From NCBI GenBank assembly GCA_950295325.1, contig OX485807.1:46902440-46966439 (forward strand): a stretch of 64,000 nucleotides of DNA, in the 5' to 3' direction. Made by a program: the position numbers and the translations under genes. Within the stretch, counting starts at the first letter, position 1; the number at the start of each line of letters is the position of its first letter. Positions 1 to 64,000 of this stretch are shown here, piece by piece. This DNA is from Polytrichum commune. Lineage: Eukaryota; Streptophyta; Polytrichopsida; Polytrichales; Polytrichaceae. The notes below the pieces were generated by a model, which was not told the DNA's origin, did no database searches, and saw nothing but the letters and a program-made list of their open reading frames with translations.

Positions 1-3000
1 GAATAAATCAACGGTTGTGAGTGTTCAGAGTGCCATGCATGGTCTCCCGATTTTGTGTTAGACCTACCTCCAAGAAGTGGTTTTTGAGAATAGTCCAAGT
101 GACCATGAACATAATCCATTCGATGCCATGTACAAATCCATGTACACTTTACATCTATCTTGTATTTACATACTCCATTGGTCCCTCAGGCGTAGTGTGA
201 AGCCAACTTGGACCGGCTCCACCTTTTCCACCAATGAGAGTGCTTAAAGTGTAATGCTCATGGGCTCTCAGTCTCGTGTGTGAAGTGGCCCTTAGTTTGA
301 GAAATAATTTGTTATTAGGCACTAAGAAGGCTACAAATCAATGACCCGAGACATGACTACGAGGTATTTGCATGCACAACAAGTAGGCAAGGTTTGGTGT
401 GTGTGTGTGTGTATACCTCAATTTGAAATAGAGAGCAACAAAGTCGCAATATGAGTCCAAAACAAATCTCAAACCCACCCAAATCTAGAATCTGAAAGGT
501 CTCAATACATTCTAGTATAATTTATCTGTGGAGAGTATTGAGTGTTTGCCTCTTTGTTGTAAAGGGGACCAACCAATCCCCGATCTAAAATGGACCTAGA
601 ATGAATATAAAATCTTCGAGATCTTAGAACTTTCCAAGTGTTCTTAAAAGGGTACGAGAATGCTCCCTGGTGTTGAGGTAAGAAGAAAAGAAAAGAAAAA
701 TTACGCCCGTATCTAAATACCGGCGTGAAATTGAGCCCGTTGGTCTTATGCTAATCACGGTGTCCCGTGATGCAAGAGATTTATGCCTCCGTTAGGAGGT
801 GGGCTCTGGTGGTGAGGTAACACAATGCTGCTCCTCCTCACCTCCGCTTTTCCTCTGCTCCTCCATTAGGAAGCATATAATGAGGTTGCCCAATTATGCC
901 ATAAATCTGAACCGCATGGTGATGGCTTGAACCATTATTTCCCACTTTCATGTGAAAATATTAAGCCCAGTGACATGGTCCAATGGAATGACCACATGAT
1001 CCTTGTATTGAATGGTTGTCGAATAAAAGAACCTCTCTAAAGCGGAGATTAACTATGTGGCCAACACGTATCAAAATTTCATGATTAATCAACTTTCATA
1101 AAACTTAGTTACACCATTTATTGGGTACAGAATTGTATAACCTCTAACAACGTTGCTTTTTACTATCAAGGTAATTATGTCCAATTTCGTCATACCAAAT
1201 ATTATTATTGTACTTATAAAATGATGTCTACTTAGATTTTTTGGAATATGGAAAATTTTGATTTAAACCGTTTCCTAATTCTAAACTATTTGGTGTCCAA
1301 GGGGAAACTAGGCAAGTTTTGGGCCTTTTTATGAAAATTATAATTAGATCATTCTAGAACAAAGTCTTTACAGGATTTGATTTTCTGAACGAGTTTGAAG
1401 CAATTTGTCAAGGGGGCTCAAAACCACTGTCTTTGTGACTTTAGGACCTATGATCAAGGACGTTTGCGCCAAAAAAATGAAACTTCTCCATATTTTGAAG
1501 CCTAGACTAGTCTTACCAAGTTCAATATGTTTGAAAAAAATTTATTTTTATATTATTCAATAGACCTTCAAGGCAAAATTTGGATGTTTTCATGTTTTAT
1601 AATCTAGTAATCTCAAATGCACCAAACCCATTGTGTCCAAGTTGCAATGCCGAGCACCCCTTCATTGTATATGGGAGTTGTGTGCCTTGGGCTGAAGGTT
1701 AAATTTTGGGGACAAGTTTGAAGCACATAGTAAAAGGGCACACAAATTAGAGATCCAACCAAGTTCACCAACTTAGTAGAAAATTGATACATGGATACAT
1801 AGACTAACAAAATAATATGCATCTTAGGTATCAACTGTAACAAGTTTATATATTGAGTCTTTGTGAGGTGAGAATCGATTCGACCTTCAAGTGGAAAGAA
1901 TCCGAGTTGACTAGACCAACATTTGACTTATGTAAGATACTAATAGGGGCATGGCATGCGTTGTCCCAGTCTATTGCACATGTGCATAAGAATTGATGTC
2001 CCTGGCTATCCCCACATCGTCCACTCAATACATCACCACTGTGGAATATTAGAACAACGACTACTTCAACATTCATGTGCTCTCACCGTTTCAAAACTTC
2101 AGGATGCAAATAAATTGGTATTTCAAATATGTCCTTTTGTAGCTTTCAATGTCATTTTGTGGGGACAAAATTCATAATTAATGGTCTTGGGGATCCACAA
2201 GTAATCCCTCTACTTCTAGGCTAGAGCTAGAGATTCATGTCTACGTAAACTCATCCATTGTGGAGGTGAAAATGTAGTGAATTAGTTATTGCCTAAGATT
2301 GATTTTTTTTCAGCTGATTTGATTCCATAAATAGCATCAAAGATCCCAAATCAGTGCAATGGACCCCATATGGCATGCTTTGGCCCTCAACCTTATAAGG
2401 GACTTGTTTTCACTAAAACCCCATCATCCGTAATGCCCGAGTTTACATAGACACCACAAACCCCAAGCCTCTACTGCTCGGGGCGATCACACCCCCTTAC
2501 GTTTTGTAATCATGTGCGATAATGGGGCAATTAATGGGGGATATTTATGCACCTCTCAAAAAAAATTCCCTCCCTGTTTGTAGATAAAAAAACTACTTTG
2601 ACGTATTTTTTTAGCACCCTATATTTATTTGCAATTGTTTAGAGAGGCTAATTTTTGGCACAATCGTTTTTTCATAAATCGTACAAGCACCAAATTGTGG
2701 ACGGAATACTATAGCATTGCAAAACCGACTATGTGAGCCACAAACATTCCATACCATTCAAATTGTCGTTCATTTGGTTTCAATTAGTGTTACCAATCCT
2801 AAATCATTCAAAGTACCATTCAGAACACAACCAATAGCACTTGGATACTAGGTAAAGGGTCCCACATGTTCGACATCGTTGCAAAACCCAATGGCCGTTA
2901 AGGAGTGCCAGCACATTCCTTCCCCCCAAAAAATCCCACGACTATTCCCTCCATACTAATGTGCTTGATTCAAATTTGGACAGAAACTACACACTTCTTC

Positions 3001-3302
3001 ATCTAGGTAGTCAAACCCGTAATTATTCTATTGATCCTACTACACACTTTCAGGGGGATCTTATGTCTATGACCCTATTTGGTTTCTACTAATTACTAAA
3101 ATGAATGAATTATCCACCAACTTATTTCACATATAATCATGTAGGGGACATATTTCCAATGCTATGGTAGATCTAAGGAAATTATAAAATTTACCCTAAA
3201 CGAATTAAATTGGTCCTATTTTTTTTATCTCACGTGGTTTTCTAAAATTCCGATAGTCACCTCTCTGAGCTCTACTTTTAAGCTAATACTTAGTACAATT
3301 TG
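1..3302. other. Intergenic, no recognisable gene
   Basis: AT-rich sequence with only short reading frames on either strand, none with a recognisable domain. It holds a short (GT)n run at about 397-412. A stretch at about 1960-2040 resembles one at about 20540-20620 (both contain a gttgtccc-ggtc/agtc-attgc core followed by a tatcc-cca block), so it is probably an old dispersed repeat. Nothing else can be supported. Confidence 0.6.
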
Positions 3303-3530
3303 CACTACACTGATTATCCCAATTAGTGTGTGTTACTATTTGGAGTTATGCAATGCAATAACTATTTAATGAGAACGTAATAATTTACCAAGCAAAGTCA
3401 CCTATGTTCTATAATGTCTAGACAACCTATTGAACTTTCATTAGTAACAATTGAACTCATGAGTAAGACGTTATTGCATTGTATAACTACGAATAGCAAC
3501 ACACACTAATTGGGATAAACAATGTAGTAG
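3303..3530. repeat. Foldback (long inverted repeat) element
   Basis: Two arms of about 60 bp (3303-3362 and 3470-3530) are near-perfect reverse complements around a spacer of about 107 bp. Both arms carry TTATCCCAATTAGTGTGTGTT and end inwards in TGCAATAAC. A related single arm (CACTACACTAATTATCCC on the minus strand) lies near 9950-9985, so this is a dispersed family. No convincing target-site duplication was seen, so the class is open. Confidence 0.6.
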
Positions 3531-4557
3531 GAGGAGGGGTACTTTCGACAAGGACCCTCAACATAGAACCCTTTTGTGTCTTGGCCACAAGTTTATTACC
3601 ATAGTACTTGTACCAACTTGTCTATTAATAGGAATAAATACGTAGTATAATTTCTATTTTAATATTCAACAATCCCGGATTTTTATTTTTAAACTCTTTT
3701 TTCACACTAATTTTTTATATTTTAAAAATACAACTTCCCAGAAATTGGTTTCCTAGAAACAAGGTTCAATGAATGGTGGAGCGGTAAAGGGTTCTATGGT
3801 ATATAGACATGGCCATGCAAACATATAATATTATTTTTCTTTTATATAATATAGGAGTTGTGTCATTTCGTTATCATGCAAAGCAGCAAAAGGTCCGTGA
3901 GGATCACGCTATATTTGGGACTATTTCATGCAAGCAAACTCACTAGATTCTATGTTCTTCATGAAATATCCATGAAGGTTTGTTCTATATTTGTTTAGTT
4001 TGAGGATCTTCTTGGAGTCTATTTTCCCTCGTCAAAATTTTTTGTACCCATCTATTGATGTAAGTCACCTTCCTTAAGTTACTAATGTGGGGGAGAGGGT
4101 ATTATTGCATACAAGCGTATCTCTCATTCATCCAGCATAAAAGCACCAAAATAGTATGCGGTCTAAAGGTTACTATTCTAAAGAATTTGGAACTTGATTC
4201 AAGTCAAAAGACCCCAAATTAATTTGTCCAAGTCATTTGAGAATTTTCCCGTGTAGGAAGATAGAAATCAAGAAGACTACGAATTTTTCAGTAATTTTAT
4301 TCCTTAAATTGGAATCACTATGAAATTTTGAAGCCAAAAGTTGGCTCAAGCATATTACCAATGTCTAGAGTCTGCCATAACCACTCATTTTAACCATTCT
4401 TTCCTCCTCACTTTAGCACTCAGAACTGGGAATGTGACATGGCACTATTGGTTTTGGTTTGGTCAAAATTCAATCCCAATCTTATCGAGATTCCAGTACC
4501 CTATATGGGTCTTGATCGGGAACATATTGCAAGGTCCTCACAATAACTTTTTGTAAT

Positions 4558-5385
4558 ATGCAATTCGAGGACGCACATGCCCATAAGATTTCCTGGGAAA
4601 ATCTCAATATTGTGATGTACGAAAATGGTATCTTGAATGTGAACTTCAAAGGTTTCATGGTAGATAGTGCCCAAGCAAATTGGAATTTTGTGAGGAAGAT
4701 TTATGGATGTGGGGACACAACTATTCCTATGGAGGGCCGTGATTATATTAGGGTTAAACATTGTCTTTCGTACCCTTTCCAACCTTGACAAATTCAACCA
4801 AAAGCACATCTGTCCTTTTTTTATAGTTCCAACACAAACAACTCTGCAAAGAGTACAAAGAAGCCAAGAATTTGGAAGAAGTTGACATCAAGGACCATGT
4901 AATTTGGGCTTGGTGATTGTCATCAAGAGCTACAACCAAGTTAGCCTTGCTCCCATAGAGGGACATGAAATCATATTTCTAAATGTGGGCCTTTAGCAAC
5001 CATTAATGGATTGATGTTGAAGAAACAAGTTTTGGACATGAGACAATTGACAATGGTGCAGTTGTGATTAGTAGTGAAGGTTGGATGACAAACATAGGGA
5101 CACGAACATTAAGTTCGCCAAATTGAAGAGAGTTGGGATTTTTAAAGAAATAATGGCCTTATCATATAAAATGCTTCTCAAGTGGTTTTACTCCAAGTGT
5201 TGTGGGTTGCCGAAATGCAAGAGGGTGAGGAAATGTTGAATTGTGACGGGCATGGGTTTTGGATGGTGAAGGTTAATGAATGCAACCACAATCAATATGA
5301 GCAATACAAACTTATGGACAAGATATCCCAACTGAGTATCCTAATCAATTTTTTGTGTATTTCAAACAATTACTTGACCCAATGA
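4558..5385 (+). pseudogene. Decayed MULE-like transposase fragment
   Basis: Pieces of a Mutator-like transposase can be read across several frames. The first has a VDSAQANWN motif followed by YG-GD and MEGR. The next has SNLDKFNQKHI. The last has HKQLCKEYKEAKN and an AW-stop-LSS block that corresponds to the WWLSSG motif. The same order of motifs (SLDKVTQKYIKP, QHKQICKDYKDAK, WWLSSG) occurs in the larger MULE at 47.7-48.0 kb, so the two are paralogues. Frame changes and stops show it is dead. Sequence at 4341-4556 may belong to it but is not recognisable. No terminal repeats were located. Confidence 0.6.
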
Positions 5386-5764
5386 ACACGCGCCCATAAC
5401 ATTATTCATATTCATAACAATGTTTTGTGGGGTTGACAATATTCTACAGAATATTTCCCACATTCAGTTTGAATATTTATGCCTTACAAGCTACTGACTG
5501 GTGATGTGGAATGTCTCATGTATTTTTTATTTATTAAGGATGGTGTAGATCCGTCATGGTCAATTGTGTTGTAGAAAGAACCTAGAGGGAGAAGGATTGT
5601 TGTAGAATCCATGAATCCAACCATTGGATTGGAGGAGTACCTCCTCGGGGGAAACACATTGGAGACGCTTAGTGGTGGTTTGAATATTCAACTCTTTGGC
5701 CAAAATTCACGCAGTTTGAACATAGATAGGAGGGAAGTGGATAGACTACTTGACATTCAAAATA

Positions 5765-6119
5765 CACTATAAACTTTGTGATTTCAACCTCCTTAATGTC
5801 ACTCCTTCTCTTATATTCCGAAACCCTAGAAAACAAACGATCTCAAATCTCAGTTTAAATCCCACTCCTTGTTATCACATTTCCCTCTCATATATCGGGA
5901 GTTTTGACAGTAAATTAAACCATCAAGGAATTCAAATTACACGCTTGCACGCATCATGTTTTCACCATTGGAATTATTGCAATGTTGACTTTGTGTTATT
6001 CCATAATGTCACATGCTACACAAATTCACTTTTATCACACATCCATGTTAACACTACAAACTCCTTCATATCACACACACTTTGGTTGCCACAAGCGTGA
6101 TATTACGGAGTTTAGAGTT
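5765..6119. mobile_element. TA-flanked MITE, copy 1 (mariner-like)
   Basis: A 355-bp element flanked by TA dinucleotides (5763-5764 and 6120-6121). Its inverted ends share the core ACT-TAAACT-GT-AT; the right end reads GATATTACGGAGTTTAGAGT. It is alignable with 16819-17278 throughout, including the AATGTCACTC and CAAAACCCTAG-type blocks and the CACTTTGGTTGCCA block near the right end. It encodes nothing. TA targets and the terminal pattern fit the Tc1/mariner superfamily; which transposase mobilised it is not known. Confidence 0.6.
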
Positions 6120-6226
6120 TATACCAATACATATGGCTCGGTACTTAGGCAATGAGTTACTCTGCTTGGATTACACACATTATAGTTTCCAGAGTGGACA
6201 ACAAGATAAAAGTAATTTTAAATGGT

Positions 6227-6294
6227 TTGAATTTACGTGCTTCAATGTAATGAGAATAACATGCACGTAAATTCAAGCCATATTACATTGAAGC
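6227..6294. repeat. Two interleaved inverted repeats
   Basis: Arm A (TTGAATTTACGTGC, 6227-6240) pairs with 6263-6276, and arm B (GCTTCAATGTAAT, 6239-6251) pairs with ATTACATTGAAGC at 6282-6294. The order A-B-A'-B' means the two stems interlock as in a pseudoknot rather than nest. No gene is close enough to assign a role. Confidence 0.55.
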
Positions 6295-6518
6295 ATTGTG
6301 TATATTGCACATACTTGTGGTGATAAAATGATGTATGAAAGGAATCTTGGTGGACGTAAACCACGATGACGATTGGTGAATACATGGGTGGAGCTGAGAC
6401 CCATGTATAATATGAGATAGTGAATAAGGTAGAAATATGGAAAACGTAAAAGCAAACTGATTTGGCCAGAAAGAGTGGCTTGAAATGTGTGCAATATTCT
6501 TTCAGAGATGGAGTAGAG

Positions 6519-9500
6519 GAAATGATGAGGAATACAAGTTGTTTCGTAATTTTATTCTTTATTATATTTTTTCAAAGAGGCAAGTCAGTGGAACCCCCTA
6601 CTTGTACAATAGAGTCTCTCTGATTTGAGCATCAAAATATGAATTACTCTACATATGAATGCACATAAAACGTTTAACTCAATGGTACTCAAAAGCGATC
6701 CCAAGTTATGTGAAACAGGACTTATCCAGCCAATCAATGTATCCAGCCTATCACTGCCTCATTTTCGGATTACAACTTTTACAATTACAGTCTAACCTTG
6801 ATAATGTCACACCATCCGTTTCACCAAAAAGAGTGATATAAGCAAGGTGTGACATATTTGATAATGTCACATTTTGAAGATTTGTGCATAATGTGATATC
6901 ATCAAAAAAATAGGTAGAAAATCAAAATAAAATTACAATGTAAAAAAGAAAATAACAAATATGAGACTTCAATGTTTTTGAATGTAAAATCTAATTCAAA
7001 ATTGTGAATAACAACAAGAGCACATCATAATGTGTCATCGAGATCAGGTAAAGACCTCTCACTAGAGACAAAGAAGCTTCTAATGTCACATTGTTTTGTT
7101 GATGTTAAATGTGCAACACCAATTCTAATGAGTTTGTCATGGATTTTTTCCATTCCTAACAACTCCAGAGTGTCGAAATCTAAGAACCTTGGCTAGCCAT
7201 AAAATTCAAAACATCTTCACACAAGCCGAAACCCTCATGATCAATTCTGGAATACACAACATGCAGGTGATGGCATTGGCGTCTTCCACACGCAAGACCT
7301 ATCTGCTCACTCCCAATTTCTGTGTTCCCATCTATGAGAGATAGCCAGAAACAGAGCCGAGAAGGTTATCTCCAAAACTCGGAAACGAATCAGATGGGCG
7401 CCCAAACTAATTAACCAGTGATAAACAACCCTCTAACTTAGTTTACAGATTCTGCTAAACAAAATTGGGGATCTCCCTCTACTTCCCAAATGTGAGTACC
7501 TTCCAGAAACCCCAATTCTAGCTCCGTGAAGCAAAATTTCTTGGTTTCTTCTTCTTCTTCTTGTGCCCACGTGCATGAACACCGCGAAAACACCGTGAAA
7601 AGACACACAGTTGAACACATGTGACGGAAGGTGGGGTGCATAGAGGCCGAGAAGTCTTGACAGCGCCGTGAAAAGACAACACCTTTGAGTGCCGTGTATA
7701 GACAACACCGTTCAGGGTTGGTGCACGATCAAGTTCCAAGAATAGCATTGCATTTATCACAGGGGCGGCACATGACCCTTTCGGCTACTACAATCTGTCC
7801 ATCCAACCATCACATACAACCCATCCATACTTGGCAATATCACATTTACACTACGGATTTTGGAAAAAAATAGTGACATTACCAAGGGTGATAGGGATAA
7901 TAACGAGGGAGTTTTACACTATGAAAATCGGTTTCAAACTTTTAGGTGACAATATCAAGGTGTTCTATTAACAAGGGTGACATTATCAAGGTTAGATTGT
8001 AGCCATTTTGGGTCCACACAAGAATCAATCTACTCCCAGTCTAGTGCACCAATAGTGGTCTTTCACCGTTTTCCATTTTCCTACCTTAAAATCTAGAATA
8101 TGTGGGTGTAGATTTGTTTTGAGATCGTCGGGTGCCTGACATGCTAGTAGTTGGTTGTCGTTGGTTGTCGGAGTGATTCGACTCATGCTAGTTATAACTG
8201 GCTTGTGGGTAGGTGTTAGACATCTATCTTAGGCTTGCAACTTCCATGAATATTTTAGGCTTTATAGAGAGGGTGCCAAGTTGCAAGGCCAAACAACTAG
8301 GAGCTTGTACTGTGACCTCATATATGCATGCAACTCAAAGTGACCATAGTACTCACAATCCTAGTACCATTACAAAACGACCACATGTTGTTCATGCAGC
8401 TCAAAGAAGCCACACGTTTTGACCGTTCTATAAAATGAAAGTGTGTAGTAGTACCTACAATCCTACTAGTGGGTCCATGATGACACAAGTGGCCTTAATT
8501 GACCTCACATGTCATGCTTGCCCATTTATGTCCTTCTAATGTCAAAAACAATGTCCTAAAGATCCATGCATCCTACTACCTTGATGATCATGTTTATCGC
8601 ATGTGGTATTAATTCTTGAAAAGCGCACTATATTGCCAAATCTTAAAATTAGTGAGGGTTGGCTTTTTTTACTTAACAATACTAAATGATGAGGAATACA
8701 AGTTGTTTTGTAATTTGATTCTTTGTTACAGTTCTTCAAAGGGGCAAGTAAGTGGAACCCCCTACTTGTACAATAGAATCTCTCTAATTTGAGCATCAAA
8801 ATATCGTACTCTACATATGAATGCACATAAAACGTTTAACTCGATGGTACCCAAAAGCGATCCCAAGTGATGTGAAACATGACCTATCCCAGCCAATCAA
8901 TGTATCCGGGCTATCACTGCCTCATTTTCGGACTACAACTTTTACAATTAGCCATTTTGGGTCCACACAAGAATCAATCTACTCCTTGTTTAGTGCACCA
9001 ATAGTGGTCTTTCACCGATTTCCGTTTTCCTACCTTAAAGTTTAGAATATGTGGCTGTAGATTTGTTATGAGATCGTCGAGTGTCAGACATGCTAGTAGC
9101 TAGTTGTCATTGGTTGTCGAAGTGATTCGACTCATGCTAGTTATAGTTGGCTTGTGGGTGGTAGACGTCTATCTTAGGCTTGCAACTTCCATGTATATTT
9201 TAGGCTTTGTAGAGAGGGTGCCAAGTTGCAGGGCCAAACAACTAGGAGCTTGTAATGTGACCTCATATATGCATGCAACTCAAAGTGACCATAGTACTCA
9301 CAATCCTAGTACCATTACAAAGTGACCACATATTGTCCATGTAGCTCAAAGAAACCACACGTTTTGACACAAAGGACCGTTCTGTAAAATGAAAGTGTAT
9401 GGTAGTACCTTCAATCCTACTAGTGGGTCCATGATGACACAAGTGGCCTTAATTGACCTCACATGTCATGCTTGCTCATTTATGTCCTTCTAATGTCAAA

Positions 9501-9643
9501 AACAATGTCCTAAAGATTCATGCATCCTACTACCTTGATGATCATGTTTATTGCATGTGGTATTAATTCTTGAAACGCACACTATAATGCCAAATCTTAA
9601 AATTAGTGAGGATTGAATTTTCTTACTTGACAATACTAAATTC
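6519..9643. repeat. Tandem duplication, about 955-bp unit (two copies)
   Basis: Copy A (6519-6787 plus 8002-8685) and copy B (8686-9643) are about 95% alike by eye and lie head to tail, both starting at ATGATGAGGAATACAAGTTG. Copy A is split by a TA-flanked element (6788-7999); copy B has the uninterrupted site. Neither copy has a coding region that I recognise. Confidence 0.85.
6788..7999. mobile_element. Non-autonomous pogo/mariner-type element
   Basis: A 1212-bp element with 23-bp terminal inverted repeats that differ at one base: CAGTCTAACCTTGATAATGT on the left (6788 on) and the reverse complement of CAATCTAACCTTGATAATGT on the right (ending 7999). The TA target is duplicated on both sides (6786-6787, 8000-8001). 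Copy B of the surrounding tandem duplication shows the empty site at about 8947. Subterminal copies of the GTGACATT-TCAAGG motif occur inside both ends. No transposase is encoded. The CAGTCTAAC termini match the pogo-like element at 10114-11449. An internal (CTT)n run and an ACCGTGAAAAGACAACACC-like triplet repeat lie at 7540-7715. Confidence 0.85.
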
Positions 9644-9740
9644 ATGAATATATGCTTATTAACTATACATTTCAAGAGAATTAATGCATGTTCTAAGGTG
9701 TTTGTAGAGTGCATAACTTGTTTTGGTGAGTCTGAAGAGG

Positions 9741-9773
<33 letters not shown>

Positions 9774-9775
9774 AG
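9741..9775. repeat. (CTT)n microsatellite
   Basis: About 35 bp of nearly pure CTT repeat with one CCT interruption, just downstream of the tandem duplication. Confidence 0.9.
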
Positions 9776-10113
9776 TCAATGTCACTCAATCTGAGGCATA
9801 TCCTTACCCTAAGAAATTGAAGAGAGCTTCCATGGAGAGTTTAAGGCACTTTGCCACTTTGAACTCCCAAAACCCTAGATTTTTTGATGGCACTAATGTC
9901 ATAGCGTAAAGATATTTAATATCACCTTCATTAATTTCCCATAATCACTATTAGCGCACCCTCACTAAATGGGATAATTAGTGTAGTGATGGCAAACACA
10001 TGGGTTGGGATAAGTTTCATACCAACATTCAGCGGCCACTTGTATAGGCTAGATGGGATCGGGAATAAGTCCGATACCGTTTGGAACTATGCCCTGCTTC
10101 TTCTCTCTTACTA

Positions 10114-11449
10114 CTGCTCTCCCTCTTTAGTATGACACGTTTGGGAAACACAAAAAATGTCGTATTATCGAGGTGTCGTCTTCTCGTTATTATGACAAAT
10201 GGTGAAAAATTGTCGTACTATCGAGGGAATATAAAAACATAAGTAATATGAGCTTAAAAACACATACAACGAGTTTAGGCAATATAGACTGCATGAAATA
10301 ACAATTTATAACTTCAAACAAATATAAATATTCTCAAGAACTCCTGAAATAAGAGATTAAAGATCTCTGGTGTTGCCTACCTAAGTTAGCAACTATCATC
10401 TTATCTAAATTCCCTACTAGCTTTTGAAAACTAATAATTTCATTAACACCAAAATGTAAAGAGTTGTCTAATAAGAAATTAGACAACAATGATTCATGAC
10501 GTTTAGCATCACTAAGCTTTACTGTAGGTGGAGCAACATCATCCACATCTACTGAATGTATATCAACATTAAGATCAAAGCCTTGTGCATAATTGATTCC
10601 CAAAGCAACATTCACCAACTCATCAATACTCAATTCTAGCTCAGTAATCTCTTCCCCTTCCATCTAAATGTAAGTCTCGATTGACATATCATCATCACCC
10701 AATCGCAAATTTGAAATTAGAGCACCAAGTTCATCTGATTCTTCTCACATTCTATTCTTCTCCCTTTCATCAACTTGGGCAAAATCAACATCCTATGTTG
10801 CTGGTAATATACACGCCATCCTCCAACAATTCTTGACTATTTGTGCATCCAACTCACTCCATACTTCATAACTCCACATGATAGCTTGTTTGATGTTGGG
10901 CACCACCTTCCTTAAGTCCTTCAATGTAGCATCATCATATTGTGGCAAAACCCACCGCAAAAGTTTCTTCTTGTATTTAATTTTGAAAGATGCTTTTATA
11001 CCTTGATCCAAAGGTTGAACTACGCTTGTAACATTGGGAGGAAGGAATACCAAAGTCATGTTGCTCAATTCTAAGGCTGAAAAACCATGAGACTTACCAA
11101 CTTTGGCAAAGCTAAACAACATGTGAAGATGCATTATCCAAAATCATAATCACCTTTTGATTCTAGGTACCCTAACCAAGTCCATTCTACAATGATAAGT
11201 GAAGTTCTCAAGTAGTTCCCAAGTGAAAATGGATGTATTCTAGATGTACATAACATCGATGACAAGAATTTTAATAGTAATTCCCTCTTTAATATGACAA
11301 AATGGAGTTTCTAAATGCCGTCACGTGTTATCGAGTGTCGGAGTCGTACTAAAGAGGGAGTTTTGAACCAAAAAAATCCATCGCACTAGAATGTGTCGTA
11401 ATATCGAGGGTGTCATATAAACGAGTGTCGTACTACCGAAGTTAGACTG
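10114..11449. mobile_element. Pogo/Tigger-type DNA transposon (inactive)
   Basis: A transposase relic on the minus strand sits between degenerate inverted ends. The right end, read outward-in on the minus strand, begins CAGTCTAACTTCGGTAGTAC and is flanked by TA (11450-11451). The left end (from about 10114, TA at 10112-10113) begins CTGCTCTCCCTCTTTAGTAT and matches only in part. Both ends carry internal repeats of the GTCGTA-TATCGAGG motif for roughly 150 bp. The left boundary is less certain than the right. Confidence 0.7.
10334..11240 (-). pseudogene. Pogo/Tigger-like (DDE_1) transposase relic
   Basis: From about 11134 down to 10334 one reading frame covers the C-terminal half of a pogo/Tigger-type transposase. 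It contains LSNMTLVFLPPN, the conserved VVQPLDQG motif, CWRMACILPAT, then the acidic tail and a conserved HFGVNEIISFQ block. Just upstream, a short overlapping frame gives IMILDNASSH, the second catalytic Asp region. Three in-frame stop codons fall between 10663 and 10793, two of them at positions where Trp or Gln would be expected. There is also a frameshift near 11120. The N-terminal DNA-binding region and first Asp are absent. The family cuts and pastes at TA sites; this copy cannot be functional. Confidence 0.85.
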
Positions 11450-11459
11450 TAGCAGATTC

Positions 11460-12470
11460 AACCTAACAAACTCGGGTGGAGCACTGTCACTGATATTATT
11501 AGAATGGAACGGACGAATAATGTTATGGTTCGTGACACACTTGGGAGGGACACGTAATCCCATCCCCTCCCCTCTACTTCTGGGCTAAATTTGCACCAAC
11601 TGGACAAATCTTCAGCGGCATCTTCATCGAGCCTTGTTTGTGGTGGAGCCAACTTCCAAGGCCGCATCTAACTTAAACCCTACTCAACTGTGCAGGGAGG
11701 CAGGCTCTCAGTAGTTCCACCTGCCTGGATGCTCACATGGTGCCACTCATCCAGCACAAACTCACTCGCTCGTGGTCTGATGCATGCAGTGATCAGTTGG
11801 ACTTGCATAATCGGTTGAGATCCTAGTGTTTGCAACTCCAACCGGTTACATGTTCACATCCTTCGCTATTTCCTTTATTGAATTGGGGTATATTCTATAA
11901 ATTCCTCTGAAGCCATCGGTGATTTTCCTGCAGTCTTGAACTTCAACCGGTTATTTCTCAAACTCAACCGGTTCATCTGGAACTATTAAGTGCCGGTTCT
12001 CCCCGATCGGAGGTCTGATGCCATGCATTCACAACAAGGTAAGCGATCAGCTAAGTTAAGTAGCTTGGCTTGCCCCAGCCACCGTCCAATTACACATATA
12101 ATGCATCCTCAGATATTACCTTCGCTTCACTGTTACAATGTTCACTTGATGTGGTCAACAATGATCACCTGTCGCATCTCTTAACCATATTGTAATACAC
12201 AGGTGTATTATTCAACCCTAGTGTTCAGGTTTTGTTTCTAATTAAATAGACTAGAGCTGCCCTACCTGGTATTTCGCGGTTAATGTTGATTTTTTATTTT
12301 TTTATTTTTTTTGAGACAGAAGGCCAAACGGGCCAACGCCAAAATGAATACCATTAATGTTGAATCTCCTCAACCAGTGTATAAGTTATTCCCCTCCAGG
12401 ATCCCAACACAATTCCCCATAGAAGCCCTCTCACAAGGAATGAGTACCATTATGTCATAGTTTCATGTGG
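11460..12470. other. Intergenic, no recognisable gene
   Basis: No reading frame of note. A T-rich tract followed by GAGACAGAAGGCC at about 12290-12330 could be the end of a repeat but has no partner in this window. Confidence 0.5.
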
Positions 12471-12479
12471 ATGGCTAAA

Positions 12480-13083
12480 CTACAGTGACGATTTCACTGT
12501 TTGTCACTTCCCCTAGTCGGCCACTTGTATAGTTACGAACAAATCATCACCGACCCATCACCATGCTTCACGGTCTAATGGACATGTTGAGGTCTGACCA
12601 TGACCTATCATCTGAGTTAAACCCTATTTATCTTTGTCTCCTCACTGAAAATCACGCGTTTCCAATCATCAATGATCCAATTCTCGTATCTTTGAGCAAA
12701 CCTCAAGCGTGCGAGAACATATTAACGACTCATAAATGACTTCCTTGTTGCACTTGTGCACGCAATCCAACCTCTCTCAAAGCACGCCTCGTAGTGATGT
12801 TAGACAACAATTTACCTGTTTCAGATCGAAGTTGTTTTGATGTCAGAGATGTAGTTCCAAGTCGACCTTCAGTAACACGAGTGACACAACGCCTCTTCTC
12901 TCGGTCTGCAAGAAGTTTTGGACGTCCTCCTCTTTGTCTCTCAATCTCGCCTCCTATATCCTTCTTCAGATGCGCTACATAAGATTGGCTCATGCCCACT
13001 ATAGCGGCAACTTTGCGAGTAGAAACACCGCTTCTAAGTTGCACCAAAGTTTGGTGCTTATGTTCTTGAGACAACGGAGGCAT
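12480..13083 (-). pseudogene. Tc1-like transposase relic
   Basis: The 117-codon frame from 13083 to 12730 is the N-terminal helix-turn-helix part of a Tc1-type transposase. It shows VSTRKVAAIVGMSQSYV, then GGRPKLL, REKRRCVTRVTEGRLGT and a second helix-turn-helix around TTRRALREVGLRAQV. After a stop, other frames continue with LRFAQRYENWIIDDWKRV and FSEETKINR near 12720-12630; the family normally has SDET, so the first catalytic Asp is Glu here. Further fragments fade out towards 12480. It is a clear pseudogene. Ends of the element were not found. Confidence 0.8.
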
Positions 13084-13089
13084 ATGGCT

Positions 13090-14860
13090 ACAGATGATTC
13101 TACAAATTGCACCTCACATACTATGGAACCAAGGCTACACAATGCACAAGAAATCTCACAACGTCCTCAACTACACAATGCACACAAAGATGTCGATGTT
13201 GGAAGAGTGGCGGCGAAACAAAAGCGAGTATTGTAACCCTAACCACTTCGACATTTCCTATTTTAGAAACCCTAAACCCTTTTTCATTTTTTGTTTCACG
13301 TTTATGGAATTGATTACTTGGACTCTTTCTTTGATCACTTGATCACTTTGTTTTCTAATTTGAATCGGCTGATAATGGGAGCCAAAGTTGAGTTTGTGTA
13401 CAATGTACTCAGTTTTGTTCGTAAGTGTATTTGCATGGTACACAACAGAGTTCCTAGTTAATACGTTATCCAATGAGGTTGGCTTTTATGCTCAACATAT
13501 CAAACACATCATTTTAGGTTGAATAGCTAACACCATTAGGAAAGCCCATGTAATCACTTAAAGCAAAGGAGGGCCCAATTGGCATTGGAGGAGGGCAGCC
13601 ACATGCTTGCAGGGGTCTTTATGAAAACCTTTATAAATACATGTAGAAATTTCATGACCAAAAATGAATAGTCCTCTATACACACAAATCATAAACTACA
13701 TAATACTTATGTATGCATATGGAAAGTTTGGACTCCTAGAGTAAATAGTCTCGGTTATGTATGCAAAGTATAAGCACTTGAAACAAAATGATATTCCTTG
13801 GATATATGCTTTAAAATAACTTTGTATTGAGAGATTCATTGAAGCATGATGCGGGTGTAGGGCATGACAAACATATCTCCTTATGGATTAGCACATATGA
13901 ACTTCTGAGGTGGGCGGAATACAAGGTGAATTTGGATGAAATGAACAATTCTCTTGTGAGAAACTTTAGACAAGCCTCAAGATATACTTACCCCTCATCC
14001 AAAATTCATAGTACCCTAATTATTTGTACAAAACTAGGTGGAAGTATATCCTTTCCAATCAATAATCCCTTTTGTTCACCCACATGGTACTACACAGGTT
14101 ACATTGAGTGCCAACTCCCCCTCCCCAGGGAGAGGATTGGGTTCCTCAAATGCAAGTAAATTCTTAAGATATGAAGTCTAAATTATTTGTTTTGTACAAA
14201 TCAAAGTTTACAATGGTTGCAATGGAGGAACTTAAAGTCAATCTAATTGAACCCTCATCCATTAGGAAACCCTATAGGGCCCGACACACACAACCTACAA
14301 CAATATAGAGTTGTCCAAGGTCAATATAAATAATTTTGCCCCCCTATTTTAGTGTACCCTGTTTTAAGCCTAATGTTGTCCTATGTTGATTATTTGGCTC
14401 AAGGGTTGGCAATAAGTATTGTGATTTTATTGAGCCCTCACAATGACCATATCAAGTTCTAGAAAAAATTGGTGAACCCTAGAAAAAGGTAAGGACTTCA
14501 AGAGACATGGGTTAGATGCACTCTAGGTACTAAGTGTTGTACTTAGGTCCTTGAAGGCGGATTAAGGCTCATGACACCCTAGTTCATAGGGTTTGTAGGG
14601 AGGATGAAATAAGGCTATAAGAGGCCAGCTATGGGACAACCTAGGATGGGAAAAGGCTAGGAAGGGACAAATTAATTTACAGAAGACTTACGTTCACCTA
14701 CCCAGTGGCCTAGTCAAGCACCCGAGACCCCCTATAGGACGGCATTGAGATGCTAGTACTAGAAGAAAAAAAATGCTTACTATAAATTTCATGTTGTGAT
14801 GAAAATATTTATTTATGGGAATGTGCTTCCCTTTGCCCTCACTTATACATTCATCATGCT
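13090..14860. other. Intergenic, no recognisable gene
   Basis: Contains a 110-codon frame at 13827-14159 (+) with no domain I recognise and no sign of splicing or homology; I do not call it a gene. The rest is AT-rich with short frames only. Confidence 0.5.
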
Positions 14861-14946
14861 ATATACAATCAAGACTCTATAAATGTTATAAGTGGGGAGT
14901 AGCAAAAAAATAAAATATATAGAATTATAACAAGTAACACTTATAG

Positions 14947-15191
14947 CTCGGGGGGTTCACTGGCGAAAATCGTAGAACAACGTGCGATAAAAAATAAGGT
15001 CCAATATATTCATTGTAGATAAATTTTGTAAAAAATGTTCATGTAAAATAGGGGATTTTAAAATAGTGAAACACGTTTACATGTAAAATACCATCACCTT
15101 ATAATCTTTTCTGCAAGGTAAATAACCCCCCCAATAAATAGGTCTCAAACGCACGTGTATGCAAAATATAAGAGGGAGTGAACCCCCCGAG
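14947..15191. mobile_element. hAT-type MITE, copy 1
   Basis: A 245-bp element with perfect 15-bp terminal inverted repeats (CTCGGGGGGTTCACT and AGTGAACCCCCCGAG) and a perfect 8-bp target-site duplication ACTTATAG (14939-14946 and 15192-15199). Eight-base duplications are typical of hAT elements. It has no coding capacity. It lies inside the pogo-like element 14866-16035 and so is younger than it. Confidence 0.92.
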
Positions 15192-15316
15192 ACTTATAGA
15201 ATTCATACCGATGATCAATAACCGCTATAGAAATAACACTTAATTTTTTTGAAAATGAAGAACATAACTTTTTATAAAAATAAAAATGAAAGTACAAATG
15301 ATAATACATAATTCAA

Positions 15317-15744
15317 CTAAACTAATTGAAAGAAATAAACTATATAGTAGTAACTTGACAAGGTTCTTCCAACTAAATTAACCGAAAGAAAGAGTCTATA
15401 ATAGTCTAATGAGAGCTTCCAAATGATGAGATGAAACTTCTTTCTGGAGTCCTTGAATGCTCTTGATGTGTGATAGGGCATCATTTGGTATATTTGTTCA
15501 AAGTATTTATTCACAGTCTCTAGAGAATGCTCAGCAACACTCAATCCTACAACTTCTTCTACCACATCAACCATAACCTCATCAACATCAATTTCTTGAT
15601 GTTTTGAGGAGTACATATCCAAAAATCCTCATTGGTAGGATCAGAGGGGTTGTTTAAATCAAACTCCATCTCATAATTGAGGTATTCATGAGCATTCACC
15701 TTTTCTATCTGCAATCTCCTCTCCCGAATTGCTTGAAAGTGCAC
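15317..15744 (-). pseudogene. Probable pogo/CENP-B-like transposase C-terminal remnant
   Basis: Two overlapping frames join into one acidic coding trace: VNAHEYLNYEMEFDL, then an acidic EIDVDEVMVDVVEEVV stretch, then SLETVNKYFEQ and a basic tail. An acidic linker followed by a short helical C-terminal tail is the usual layout at the end of pogo/Jerky/CENP-B transposases, and the flanking TA-bounded inverted repeats agree. The assignment rests on layout more than on a diagnostic catalytic motif. Confidence 0.45.
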
Positions 15745-16441
15745 AAGGAGGAAGGATCTCTAAATAAGAGAGAATATTTTACTTGTACGCAAAGAATATG
15801 GGATAAATGTGATTAGATGTTTAAAATGTATGCTCTCATATATTATTACCTTGATTTTCTCAAAATTAACACTTATAAAGGTGCAATTCATAAAGAAGGG
15901 AGTAGAGCATGTTATAACACTTAACACATAACACTCACTAGTCTTACCAATTATGTTTTTGTAGGGGAGTAAAATTTTCTTAACATATATGAGATTATGA
16001 CGCTTATAGGGGTAACACTTATAGAGTCTTGAATGTATATAGGTTAGATAAGTCAAAGGGTTGCATTAAGCACCCTCTTCCTTAATGGCCATTATTTGGA
16101 ACATAACAACTCCATAACAAAACCCTCATCATATTCAATTCCACTTTCAAAAATAGATGACCATAATTGTTTTGAAAGGTGAATAAAAATCAATCTAAAT
16201 TTCTACGAAAATTGAGAAAGGACGAATATGGGATGAATCTTAAAGTTTAAAGAGATTTAAAGATGTGATAGAATTAGAGGTTTGGTTCAACTTTCAACAT
16301 GAAGTGTACATGGGTGAGTTAGTGAATCAAACCAATGATCCCTTGATTTAGTTATGGTTATCAGAAATGCATGTTTGTTGATTTCTTAACTGAATTCATA
16401 GTTCCTCCCAATCATGCTCACTATTGAGTGTAGAGTAGTTA

Positions 16442-16727
16442 CTTAGGGGGTTCACTAGCGAAAATCGTAGAACAACGTGCGATAAAAAATAAGGTCCAAT
16501 ATATTCATTGTAGATAAATTTTGTAGAAAATGTACATGTAAAATAAGGGACTTTAAAATAGTGAATCATGTTTACATGTAAAATACCATCACATATAATA
16601 TTTTCAGGCTTTTTACATGTAAAATACCATCACCTTATAATCTTTTCTGCAAGGTAAATAACCCCCCCAATAAATAGGTCCCGAATGCACGTGTATGCAA
16701 AATATAAGAGGGAGTGAACCCCCCGAG
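16442..16727. mobile_element. hAT-type MITE, copy 2
   Basis: Second copy of the 14947-15191 family, 286 bp, with termini CTTAGGGGGTTCACT and AGTGAACCCCCCGAG and its own perfect 8-bp target duplication AGTAGTTA (16434-16441 and 16728-16735). It is longer than copy 1 mainly because a block with TTTACATGTAAAATACCATC is duplicated internally at about 16571-16637. Confidence 0.92.
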
Positions 16728-16818
16728 AGTAGTTATTAGTATTTGAAAATTGTAGTCCAATGTCTATTAAACATGTGTTTGTATGATGTTTGCTCTTTCA
16801 TCATCACCAAACCACATA

Positions 16819-17278
16819 CACCCTAAACTCTGTAATATCAATCTCCATAATGTCACTCACTCTCTAATATCCCAAAACCCTAGGGAACGGATGTTCGTAG
16901 TTCAAATCTCACTCCTTATTGTCACATTTCTCTCCCTTATATCACGAGTTTTTGTCATTAATGCAAAGCACCAATGAAGTCAACCCACACCCTCGCAATG
17001 CACCATGTGTTAATATGCGGAGTGTCACCTTCTTATTCTTATTCTTCTTCTTCTTCTGCCACTTGTTGAATGTTGGTGCATGCATATGCCACATTGTCCG
17101 GGAAGGCCAAGTGGAGTGGACCACACCACATCATTAAAATGTGTCACTTTGTGTTATTCCATAGTGTCACATGCTACACTAATACTATAGTACCACGCAT
17201 CCACGTTAATGCTACAAAACTCCGTAATATCATGTGCACTTTGGTTGCCAGAGGTGTGATACCATGGAGTTTAGGGCA
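16819..17278. mobile_element. TA-flanked MITE, copy 2 (mariner-like)
   Basis: 460 bp, flanked by TA (16817-16818 and 17279-17280), with inverted ends CACCCTAAACTCTGTAATAT and, on the other strand, TGCCCTAAACTCCATGGTAT. It is homologous along its length to 5765-6119, with about 100 bp extra that includes a (TTC)n run at about 17040-17060. An internal copy of the terminal sequence (AAAACTCCGTAATATCA) sits near 17216. Confidence 0.65.
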
Positions 17279-17299
17279 TACCATTCAAATATAGGGGTC

Positions 17300-18220
17300 C
17301 GATTAAGAAAATGAGCCACTTAAGACCCATCTTCCTTAGGGCTTACGTAAGCGTTTCCTCAATTCAACTGGTCAAGCTTAAAACTTGTAGGTCTTTTGTC
17401 TGCATAAGGAACTTCAGAGATACCTCACACAAGCTCCTTTTCGTCGGCAAAGAATCAGAATTCCACCTTACCGATCATTCAACCTTTGGTCGTCAAAGTT
17501 TTTTGAGCTTGCAAAATTAATTTCCAGGACTCAACATGGAAATCAGCAGTACATAGTACTTCAAAGTCAGCAGTACATAGTACCTGCAATTACTTTGTCA
17601 ATGGCCACTGTGCTCATGTCGAAGTCCATCGTGTCAATTTAGCTATGGAGCCTAAGCTTCCCACGTTTTTCAAGCAGCGGGTCAGTCGGTAATCCGGTGT
17701 CGCTTCCGATAATTCAGGTTTTACTTAAGAGCAGGTATGGGGGAGATTAGCGATGCAGGTATCTGGACGACGATGCGGATTTTACTAACGCGAGATGAGG
17801 AACAAAGATTCATCGGTCGCACACGCCAGCAACAGTGCGAAAATTCGGGAAAATAACTCATGTGAAGGCATGAATGAACGTTTGAGGAGGAAGGCGCCCT
17901 GCACGAGATCGGTAATGTGGGAAGCAAAGCGGGTAGGTAGATATAATTATTTCGATTCTCACGAAATCAACAGAAATTCCCGTTGGCAAATATAGGATGG
18001 TGCATGAAGACTTTCGATTGGAGGTTACTGGCACGTTGACGCCGAAGGTAGGTCGCCCTTTGGACTCTCCATCCCCCGGGACTGCACTGAGTCTACCTGA
18101 AATCGATCTCCTTCCGGGAAGCAGCTCCTTCTCTTCCAAGGACGCGCAGTACTGCTGAGTGCAGTCACTCTGTCGTCTCTTTCAGTTCTCAAGAGGATGT
18201 TCTGTGTATGAGATCATCTT
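17300..18220. other. Upstream region of the arabinogalactan-protein gene
   Basis: No coding region. GC content rises relative to the repeat arm. A CAGCAGTACATAGTAC block is repeated twice at about 17547-17582. It presumably holds the promoter of the gene at 18584, but I see no specific regulatory site beyond the TATA box annotated separately. Confidence 0.4.
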
Positions 18221-18228
18221 TATATAAA
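18220..18228 (+). promoter_or_regulatory. Putative TATA box of the arabinogalactan-protein gene
   Basis: TTATATAAA lies about 360 bp upstream of the chosen ATG, in a plausible position for a transcript with a leader of about 330 nt. The assignment is by sequence and position only. Confidence 0.45.
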
Positions 18229-18583
18229 GCTCTATCATAATGCTAGTCACAGTCTGGGCTCCACAAAGAAATCGGAAGACAACAGGAGTTGAAACGAACG
18301 ATAGACTTGATCCTCAGTACTGGTTCTTGCATTGAAATCAAGAACGGCGTCATTTCGGTTTTGTTAGCTTGGTCGGCAATTGAGGACTCTGTCAATATTC
18401 AGATAGAAACACTTTGATTTCTGCGAGGGATTACAAAGCTCAATAAATCTGTACAGTTCTCTTCCGCTGTGGACGTTAGTAGCGTTCCTCCCTTTCTTTC
18501 TGTCTTATTAGAGGAAAAGGAAACGCAAACTTACTTGTCGGGATATTATCATCGTCATTTTGATACTAAGACTGTGTGGAACG

Positions 18584-18997
18584 ATGGCATCCAGCCTAGT
18601 GCTCGGCGTACTCTTGGTTCTCATTTTGGCCCCTATGGTGTTTGCCATATCTCCCGTGGGAGCTCCTGTGGGAGCTCCACATCATGCGCCTCCAGTCGGA
18701 GCTCCTGTGGGAGCTCCACAACATGCGCCTCCAGTCGGATCTCCAGGTCCGTCGACTCCATTTCACATGACTCCCACTTCGTCACCTTCTTCTCCCCCTG
18801 CTAACTCTCCCGCCCCTTCTCCACAAATTAAATCTGGCCCCGCTTCGTCACCAAAAACCTCTCCTCCATCGACTCCGACGGGAGCTCCCACTCCAGGAAC
18901 TCCAGGAACTTCCGGTGTTGGCACGGTGCTGCCGTCCTCTATGACTATTTCAATCAGCATTGCGATTGTGTACTGCATGGCAGTTGCGGCATTGTAA
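18584..18997 (+). CDS. Classical arabinogalactan protein, GPI-anchored
   Basis: A 137-residue product with the three-part layout of classical AGPs. Residues 1-21 are a signal peptide (hydrophobic core SLVLGVLLVLILAPMVFA). The middle is rich in Ala-Pro, Ser-Pro and Thr-Pro dipeptides, the sites where prolines are hydroxylated and carry arabinogalactan. The last ~18 residues are a hydrophobic tail (ISISIAIVYCMAV) preceded by small residues, as expected for GPI-anchor attachment. The mature protein would sit on the outer plasma membrane or in the wall. I chose the ATG that starts the signal peptide; an in-frame ATG lies eight codons upstream (18560) but would spoil the signal. A 13-residue GAPVGAP-HAPPV unit is repeated in tandem. 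There is no intron. The specific role cannot be told from sequence. Confidence 0.85.
   Translation: MASSLVLGVLLVLILAPMVFAISPVGAPVGAPHHAPPVGAPVGAPQHAPPVGSPGPSTPFHMTPTSSPSSPPANSPAPSPQIKSGPASSPKTSPPSTPTGAPTPGTPGTSGVGTVLPSSMTISISIAIVYCMAVAAL
18659..18736 (+). repeat. In-frame 39-bp tandem duplication within the AGP gene
   Basis: Units 18659-18697 and 18698-18736 are almost identical (one visible base change, His to Gln) and each encodes 13 residues of the Ala-Pro/Pro-Val glycomodule region. The length is a multiple of three, so the frame is kept. Confidence 0.9.
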
Positions 18998-21612
18998 GGT
19001 GATCAGACTTCATCAACATGATAAGAGTCTTAATCCGGGGTGGAAATTTGGCCTTTCCAATTACAGACGATATCTATCAAACACTGTCGAGCTTTTTAGT
19101 GGCGGCGGCGGCGCTTTTACATGGCCCGGCCGGCACTCTGTTGGTCGATCGTCACCAAAGGATAGAATCCAAAGGATTGTAGAAATAGAGAGTGTTCTTG
19201 TCAGGTCCACTTTGTAAAAATGTCAAATTGTGTGTGCAGATTTTTCTGTAAGTAGAGTTGCTTCACCTTAGCTAGACTCTGTTCGTTAATCTCCATTTGA
19301 TATTTCAAAGGATTTTGAGCATCTGTGAAATTTGCCGATCCATAGAAAGCAGGTCGAATAATCTTGTTTACCGCAACCAAATTCTTACATTCATCACTTG
19401 CCGGGCAGGTGACTAAACCATCTTGTCAGAGAGATGTTTTCCTGGTTGCCGATCCACAGCAACCTACAACCGGCAGTCTCGAAATTCCATCGTGCTGACC
19501 AGCCGGGAGTTGCGGGGACTTGGAAAAGGATGTGGAGTCTAGACAACTGGAAGTTCACAGTGCAAAAGAGCGCCGAATTTGCAGAAATTGTCTTCTGTCA
19601 TTACGGATAAGTTTGGTGAACATATAGTGACCATCAGTCCAATGTATGTTCTCACAACATTGTAGATTACTGCAGAATAATGATGCGGATCACTGGCAAG
19701 AAGTCGGATGATTGCAATTACAGTAGAGAGGGTGGTGCATATATAAGTGCTCTGCACAATGCTTACCATGTTTTGATTTCTCAGGAAAAGCTTACTGGGA
19801 GCATTATTGAGTTTTCCGTGCCCATCGATTGATTTTGACGTTGAAGAGAGACAGAGAGAACAGTTTTGCGCTAGGCCTTGACCTTATTTGAGAATGAAAA
19901 TAATTTGTTTGGCATGTAATTCTACATTTAAATTCTGTGCGCAACGTGGAGTGATCTTGAAGACCCTTTGGTGGATGGAATTGCCATCAAGTATGCAGAT
20001 TCTTGCTGTTTCTTGGTTGATCACACGTTCTTTTGTGTTCTATCGCACCTTCCATACTTAATTCATCTCGTTCATCTTATTTAGCTTGCTCATCTTCCAA
20101 GTTATTATTTAGCAGAATTGTTTTTCAACTGTTTCTACGGGATGGAACAACATGCCCTACACGAGAAAATCTATACAGCATATTTCTGTGTTGGCACTGA
20201 AGTTTCAAAGGCTCTCTAATGTCCAGTAAGTCTTCAAATTATCTTGTCAAACATTATCTTTCATTGTGTTTTCGTTATTTTCTGAATTTGCCTGCAAATC
20301 CAAGTCAATTTTCATCTACTTTTCAAAACAAGATAAAATGTGGTGTTGGTGCTGCTGGTGTTGCTAGGAGGCCCGTTATATTACAAAATAATGGTGAGAG
20401 AATGGACATGCACTATGTAACATGCTAAGGACATTCTCACAAGTTATGGAGGGTCTGGTTAATTTTTATTAACTTATTGTGTAATAAAAATTGTCCAAAA
20501 ATTGTCACATGCATTCATCCTGTACCAATTTGGGTTCACGTTGTCCCGGTCCATTGCCTTATGCATACATTTTAATGTCCAAGTCATTCCCCACTATCCA
20601 CTTAACATGCTCTCATTGAACCCCCGCCATTTGCCCAATGCCACAAGCAAACCACATTAACACCCATGAACCCAACCACCAGTCTATATATGATGGGTTG
20701 GAGGAGAATGGGGAGGGGGGGGGGGGTCGGAGAACATGCCTTATCACCTCTCAAACATCCAGTATGTCATATACTCTTATGTATTGTTTGCCTACCCCAT
20801 GTCTACGAGATCAAAGGAAGATAGGTAACGTATATCATAATATGGCATGCCTTTTCATGACAATACTTACCACATACAATGTTTGGATGAATTAAAATGA
20901 CCCCTTGACAATTCAAAGAAAAATACAAGGTGCTATATGTATTGTGACAAACAAGAGTTCATGACATCCATGTCAATTGAAGTTGAAAAAGTTGGAAACC
21001 CCTTATACTTGGATGAGCTCCTGGATTTACTAGGGATGCTCCTAATTATTCGAATGAAATTAAGTTAGAATCAACTAGCCATAAAACATGTAGGGGGTAG
21101 GTCTTTACCAAACCCTAATATGGCCACGGATCCTAAGCTCTATGTGACTTACCCATCCTCTTGTGACTAAAAGAGATCCATTCCAATACCAACTCTACCT
21201 ATATATATAAAATCTATGATGACAATTTTGTTCCAAGAATCCTCGAGGAATTTGCTACTCTTCAAAATTCTCTCTGTCTTACACGTTCTCTGACTTACGT
21301 CTTAGATGCAATTGTTGAAAGAACATAAGGATTCCTTGTGACAATACAATCATCACAATTTTACTACGGAAATCTATGCTAATCATCCTGAAGGTCTCAC
21401 ATCTGCCAAAAAGTTGAGGAAATTGGAGTGATCCGTCGAGGAAGCAGCCATGGTGGTAGGGTAGAGAAATGATTTACTCAGGGAGGTTTCTTGGCGCACT
21501 GATTTGCCAAAAATTGATGATGTGTTCGAGGAAAGCGAGAATTGACTGATGTAATCACAATCCTATTACAGAAGTTACCAAGATTGCGGGAGGGTAAAGA
21601 AATGCAAGAAGA
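18998..21612. other. 3' flank of AGP gene and upstream region of OPA3-like gene
   Basis: No reading frame that I recognise. A GGC repeat lies at about 19101-19114 and a run of G at about 20714-20725. A TATATATATAAAA motif at about 21200-21212 is a possible TATA box for the downstream gene, about 400 bp before its ATG. Short stretches at 20540-20620 look like a dispersed repeat also seen near 1960-2040. Confidence 0.4.
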
Positions 21613-24344
21613 ATGATATTGCCCGTGGCCAAGCTAGGGGCATTGTTGATGAAGACGCTAGGAAAGCCTCTTGCTTCCCGATTGAAAGCTGAAGCCGCTC
21701 GTCACCCGCGCTTCCGCCAAATCATAATCGATTTCGCTCAGGTTAGGGCTACCTATCTATCATCGCCTCAGCTCCCTGCAGAAAGTTTACTGACTTAGTG
21801 CAATTTGAACGCCATACATGAAAAAGGAATTTCTTTTTGTCACCGTCATATTTCTTGGCAACAACAACCTTTTGGTTACATTCATTGCGGGATAAATAGC
21901 ACATTCAAGAACGTCCAACTTTACAGCAATTTGTGGCAATCAGCAGATAGGATTAACTATATACATCGATAACAGGCACTATTTCAAATAGAGGTGCTTG
22001 CATTTGTGCATTAGATATCCAACTCGTTGATACCTTGCTTAATGCCTACTACGAAGTAAATGTGATGACAGTTGTCAACAATTCACTTAAAAAGTTGGTC
22101 AATAAATCATCCAATTCTTTAGAGCAAAATTACAAGATGTCAGTGACTTGCATCCCATAGATTTGTGAAGGACAAGATCGGTGACGGCAGGATTAACTGT
22201 TGGAGCAATCGTTATATGGAAATGTTGAAACTGCACTGTTTTTTAGACATAGTAAAGTGTTGCATTTCATAGCCGAGAGTAAATGAACCTTGACCTACGG
22301 GAGTAAGAGAGTCATACACGAAATGGAGTTTCTTACCCCCGATCCTTGCTTGGAATGACTTACTGCTTATTAAAATATTGGAGTACAAAATCCAAAGCAC
22401 TTCGCACCAAATTATCAACAGGTTAAGCATTATGCAGGAAGGATGCAGCAGCAATCCGACGGAACCTTCATTTAATCCCTTTCCTTTGAAATGTAGATCC
22501 AGATTTTTTTGCAGTTTCTTTAGGTATTAGGTAGCCACTTCTTGAAGTCAATCCTGGAATCACGTTTGTGCTCGTGAGTTGTCTCTGTGATTCATCGATT
22601 CTACTAAGGCAAAAGAATTGACAGAATTGGACATTGTGAGACCTGCATTGTGTTTGAAGAAAAAGGAAGAGATGCACTTTGATTGCGTTTGTTGAGGTTT
22701 AGTTTATCCAATGTGAGTTGCAAGCTCTTTTTTCAATTTGAGGAACACTCTTGTCCCGAAACCTAACGAGTGGGGTTGTGATGTTAAGAATACCAGTCAA
22801 ACCACAGGTTTCAAGTGAACATCCAGAGACGAATCTACGGGCATGACACTGGCGTGGTCATCCACCCTCTCAATCCAGAGAAAGCGGTGCAAGCGGCATC
22901 AGATCTTCTCGGCGAGTTCATCATCTTTGCAGTACTTTTTCCTTTCAAAACCTCATCACTTTCCACCAGAGCAGAGCCAATACAGTTTTCCTTTGATTCA
23001 ATTGGAGTTCTCATCGTGAGCTGGTCCACTATGATCTCCTATAGATTGCTCTAAACAGAAAATCAATAAAATAATTCTACTATGTGTTTGAATTTGAATG
23101 AAGAGCACCGTATTTCGGTTCACTGGGTCAAATTCAATTACCCTCAATGACCCGATATAGAATGTTTTCTGTCAAACCTCCACATGCAACCATGCACCAA
23201 AAACTTACCAAACATGGAAGGAGTTGTCACTTGTATCGAAGACAACCAAATCCTGACCAAAATGACTTGTTGAATTGAAGGATAATTTTAATATGTCTAC
23301 AATATGCAGTGATTTCCACAAATCATTGCTGCCAAAGTTGTTGCACTTAAAGTCAACCAATTGCATAATCCAAGGTTACAAAAAAAAAACTTCTTGCAAG
23401 ACTTTCTGAGAGAAAATAGGTTCCACCGTGAAATCAAGTTATGCAAACAATACTGAAACATACTGTAAATGTAATGATGATGAATTGCCAAGCCTTGAGG
23501 TTTGTTGGTCTTGTTGCTAACTCCTCCGCTCTCTTGCTTAATGTAGAAACTATAGCCCCTACAAAAATCGAGGAGTTTGCAGAAACAACAGATTGCAAAG
23601 GTTTTAAGCGAGTGGAACTACATTCGCAGGTGGCTGGAACAATCCTTGTTCTTGAAGTGCAAAGAAGCAGCCGATCTGAAGCCCAAAAGGAGGCCCAAAT
23701 GATGGCAGAGTTGGAGGTGCGCATGTTTGTCTCTTCCCTTGGCCATCATATGTTGATGCTTTTCACGTTACAAAGGTTCACACATAGACCCGTCATACAC
23801 CACAAAACTCTAAATGAATATACCAAAATCAATCTCACATTGAACTACAAAAATTGAATTACTATCTCCCAAACATAAGGTTGCAATTTCAATTTTTTGT
23901 TTTCATGGTTGCAAGACTTAAAAATTTGACTTATGAGTTGAATGAAATACAAGTTAAATGTCGAGTTAGTGAAGGGTATGTATCTACACTGACTGAACAT
24001 TAAACCCTGGTCATTTGCATTTTAAGATGTCGCTGTGGACACTGCTAGACCAACCAAACCAGTTAAGCTCCCACTCTACAGATTTCCCTCTTTTTTGAAA
24101 CCAACTACTTCAGGATAAACGAGTTTACACTAATTCGTTCGTGAACGATTTCATTTTGAATCAGGCACTACGGCAAAAGGATGCTTGTCTACTACAAGAG
24201 GTTGAGATTGTGAGGTGTCGGCTTGAGGAGTTGGAAAGAAATGCCTATAGGGGACGAGTGCACCAGAAAGCTAATAAGGGTGCAATGCACAAGGAAGTTT
24301 TGCCACCCACCCGCAACACTCAGACATCTGAGAAACTACCCTAA
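21613..24344 (+). CDS. OPA3: OPA3-like mitochondrial protein
   Basis: Four coding exons give a 176-residue product: 21613-21741, 22797-22931, 23630-23716 and 24165-24344. All three junctions are GT-AG and phase 0. Exon 1 gives the N-terminal KLGALLMKTLGKPLA segment and HPRFRQIIIDFAQ. Exon 2 gives NHRFQVNIQRRIYGHD, the most conserved part of the family, and LNPEKAVQAASDLLGE. Exon 3 gives VLEVQRSSRSEAQKE. Exon 4 gives a Leu/Glu-rich coiled-coil (ACLLQEVEIVRCRLEELER) and a basic tail. OPA3 proteins are small mitochondrial membrane-associated proteins; in animals they affect mitochondrial shape and lipid metabolism, while the plant role is poorly defined. Length and exon order agree with plant homologues known to me. 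The C-terminal tail after the coiled coil is poorly conserved, so the last exon end is the least certain part. Confidence 0.88.
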
Positions 24345-26537
24345 AGAAACAAAACAGAGCAAAGTCGCCACATATTTTACAGGGTCCCAAGTGCACAATT
24401 TGCTCTTCCTCTTCTGAAAGATAAAACAACAAATATTTCACACCTTCTGCTCCACATTTGATAGCACACACTGCACAAAGTTCACCAAGAAGTGCCACTG
24501 ATAGCCTTCTAATCTGGTATGGGGAACCAGCACAATGTGGATTCTAATCCCGCTTGAAGATAAGAAAAAGAGAGACAGTTTTCATAGATACACAGATGTC
24601 TAGCTTTTCTGCTCGTAAGATGCGTGCACCTTATGTGGTCGCTTGTCTTTTGTTGCAATTTGGGGTTTCAATTGGGCTTCAAGCACACATACAATGGTCA
24701 TGCTATGAACATTTTCATACCAAAAGTGATCATGATATTCCAAGCCCTAAAGGTCTTTGGTGGCTCATTTTCTTAATCGGACCACTATATTCAATTGATA
24801 TGTGGTTCAGTGAGGATCAAAGGGCAAGCATCAGAAAATCACATGTTTAAAAGAGATTGGACTACGTCTTCATATATCAATAACTACTCTGCACTCAATA
24901 GTGATCACAATCAAGAGGACCTAGGCATCCAATTAAGAAATCAACACACATGCACTTCCATCATCCATAACTAATTCAAGGGAGGTCTGATTTTTGCATA
25001 TGTTTCATTATAGATTTGCTAATGCAACACAAGTTTTGTTGTGTGAATTTAATTGGTAGAAGTTGGAGAGCATGAAAAACAAACCACATAACACTCACAT
25101 ACCTTAGTTGCACAACCTCGGAGCATGTGTCCACTTTCATTGTGGACCTTAATGCCAACACTTAAAAAGAGCAGATATACTATTGAGACTACTTCCAATT
25201 AGAGGAGCAGAGTCTTATTTTATGGCCTCTTTGAGAACACTTTCATATATATCCAACAGGTCCCACATAGGCCAATCATTTGTTTCCACACTTTCTGACA
25301 CCCAAGCAGACTCGCATAAATCCCAATCTAAGCACATGTGAACCTTCATCAATGCCCCCTACACATCCACTTTATGATTCACAAAATCTGCACTTTGATT
25401 GAAGACCATACCAACATGCAAACTCCAATCACAAATTTTGTCAAGAATATTCTTCCTCGTTCAAAAATGGCTAGCAGAGTGGGATTTCAACTCAACAATC
25501 AGATTGATCTATCAAGTAGAGGTGCCCACAATAGGCACAAATACCATGGCTTCTACCAGCTTGTAACAGAGAAGTCATCAACAACTCGCATCACCAAGCC
25601 AATTTTGGAGCTCTGCGTTGGGATCAAGTCTTTGTATCTTTGATGAACACATCACTGCCTGCTCATGCTTCAGAATAAAAATACAACAAATGAAACTTTG
25701 CTACATCGTCAAATGAGCCTCATCACTGGACACAGTTGTGATGCAATGAGTGACCGAGATACAGGCAGAACTGCCTAAAAGATTAGAGTGAAAGTACAAT
25801 AATGTGTTAAATCTACATGTAAACTTTGCATGGTTGACACATCACTCCTTCACAACTAGCCATGGTTGCAGATGCTCACTCATCTGCAACCGGTATGTCA
25901 CCAATATAACAGCTGCAAGATAAAGGGTTTTGTGATTGCAGAGAGGACATTGCATTTACTACCATGGATTGTTAGAAATCGTTAAAAATGTAAAAGCTGG
26001 CATACAAACATGTTGAGAAGATAACTGCATTTTAATTGGAAAATCCCCCCTCCATTGTAGTGAATGTGGACTAATAGAGTGCTGCAAAGTTGAGGAAAGT
26101 ACACAAACCATATTAGAGAATTGAATTTTCAAGAAAAAAAGAATCACAGAATCACGATTAGCCGCATCACATTTCTGCTAACCAGAAGCTTCCTATCATT
26201 TGGGATTAATCCCCGACCTGAAGTATCAAACCTGGCGACCCACAATGAAGACCCTACACTTCTTACATGTAACCGTCAGTTTGTCCCTGCAATTTTATGT
26301 GATTTCCCTGTACCAGCCTTGCTCAAGTAACAAAAGGAACATAGAGAGAAGGCAATCACGTGGACTTAGAGGTTAAGCTGATTGGAGCCAGGTTGCGTCC
26401 AATCTTGCAGAGTCGCTGCACATAGCTCAGGCAAAAGAAAAGTCTAAAAGGTAAAAGATGAAGGAGAAGAGAGTGTATACAGGAAAGGGAAAACTGCCTC
26501 AGCTGTTTTATGGAATGGGGCAAGAGAATAGACAGGC
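24345..26537. other. Intergenic region between OPA3-like (+) and GID8 (-) 3' ends
   Basis: The two genes converge here, so both 3' UTRs lie in this interval. Several short frames (for example 25338-25643 +) have no recognisable domain and no splice context. No mobile element was recognised. Confidence 0.5.
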
Positions 26538-29500
26538 TTATGTGACAGGCTCCTCAAGAGTTGCGTTCACCAGATCATTGATTCGAGGGTAAGAAGCTTT
26601 TTCATCCAGCTGGTTTTGAGCCCATATCAACATCTTCAGCAGACTTGGTAGCTTTGGATCTGCAAACCCAGATACAGAACATTGAGAACACAAGTAAAGA
26701 TTTTTGGAAACACAAGTTCAGTGGAGAAGGATTTTATGACAAAATACACGGCCAGAAGTGACATAAACATGCTCAGATGAGGTGGGGAATTCACCTTTCT
26801 CATGGCTCTGGCTAGTGAGAATGGCAGCATTGAGTTCGCTTGCTGTTTTTTGACGTTGTGCATTATCAAGAAGCTCTTTCACCTCTTTCACTGGACAACT
26901 TGCAGCATCATCAAATGCCAACAATGCAACTGTCCGTTCCAATTCCTCCAAAAATGCATGCTGAAAGTCAACAAATCCAAGTGAATCAACATCAATGTAC
27001 ATGCTATGAAGAGAGTCACAGCAATTGAACTAAAAAAGCTATAGGATCAGCAGCATGACAAAAACCTTAGCATCTACTATGAAGATAGACTCTAAACAGT
27101 TTCCATCTTTGCAATTATATGTTGACAAAAAAATCAAATACAGGTACATTAAATTAGGATAACCCTTTGTAAGAAATTCCTTACATTTTCTTCTCCACGA
27201 GGTGCTAGCTCTTCCTGAGCAAACTCTAAAGCTTCTTCAATTTTGCCGGCACGGATCAGCTCAATCAGTCGCTGCTGCTGCAAGTGGAAAAACAGCTGTG
27301 GATTTGTGTCGAGAATCTGTCATGGCAAATAAAGTAAGACAATTGTGAGGACAGCAGCTGACAAATACCACACTTCATCTCAAATGGGGATTCAGTTGTA
27401 AGAAAATCAGAAGTTCCTCAAAGCTACAAACTGAGAAGATCAGAAAGCACACCTAGAAGATAAAAACCAACTACATGCCACTACAGCCTCAAACTTTGGC
27501 TTCTTGAAGCTGCTACGTTACTTGTAAGAAGAGTCTGGAACCCATGGCGCAATCACCTTAACATGCAGAAGTGGTAGCCACACATTGGAAACTATTTATT
27601 GACTCACTTTTAAGATAAGTCTCTCAACTTCTCAACCTCTAACCAACATTCATAACCCTGCTCCTAACTCATGCAGCTCCATACCACAAACTTCTCTATA
27701 AGCACACCTCACCCATTGATCTTGCATTTGATTGGCTTCGTCAATAAAGACAAAGGGAGACAAAGGATACCTTCGTCCTCAACCTGCCTTTAAACTATAC
27801 ACCAATTTCTCACTGTAACTACAGGCTGAAGATGGTGAAACACTAACTCTGCCACCATCTGTGGTGGTGGGTGTAAATCGTGAGATGGACGGTACCTCCA
27901 TGGACACTTAGCCCTACTTAGTGATTTGGAATCTTACAATATGAGTTGGATGCACCCCACAATTTATTTTGCAAATTTCTCTACATTGGACAAATGCGGT
28001 GTATGTATTACGCTTGAACCATCAAAGAAATTGCAGGGAAGAGGGCAGTAAGAGAGCGAAGGATCCACACAAACCTCTGGATTCAGATCATTTACTTTCT
28101 CGATGGCATCTTCCACATGACCACATTGGACTGCCTTTCGCACAGCCATGCGATCAGTGATGGTGTTCAGGTCTATATCTGCTGTTCCTCGCTGAGGAAT
28201 CAAATGATGTGATGTTGCAAATATTTAGTTTATTCTGAATCAAGAGAGACCCTGCAAACTGTATGGTTACTGCTCTGAAGGCATTCTCTCCAGGAACTCA
28301 AGGCCTTTAACATGATAGTAAAACTGGCAAAAGACCAAATCACAATAAGACATCACTGCCATATTAGCTGTTGGATTTTTCTACTTTCTAGCTTATGTCT
28401 ATGGACATTGTGCATAGTTGAAAACAGCACCAACACTGCATCAGCCGGTTTGATCTTGTATATGCAAAGTGTAAGGATCAACAGCATAGTCAGATTCACA
28501 TTGCACAGGATACGTTGAGTTCCAGATTCAAGTTGGAACTTTTCAGCTGCCTCAACATAGCCTTCTGTAACCAAGAAGTTCATAACCAGCTTGTTCATAT
28601 CCTCTTTCCGTATCTTCACCTCGCTCAGCTTCTTTTCCCATTCTTCCTTTGTTATGACTTTCTTTGAGGATGACTGAAACATGCCAACAAGAGACTGCTC
28701 TTTTAGAAAATTAACTTAAACCAAGCTACGAGCAAATCAAAAAGTGTAAGCAATACAGATTCTTCGCCACTCATGGAGAAATGCCCCATCAGAACATGTA
28801 AAGGTTTCAAATCAGTGACATTACTTCCTGGAACATGCTCTCAAATCTCTCCTAGCTTAAAACAGATTCGTGATAAAATCTTAATTCCATCCTGGAGAAT
28901 GTTAGTATATTTTTATCAAATTCTCATGTATTCAATGGCCTGGTGGTGGGATAGATAGAACTGCAATTCGTTCTGTCAATTAGGTACATCCAAGCCTTCC
29001 TCCAGCACATGCCCCAAAAGAGACGGTACACTTTTTCCAGGTGCAATGAACCCTTAGAGCAAACATCATCCGTCCACGTGATTGATGCGCAGACTACACA
29101 AATTAGACGTACTATTTGACCTCCCTCTTGCATCTTCACGAATACACTACGAAAAAAGATTCCAGGAGACAGATAGGACAAATTGTTGCAGATCCGAAGT
29201 AACAACGTCTACACGACGATCTTAAGAAATGTGTTCTAAAAAGCTTACCAAGACCTAGAAAACGAAACTCAGGTGTATTTAGGGCGATGAAAAACTTTTA
29301 CTGCAAATGCAAATGCACGAGGCATTGCAAAATCTCTGATACAGGGAGTAGTCGACCTACACTACACTTCAAGAGAGATCCAGTATGAGGAGGTAATCAA
29401 ATGGTTCCTATAAAGATACTTTAAAAAAAAGGGAGCTGAACATCTGTTTCGATAGACTGAAAGTGGCTTCCATATGTCGTAGGGAAGGCAGATGGTGCAT

Positions 29501-29898
29501 TTTGATTTGGTGAGACTCTAAGCATCTCCTCTTTCCACGTGAGGTATAGATGACCGCCTACCTTCGGGAAGCTCGCACTGGCCCTCATTGATTCTGTATT
29601 CCCGATCGTGCGGCCTTTTGGATCCTCAACACAGAAAACTCCAATCCTTGCCCCTAACCTAACCAGAAATTCTGACACCTCGGCACTGATTACTGCGGCT
29701 TCGCTTCAATCAATTCAGGAACTGCGGGACGAGAGTGATGTTCCTGTTTAGACTCCGCTCATATTCCGATGTACTTCTTCTCGGAAAAGTATTGAATAAA
29801 TATCTGTAAAGTATGATGTGACAATGAATGCGAACAGAGAGCCACCGGGGAAAGAAGAGGAGGGAAAGAAAGGGACGCCATACCTCGCCTTTTCCCAT
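26538..29898 (-). CDS. GID8: GID8-like LisH/CTLH protein of the GID/CTLH ubiquitin ligase
   Basis: Six coding exons on the minus strand: 29898-29884, 28673-28514, 28187-28075, 27316-27185, 26960-26795 and 26659-26538. All junctions are GT-AG and the frame is kept, giving about 235 residues, close to plant GID8 homologues. Exon 2 carries the LisH motif ([20 protein letters not shown]). Exons 3-4 carry the CTLH part ([20 protein letters not shown] and [18 protein letters not shown]). Exons 5-6 carry the CRA part, with [13 protein letters not shown] and [17 protein letters not shown] near the end. In yeast and animals this subunit is a scaffold of the multi-subunit GID/CTLH RING E3 ligase; the same role is inferred here. 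The start is the least certain part: the first exon codes only MGKGE before a 1210-bp intron, and an in-frame ATG upstream at 29970 would add 24 residues. Confidence 0.92.
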
Positions 29899-31371
29899 GG
29901 CTAGAAGTTTGCTTTGAGACTTCCCCTTTTCTCTCTCCCAGGATTCACCTCTGGTGCTACCTACACACAAATTTCACTGTTCCACGAGGGCGCAACTGGT
30001 GAGCTAGACATTTGACACCATTTCATTCAGCAAATTCAGCAACATCCGCGGAATTTGGCGGTGAATCCTACCCTTAGGTCATGCTACAGTAGCCAAAATT
30101 ATCCAAAGTACACACGCATGTTCCACAAACGCACTGTGCTTCAAATATCATGACAGGGCACGAGGACCTTAACTTAAATGAGGGCAGATTGGAAACAAAC
30201 AATATTACAAGAATCAGGCCATACAGTGATGGCTACTGAGTCACTCGAACCAGTGGGTTGAACTAAGTAATTCATTGACAAGACACATTTCGATGACCTA
30301 TCTCGCAACCGATGGACAAACATAAGGAAATAGTAAGTGGCTCAGGGAGGAGGTTCTTGATGAGCCTTCGACGACATCTAATCAAAGGATGCAATAATAA
30401 GCACACACAACAGAACGCCATGCTTGCATGGAAAGCATATACAGAGGAGATAGATAGGGCTAGTAGCAAACCATTTACAACATCCACCTTCTGCTGCTGA
30501 ACCTTGAAAGACAGAGAAGAAGACAGACTACATCAAAGACGCGGAGGGCAGAACAGCGACGGATGCATTCACACGGTGACACATCCTACATGCTTTGATC
30601 ATCAGAATTTCGCAAAGAACGGGCGCAACCGATGCCGCAAGTTCGGGGGCGGGATACCACTCCACACACACCTGCGTCCCTCTGCGTCCCTCTGCGTCTC
30701 TCTTCTTCTCTCTCTCTCTCTCACCAGACCGCACGACACAGGCGCGACAGCAACGACAACAACGATAACTCCAAGCCTGGAGTGCAGGGGACAACTTCCG
30801 TTACTGAGAGACACACACTCATCGGAAAATGAAAAGAAGAGGCTCTAGCGACGCGCCACTCGCAGGCACATACATAACTGCATGTCGGAGGCGCTGCTTC
30901 ACTCTGCACAAAAGAGTGAGATGCTTTCAAAAAGAGCGAAAGACAGAGGGACTCGAAAGTTTGGCCAAAGGACGATGTAGAGTGCACCAAAAGGCTCGAG
31001 CAGCGGCTCAAACGAAGCAGCTGCTTGCGGGGAAGAACGAAGAGACAAGGGTTTGGCCAAAAGAAAGGCTCTAGCGGACGCAGAGAGACGGCAATTTGGG
31101 GCTGCCGGTGTGGGCAATAGATCACCAACGATGCCCGTCACGCAACCGAAGGCGTCCACACCCCCTGCCATATATCGCGTGCCGGGTGGCATTCGCGGGT
31201 CGAGTGTCAACATCGCGGGTCACCCGCGAGGTCAAGGCTCCCAGACCAAGTCGGAGAGACCGAAATCCAGCATTCGTGATTCGGTTTCCAAATCCCGGGC
31301 CGGGTCCCGGTTGCATAACATCATACGTGTGCTGAGGCATAGCAGGTAATATTAAAATTGTTGCCACGTGG
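29899..31371. other. GID8 upstream region, GC-rich
   Basis: Contains the likely promoter and leader of the minus-strand GID8 gene. GC content is clearly above that of the repeat arms at about 30500-31320. CTCTCTCT and CTGCGTCCCT runs lie at 30670-30722. A GCGGGTCACCCGCG palindrome lies at 31218-31231. Overlapping frames on both strands here are best explained by GC-rich composition; none has a recognisable domain. Confidence 0.45.
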
Positions 31372-31836
31372 ATGAGGGGGACCCTTCAACATGATAGTTT
31401 CTTGGATAAGTTAGGTTTATCCCATTCAAGCAAGCCTTTATCACTAAGGATTGGAACTCAAGTCCACCTCACCAAATTGAAACCAGATTGCCTTCATCTC
31501 AAAGACCTTTTCAAGTATGAATGTGAATTTTATTTAAAGCAACCATTGACATCACCCCAACGGAAAATCATTGATGCTTATCGCACCTCAAATCACAGTC
31601 TTATCATCCCAATCTATAGAGATAATAGATTATGTTGTTTTTGTTCTTACAATGTAGTTGAAAAGGAGGCACATTTTGTGTTGGTATCCCTCTACAACTC
31701 CATCATATATATGTTCCTTTCACTATTTCAAAATGTAGTACTCGACAGTCTCAAGTTTTTCTTCCAAATGAACCATCAAGTTGAAATAGCCTCTATCTCA
31801 CAGAGACCACTGTACTCCATTACTCCACAGAATTAA
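31372..31836 (+). pseudogene. Non-LTR retrotransposon (LINE) reverse-transcriptase C-terminal fragment
   Basis: An uninterrupted 154-codon frame shows the pattern found after the palm domain in LINE polymerases. It has a basic/hydrophobic segment, NRLCCFCSYNVVEKEAHFVL (a zinc-binding C-x2-C...H type motif as in the zf-RVT region), then LYNSI and LFQNVVLDSLKFFFQ. The Cys usually found shortly after the HFVL motif is missing. The catalytic part of the enzyme is absent, so it is a truncated relic, sitting opposite in strand to both neighbouring host genes. Confidence 0.6.
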
Positions 31837-34065
31837 CCTTTAAGCCACCATCTTGATTTACTTCCGTTCCAATATGATCTTTGGCTCTCTGGACTTTAAA
31901 AATCAATCTCATTCCAGTTCATCATAGGGGGGTATCAATCCTATTGTTGCTGTTAGGGGAACTCTATGATTGACTTACTAGAACACTACATAGAAAGAAT
32001 TGAACTAACATCAAAATAAATCAGAAACAAGAGACCTCAAATTTAGAATGAGAAAAACCAAAAGTAACATGGGAAGGCTAGAGAGGTTTCTTAACACCCG
32101 ATGTACACACAAATTATACAAACGCTGTCTTCACTAGACAGCCTCTGCTTATTTAATCATCGATTGATTTGTTCTACTAAGCTATAGGCATTACAATCTT
32201 ACTGACTTGCAATCTTCCACTTTGATGCTTATCATGCTCTTCACCCCCTATATGCACCACCTCGCCAAGTATGTGTACCAAAACCAATAGCACACCTGGG
32301 TAGTTTCAACCAGTTCATGCTATGTTGCAGCACACAAAATGTTATGGTCATTCTCTGCAGACGCTTTCAAATTGATCCGTACCCCTTCTTGACCAACATG
32401 GAAGGTAATCAATATCAACTATCCTTTGTCAGGATGTCAAGGAGAAGACCCTCTGAAAGGTTGAGTCATCAAAATCAACATGAACTAGGAACAACACACG
32501 TGATCACAACAAGTGCACAAAATGAAGACTGCAAAGATATGCATATCCAGAGCCATAGAGATGATTGCACTGCAAGGAATTGCAGTATCGACTGCACACT
32601 AAAGATGTGCAGTGTACAACTTACTAATAGTCTATTCACAAGCCATTTTATACCAGCACCCCCTAGCACCAAAAGAATATAGAAGCAGTCCACCTTTGGT
32701 TGTTCCCAAAAGGGGTATAAGCAAAGCAGAGGCAGAGGACTCTGCAGCTTTGGTGACACTACTTGCAGCTATGACGATCCTTGCAAAATCAGCAACAACT
32801 AAGTCCCTAGCCCACAAATTGACACAAACCACTGGTACATGCCCTTGCAGTTCAAATGTTGAAAGCATGGCACAGAGTGTAATGTGTGATCATGAAACAT
32901 GAATAACAAGGTGACAACCACCTACATTTCTCCGATACTAGTAGATAATTATGCCACTGGCCCAAGTGCCTAGCCTCCCTTTTCAAGCACCTTATTTGCA
33001 GTCCAGGAAAGCAATTTCCAAACAGTATCAAGATAACAAGCTTGAAATGATACCATGTCAATTAAAACCACTCTGATCCTAGGTGCACATCCCCAACTTG
33101 CACTGTGGTTTCAGCAGCTTCAGCTATAAAGATTGCACCCAATAACACTCTGCAGGTCGCACATTCATCACGGTGCTTACTAGTCCCTACTACTCAGATC
33201 ATGTTGTAGGTGTTCTACAACAATGCTCTGGAATAACACCTACCATGGATATCAATCCAATTAAAAATTGGCGGAAAGGGGGGGGGGGGATGCAAACATG
33301 TAATATACATTAGTAACAAGATGTTCACATCTCAACCATCAGAATGGTCCCCCGAGTCCTACTGAAATTACTATACAATGGAATAGCAGCCTCACCAACA
33401 TGCACACCTGATAATGGATGGAAATAAATCTGAAGGTTGCCAACCAATTTTAACCCTCCCTCTGTCCCCCTTTCAACTATCTAGGAAGCCTCCCATTCAG
33501 GAAGACCACCACAACACTCTCTCCTTTTCCCTGTGCTTGTCTTGCAGCCTACAAGCCCAGACATAAAATGCCACAACAGGTAGTCAGCACCCGTATTTCA
33601 CTTGTTGGTTGCAACAAGTTACACAGGATGATCCATAACTAACACTGTCGAATATCCAAAATACAATAACTACCAGGTGTGAACATCCAGAGCCACTCCT
33701 CTTACTGGATGTCTGGCTACCTGGGCCTCACTTTGGAGAACTATTTCAAGGCACTCTTTAAGTCACCTACATTGAGGTTGCCCCGAAAGTCCTCCAATCT
33801 GCAGATTAAAACTGCAATTATGTCCTAAACAATCCTTCCAGCTCCCAATCCGCTTATCAGCTGCTTGAAAGAACTGTCTCTCCATCTTACGAAGTTCCCT
33901 AAAGCTCAGAATGTGAACCCTGCAATTGCCAAATGTAGAAATACTTAGACCACACATTCAAAAATTTAGCAAATAAGGTAATGAACTTCACCTACAATAT
34001 TGATTCACCTCTCCACCCAGGCACAAAAGAATCAAGACATCAGACTATTCAAAGACATCAATTCT
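31837..34065. other. Region downstream of the STOP1-like gene
   Basis: No gene recognised. Frames at 32317-32682 (+) and 32475-32759 (-) overlap each other and show no domain. A run of G lies at about 33280-33291. The part nearest 34 kb should include the 3' UTR, and possibly a tiny terminal coding exon, of the STOP1-like gene (see its entry). Confidence 0.5.
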
Positions 34066-36351
34066 CTATTTTCTGGAGGAGCAAGATAGTAGAAAGGCAC
34101 AATTACCAGATAGACTTGGACCTCCTTCATCAGAAAGTGTTAAGCCCCCACTGCCACCCCTTGACCCCATACCAAGACCCATTCCAAGGCCGTTGTCTCC
34201 ACCCACACCAGACCCTCCATTTGACCCAAAGTTCTCCACATTCCCCGACCCTGATAAAAATCCACCTCCATGACTATTACCTGACCCAAAAGCTCCTTCC
34301 AATGGAGACCCTTGGTGGTCAATTCCATTACCACCACCCTCCATCTCATGTAGAGGCATTGCAGGAGTGTGACCAGCAAATAAACCGATGTGCCCAAACA
34401 ATTTGTCCTTCCGAGAAAATGTGGTGCCACAGGAACACTGCCACTTGTCACGACCACAGTGCTTCTCATGAGTCTTCAAGTCTGCAACCACTGAAAACTT
34501 CTTTGACTTGCATTTCTGGCATGTGAGCACCTTTGGGCAATGGCTGCGACGATAGTGATTCTTCACACACAGCATGGTCTTCAAAGGCTGGAACTTGCGA
34601 TGCTTCTTGTTCCTCTTGCACCCCACATGAGGACAAGAGTAACGACGTGAACGGATCACAGTTGTATCCTGAGCTGCCCTATCAGGTCGGGCAAGCGCTG
34701 CTGCAGTTTTGTACTCATCACCATGACCACGCATATGCATCCTCAAGTTGGCATCCCTCTTGAAACCCTTCCCACAAATCTCACAGAAGTGTGTATGTTC
34801 AGCCAGGATCTCCATGGCATCCATCTCCACCAAGTCAAATGAACCAGGAGGCAAGGCCTCTCCATCGCTATCATCATCATCAGCACGTGAGTCAAGCTCG
34901 TGGTCATCAAGGCCTGAGTTCATTGGACCTCCATCAGGTGCTACAAAATTGTTTGGATCCCCACTTGCTCCAAAAGAAGTCCCCATTACATTGGATGTAC
35001 CACTTCCTACTCCGTTTCCTCTGCTTCTTCCACCTACAATGTTTTCAAAGTTCTTCCCTCCACCACCCACCTGATTGCGGAGTGCAGAATTACTCCCACT
35101 CCCATTCCCACCCCGATGTTGCCCACTTGCATTTTGTTGCCCTGAAGCTTCTCCATCGTTGTTCATTCCAGAAAACCCAGGACCTCCTCCAGTGGGAAAA
35201 CCAAGACCACAGTTGCCAGGAGCAACCCCTCCTCCGTTGCCACCTTCCACAGGCCCAGGAATTCCTCCTGACGAATTAAAGTTGGGTCTCACTGAGTTTC
35301 CCAACACAGGATTCCGGTTCTGGTTTACAGGAAGCACACTGTTCATCCCACTTTGTTGAAAGATATTCAATCCGGGATTCACAGCTGCCTGGAGAAGTTG
35401 GCTGAGAGGCAGCTCTGTTGGCGGCTGGCTTACCTGATTCACCACCTGGCTAGAGAACTGCTGTGGTAAGAACCCACTAGCTGCCAATGCAAGCTGGGAA
35501 ATGATACTCACTACAGCTGCACTTGCTGCTTGCTGCTGTGCAATGACCACATTGATGTCACTCTGGCAATGGGCAGTCTGGGAGATAAGTGGCACCAGTG
35601 CCTGCAGTTGTTGTATCTTGTGCTGAAGCATCGATAGATGGTTCATGATGCCTTGGACGTTTTTATCCACCATGGACTGGCTTGTTATATTCTCTCCAAA
35701 ATTCTGATTTCCCATCTGACTCAAAAATTGCTGTTGGTTAAAGTTCACCCCAGCATTTCCTTGCTGAGACTGTTGCAACATGCCCCCTTCACCACCTCTG
35801 CCCCCTCCATTCACATGGTTTTCACCACCATTATTTGCAACCATCTTTGAGAGTTGCTGCCATGAATCATGCGATTGTTGGTGATTCTGATGTGAATGAC
35901 CTTGTCCCTGAACAGAAAGAGTGGAACTTAATCAACAAATGATGGATGTGTATTTTCTTCAACACCATGGCATTTTGAATCATCACAGCCAAAGAGATAC
36001 ACAAAGCAATGGTTTTTTTTTTTTCTGATGTTCTGTGAAGATGAATGAAAGCATCAGGCACAAACAATGTCAGCCAAGGATCAGAATCACTTTTTTAGCC
36101 ACATAATATAACTAAACAGCCAAGAGTCCCTAGGATGGCAAGCTAACCTGGGTATTGACACCCAAGGCAAATCCAAGTGAGGATGAATGCACGGCCTGAT
36201 TTTGATTCTGATTCTGATTCTGATTTTGTTGCTGCTGCATGGAGGCCGAAAACTGTTTGAGTTGCTGACCAAGAAGAGAGAAATTTGCTGCACTGCTTGA
36301 TGAGGACTCTTTGCGAGGACTGGCCGGTGATTGCTGATTTCCACCCTGCAT
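34066..36351 (-). CDS. STOP1: STOP1-like C2H2 zinc-finger transcription factor
   Basis: Two coding exons, 36351-36148 and 35907-34066 (GT-AG, phase 0), give about 681 residues. STOP1-type factors act in the nucleus and control acid (proton) and aluminium tolerance genes in plants. Four zinc-finger regions lie at about residues 440-590: [20 protein letters not shown]; then [19 protein letters not shown] with NHYRRSHC; then [20 protein letters not shown]; then [20 protein letters not shown] followed by AGHTPA. These match the family closely, including LPPGS(F/Y) and the ILAEHTHFC lead-in. The N-terminal half is unusual: a Gln/Asn repeat at residues 39-52 and long Gly/Asn-rich stretches on both sides of the fingers make it longer than Arabidopsis STOP1 (about 500). 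A GT donor at 34107/34106 could instead splice to a short terminal exon near 33919, ending after about four residues. An acceptor at 36369 just before the ATG implies an intron in the leader. Confidence 0.9.
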
Positions 36352-36367
36352 CTTGCTAACAGTATCA

Positions 36368-38829
36368 CCTGCAAAACGCTGTCACGCTTCCACATCTTAG
36401 TATTCGCACCTAGCACAAAATACATGGAAAGAATATTCCTTACGATTCAAGTACTCCTGCTGCCATCCTGCTCCTATGCCACTAAATCTACAAAAGATTC
36501 ATGACAGTAGACTAATCAAACAGCTTCATGAACAAGATAGAAATGGAATATAAGCTCATTGAAAACACTCACCTTCTATTTTGGTATTTAGAACCCCCGA
36601 TGCAATCTTAGTCTTCAGTCTTGCTGCCAAATTCAGACACTAGGATCCTTCTCTTAAGAGTCCAGATATCCAAACTAGTTGTGCGTTTACCAAATGGTTC
36701 CACTTCTAGCCCTCTTCGCCAGTAGGCATTGTGCAATTCCTGAGAAGATAATTGTGTGCACATAACCATCCTTTGAATGCCTTACACATGATGATCCAAA
36801 ATGGAAAATTTGGTGGAATGAGACTACAGAGAATAAAATTGCTCCTGCACAAACAAAAAAATACATATGAACAGTTATTACAGCTTCTGGATCATAGTGC
36901 AACATTACTCTAGGTCTACCAGATCAATCATAAAAACTTTGAAAGCTCTTGTATGGATATCACGTGTTAAGCAGCATGTGACACATGATCACAACGACCT
37001 ACAAGACTTATAAGCAGACGATGTCACATATCAGTGAAAAGCATCTTAAAGGCCCGAATACTAAGATCGACTCTAAATTTAATGTGCGTCTTCAATCACT
37101 GCAAATGTACAATGAGTTCAATGGCTAATTCTTTCAACAGATCTCAAAGGATACTTTAATCTAGTACAAGCATGCAGACATAGGTCCTACACGGTGTGTA
37201 GACATCGTGCAGCACATGTAGTACAGATAAAGCATTGCATTCCGCCTAGGAAATCGAAGTATCAAGTTGAAGCGTAGTCATGTCCTATTGACAAGATACG
37301 TAGGCATACAATAACGTCTATCTGATATATGGATTGTAAAATGAAGCTACTTTTCTTCAATTCGAAACGAAGAATGACAGATTCTTAGAGCATCGGCACT
37401 TCTGACGTATACGTTGATCACCACGTGAACACGTTCAGCAAAGACAATATGTTGCACGGAATACCTTCAAAAAAAATTCGGCGTCGGAAGAAAGAAAGGG
37501 AACGACATAAATTGCAAAAAATTATAAGCTCTTGGATCTACACAAAGATGTCTGGAGTAACGCAAAGCTGAATATAGAACATGTGAATGATTTCTCGGAC
37601 CAACCCAGAAATGTATGAAACTTCGTAAATCCAAGTTCAGATCGCTGAATGGCTGATTTGTCTAGTGGAAACCAGAGGTGCGCCAGACCTCCAGGGTACT
37701 CCAGCCAACCAATTATTTTTTATGCTTGAAGAGACCTAAAGATTAGCGAATGTCAAGCATCGCGAAACCTGTCAGTAGATCATTTGTCGGAAGGATGTGG
37801 CTAGCTCCATACCTCGACTGAGACATGATGGAGATGACAGCAATCGACGACTAGGCAAAAACTTCCACACAAAGGTTCTGCAAGACCAACGAAGGGATCT
37901 GAAGTGCACATGGCACATCCCTAGACGAAGTCCACAGCTACAGTAGCAGCAGACAAGCATAATAATGGCTGAACGATTTGCCACCCCAAGGCCCCCCCCT
38001 TGCTACATGGCAAATCCATGATAGCACATGACCTTAGCCTACCAAAGCTTCTCTTACAACACCAACCACATCACGTCGACATTAAGCCGTCCGCTACAGT
38101 AACACGCAGGCATCACAACGGCCAGACCAAAATTAAGTTCCCCTTTCCTGCACATCACCTCCTTAGTTCCGTAAATTAAGTTGTCCCCTTGCGCAAGACC
38201 TAACACCTGCGCCGCGTACCTTCTTCCTGCGATCTAAAGACACTAAATGGGCAGCGTCTGCTATGGATAACGTTTCAACTCGGCCGGATTGTGACACTAT
38301 CACCTTTTTCGAAGGTTTGTCCTGAACGCAGCAGCACCATAGCACCTGTACCAGGCAGCTTCTTACGCCAGTGATCTAGAGTAGTAGAATGGGAAGTATT
38401 CGCTCTGGATAACACCAGAACTTACACTTAAACCTCGTCCGAAATTGCTTTCCCTTTTGTTCTAAATAACGCTTCATACTCTGCGCAAGACCTAAACACT
38501 TACCTGCCACCGCGCGCCTTCTTCCTGTAATCTACAGTAGAAAAACAGAAAGCGTTCGCTTCGGATAACGCCAGCATCGTACACTTAGGTTATGCCTTGT
38601 TCAAAATTGCTTTCCTTTTCCTTCGTTCTAGAGAAGGCTTCACACTCTTGCGCCGACGCCTATACACTTGCCTAAACGCCTAGCACCTTCATCCTGCGAT
38701 CTACATTTGCAAACCGGGAAAGGAAGGGTGCCGGGGGCACCGTTCCTCCTCCCCTCCCCCCCTGACGAAACAACGCAGGCCCGAAGAGAGGCTACAAATC
38801 CTAAGAAACATGGACGACAGAAAGATACC
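36368..38829 (-). other. Probable 5' UTR intron of the STOP1-like gene
   Basis: A consensus acceptor (TTTTGCAG, ending at 36369) lies 17 nt before the ATG. A strong donor (CTGCAG followed by GTATCT, exon end at 38829) lies in the GC-rich sequence 2.5 kb upstream. Pairing the two gives a single long leader intron, but other first exons inside the interval cannot be excluded. The interval has no recognisable coding region. Confidence 0.4.
38180..38710. repeat. Degenerate tandem repeat upstream of STOP1-like gene
   Basis: Three to four diverged copies with a period of about 150-165 bp. Each contains a (TT/CT)GCG(C)AAGACCTAA-CACT-like block, then CTTCTTCCTGCGATCTA, then a block ending GGATAACG. 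The copies start near 38189, 38340, 38478 and 38643. They lie within the putative first intron or leader of the STOP1-like gene, so they may affect its expression. Confidence 0.65.
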
Positions 38830-39260
38830 TGCAGCATTGCCGCAACGTCGATGCAGACACAGATGCGATCGATTGCGAGTGCAGACAGACCTGCCTGGCG
38901 AGGAAGAGCTCGAGAGATGGGACTCGGCTGGGGAGGGTTTGAAGGTAGGAGAGAAAGGGCTTTGCGAAGGCCGTACACGAGGGGAGAGCTAGGTCGTGCA
39001 AGTGGAGGTAAAGTCTTCGTTCCCTCTCGCTGACTGCAGTGCTGATCGCTTCCTTTCCTTGCACCTGGCCATGGCCACGGCCATGGGTCCAGGAAAGGCT
39101 TCCTTAGGTTCCTGCCCTCCCTCCCGGTTCCCGGCCTCGCCATTCGCAGCAGATGCGGAGATGCTTCCAGCAGCAGGAAGTTCGCTGCTGGCATCACGGC
39201 CGATGATGTCACCTCGCCACAATTTTCACCAGTTTTCTGCACTTTAAAATCAGAAAAACA
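38830..39260 (-). other. GC-rich putative first exon and promoter of STOP1-like gene
   Basis: GC-rich sequence with overlapping frames on both strands (one minus frame of 234 codons at 38640-39344). These frames cross the strong splice donor at 38829 and have no domain, so I read the region as leader and promoter rather than coding. Confidence 0.35.
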
Positions 39261-39559
39261 AATACTGCTATGATTTTTCGGAATACCAGGCATTTCTCGG
39301 TATCTTCTGACCAGTGAGCACTGCGATTTCTGGCAAGTTGGCATGATTGTAGGGGTTAACTGAGCTTCTTACGGTAATAAGCTTGGTGAATAGCAGGTGT
39401 TCGAACCTGTTTGCTCTCCGTTCCCACCGTGCAGGAAGGCCCACGGTATCCCTATAATGGCGTCGGGAACCCTAACTCTCGGCCATTCTAGTGCCTGGCA
39501 CACGCTGGTGGGTCCCAGCATAGCTTTGGACCCCCCCCCGTGGGCACCCCAAACTTCAA

Positions 39560-40490
39560 TGACCCTCCCAGATGAAGATGGTATTCATCCATGTATACAC
39601 ACCAATTTTCAATCATGGGAGACTCAGATAATCCCACATAACATTATTCAGCTAATGAGTGGTGTTCAACTATTCTGATTTTATATTTAGTTTGAAGCAC
39701 TAGGACTTCGGCATCCGTAGTCTTTATTCTCGAATTTATTGATTGGGCCCATGAACACAGTTCATCAGCTTAGTTATATTATCCACACATCGCTTTTTAA
39801 AAGATTAAGAAGAAATAAATGAAAACACGATATTCCTATTATGATGCAATAAACCTTCCTTGCGGTTCAATGAATCTCCTAGATGAAGATGGTATTCATC
39901 CATGTATATACATCAATTTTCAATCATGGGAGACTCAGATAATCCCACATAACATTATTCAGCTAATGAGTTGTGTTCAATTGTTCTGATTTTATATTTA
40001 GTTTGAAGCACTAGGACTTCAACATCCGTAGTCTTTATTCTTGAATCTATTGATTGAGCCCATGAACACAGTTCATCAGCTAAGTTATGTTATGCACACA
40101 TCATTTTTTAAAAGATTAAGAAGAAATAAATGAAAACATGATATTCCTATTATGATGCAATAAACCTTCCTTGCGGTTCAATGACCCTCCCAAATGAAGA
40201 TGGTATTCATCCATGTATATGCACCAATTTTCAATCATGAGAGACTTGGATAATCCCACATGACATTATTCAGCTAATGAGTTGTGTTCAACTGTCCTGA
40301 CTTCATATTTAGTTTGAAGCACTAGGATTTCGGCATCCGTAGTCTTTATTCTCGAAACTATTGAATGGGTCCATGAACACAGTTCATCAGCTACGTAATG
40401 TTATGCACGCATCATTTTTTTAGAATATAAGAATAAATAACAATATTAAAACATGATATTCCTATTATGATGCAATAGACCTTCTTTGTG
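39560..40490. repeat. Tandem triplicate of a ~310-bp unit
   Basis: Three head-to-tail copies start at about 39560, 39870 and 40180, each with ATGAAGATGGTATTCATCCA near its start, AGTTTGAAGCACTAGGA in the middle and TATTATGATGCAATA near its end. They are about 90% alike by eye. A further diverged copy of the first part, with its left flank, lies at about 41030-41240. Non-coding. Confidence 0.85.
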
Positions 40491-40997
40491 GTTTATCGAC
40501 TATGCCATGTGGGGAAGAGTTCATGCCATGTCCCACCCTTACTAGTGACCATAGCTAGTGGACAACTCTTACTAGTATGGGGCATCTTTTCATTCACTTT
40601 TAGCCAGCAAACACTCAAAATCTGACTCACATTCAATCCAATTGATTGCTAAGAGCTCCGAAAAAATGCCCCGTATTGGTGGCAGTCGTCCACTAACTAT
40701 GCCCACCAATAATTATGGGCATGACCTTAGTGATAGTATTTGAAATGAGCCAAGATTTGACCTATGAGATGAGCAATGTGAACATGAATGCAATCGTGAC
40801 TTCTCATGTACCTAGTATGAACAGGAAGTATTTTAGGGAAAAACATTCTTGCAACTAGCTGCTTGTATCAATATATGTTGACTAATTAATCAAAGTTCAT
40901 GAGAAAAATTGATGTAAGATTTCTCATGATCTAGGTCTTTGGTCCACACCCATGACGAAGAGAAATCCACACCACATTTTAAAAGCCCGATCTCGCT

Positions 40998-41022
40998 CCC
41001 CATATATATATATATATATATT
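40998..41022. repeat. (AT)n microsatellite
   Basis: About 22 bp of alternating AT between CCCC and TTCCC. Confidence 0.9.
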
Positions 41023-41029
41023 CCCATTG

Positions 41030-41240
41030 TGTAAGAAGGCACCGTATTCTATATTGGTGTTGGGAACCCTATTTCTCGGCTCATTCTAGTGAGTACACTA
41101 CATCATGGTGGTCTCACCTCTTTGGAGTCCCTTGGTGGGCATCCTAAATGTCAACTATCCTTGCATATTAAGATGGTTTTCATCCACGTGAATAACCGTT
41201 TTTCATTCATGGGTGAAGATGTTCCCATGTGTCATTTGGG
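41030..41240. repeat. Diverged dispersed copy of the 39.42-39.64 kb segment
   Basis: Shares GGGAACCCTA, TCTCGGC-CATTCTAGTG, then the AAGATGG-TTCATCCA and TTTCA-TCATGGG blocks in the same order as 39420-39640. This links the triplicated unit to a larger, older repeat. Confidence 0.6.
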
Positions 41241-42600
41241 AAACAAAATGAGAGGCACGAGATCCTATTATGGTGCTCTAAGTTATCTTTTATGGTTATT
41301 TTAGGGCATGTTTACTAGAGACCAAGGGTCGTAATAAAGATCGATTGAGGATTTGTCACAATCATGGTTCTTGGTCTGAAGCTATGATGAAAAAAAAATC
41401 CAATCCATACCACATTTTAAGAGCCTTGGTCACTATATATAGTAATGTAAAGTGGACAATTACCTTAAATTAGTTTTTGTTGAGACATTATATTTGGGTG
41501 GTCTTGTTGTAAAATCAAAGTGAACACCAAACATTATCCATTTCAAATATATGTAGGGTTTCAAGTCACTTTATCATTTGAACTTGTCAATCTTATTTTG
41601 GGTGACTTATCGTAAAGCAAAGTGGGACTGATACTTGTTTTTCAACCAATGAGATAAATTGGAAAGTAGTGGCCACGGTATGTGTTTGCTAGTGTAAATG
41701 TGCCTTTATTGTACTCTCATCTTGGTGGGTCTCAACGCTTTGAAACCGCACATTCCCACCCGTCACTTGGATTTTTTGAGATTTTATTTTATAGTTAATT
41801 TGTCTATGCATTCATGAATGCAAATGGGATATAATCCACCTTTTTCAATTTGGAAAAAAAAGGTGTCATGGGCACCACTACGGGCCTAGTGAAGGCTACT
41901 TTAGCAATAGAAACAAATTTAACATCTAGAGGAAAAGGCTTCAGTAAACGAAAATTTAGGATGTCATGTGACTTTTTTAGGAAATTGTTGGGAAGGACTA
42001 TGTGTCAACATTTTTTTTGTATGTGGTATGGGGTGGCTTCAAGCACTTATTAAACTTTACATTATGGCTCCTTTCTTTTCAATGAGGAAACAAATGTTGG
42101 CTATACATATAAGAGCAATAAAGTTAGTTGGCTCCAATTTGAATTTCTAGAACAAAAACTGAAAATCCTACTCTCAAATCAAATGTCTAAATGAAGTACA
42201 TTGTACAAACTCGATATTGTTACATTGCAACAAAAACAAGAGTTGCATCATCAATTGTTTTATTTAAGAGGTCAAAATTGTGCAATTTTTGCATGACTCG
42301 AAATTGTTAAACTCTCACAAATATGAGCTTGATGATTTGTCTCTAGGGATTGTTCGTGTGTCCTACATATTCACCTACAACACACACCTCATATGCTTTG
42401 CGAAACCCATCCACATGTCAAAGGTGTTATCAAATGGAAAATCTTCCAAAGTATATAACTTTTGAGAGTACTAAGGGCAATTGTTTATTATTGAAGCACA
42501 ATAAAAACTGGAGATCGAATTTTACAAACAAATACACTGACATACACAAAGGCATATGAACAATGCTTGGAGTGAAATGATCACCTCCACCCTTGCCTTG
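41241..42600. other. Intergenic, no recognisable gene
   Basis: AT-rich; the frames at 41850-42150 and 42280-42559 have no recognisable domain. The segment at 41330-41440 resembles 40930-41010 (both contain CCA-ACCACATTTTAA-AGCC), again an old duplication. Confidence 0.5.
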
Positions 42601-42639
42601 CATGGCCTTTTATTGCACTTCTATGCCTTGGTTCATATA

Positions 42640-42790
42640 ATGCATATGAAATATCTCAACTCCCACTTCTCATAAACCATACGAAATTATTCAAACCTTA
42701 TTTATTTTTATAATCTTATACAAACAACCTAGTATGATATCTTCAATGTAATTTGATCTTCTAACTTTGATACTCTCACTTTGCGAGTAC
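42640..42790. repeat. Dispersed repeat shared with 55.28-55.41 kb
   Basis: Both intervals contain ATTATTCAAACCTTATT, then CTTCAA-(A/T)AAT-T(A/G)ATCTT(C/T)TAACTT, in the same orientation. They lie outside the two ends of the split Copia remnant, so they may be decayed terminal repeats, but they are too diverged to say so firmly. Confidence 0.45.
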
Positions 42791-43084
42791 TCAAAGAATC
42801 GCAATTTCATTCCTTTTAATAGTGTTTTATTTTCAAATGACATAGTTTTACAAAATTACTCAAAGATTCTAAACCATGTCATTCTTTTTTCACCATGCTA
42901 GGACTATATGTGGGTTCTTCGATCATTTTCCAAACACTCAGCGCACCCTTGTGAGGTATTTTGGCTATTCTAAAGGTTGTCATTCTTAGTCAACACCTGA
43001 ACTTGGTTGCATTACCTCGTTAGAATTATCTTGGGGCAGAGGTGTTGGAAAACATCATTTGTTTGGTGGTCATCTTATTGGTGC

Positions 43085-44031
43085 TTACATTGCAACTACA
43101 TTACCTCCCACTTGCTCCTCACGTTCCTCAATATATTTACCAAAATCAACCAAAGGTGATTTGGAAGATTCATCCACCCCACCCACAATGGAAGCCTTGT
43201 TTCTTCTACTTGGACGCATTTCCAAATTACATCCAATATTGATACTATCATCTATAAATACAACATCTCTCATATGACCAAATACGTCCGAATGTGTTAT
43301 ATCCAATGACTTAGTTATTTACCTTCCCCATTGTTGGAAAATATTGTCCTATGTTCTTTATCCTCGATACAAGCTTCACAAATCAACGAAGATATGGGAC
43401 AAAAGAATTTCTCTAATATTTAGTCACTCACTATGATTTGAAGTGCATGAACATGTTTCACATTAAAATGTTCAAACTGACAATGTCAAACTCTAAATCC
43501 ATCATTTGTGTTTCTTCATGATGTATCAAATTGGCCACATTTGTACCATGCACGTTGGTAAATTTTATTTTATATAAATTTCCATTATTTAGTCCCATTC
43601 CAATCACATTTCCATTCAGACCTCTCACAATACATTCATTTAGGTTGAATTATAGTTTCAATCCATTTGACAAAAGTTTGCTCCCCGAAAGCAAAATTGC
43701 TTGTAACATGGGCACATGGAGGATATTCTTGATATGCATTCTCTTGATTTTGTCTGTTATTATTGCCTCAAATATAATGATATTCATTCCAATTGCTTCT
43801 ACGATGCTATCATCACCCAAATAAACACTACAGGTAGCAATAACCTCATATGTGTCAAATGCCATCCTAAAAAAATCATATGGTTTATTACTCCTAAATC
43901 TATAATTCACTTACACATGGTGTCCAAATGTGCTCCATTGTCATCTTCTTTAGTGGTGCTTGCATTCTTTTATCCTTGTTGTTTATTTTGTAATAAGACA
44001 ATACAATGTGGCCCAATTGGCTACAATAGTA
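43085..44031 (-). pseudogene. Ty1/Copia gag-pol remnant, 3' part
   Basis: Read on the minus strand from 44031, the sequence starts in the middle of a CCHC zinc knuckle (CSQLGHIV). It continues into the protease region around 43910, where the expected DSGA active site reads DLGV, with TYEVIATCSVYLGDDSIVEA and IKNILHVPMLQAILLS. It then gives a GAG-pre-integrase trace (CEACIEDKEHRTIFS near 43390). At about 43300 LDITHSDVFG, the start of the integrase, jumps straight to sequence normally found after it, so the integrase core is deleted. Reverse transcriptase and RNase H are absent. The 5' part of the same element lies at 50380-50434 and 53141-53712 beyond two insertions. Confidence 0.85.
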
Positions 44032-44114
44032 GGGGGAGTGCTATCTTGTGAGCGGTGAGCAGTGAGCGGTGAGCAGTGAGCGGTGAGCGATGAGCGGTAA
44101 TTTGTGAGCGGTGA
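44032..44114 (+). repeat. Left terminal inverted repeat with heptad array
   Basis: After the 15-bp outer end the sequence is nine near-perfect heptads of (G/A)TGAGC(G/A), interrupted once by GTAATTT. The same heptad occurs, inverted and more diverged, at the right end. Scattered further copies (GTGAGCAATG, TGTGAGCATG) lie out to about 44320. Such arrays are plausible transposase-binding sites. Confidence 0.85.
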
Positions 44115-44894
44115 AGAAAACAAAATATTTGGTAATAGGACCCCTAGTATCATATAACCGTGGCCTAAAGAAACAAATTTTTAGGGTTCAATAATAAGAA
44201 GATTGGGGAGGACAAACAATATGAATGCTAGATTGCAAGTAGTGAGCAATGAAAAAGACCAATATGTACACGACTCGGGGTTGCTAGTATGTGAGCATGC
44301 GAGTGTGAACCTGTGAGCCTTCAATTTTTTCCCGGTTATGGTTTTTAAATCCGTTGGGGGCCTATGATTGTAGAATTACATGTAAGGGTGTATAGCCCAA
44401 ATGAACAACAAATGAGAATGTTACTATAACAATTTTGTACTAAAAATGAACTAATATACATTCAATTGTTGAGATAATAATTATGTAATTGGAGACAATG
44501 TGTAAGCAAACTCATGTTGAAAACAAATGTAGCACGTTAGAATGTCTCACTATAATACACATCAATGTAAAATTTGAATACATCATAACACCATCATGAG
44601 GGTGACATTTACGAAGTCCAAAACATAAAGAACAACAAAAGTGGATTGTAGATATAAATCGGGTAGTAGGTTTAAATTATTGAAGTTCTTGGAAATCAAA
44701 TATCAAAAATAAAAATAATGGACAAATGATCCAAACCATCTAGAAGATAGTTGATGGACACATGCATATCAGCCACAGTAGCATCAAAGAGCTTCTCGGT
44801 CTCAATAGCCAATTGTCAAATACAAAATAAAAATTAGAAAAATTGAATGATTGAAAAATTATTAAAAAAATAAAAAACATAGACAAAAAATTAT

Positions 44895-46327
44895 CACTTG
44901 AGCCCACCAAGTAGCTTTATGAAGCCACTTAGGAAACTCTATATCATTGAATTTTGGTTTCGGAAACTTGAGAGCCTCACGAAGAGCAGGTGAACTGTTC
45001 CACCTCTCAAGCCACTTAATCTTCATAGATGTATCCATTGCCGAAGTTGCTAACATCAAAAGCTTTTCTTGAGTCATCTCATGATTTTCATCGTGAGTTT
45101 CATAATGAGACTTCACCTGCTCTAAGAACATAGGAGAATGTTTAGAATCTACAATGGGAAGATGTTTCTTTAGTTCCGAATGGAAAGTCAATCTCACCCT
45201 CTTAACAACTTTGAAAACAAATTCATCCATTGCACTTGAAGTCCAATATGTATGATCAGGCTATTTTTCATAAAATTTTCTTTGAGCAGTAGCAGCAGCA
45301 TCTCCCAACTCTTGCTACACCAGGGGAAAAACATATAAGAGTATCATAAATCACACATAATAAAAATAAGATGCAATAAAACATATAGTTATAGAAATAT
45401 ATATATATATACAAGACAAAAAAATGGGTAAAAAAATAATATTTTAGAAAAAATAACCTAGTATAGAAATCCATTAAGAGCCTCAACAGTTAAAGTTAAC
45501 CAAGTCCTATGTTTCGATTTTTGTTTGGCATTGTCGGCAATAAGATCTTCTTTGGAGACAACTTTTTCAAAATATGAATGTGGTTGCCCATCAATGCTTT
45601 AAATGCGGAAAAACTTATGAACAAGATTCGTACAAACATGGGATTTTTGGTTCCTCTTGACAAAATAAAACAACCAATGTTAAGCGAAGAAAAAAATATA
45701 TACAATAAAAAAAATTAAAAAGAAAACCAAATGAACCGAACAAATAAAAATAGAAGAATGAAGGAATTACCAATTCATTTCATGTGAAGCTACCGTTGCA
45801 ATATTTCCCTTGACGTACAAAATAATACTTTCAACAACATAATGTCAAGTATGATCATGTGTATGATCTCGATTAATAATGTGCAACCATGCTTGCAAAC
45901 GGTAATTTCTGTCCCACACCATGAACATTTTGCCAGAGAAAAATTTAAGGTTCTCACCAGTTTGCAATATTTTTTCAAAGACATCATTAGTCCGTATCCA
46001 ATTCTTACTTCATGATTCAATGATAATATCGGTAACATCTATTATTTTCCTCTCATTATTTTCTAAGGCCATGTAAAAAACCCCATTGCTTTCCATATAA
46101 CCACAACCAACAAAATGTGCAGTCAGGTTCATAATGTTATTTTTCAAAAAAAGCCTGACAACGGGCAATGCAACCATTCGACATAGTGGAACGTTGAATT
46201 TTGATTTTGCCCTTGGTTGATACCTCAACCGTTCAAGACGGGAAGATGTATTCACAATTTCTTTCTTAAAAAATACATGCAATTGCAACTCCAATTGATC
46301 TTCAGAAAGAGGTACAACTTTCATATC
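44895..46327 (-). pseudogene. Second gene of the MULE-like element, unknown function, decayed
   Basis: A minus-strand coding trace starting after an acceptor-like TTTAG at 46328. One frame covers about 46327-45775. It includes VVPLSEDQLELQLHVFF, LNLTAHFVGCGYMES-like and ENNERKIIDVTDIIIES blocks, then NWIRTNDVFEKILQTGENLK and KMFMVWDRNYRLQAWLHIIN, with two in-frame TGA codons where Trp would fit. A further exon-like frame at 45230-44902 (ELKKHLPIVDSKHSPMFLEQ, then FPKWLHKATWWAQ) ends at a GT donor. I recognise no catalytic domain. It is transcribed away from the transposase, the arrangement of a two-gene element, and is not related to any host gene I know. Confidence 0.6.
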
Positions 46328-46497
46328 TAAAGCACAAAAAATATCACCCATATGAAACACAAAAACAAATTAAAAGAAATATATACTTATGAAAGAGATC
46401 ACATATGTAAACTAAAATAATATGCAAAAACATTTATAAAAGTGAGAGTATACATAAGGGAAAACCACATATACAAAAAAAATTGAAATTTCAATAA

Positions 46498-47267
46498 GAC
46501 TGGCCGTTAATGGCCACCCTTGTTGGAGGACAAAATATTAAGGAAATGAATGTATACATGAAGAAAGAAACACATATAGAAAATAATATGAAATTTCAAT
46601 AAGGGTGGCCGTTAACGGCCATCATTGTTGAAGGAAAAAAATAGTAAGGAAATGGGTGTATACATGAAGAAAGAAACACATATAGAAAAAAATATGAAAT
46701 TTCAATAAGGGTGGCCGTTAACGGCCACCCTTGTTGGAGGAAAAAAATAAAGGAAATCAGTGTATACAAGAAGAAAAAAACACATATAGAAAAGAATATG
46801 AAATTTTAATAAGGATGGTCGTTAACGGCCACCCTTGTTGGAAGAAAAAAAATGAAGGAAATGAGTATATACATGAAGAAATAAACATGTATAGAAAATA
46901 ATCTGATTTTTCAATAAGGGTGGCCGTTAACGGCTACCCTTGTTGAAGGACAAAAAATGACGGAAATAAGTGTATACATGAAAAAAGAAACACATATACC
47001 AATAAATCTGAGATGCAACCAAGGGTGGTTGTTAACGGCCACACTTTTAGATGGAGCAAACATAAGAAATATATGTATATATGTGATTTTATTTCAAAAA
47101 AATTATGTTGTTAAATGAAGAGTGAAACCCAAAAAAGGGTGGCCGTTAACGGCTGCCCTAAACTAGAACAGAGAAGTTAGTATCATACAAAGGGTGGCCA
47201 TTGATGGCCGCCCTAAACTAGAACACAGAAGTTGGCATTATAGAAAGGGTGGCCGTTAACGGCTACC
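46498..47267. repeat. Array of nine palindromes centred on GTTAAC
   Basis: Nine copies of a 22-bp inverted repeat with core GGCCGTTAACGGCC lie at about 46498, 46602, 46709, 46812, 46917, 47021, 47137, 47192 and 47246. The first six sit in a tandem unit of about 105 bp (with TTTCAATAAGG before and TTGTTGGAGG after the palindrome); the last three are about 55 bp apart. The copy at 46709-46730 is a perfect palindrome. The array fills the space between the divergent genes of the MULE-like element. Confidence 0.92.
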
Positions 47268-47746
47268 AATTGGAAGAGAAATGCATCTTGATTTGAGTCA
47301 CTTTTTGGAGTTACTATAAAATTTTCAAATAATTTAATTTATTTCCGCAAAAAATCAAGTGCATAGATTATAGCCTTGCCATTTACTCCAATTTTTTTGA
47401 GAATTTTTGGAGATGATGTCAATTTTACATAAATCGCCAAAGTATACTGAAATTAATATGGTTAGATTTCCTGCATAAAATCTTCGTTTTTTGAAGATTT
47501 TAGAATAATCCAAGATGCTTTAATTGTTTTTTGGCTCTAAAACATGCAAAACAAAATCATTTTGTTCATGCTATATACCGTTGGAATCGTATTCTCAGCA
47601 TGCACAATATAGTATACATTACATACCTCCAAATTTATTTTGATTTTAAAGTTATTCTCTTACCATTTCGTTCGTACAACCTACCTCCATCTCCGCCTCA
47701 GAAGATTGTTCTTTTTTTTTGTATTGTGTGGCGTATTTCTCCATGG

Positions 47747-49473
47747 TTGCACGTGAGCGTACATGTCTTTTCCATTGGTCTGGAAGCTTGGATAAGGTGA
47801 CCCAAAAGTATATCAAACCATTCTTGCAGTTTCAACACAAGCAAATATGTAAGGATTACAAAGACGCGAAAACAATGGACAACACCGAGACTAAGTATCA
47901 TGTGATTCGTTTTTGGTGGTTGTCATCCGGATCTGCTTTGCTTTTCAGAGTGGTTGGGTTTTTGGCACTTTCGTTACAGACAATGGGGTGGTCATATGTT
48001 ATTTGTAAGTACATATCAAAATTCATTATTCAATGTCATTCATTTTTCTTCCATTGTTATATATATCTTATATTTTCTTATCCTTATATTTGTGTGTTGT
48101 CCATAGGATATGACAATAGAAGAACGTGCGGAAATGCCAACATGCAACCTTGCAGAGACTGTAGACAAAAAATGGCTCCAACAATCCGGCAACAAGATGA
48201 CTTGTTTATATGAAGCTACAGTCGACGACATGATCCGTGTCTTCATGCAAATTGCAAATTACCGGACATGGTTGAAAGGGGGTCTGATGGTAAAGGTCCT
48301 TATTTGGCATCCTTGAAACTTAAAGCAGTTGTCAGGTGTGGAGATTTAAAAATATTGGCTAATGCCACGAAGTCTTATCGAAAGGCAGAAGACGTCAACA
48401 CTAAAGATTGTACATTGGAAGGGTTAGAGCTTTTTGGTTTCACCAAACGCAAATTCAACCTATCACCGGGTGTTGATTGTGACTCTCATCGACCCGACAA
48501 AGTGAACTATTTCATTCATCGTCCCAACACCCGAGCAACTCGTCAACGCATAGAGGAATCGTTGAGTTCTGCAATTCATAGTGTGTCTCATACTACATCC
48601 GTGTTAGAGATTGTTTGTCTTACTTCTAAGTGGCACATTACAAGATTGCCACCCAACTCAGCCAAACGATGTTGGGCACTGCAGGCCATTACAGGGACTA
48701 TGTGCAATACCAAAGTCCGGATTGGAAAACGTGGCACACCTGCTCCGACATACAAAGGGCTTAGGAAGGAATTTTGCTCTTCCAACAATGTGGAGTATGA
48801 ATTTTGGTTTTGCCTTGATGATATCAAGCATTGTGTGAGTGGCAGTAAGATGAAATATGTGTTGTATTGGCCTATAGTACCCAACACATGGCCAGTGAAG
48901 ATAGGTACCAATCTATCGAGAGAGGAGGTTCCGGCACTTGAAGATGTTTAATTTCAACTACAGCAGAGGGAGATATTGTCCCCTCATCGTAGGCTTTTAA
49001 CAATCGCAACTCTTTCCATCCCTCGCTCGCATTTTTGTATGCTTCCAAACCCGGACGTCCACCCTACATTCAGGTTTGGGAAGACAGTGCATCGTAATCC
49101 AACAGCACCGCTCGCGGATCACAAAAACAAATGGGAGAGCACCGGACTTATGGAAGATTACTATGTGGTTGGAGTCACTGCCATTCCATATCCGGGCTTT
49201 GGAGTGATAATCAATATTGTCTCCAAGCAGGATATCACCTACCATGTCACAATTGGCGACATCTCGCATTGCACATGCCCGGATTTCACGAAAATGTCCT
49301 CCCATGCATTGGGAAAGAAAGGAAAATTGTTGTATTGTAAACATCTTTATTATGTGTTTAGATTTTTGTGTAAGGTGGATTACGAGAGTGACAAGTTCAT
49401 TCATGCACCTACATATACCTATAATGAGGTCATGCGACTACTTGAACTTGCTGGTATTGTAGAATGTGAATAA
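47747..49473 (+). pseudogene. MULE-like transposase pseudogene with SWIM zinc finger
   Basis: The trace begins at ARERTCLFHWSGSLDKVTQK and runs through QHKQICKDYKDAKTM and WWLSSG, then shifts frame to GFWHFRYRQWGGHML. A GT-AG intron follows (about 48004 to 48108). The next exon gives EMPTCNLAETVDKKWLQQSG and VDDMIRVFMQI, then a one-base shift at a run of G near 48280. The frame 48268-48951 contains DCDSHRPDKVNYF and WHITRLPPNSAKRCWAL. It ends in a TAA after EDV, and the same frame resumes with QLQQREILSPHRR and the SWIM finger (HCTCPDF ... YCKHLY) at about residues 100-130 of the last part, ending ELAGIVECE. Sequence for the N-terminal catalytic DDE core is missing upstream. Three or more lesions make it non-functional. 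Confidence 0.85.
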
Positions 49474-50160
49474 TATTGCAAGTGTTTTATTAAGTAACAT
49501 ATATTTGAATGTCAATAAATGACATGTTTTGGTTTGGATTATTATAATAAAAATTAGCAATAGACTAAAAGTATTTCAAATGATTCAGTAACTTCATTTT
49601 TATTTAGACTACGACCCAACCGTGAGCGGTTTGATTGATTCACACGGATAAATAATAACAAGTTTCTAAAAATAAAAAATAATCGAGAAGATTCTACGCA
49701 CATCCGCGTAATAACCTCTTCTTGGTATCCGCCTATAGATTATTCCTACTTTATCACTAGCTCAATTTGGGATAGCACCAGTCAATGTAACCAACCGGAT
49801 TCGAATCCGGGTTGATCCAGACCTAATACCAGTCTCTTACACAACTTGCATCCACAGGCAAATGTCTCAAAACCTAGTAGCTACCTACATATTGACTATT
49901 TCTAATATCTAATTTCTTTGTTTTTGTAGATTGTGGGCCTTAATTCAGCCCGTGAGCGGTTTGAGTGGTTCACAATTATGGCACCTACATATACGTATAA
50001 TGAGGTTATGCACCTACTTGAACTTGCTGGTGTTGTGGAATGTGAGTAGTTGTGCAAGTGTTGATTGTAACTACATGTATAAGGATGTCAATAAATGACA
50101 TGTATTGGTTTGGATTATAATAATAAAAATCAACAATGAATTGAAAGTGCTTTAAATGAT
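49407..50160. repeat. Duplicated transposase 3' end bracketing a tRNA-like segment
   Basis: The last ~165 bp of the transposase gene and its 3' flank (49407-49570) recur at 49981-50160, with HAPTYTYNEVM-type coding then a stop and AATGTCAATAAATGACATG. Between them lies about 400 bp that carries two copies of CGTGAGCGGTTTGA (49621 and 49951), i.e. a heptad-like core, and the tRNA-like segment annotated separately. Confidence 0.8.
49740..49815 (+). ncRNA. tRNA-like / SINE-type promoter remnant
   Basis: TAGCTCAATTTGGGATAGCA (49758-49777) resembles the D-arm/A box of a tRNA. GGATTCGAATCC (49797-49808) resembles a T-arm/B box, at the usual spacing. The T stem does not pair correctly and no acceptor stem is seen, so this is not an intact tRNA; a tRNA-derived SINE head or decayed tRNA is more likely. 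Confidence 0.4.
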
Positions 50161-50290
50161 CCATGGCAATAGGGCCCTTTCACATGTGCTTCATTTAAAA
50201 TACTGGCAATTTATAATTGAAAATATGCAATTAATTTGTCAAAATTTTGGTTGTGTACTCTAAACCCGTGTGTCTTTACTAAATTTGGAT

Positions 50291-50379
50291 TCATTGCTCA
50301 TATGTTACTGCTCATTGCTCATGTGTTACTGCTCACCGTTCACCGCTCACTGCTCATCGCTCATAAGATAGCTTCCCTC
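50291..50379 (-). repeat. Right terminal inverted repeat with heptad array
   Basis: On the minus strand from 50379: the outer end with CTATCTTATGAGC, then heptads ATGAGCG, ATGAGCA, GTGAGCG, GTGAACG, GTGAGCA, then copies spaced by GTAACA(C/T). It is the inverted partner of 44032-44114 with more divergence. Confidence 0.85.
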
Positions 50380-50434
50380 ACAATAGTAGCACATCTCGAC
50401 GTAATAATATTGCAATGTCGTCACCTTAGGATTT
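50380..50434 (-). pseudogene. Ty1/Copia gag remnant, middle part
   Basis: Only 55 bp separate the two insertions. On the minus strand it encodes the end of the gag linker (a GDDIAIL trace in one frame) and then EMCYYC, the first half of the zinc knuckle that continues at 44031. It carries the right-hand MULE target duplication at its low-coordinate end and the TAGGATTT duplication (50427-50434) at the other. Confidence 0.75.
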
Positions 50435-53140
50435 AAGGTTTAAGCCCAGAATACTTATTTCTAGCATAATTTCCTCAAATCTTAATCAATGTTAGAGTGT
50501 TTTATATGCTTTGGATGCGTCTTTCAAAGGCGCATCCAATGCACCTATCCGTTTGTGAATCAAAATTGTAGAAAAACAGTTATACTAGAAAGAAACATTA
50601 TGAGCTTAAACCCAAAATGTTTCTTTCGAGCATAATTTCCTCAAATCTTCATCAATGTTGGAGTGTCTTTCAAAGGCGCATCCAATGCACCTATCCGTTT
50701 GTGAATAAGAGTTGTAGAAAAACAATTATGATAGAAAACCCATAATGTTTCTTTCTAGTATAACTTCCTCGAATCTTGATCAATGTTGAAGTGTCTTATA
50801 TGCTTTGGATGCGTCTTTCAAAGGCGCATCCAATGCACCTATCCGTTTGTGAATCAGAATTGTAGAACAACAATTATGCTAGAAAGAAGCATTCTGAGCT
50901 TAAACCCATAATGCTTCTTTCTAGCACAACTTCTTCAAATCTTCATCAATGTTGGAGTGTCTTTCAAAGGCGCATCCAATGCACCTATCCGTTTGTGAAT
51001 CATAGTTGTAGAAAAAAAATTATGATAGAAAGCCCAGAATTTTTTTTCTAGCATAATTTCCTCGAATCTTGATCAATGTTAGAGTGTCTTATATGCTTTG
51101 GATGCGTCTTTTAAAGGCGCATCCAATGCACCCATCCGTTTGTTAATCAGAGTTGTAGAAAAACAGTTATGCTAGAAAGAAGCATTTTGAGCTTAAACCC
51201 ATAATGCTTCTTTCTAGCATAACTTCCTCAAATTTTCATCAATGTTGGAGTGCCTTTTATGCTTTGGATGCGTCTTTGAAATAAATATCCAATGCACCCA
51301 TCCGTTTGTGAATCAGAGTTGTAGAAAAACAGTTATGCTAGAAAGAAACATTATGAGCTTAAACCCATAATGCTTCTTTCTAGTATAACTTCCTCAAATA
51401 TTCATCAATGTTGGAGTGTCCTATATGCTTTGGATGCGTCTTTGAAAGGCGCATCCAATGCACGTATCCGTTTGTGAATCAGAGTTGTAGAAAAATAATT
51501 ATGATAGAAAACACATAATATTTTTTTCTAGCATAACTTCTTCGATTCTTGATCAATGTTAGAGTGTCTTATATGCTTTGGATGCGTCTTTCAAAGGCGC
51601 ATCTAATGCACCCATCTGTTTGTGAATCAGAGTTGTAAAAAAACAGTTATGCTAGAAAGAAGCATTTTGAGCTTAAACCCAGAATGCTTCTTTCTAGTAT
51701 AACTTCCTCAAATCTTCATCAATGCTGGAGTGTCTTTCAAAGGTGCATCCAATGCACTTATCCGTTTATGAATCAGAGTTGTAGAAAAAAAATTATGCTA
51801 AAAAGCGTAGAATACTTCTTTCTAGCATAATTTGCTCAAATCTTCATCAATGTTGGAGTGTCTTATATGCTTTGGATGCGTCTTTCAAAGGCGCATCCAA
51901 TGCACCTATTATTTTGCGAATCGGAGTTGTAGAAAAAACGTATTCTAGAAAGAAGCATTCTGGATTTAAATCCAGAATGTTTTTTTTTAGCATAACTTCC
52001 TCAAAACTTGATGAATGTTGGAATGTCTTATATGCTTTAGATGCGTCTTTCAAAGGCGCATCCAATGCACCTATCCGTTTGTGAATCAGAGTTATAGAAA
52101 AAAACTATGCTAGAAAGAAGCATTCTGGGCTTACATCCAAAATTCTTCTTTCTAGCATAACTTCCTCAAATCTTGATCAATGTTGGAGTGTCTTTTATGC
52201 TTTTAATGCGTCCAATGCAACTTTGCATTTAGCAATCAAAGTTGTAGAAAAAAAATTATGGGTTGTTGAATGTGGCTGGGTATCTTAGGAAGTTATAAAA
52301 ATGTTTTAAATTATATTATTTTGTTTTTGCAACATTCGAGCTTTCCACGGGAAATTATTCATACATGAAACTTTCAATGGATTCTCAAATGCCCATCCCG
52401 GATGTGCATAGGAGGGCTTTTGATGCCCTAAGATTAGGGGATGAATTTGAGGTTGATTTGATTGATTTGAGCGTCTCTGATGAGGAATTCCTAGAGGGGG
52501 AGCCCCTTATGCCTCCTTTAGAAGAGGAGGAGGAGGAGCTGGTTATGCCACCTCTAGAAGATGATGTGGATGAAGACTTATATGTGCCCCCTTTACATGA
52601 TGAGATGCTAGTGGGAGAAGACGTGCCCTTGCTGCCAATTGCAGAGAGACCTAGAGGTGTAGATGGCGAGGAGGAGCCTAATCTTCGTCGTATTTTTTCT
52701 CGTACCAATCTGACGATGCCTAGGGCATGTACCTTATCACGATTTGTTCTTCTTGTGGGGTCCTCTGTGGATTTGTCGCATGACACTAAGCTCAATGATC
52801 CTAGGCGAATGAATATGGATGCAACCTGTTTTTTAATGTTGATTTTTGATTTGCCTGATTTATTTGGGATTATGGCACGTCCCGCCAATCGTCGAGTGAA
52901 GATCAGGGATCTAGTTGAGTTTAGCGATTGGCTACGTGTTATCTCTGACCCGATTGTCGTGAGGATTTATGCTGGGAGCGATCGCGATGAGTGGGATAGT
53001 TTTGGGGCTAAGTTGGTGGAGATGTTGAGGGTTCCTTTGGGTTTGATCTTAACCTGCAGTAATGATAGTCATATTCTATCTCGCAATCATGTTAATGTGT
53101 CAGTGGTTGCCATGTCGCAGGCCTTGCATGTTTTAGGTGC
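50435..53140. mobile_element. Insertion of hairpin satellite plus ORF into Copia gag
   Basis: A 2706-bp segment flanked by the direct repeat TAGGATTT (50427-50434 and 53141-53148). Removing it joins two gag pieces (ending LMHKI and starting before GDD) that are contiguous in related Copia gags, so it is a true insertion. An 8-bp duplication suggests a hAT-like or similar integration, but the ends (AAGGTTTAAGCC and, inverted, GCACCTAAAACA) are not inverted repeats of each other. It consists of a satellite array (to about 52260) and one ORF reading to and beyond its right border. The class is unknown. Confidence 0.65.
50440..52260. repeat. Satellite array, ~147/164-bp units with two hairpins each
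   Basis: About twelve head-to-tail units. Most hold GGATGCGTCTTT-C-AAAGGCGCATCC (a near-perfect inverted repeat; several units are trimmed to CTTTCAAAGGCGCATCC) and then CCGTTTGTGAATCAGAGTTGTAGAAAA. Many go on to a second inverted repeat, TGCTAGAAAGAAGCATT ... AATGCTTCTTTCTAGCA (17-bp perfect stem in the copy at 50878-50927). Spacing alternates between about 147 and about 164 bp. No coding frame is conserved between units. Confidence 0.9.
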
Positions 53141-53225
53141 TAGGATTTGCCGTGTTTTATATCTTGTGCATCAAACATGTTGTCACAAACTTCATAGTCA
53201 ACCCCTTCATCGACATCATCTCTAA
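52365..53225 (+). CDS. Unrecognised acidic protein ORF
   Basis: A 286-codon frame starting about 100 bp after the satellite array. Residues 20-90 are very acidic and proline-rich, with repeated MPPLE(E/D) and VPPL units. A mixed hydrophobic region follows (ACTLSRFVLLVGSSVDLSHD, LMLIFDLPDLFGIM, VKIRDLVEFSDWLRVI). I recognise no domain. The frame crosses the right border of the insertion at 53140, so its last ~28 codons come from antisense Copia gag. The native protein therefore either ended differently or the copy is truncated. The long uninterrupted frame with biased composition argues that it was once coding. It could be a structural (gag-like) or accessory protein of an unknown element. Confidence 0.45.
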   Translation: MKLSMDSQMPIPDVHRRAFDALRLGDEFEVDLIDLSVSDEEFLEGEPLMPPLEEEEEELVMPPLEDDVDEDLYVPPLHDEMLVGEDVPLLPIAERPRGVDGEEEPNLRRIFSRTNLTMPRACTLSRFVLLVGSSVDLSHDTKLNDPRRMNMDATCFLMLIFDLPDLFGIMARPANRRVKIRDLVEFSDWLRVISDPIVVRIYAGSDRDEWDSFGAKLVEMLRVPLGLILTCSNDSHILSRNHVNVSVVAMSQALHVLGARICRVLYLVHQTCCHKLHSQPLHRHHL

Positions 53226-53712
53226 GGTGGTAATCAAGTGTTCGTATGATGGTTTCAAACTCTTAAGCAAAGTCAATGATGCCTCCAAGCAAGCAAATTA
53301 ATTCATAAGTGCCTTGATTTTGTTGATGTGGTCCAACAAATCATTACCTTCTTGCATCTTCCACGTGAAGAACTTACAGCAAATGAAAATAATTTTTAAC
53401 AATTTTTTTGTCTCATGGATGTTGCAAATGGTTTTTTTTTATGTCTCTGCTGGTTTTTTCCGACTTCTAATATACGCAAGTTGATTGTCCGCCAAGTTGA
53501 GTGTAATGAAGGATATTGTTTTCTTGATACGTCTTTGGTATTTTTTCATCACTTGGAACAACTTTGAAAGATGAAATTTCCTCATATTCGTCCATAATGC
53601 CTCAAAGGTCTATGAAAGCTAACCCCACTTTCAATTTGAGTTTCCAAATATTGAAATATTCTTCATTAAAATTGTCAATGACTCTAGCATCCTCACCCTC
53701 AAGTGATGTCAT
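53141..53712 (-). pseudogene. Ty1/Copia gag remnant, 5' part
   Basis: Read from the ATG at 53712 on the minus strand: MTSLEGEDARVIDNFNEEYF, then WKLKLKVGLAFIDL, a shift to frames carrying LNLADNQLAYI, FFTWKMQEGNDLLDHINKIK, FACLEASLTLL and LKPSYEHLITTLEMMSM, ending KFVTTCLMHKI at about 53155. These are the typical UBN2-type Copia gag blocks in order. There is at least one in-frame stop and more than one frameshift. No tRNA-primer site or LTR was recognised upstream of the ATG. Confidence 0.85.
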
Positions 53713-53799
53713 CTTAGGCACAAAGATTGGAGATTAAATCTTTCATCATTCAAATCGTACATTTCTACATGTTTTTATGTCCTCAATGGCTTCACAAGC

Positions 53800-55010
53800 C
53801 TCAATCAACCCCTCTTAAGCTAAAAAAATCCCTCGAACTTCAAATCTACTCTAATCAAATTCTCTTACTTTTAGTCCACTCAAGTTGAACCCCCTCGAAC
53901 CCAAATGAACATTTGAAACTTTAACCCATTCAAGTCACGCTCTTTTGCTCTCAAATGTGTCTTTGCACATTCAATGCACTTAAGTCATATATTTTGGACT
54001 TAAAATTGGCCCTTTTGCCTTCCAAAATGCATTTGCATCCTTAATCCACTCAAGTCATAATAATCATTATATTCAGTAATCGGAGACTTTTACATGATTT
54101 TGAGACTATTGAAAGACGTAGTTTTTCAAATAAAGAACAAGAAAAACACAAAAATATATTCAATGTGACTTAATAAAGTGATTTGCATGGGCGGCACTAA
54201 CCAATTTGGCACAAATACATGTCATCACAATAAGAAATTGAACTAGATATTAAATCATTTGCATTTATTTTGAGACTTTCCAAAGTCTCTAATTAACGAA
54301 TATAGTGATATATCATTTTAAACTAAAATGAGCCCTTTTGGTCTCTAATGTGTTTTTGCACCCTCAATCTACTCATGTCAAATTGTTGAACTCAAATGAT
54401 TTTTTGTTTAAATACATCTTTGCACCTTCAAATCATGCCCTATTGAATTATAATATGCACTTGCATCATTAAATCACTCAAATCAACTCATTTTCAACTC
54501 ATATGTACTTATGCACCTTCAAATCACTCAAATCAAGTCCTCTTCAATTCAAACGTGCATATGCACCCCTCAAACCACTCAAATCAAGTCCTATTCAAAT
54601 CTAATGTGATTTTGCATCCTCAAGTTACTCCAATTAGGCCTTCTTCAACTCCAATATGCCTTAGCACTCCCAATACGTTCAAATTATGTCTTCTACAACC
54701 TAAATGACCTTAATACTTTCAAATGTGCACAATTGCACTCAACAACCTCAACTTAGGTCTTCTTCAACTCAAATGATCTTAATACCGTCAAATATGCACA
54801 ATTTGTATTCAACAACCTTAAATCATGCCCTCTTCATTTCAAATGAGTTTAATATCCTTAAATGTGTACAATTGCACTTCACAACCTCAAATCATATCCT
54901 CTTCAACTCAAATGACCTCTAATACACTCGAATATGCACAAATGCACTCAACAAACTCAAATCACCATTCAATTGCATCAAGTATGCATTCAAGCATTAT
55001 AAGCACTCAA
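53800..55010. repeat. Degenerate minisatellite
   Basis: Repeats of roughly 50-75 bp built on CTCAAATCA-(T/A)(G/C)-CC(T/C)TCTTCAACTCAAAT followed by TGCA(C/A)-TTGCAC. It is interrupted at about 54060-54310 by unrelated AT-rich sequence. The small frames here come from the repeat and are not genes. Confidence 0.75.
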
Positions 55011-55279
55011 ATCAACACTTACAACCTCCAAATATGTATTTGTTTACCTACAATGCTCCAATGCTCCAAACCTCCAGGCACCAACCAATGCCCTAGAAGT
55101 GCACCAATGTACCTCCAACATGAAGCACCCAAAGGCTCCTCCAAACATTCAAACCTCTCAAGATCCACTCTCTAACCAACTAGCAATCAAATCTCTAACA
55201 TTATAACTTGCGTGAATGGGCTCATAACTTATTAAAGCACAACAAAACCAAAGATCAAATTGCACAATCAAATACACAT

Positions 55280-55410
55280 GCACAAACCATATGGGATTAT
55301 TCAAACCTTATTCATTCTTATACCTCTTAACAATCACATTCTTATGACTACGAGCAACTTAATGCTATATCTTCAACAAAATCTAATCTTTTAACTTCAA
55401 CACTTATTAA
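55280..55410. repeat. Dispersed repeat shared with 42.64-42.79 kb
   Basis: Contains ATTATTCAAACCTTATT and ATCTTCAACAAAATCTAATC in the same order and strand as the copy at 42640-42790. See that entry for the possible link to Copia ends. Confidence 0.45.
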
Positions 55411-55864
55411 AGGAGTTGTGGAGTTTGTTCTTCAAGAAACTCAAGCTAGAACAACACCTCTCATCTTCTACACTCCCTAGGACATGGACAACCGTAATCT
55501 TTGTAAGCTTCACATATTTTGCAATAATGTGCGTCAAGAGGTGGTTAGCATTCAATGCCTTCCACAAGCAAGTCAAAGGGTTCACATAAAAAGAAGGCAA
55601 CATTGTTGCCTTGCTATTACTCTTCATGGCCATCTTGAACATGCTCTGCTACAAAATGAGCTCCCAACAATCTAACAAAGGTATGAAATGCTTTGTCCCA
55701 ACCCCCACCTTTGTTGATTTCACCTCACAATAGAACCCCTTCAAGATATCAAGGTGTTTCCCAAATAAATCCCCGCATCCCTTTTGCATCCAATATTGCG
55801 GTGTATACAACACCCAAAACATCAAACACCAACAATTGTTGGAAATGGTCGTCCAACTCATCAA
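55397..55864 (-). pseudogene. hAT-like transposase C-terminal fragment
   Basis: One reading frame of about 156 codons broken by a single TAG (at about 55645, where Gln would fit). It shows ILKGFYCEVKSTKVGVGTKH, NPLTCLWKALNANHLLTHII and then VLGSVEDERCCSSLSFLKNK, a motif of the C-terminal dimerisation region of hAT-type (ZNF862-like) transposases. The N-terminal BED finger and catalytic RNase H-like core are absent. Two hAT-type MITEs lie at the other end of the window, but nothing shows this family moved them. Confidence 0.65.
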
Positions 55865-55899
55865 TGGATCTTATTTAAATCCAATGGCACCATTGAAAT

Positions 55900-56528
55900 C
55901 AACCCCTCCATGTCATTCTCCATAGCATCCCCATGACATTCCCTCATCAAATCCCACTACATCACTAGGAGAGGCCCCTCATATATAAACTTGAAGCTGC
56001 CATTGCCACTCAAATTTAAAAGGAGGTCGTTCTGACAACAAGGACATGGGGTTGGAACGGAAGGAAAGCAATAACAATGAAAAGATGCGAGGAGGGTTTT
56101 GTTCACCACAATTTTAACAGCGAAAGGGGAGAATCACCAAAATTGCCACATGAGTAGGATTATGTAATGAGGTTTACGAGGGCCAACGGACCAATTTTTA
56201 ATTAGTAAAATAAGAAACTACATAAAGCTAATTGGCTGCAATTAGTAAGCCAATTTAGACTAGGTAGGAGGCAAGTAAACATTAGTGAGATTATTTGATT
56301 AATTATTAAGCCACGAAACAAGCCACTTAGGATTAGGGAGCCCTATGGTGATTAATAATCACCTAGGCCACATAGGTGAGGCAACCGGAGGTGGAAGTAA
56401 GTAAGGGCCAAGAAATGACTTCTTGGTTAGCCTTATCAATCTTCCTCAAACCTAGATGGTGATAGGTAGATTTTAGAACACAATCTATGCAATTTAAATG
56501 CAAAAGAAGATGAGAACTATATGTGTTT

Positions 56529-56573
<45 letters not shown>

Positions 56574-57290
56574 CACACAAAGTTGGTTTGTTTAATTCAA
56601 TCATAAGTGATTCGTGTGAATCAAATTAACTATCGATTGATTACATTAACTTACAACAATTAAGACTTAAGAAGTAATTAATTGAAAAATCAAACATAAT
56701 GAGGAGAACTATGAATGAAGATTGTATTGCGATGGTTCTTATCAAACATTGTTATGCTTGCACATTATATCAATATAAACGTTGATTGGCTTTACTATTA
56801 CCATGCTAAAATTAGAGTGTGACCAATTAAAATGGGCATGCATTATAAATAGGTTACATATAATTATAGCAAAGACTGAGACATAACAAGTATGTCTAAA
56901 ATTAGGCATTGACTAATTATAACTCGCACTAATATATAATATGAATGTGCTAAAAATAGACCATAACATATATGATTACGATTTTAAATATTAATTGTTA
57001 AAGCAACTACCTTATAGAGGGATTGGAAAGTGAAAGGACATAATTAAGTTGAGAGAATGACTCAAAGATGCCTCGTCAAGAGTCGGTAAGGAAAAGAGAA
57101 GTTGTATAGGCATTAATACTTGGGTAGAGAGAAAATCTCCTCTACATGGTAAAAGAGTGTCTAACAACAATTTCATTATCATTAAATTGCTCTCTACTTA
57201 TGTTTCAACGGAAAGGGGTTCCGACAACGAAGACTAACAACTATCGGACTAGGAAGAAGAGATGAGAAAGAAAAAAAGTTTTGGAACGAA
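55900..57290. other. Intergenic, no recognisable gene
   Basis: AT-rich. A pure (TA)n tract of about 36 bp, followed by short ACAC repeats, lies at 56532-56578. No frame of interest. Confidence 0.6.
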
Positions 57291-57295
57291 AGGCA

Positions 57296-57600
57296 TTTGG
57301 TCACTTACCGATTTGGAGGAAAAATTAACTTGGATACTTGGCTACTTGACAATTTGAAAGAAAAAAAAAACTTGGCTACGTGGTTTACATGGCTACTTGA
57401 CGATTTGGAGGAAAAAATAACTTGTTTACTTGGTTACCTAACTACTTGGTGATTTGGAGGAAAAATTAATTTGGATACTTGTCTACATAGCGATTTAGAT
57501 GAGAAGATAACTTCGATACTTGGCTACTTAGCAATTTGGAAGAAGAATTGAACTTGTTACTTGGACACTTGGATACTTAAATTACTTAATTCCTTGAAGA
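57296..57600. repeat. Degenerate tandem repeat
   Basis: Four to five diverged copies of about 60-65 bp, each with ACTTGG(C/A)TAC(T/A)T, then GATTTGGAGGAAAAA-TAACTT. Non-coding. Confidence 0.7.
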
Positions 57601-58327
57601 AGAGATAACTAGCTATTTGAGGAGAAAATGAGACAATTGCGGCACATGAAGATGTTGCAACGCAACACTTACAAGTAACACTTGAGCTTAAAAAGACAAC
57701 GGCGGCACATGAAGAAGTTCAATACAAGAAGAAAGTTACAAATGAACAAGTTGAAAGAATAGAAACAACACATGATTGTATGAGACCACTTGAAGAGATA
57801 CCACTAAAGAAATAATTCCCTACAACAAAAGGGGACTTTTAAGTTACTTAAAAATCTATCATGTTGAATACAAGGTAGAGGAGCTTTTAAAAGAAGAACG
57901 AAGGCCTTGACCAATAAACAAGAAAAGACAACGGATGACTCATAACAATAAACGACGAGGATAATAGATAGTTTAGTCATCACAATCCAGACGACGCTCT
58001 AAGTCACTGCGATATGGTCAACCCTAGGAACAAGTGGAGATAGTTGAGCTCTACAATTTTGGCCTAGATGGCTACTCGGTGAGCGGCCCTCACTGGCCCC
58101 AAGTGCAATTGGGATTAGGGCTTGGGCCCTATCAACAGCCAAGATGGGAGTGAGGTGACTAAACCCTACAATTTCAAGTGGTAGGTAAGGACGGGGACCA
58201 TGCTCCAAGACATGGAGCAGTTGGGGCAGGTTGGCCCTGGCAAGCTAGATGGGTTGTGCGAGTTGGTCCCCCTATCCCCTCATGCCCTTGCCCATGTATC
58301 ATTATGGGCCAACCATCGGGGCATTTA

Positions 58328-59268
58328 GGGGTTGTTTACACCATGGACCATGAAGTCGTCCCAAGGCCATGTAAGAGCGTTGATTGGTTGTTGAATTCGT
58401 CCCAGGATCACTTCAATTTACATCAAGGAAAAAATGTCAGAGTGACCATGAAGGTTGAGGTCTCCAAAAAACATATTTTAAGGCTTACATTATCCACTGA
58501 CATGGTCCAACGGGTTTTTTTTGGTGAGAGAGGCAAAAGAGGGTGTATGGTAGAAAAAAGCAAGGGCCTATGGTAGAGAAATGCCATTATAACATTTTTT
58601 TTAATGAAGTTTTTTTGGGACCTTTGTATATACAACTCTTTCCACTATGTAAGGTTCACAAGGCACATTTTTCAACATCTATGTGTTGTAATGAATATTG
58701 AGGAGCAAGTTTGCCCTCTATATGCCTTGATCATATCATAGCCCATGAGACATACCATTTCTTCTCTACCCTACCCCTTAAACTGGCTCCCACATGTTTC
58801 AACAAACAACGTGGGACATCTAGAACTCAAGAATTCAAGTACACATGGTGAAGCGGGTTGCAAATAATGCTTAATGTACAACACAAGGTACATATCACAT
58901 GTACAAATTAAATCACTCATTTGTTTTGTAAAAATTGTTGTGAGAAGATTTGCAAGCCACATGTTTGACACATTTAACAAGAAGTGAAGACAATCAAAGC
59001 CCAAGAGAAGATAAGAGAATAGCCAAACTTGAATGTTTTTCAAAACTGCATTTTTTGCACATATATAAAAAGAAATTAGCACATTCATTTCTTGGTGCAT
59101 GGTCATTCTTCTTAGTCCACATTCGGTTTACACCTAGTGAGGGACCCAAAGGCTTTGTAGATCGATTTTTAAAGAAATCGGACCATGGAAGTTGGACCAT
59201 GAAGTCGGACCATGGAAGATGGTGTTTTTCCACGGTCTGACTTCATGGTCCATGATGTAAACTGGCCC
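58328..59268. mobile_element. Harbinger-like MITE
   Basis: A 941-bp element flanked by TTA on both sides (58325-58327 and 59269-59271). Its inverted ends are GGGGTTGTTTACACCATGGA on the left and, inverted, GGGCCAGTTTACATCATGGA on the right, both continuing CCATGAAGTC. A three-base TTA target and GGG-GTTTACA-type termini are the hallmarks of PIF/Harbinger elements. Extra GGACCATG(A/G)A(A/G) repeats sit just inside the right end. It encodes no transposase. Confidence 0.8.
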
Positions 59269-59279
59269 TTAGGCTATAT

Positions 59280-62200
59280 GTAGCCTAAAAAATGGGTTGG
59301 ATAAGATCTTGCAAAGTCCCTTGGGGTGGCAACTCCCATATTTTGTGGAAAAGTCCTTGGCATTATAGCACCTATGAGGTTTGCTTCAACATTTTAATAC
59401 GAATAATACATCTGATATGGACTTTGGATATTTGTATTTGTATTTTTATTTTTCAAATAGAATTGATAAAACAAACATTTTGATATTCTACAAAAAAAGT
59501 CCACACAAGTTATAATACAACATGTGGGCCGTATGTAGTCATTTTTCTTAATTAGACACCTATATGTGATCAATATATGGAAAGCCTCAATAATGAGAAC
59601 ATACACAAAAAAAGAATACATGTGGTATGACAAGATTGGATGTTGTTGTCATAATACATATTGCTCCATATGTTCAATGGTTAACACAATGGGAGGGCAT
59701 GTATAATCAATAGCTATGTCTAGATACAATCACTTGAAATTTCGAATCCTATTTTGGCACATTTAGATCATTTAGGGATAACTTTGGATCCATGTTGCTG
59801 TAAAGTTAGTGTCCTCCTATTGGACCATTGAGTTTTAATACATCCCCTCATGGTTGTTATGCTTGTAATGTGTAAGCCACTTTTTTTGCCCATAGCCTAA
59901 CCAAAGTGGGCAATTCTCAAATTTTGGTGGCTTTCATCCAACATTTGGTAGCTAGAATTTCATCCATAGCAAGATTAGAAGGATATTATTGTCATAAGTT
60001 GGTTATTGCCTATAACCACCCTCTCCTTCTTCTTGACTTAATAAGGAGGATGTTGGCTAAGGAAGAATCAAGTTGTATGCATATGTAGAAATCTTGCATA
60101 ATCTCAATGTAGAGGCAATAGGCTTTTATATCATCAAAAACTATAAAAGTTGGTTCATATGCATAGATGTTAGGCTAGTCCCAAGTGAGATACTTGAGGA
60201 CATAAGAATTAAGCATATAGAGCTGAGTGATTTGGACTCTAAAACTTATCGACAACTCTGATAATGAGAGTAAATGACTTTGATGGGCAATTATCTCGAG
60301 GTGTTAAGTGGCATATTGATGAATGATTGTATGCATTTGGAAGTGTATGAGAGATGTTGTGTGTATGAGAGTACTGGCTATATGTATGATGAGCAATTGG
60401 ATTATCAAGAGTATGAATAATAAGGAAGAAGGAAGAAGGAAGATGAGTGGAAGGTTGTAAAAACTATTCCAATGGAGATAACATATTAATGGAATATGAA
60501 AATGGACAAGGATGCAAGGTTGTGAGAGGCATAGTCGTACTTCAACAACTATTCTTGGTGATGACCCAAGTAGGCAATATGTGTGAGAAATTGTAAGAGG
60601 CAAGAATGATAAATAAAATATCGGAGAACGTGTATGAAGCTTCATTCAACATGTGAAAGGTAAGCTTAGTGAAGATTAACTATTAGGTGAAAGGCGATAG
60701 CCTTTGAATTTTGAAGGAAAAGGTCAATCATCTAAGGATGAAGAATCAAAATATTTTAAGAGAAGTCTTGACCTTATGAAGGATGGGAGATGTCTAGACC
60801 TTTTGGCTTTTTGGACTCTACAATCAATTTCATTTCATTGTCCTACATCTTAGCACATTTCATCATAATAATATTGATATGTTGTTGTAAATTGAAAATT
60901 TAATGCCTAGTCCAAATTCCCATAGGGAGGTTTATTTGGTTTCTATTTTTTTTTTCTATTCAAATTTTTCTCTCTTTAAAATAAAAGATGATCATCACTG
61001 TAACTTGTAATGTACTTGGCAATCCACTTTACACTTGATGTCTTGGGTTTGCAAATATGATTCATGTTGGGGATGTTTTCATGTATTTCTAGAATCGAGC
61101 TCTTTTGAAAACTTAACACTAAATTAAGCAGCTAGATGAGGGTCTTTTTTCCAAAAAAAACTGCAATGGAAAAGCTTTGATAAGTCATAGTTGCTTGTTA
61201 AAAACTCTACATTACACAACTTGAGTGCTCCCCATAAACAAGAAAACGGTAGAACCGTGAGGCTCTGTCCTTTACTATGAAAGACTACAATTATAGTTGT
61301 TCGCTTTGCTCATGCCAATCCATGGCTATTTACTATACCAAACTTTTCTTGGATTTTGTGCACCTTCTTCCGAAATTTTTAGAATACATAATCAAGAACT
61401 GCCGAAATAACTATAATTAACTAGATTTCTTTCAATGCATTTTAGGAAGAAATTATAGTGTTATATATATATATATATACATACACGTATATAATTTCAG
61501 TTAACATCCACATTAAATAAAGTGGACCAAAAATAACAAGAACAAGTAACGTCCAAGTGTGAACGCAAAGTGGTTAGGGCTCTTGAAACGAAGAAGTTGA
61601 TGCACAGTCTCTGTCCTACAGACAGAGCCAACAAAGATCTTGAAACCAAAAGAGAATTATGCTCATCCGATACCTAGTCCCCCAAAACGCAACCAAGGAG
61701 CTTAGTAAGGTCAAGGTGAAAATGATTGATAATGTGTGTGAGATTCATTTCCCAAGCTTCACAAACTTGCACTTTGAGAGGTACATTTCGGAAGTACCTT
61801 CTACCGCCCCAGGTTGCATGCCAAAGAATCCTAAAAGTAAAAAAAATTGGCCTCATTATGCATGTGCGGGCAGTGGTCACAGATGGTTGACTATGGTTCT
61901 GCTTGTTCGTTTTTGAAAGTTTCTGCCTGAGTTCCATTGTTTGGGGCTGCCCGTGAATGCTGCCCGACCAAAACATGCCTGCCCGATCTGAATTGTTTTC
62001 AGCTAACCCATTTCTTGTTCAAGGTTCACGAATGTGAAGCCCACAATAAACACGTGCGGGCAAGCAAGTGGCAGGAGCGCACTTTTGTTGGGCGACGAAA
62101 CCCAGGCCCTCCACTTCACACACGAGACTGAAGGCCCATGACCATTTGCATTCTAAGATCTCTCATTAGTCGAAAAGGCCGAGACCATCCAAGTTCACAT

Positions 62201-64000
62201 CACACCAAAAGGTGATGGCCTAAGGGCCCAAAGAGATTACCATGGATGACAAGTTTCCATGGATTTTAAAATGGTAGACTATGGATAATGTTTCATGATA
62301 TGCTAGAATTTGTATCAAATCCACCTTGAAGAGCATGGGAGACCACGATGTGATGCCAAGTTCTTTTTAAAAAGGTTTCTTATGTAGAGTGTTCACTTAC
62401 TTAGTGGATTTTTTTGCCACTTATTTGAACTTTTAAATAATACTTTATAATAAAAAAACTTTATTAGTAGAACCAAATTTGATTTTTATTATAAAAACAA
62501 GTGACAAAAATCACCTACAAGAGTTTTGATCTCATTCCTTGTTTACAAACACCTATTGGTTGGAAACTACAATCTTCGTCAATGACCTTTTGATTTTGCT
62601 ATTTTAAAAAAAAAAAAAAATCATGAAATGGGGAAACTGGTAAGGTTGTAGAAATGATAATTTTTCTTTCCATCTCAGTTTAGTTTTATTATTTTAGTGT
62701 TGATCCAATCAAACCGAAGTTCAAATGTCTTCAATCATTGTCGTTGAAATTCTAGTAATTTTGATGACAACAACAACAACAACAACATTGCTTGTTTCCA
62801 ATATGGATATAACATTATTAAGATTCATAACATTGTTTTATGGGATTGGCAATATTCCATAGAATATTCCCGGATATTCTCCACATATGTTATGGATATG
62901 AAGACTGTTATGGAGGTAATTTGCATGGGTAAAACAGTAATGCATTCAACGAAGGCAACCTAATTGGACATAGGTACCAGTGTACAACTTTGTGTAGATT
63001 CATAGTTCTCATGGCCCCTAATTACATAAACTGCACGAAGAGCGCTGAATCTGGTTCTTGTAGGATGAATAGTTGAGATCAATTATTCCTTCAAGGCCGA
63101 ATTTATAGTTTCAGAAATGCGATATGATATCATGATGAGGATAAAACTGACTAATATCACAAACTCATGTGTTGACTGGTTGATAGTAGAGTTATCTGTA
63201 AACTTTCTCAGAGAGCGACCGAACCGATTGGTTTGAGGGACTTTACTATATCAAGTGTGCACTTGACACCCTAGATTGAATCCTGTTTCTGATTCCAAAA
63301 TGGAAATTTCGAGGCTCGGAGTTGCAACATCCAAAGTTTGAGACTTGCTCTCTCCGCAAAACTTGTATCGGCGAGCCTGGCACCTAGAGTGCGATGAACA
63401 GGGTTGAATGAAGTTCGATGAACATAGTCGAATGTTAGTGCTTGCATGCGACACTGCTAAAACTCTCCAATCTGGCAATCCCAAGAGTGATTTAAAAAAA
63501 GTTTAGGTCAGACTCATGAGCACTTCTAAAATACTACCCCCAGTCTTGGGTCTTCATCAGTTTGTTTGCATTTGGCAAATTTGTTCAAATCCTCAAGTTA
63601 GGCTCCAGTTCAAAAAGGAGATAGGTCCCCACTGCAATTGCGGTGAGCTGAAAATGAGATGATGATAATCGAGAAGCTAGAGAGCGGCTGGCTACAACCA
63701 AAAGTGCATCCAATGAAACATAAGTAGCAGGATGATCTAGAACGAGAGAGAAACTTCAGGACTTAAGTAATTTGAGAACCGGCCTAGGGTTGTATTTACA
63801 AGTCTACTGTGAGTATGATCATAATCTTGAAGGTTAAGAAATCTAATTTGAGACGACACATGATGACATAACCTTAGGATTGGTGGGTTTTTTTCCATCA
63901 CGATCCACAACCACATTCATCACAAAGTGGAGTGTGCTTTTCATCAGCAAGTTGAAGTCACTGGTGCTTTATGCGTGAATGTGTTGGCATTGCAATCTTG
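59280..64000. other. Intergenic, no recognisable gene
   Basis: No gene could be identified. The frame 61659-61916 (+) includes a run (residues ~25-67, ending TAPGCMPKNPKSKKNWPHYA) that reads like real protein sequence but matches nothing I can name; it could be an exon or transposon trace. Frames at 59906-60261 are also unassigned. Simple repeats: (AT)n at about 61463-61479 and (ACA)n at about 62768-62787. A block at about 62820-62890 resembles 5400-5460 (TTCATAACA-TGTTTT-TGGG-TTG-CAATATTC), an old dispersed repeat. Confidence 0.5.

Follow-up and report, generated by a model that had tools for sequence, protein, structure and literature searches.

Borders and deletions of the window element

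The window, a stretch of 64,000 nucleotides of Polytrichum commune DNA, contains at 44033-50379 one member, shortened by internal deletions, of a moss DNA transposon family with multiple copies. The 6,347-bp element carries remnants of two divergently oriented genes, here called gene A and gene B, with palindrome arrays between them. Its features are as follows (window coordinates; strand where one applies).

44023-44032: left copy of the target-site duplication, 10 bp, ACAATAGTAG, 10/10 identical to 50380-50389
44033-44115, + strand: left terminal inverted repeat, GGGGAGTGCTATCTT and then GTGAGCG heptads (repeat search, end comparison)
44711-44714: junction of deletion 1, 2,262 bp of element A gone, 4-bp overlap of the aligned pieces
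44862-45260, - strand: gene B remnant, exon 3 (PDPxHWTSS...KATWWAQ; open reading frame, with homologous frames in L017, L060 and L024)
45496-45714, - strand: frame-shifted remnant of gene B, exon 2 region (open reading frames, comparison with relatives)
45790-46369, - strand: gene B remnant, exon 1, N-terminal domain ending FMVWDxNxRLQAW (open reading frames, alignments)
46443-47046: tandem array, 105-bp unit x 5.8, AGGGTGGCCGTT/AACGGCCACCCT-type palindromes (repeat and palindrome search)
47134-47263: further tandem array, 55-bp unit x 2.4, with palindromes of that kind (repeat and palindrome search)
47733-47740: junction of deletion 2, 3,369 bp of element A gone, 8 unaligned bases
47743-48003 (end approximate), + strand: remnant of gene A, final part of exon 1 (MVARERTCLFHW...RQWGGHML; by comparison with the frame that is open in L017 and L020)
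48109-49473, + strand: gene A remnant, exon 2, with the region of the third acidic residue (NLAE) and the SWIM finger
49240-49359, + strand: SWIM zinc finger CTCPDF...CKHLYYVF (PF04434, E = 0.0022, 18.0 bits, cut-off 19.6)
49405-49587 and 49981-50163, + strand: 3′ end of gene A, directly duplicated, 183 bp, 81% identity
50290-50379, - strand: right terminal inverted repeat, terminus AAGATAGCTTCCCTC (repeat search, end comparison)
50380-50389: right copy of the target-site duplication, 10 bp, ACAATAGTAG, 10/10 identical to 44023-44032

The element is bounded by the inverted termini GGGGAGTGCTATCTT/GAGGGAAGCTATCTT, and a repeat search of the window pairs 56-nt inverted arms with 84% complementarity (44040-44095 and 50317-50372). 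The original prediction had placed inverted ends about 6.35 kb apart, correct within 1 bp, and had described heptads at the ends, which a tandem-repeat search recovers as GTGAGCG x 9.6 at 44048-44114 in the left end. The duplication that it reported does bracket both ends, at a length of 10 bp and not 9 bp. Across 20 elements including the window copy, this 10-bp duplication is perfect in 13 and matches at 9/10 positions in 2; a G run obscures it in 1, it is absent from 2, and the right end was not found in the piece examined in 2. The left-end 21-mer occurs exactly 222 times (108 + 114) in the 408-Mb genome and its reversed control 0 times. The prediction had offered, as its own refutation test, ends that never occur together; of the 19 elements besides the window copy, 12 likewise carry both ends together with a perfect 10-bp duplication, and the prediction therefore survives that test. 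In the C element the right end was not found, and its alignment to the right half of the window copy ends early.

Two longer relatives, 11.7 and 12.7 kb in length, share these ends and have 10-bp duplications, and alignment of the window copy to the 12.7-kb element A leaves two gaps, A3593-5854 and A9634-13002. Deletion 1, whose flanking pieces align to A up to 3592 and from 5855, takes the methyltransferase half of gene B; deletion 2, flanked by A up to 9633 and from 13003, takes from gene A the Cys/His-rich region together with D1 and D2. The window copy is therefore non-autonomous. Copy L019 is collinear with it over both junctions at 95%, so the shortened form is an amplified non-autonomous derivative, and similarly short spacing from gene B to the SWIM exon is found at 15 of the 60 best gene B loci (of 150), 37 of those 60 having no listed SWIM match within 20 kb. 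The original prediction had called the element complete and full-length, a two-gene MULE spanning 44033-50379. It does have both ends, a 10-bp duplication and the remains of two genes, but the same-ended 11.7- and 12.7-kb relatives carry gene parts missing here, D1 and D2 among them, the window relic has frameshifts and stops, and the transposase frame of L017 and L020 continues through the site of junction 2. We regard completeness as extremely improbable; what holds of that description is a real transposon with readable borders and two divergent genes.

Gene A, a DDE and SWIM transposase

In long members gene A has two main exons, predicted from open frames that in intact relatives reach 742 aa (exon 1) and 455 aa (exon 2), and comprises a Cys/His-rich region, a D-66-D-130-E arrangement and a SWIM finger. 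The window relic is decayed throughout: exon 1 is frameshifted at about 47930-47945, its halves lying in open reading frames 47650-48213 and 47906-48106, and exon 2 shifts frame within 48214-48316 and meets a stop at 48949-48951. The SWIM-bearing relic expected on the forward strand is present, the finger following the catalytic domain with a match that falls below the curated Pfam cut-off in the window and is weaker in L020 (E = 0.076) and L072 (E = 0.17). Cross-matches between the two copies of the gene A 3′ end are also seen in A, L019 and L020. Gene A encodes a transposase of the DDE-plus-SWIM kind and is under purifying selection: dN/dS is 0.086 for exon 2 between A and B, compared with 0.27-0.32 over the SWIM end of the relic in the window; the value of 0.66 for window exon 2 is inflated, being read through a frameshift.

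Sequence features suggest that gene A is a divergent transposase of the MULE superfamily, with a weak affinity. The MULE-style duplication length and the SWIM finger of the original prediction hold; its "MULE-type" label is plausible, gene A having no PF10551 match and a weak profile alignment to MULEs. SWIM fingers are frequent in MULEs and not universal. The features given for MULEs in the available text of PMC6446971, namely duplications of 8-11 bp, inverted ends, SWIM in many and a second open reading frame in some, are shared by the moss element, whose 10-bp duplication falls in that range. A DDE transposon with SWIM and 10-bp duplications could also represent a separate, undescribed superfamily. 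Consistent with that reading, Pfam, PHROGs and NCBIfam yield no transposase match to gene A, and PF10551 matches 142 of 150 scored candidates in the same genome yet not gene A. The trimmed gene A core aligns by hhalign to 11 MULE cores of the same genome with just E = 0.005 and a probability of 7% (score 26.1, maximum 23.8 in 60 column shuffles), and nothing was found when whole gene A was compared with four MULEs. Profile comparison of gene A with PDB found only two matches, both at chance level (E 0.42 and 2.3), and its structure model is of low confidence (pLDDT 39). Against a separate superfamily stand, besides the duplication length, the D-D-E spacing of 66/130 compared with 59-71/114-132 in three MULEs of the same genome, the CxxH after D2, the N-x-x-E context and the SWIM finger after E; we consider it unlikely and retain the MULE assignment as the likelier one.

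Gene B and its pairing with gene A

Long members encode gene B in several exons, predicted from open frames, with a conserved N-terminal domain and a C-terminal N6A/N4C-type DNA methyltransferase domain. Its remnant exons on the reverse strand of the window bear out the second, divergently oriented decayed gene of the original prediction; exon 1 is interrupted by a stop at 46010-46012, and 46010-46369 used as query gives at least 150 scored genome matches. Two C-type copies, L061 and L064, match PF01555 with 32.4 and 35.3 bits (cut-off 26.7; E = 1.1e-7 over positions 1-216 of 221 and 1.5e-8 over 163-216). The cut-off is exceeded in C-type copies only, the B-type piece reaching E = 0.05 and the A-type pieces giving no match, and a whole-genome PF01555 search has just two chromosomal matches among those listed. 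A- and B-type methyltransferase pieces align to the C type. Agreement comes from hhalign against three prokaryote-type methyltransferases (L075-L077; E = 2.6e-7, probability 93%, 197 columns), a PDB profile match to DpnA (E = 1.4e-6) and a PHROG DNA methyltransferase match for the B type (3.1e-5). In tblastn against phages the methyltransferase piece hits 37 records (best listed E = 3e-3), and the 15 of these that are listed are all annotated as methylases or methyltransferases; the N-terminal domain has 2 matches there, at E 5-6.

Gene B resembles DpnA, CcrM and RsrI, beta-class adenine/N4-cytosine methyltransferases, in sequence and in motif order, IV then X/I/II, an order that we take to mark the beta class. 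It differs from them in a motif IV of xxPD in four of five sources and in a DLxxxTGxS-like motif I. The catalytic pattern of motif IV is (D/N/S)PP(Y/F/W); gene B has DIPY in L061 and DIPD, EYPD, DYPD and QFPD elsewhere, and none of the five sources has an intact motif by this pattern. At the other end of the protein, the motif VWDGNHRLQAW alone suggests a ParB-like domain. This assignment is unsupported by Pfam and NCBIfam, neither of which gives a match, and is kept as a lead only. PF02195 matches in the genome lie on small contigs C12 and C23 only, hhalign of gene B against four ParB proteins is negative, a PDB profile search lists only katanin (best E = 0.015), and the low-confidence AlphaFold model of gene B (pLDDT 41) does not support a ParB fold. 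Prokaryotic relatives of the ParB-methyltransferase protein L075 appear at 3 loci per scan in viral contigs, and none was found in genome contigs.

At 109 of 138 methyltransferase-exon loci a gene A stands head to head no more than 20 kb away, at a median distance of 8.0 kb, compared with a mean of 0.7 and a maximum of 3 such pairs in 200 trials of random placement. These 138 loci come from 150 listed methyltransferase entries (151 matches) after removal of 12, ten of them second fragments of loci already in the list and the other two (C2:57908100 and C2:60381571) without a listed gene A match within 20 kb (with them, 109/140); the gene A matches used are the best 150 of 2301 and the best 150 of 1880 candidates. 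Matching ends with a perfect 10-bp duplication bracket the pair in A, in B and in 8 of 10 further B-type pairs examined. The pair also exists, as one copy each, in lineage E (L060/L072; gene A 46-53% identical), where terminal repeats were sought and not found, and in lineage D (L073/L023; 50-61%). The A, B and C types share 92-97% identity in gene A exon 2.

Gene B might instead be captured cargo in the manner of Pack-MULEs, functionless for the element. Gene capture is common in MULEs, and the A and B types are only 34% identical in the second methyltransferase exon, yet 97% identical in gene A exon 2. Selection speaks on both sides: between L059 and L060, a pair under purifying selection, dN/dS is 0.136 in the methyltransferase and 0.056 in the N-terminal domain, compared with 0.72 between two close C-type methyltransferase copies and 0.93 between the L023 and L024 N-terminal domains, and constraint is therefore not seen in every pair. 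The head-to-head pairing in three diverged gene A lineages and the at least 138 methyltransferase loci argue further against cargo, an explanation we find quite improbable.

Palindrome arrays and a proposed accessory system

The central palindromes of the original prediction are likewise real: both window arrays are centred on GGTGGCCGTTAACGGCCACC-like palindromes. Type-specific arrays of long palindromes lie between genes A and B in four of five lineage types. Judged by the same criterion, lineage D has no array, with 1 palindrome in its 8.6-kb intergenic stretch (shuffle mean 0.5), and lineage E has 5 palindromes inside the intergenic stretch and 6 outside it. Among the matches listed, 23 of 24 clusters of the A-palindrome lie beside an A-type gene B and 0 beside a B-type, and 7 of 8 clusters of the B-palindrome lie beside a B-type gene B and 0 beside an A-type. 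Element-specific arrays thus track the accessory gene, in the style of VANC/VANDAL, for the A and B types at these listed places (8 + 24 clusters, with gene lists covering C1 and part of C2); being linked on the same DNA, gene B and its array would be inherited jointly in any event. At least three distinct accessory genes, each accompanied by a palindrome array of its own, occur with an almost unchanged transposase.

Gene B may bind the arrays. Alternatively, gene A may bind them, or they may be satellites that form hairpins or a bidirectional promoter module derived from the host; to this group of explanations we assign a smaller but substantial share of belief. Their location between two divergent promoters, the hairpins that long palindromes could form and the presence of arrays in introns too (L060 2378-3986, L020 7427-7515) suit such explanations; palindromes that differ among the A, B and C types despite 92-97% identity of gene A exon 2, and an array type that accompanies the gene B type, favour gene B sites.

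Overall, we consider it probable that the window holds a dead MULE-like copy from a family in which gene A supplies the transposase and gene B an array-binding accessory protein. The gene A transposase would cut and paste any copy bearing the terminal repeats and heptads, the dead window copy included. Gene B protein, predicted to act as a dimer, would bind its own palindrome array and there act on element DNA or chromatin; the outcome might be regulation of the two divergent promoters, or the holding off of host silencing as with VANC in VANDAL. Given the degenerate motif IV of most types, gene B may work through binding and not methylation. More tentatively, the family may carry a self-addressing epigenetic module, in which the gene B of each subfamily recognises its own array and gene B plus array is swapped as a cassette while nearly the same transposase is kept, the methyltransferase fold perhaps now being a binding-only pseudo-enzyme.

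Methyltransferase accessory genes in transposons are already reported in algae, and accessory systems of the VANC type are also known; MuDR, with mudrA and mudrB, is a two-gene MULE. A brown-alga Sola-1 transposon carries a ParB-methyltransferase gene proposed to bind and modify its own element (PMC12477816, available part). The moss family shares with it a large DNA transposon and an accessory gene with a predicted N4C/N6A methyltransferase domain on the strand opposite the transposase, the two genes diverging within one element; it differs in being MULE-like, with DDE and SWIM, in a moss, in a gene B for which a ParB-like domain is not supported, and in palindrome arrays, which the available part of that paper does not mention. 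VANDAL elements of Arabidopsis, with the anti-silencing protein VANC, are also MULEs carrying an extra gene (PMC5735166), whereas the VANC21 motifs are single-orientation 9-mers (YAGTATTAY), the string "palindrom" does not occur in that paper, and its available part mentions no methyltransferase domain. The strings "methyl" and "Physcomitrella" are absent from the main text of PMC6446971. Within the available portions of the literature searched, a ParB-methyltransferase transposon gene appears only in PMC12477816, and none for a moss or a MULE.

Methyltransferase accessory genes, reported in algal transposons, are here extended to a MULE-like lineage of a land plant, which raises the question of whether a methyltransferase fold can still be of use to its transposon once the catalytic motif is altered. 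If true, the module would be a plant parallel of VANC built on a prokaryote-type DNA methyltransferase. The combination of a nearly constant transposase with different accessory genes and arrays makes the co-evolution of a transposon accessory protein with its DNA target directly testable.

Borders of the window copy and its longer relatives

The element at 44033-50379 of the window (C5:46902440-46966439 in a 408-Mb assembly of 64 contigs, about 406 Mb of it in the seven largest) is bracketed by inverted ends with 56-nt arms that are 84% complementary, by heptad repeats and by a target-site duplication. The borders of the original prediction hold, as does its duplication, at a length of 10 bp rather than 9 bp extendable to 10. 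Both ends were sought in 20 elements (the window copy, its long relatives A and B, the copy L019, ten B-type pairs and six short copies) and are present in 18, of which 13 carry a perfect 10-bp duplication and two a 9/10 match. L056/L055 scores 4/10, yet the ten letters are visible beside an expanded G run; L031/L032 and L039/L040 have no duplication. The right end of L049/L050 and L052/L051 was not found within the fetched piece, and a further element, C, has the left end and no recognisable right end. Exact copies of the left end number 222 genome-wide (reversed control, 0). Among PDB chains, the assembly's plastid PsaB scores highest against 8htu, 6l35 and 7ksq (1705-1701 bits; the following chains reach 1667 and 1630); these three are Physcomitrium photosystem I, and the host is accordingly treated as a moss.

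Long elements with the same ends as the window copy
Element A: C5, pieces L021+L017+L018, 12.7 kb
Element B: C3, pieces L022+L020, 11.7 kb

These relatives overturn the view of the window copy as complete and full-length: aligned with element A, it lacks A3593-5854 and A9634-13002, and D1 and D2 of gene A, the putative transposase gene, are missing. L019, a copy on the chromosome that also holds the window, is collinear across both deletion junctions at 95%, which is most simply explained by a single double-deletion event that was later amplified. When the 60 best loci for the N-terminal domain of the divergent gene B were compared with 150 scored SWIM matches, 15, including the window, lay 2.8-3.4 kb start to start from a SWIM exon, which is the spacing of the window copy, eight lay 6.0-7.5 kb away, and 37 had none of the 150 within 20 kb.

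Other features of the window
34066-35931, minus strand: 621-aa open frame, about 8 kb from the element, whose C2H2 zinc fingers are STOP2-like (PF23115 1.2e-18, PF23118 3.2e-18); probably the gene of a transcription factor of STOP1/STOP2 type
50458-52195: large tandem array, units of about 146-314 bp, starting about 70 bp past the element's right duplication
39555-40493 and 54679-54964: two more tandem arrays, with units of 311 bp and of about 69 bp

A head-to-head pair of genes

The proposal of two genes was borne out by the relatives, in which gene B starts in the same central region as gene A and runs opposite to it. Gene A lies within 20 kb of 109 of 138 methyltransferase-exon loci (median 8.0 kb), each time on the other strand and the expected side; at three more loci it is arranged differently. 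Randomly placed loci yield a mean of 0.7 and a maximum of 3. The pair also occurs, in one copy each, in two diverged lineages, L060/L072 and L073/L023; their gene A is roughly 50% identical to that of the window family.

In long copies the first-exon frame of gene A spans 742 aa and its second exon 455 aa; the gene encodes, in order, a Cys/His-rich region, D1 (FDH), D2 (FMAD), CxFHW, E (NLAE) and SWIM, with 65-66 residues from D1 to D2 and 129-130 from D2 to E. Family-profile searches matched it to no transposase family. An hhalign alignment of its core with 11 MULE cores of the same genome brings D2 and CxxH into register and scores 26.1 (E = 0.005, probability 7%), against a maximum of 23.8 for 60 column-shuffled versions and 11.7-17.5 for three unrelated profiles; it hints weakly at MULE affinity. 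Values of dN/dS are 0.086 (A versus B) and 0.098 (C versus B) for exon 2, 0.22 (A versus B) for exon 1 and, in the window relic, 0.27-0.32 for the SWIM end.

The last part of gene B is a DNA methyltransferase domain. PF01555 exceeds its cut-off in two C-type copies (L061, 1.1e-7; L064, 1.5e-8), and A- and B-type methyltransferase pieces alone fall below the Pfam cut-off. A profile from aligned rows of A, B, C and the L059/L060 lineage matches DpnA in the PDB at 1.4e-6, and hhalign against three prokaryote-type methyltransferases gives E = 2.6e-7 (probability 93%) over 197 columns that span motifs IV to II. Motif IV is DIPY in L061, and outside it reads DIPD (L064), EYPD (L060), DYPD (A) or QFPD (B); catalysis is therefore doubtful. 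C-type gene B has a single-exon frame of 577 aa containing the whole domain (L061:6427-8157; L064:2082-3812).

The N-terminal domain is kept between lineages (37-57% identity to L060; L059 87%), with a dN/dS of 0.056 between L059 and L060, and has no relative in the libraries searched. A ParB identity, prompted by the motif VWDGNHRLQAW, was supported by no test. Separately, the small contigs C10, C12 and C23, probably bacterial or phage contamination, carry prokaryote-type ParB and/or N6_N4 methyltransferase genes (L075 is C12:28400-30800), among them a ParB-methyltransferase fusion of 443 aa whose viral-contig relative is 75% identical.

Type-specific palindrome arrays

Between the two genes lie tandem units, each with a long palindrome that differs by type; shuffles of the intergenic stretch give means of 0-0.5.

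Palindromes, with counts in the intergenic stretch versus elsewhere in the element or locus
Window: AGGGTGGCCGTT/AACGGCCACCCT; 4 versus 1
A: AGGGTGGCCGTT/AACGGCCACCCT; 11 versus 0
B: ACCCTGTGCGTT/AACGCACAGGGT plus AGTTTGGGTCGN/NCGACCCAAACT; 17 versus 4
C: TGTTTGTGCGCN/AGCGCACAAACA; 4 versus 1
L060 lineage: GGGGGTGCCGTT/AACGGCACCCCT; 5 versus 6
L073 lineage: 1 versus 1

In the L060 lineage a second array lies between the final two coding frames of its gene B. Across the genome, GTGCGTTAACGCAC is present 724 times (reversed control, 0) and GGCCGTTAACGGCC 213 times (reversed control, 2). At the places listed, A-palindrome clusters stand beside an A-type gene B in 23 of 24 cases and never beside a B-type, and B-palindrome clusters stand beside a B-type in seven of eight cases and never beside an A-type. 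Because gene B and the array are neighbours, this association shows a common module and is not proof of binding. One cluster of each kind (C2:30654934-30655053 and C1:461579-462634) has no listed gene B match nearby; these are possibly decayed or array-only copies. The second B-type array (GTTTGGGTCG..CGACCCAAAC) also lies within the gene A intron at L020 7427-7515 and, judged from translated frames only, seems expanded in the L005 intron.

Elements A and B share gene A (exon 2 97% identical) and differ greatly in gene B (second methyltransferase exon 34%); this suggests that the left half has been exchanged.

A proposed division of labour

Most likely, gene A would cut and paste any copy having the ends and heptads, and dead deletion copies like that of the window could therefore spread. 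Gene B would most likely bind the palindromes as a dimer, given their symmetry, and then act on the DNA or chromatin of its own element. The nearest tested precedent is VANC, which binds element-specific motifs that multiply as tandem repeats within introns and in upstream regions (PMC5735166). It is the long relatives, rather than the window copy, that make the transposon family interesting; the family adds a further variant to kinds already known.
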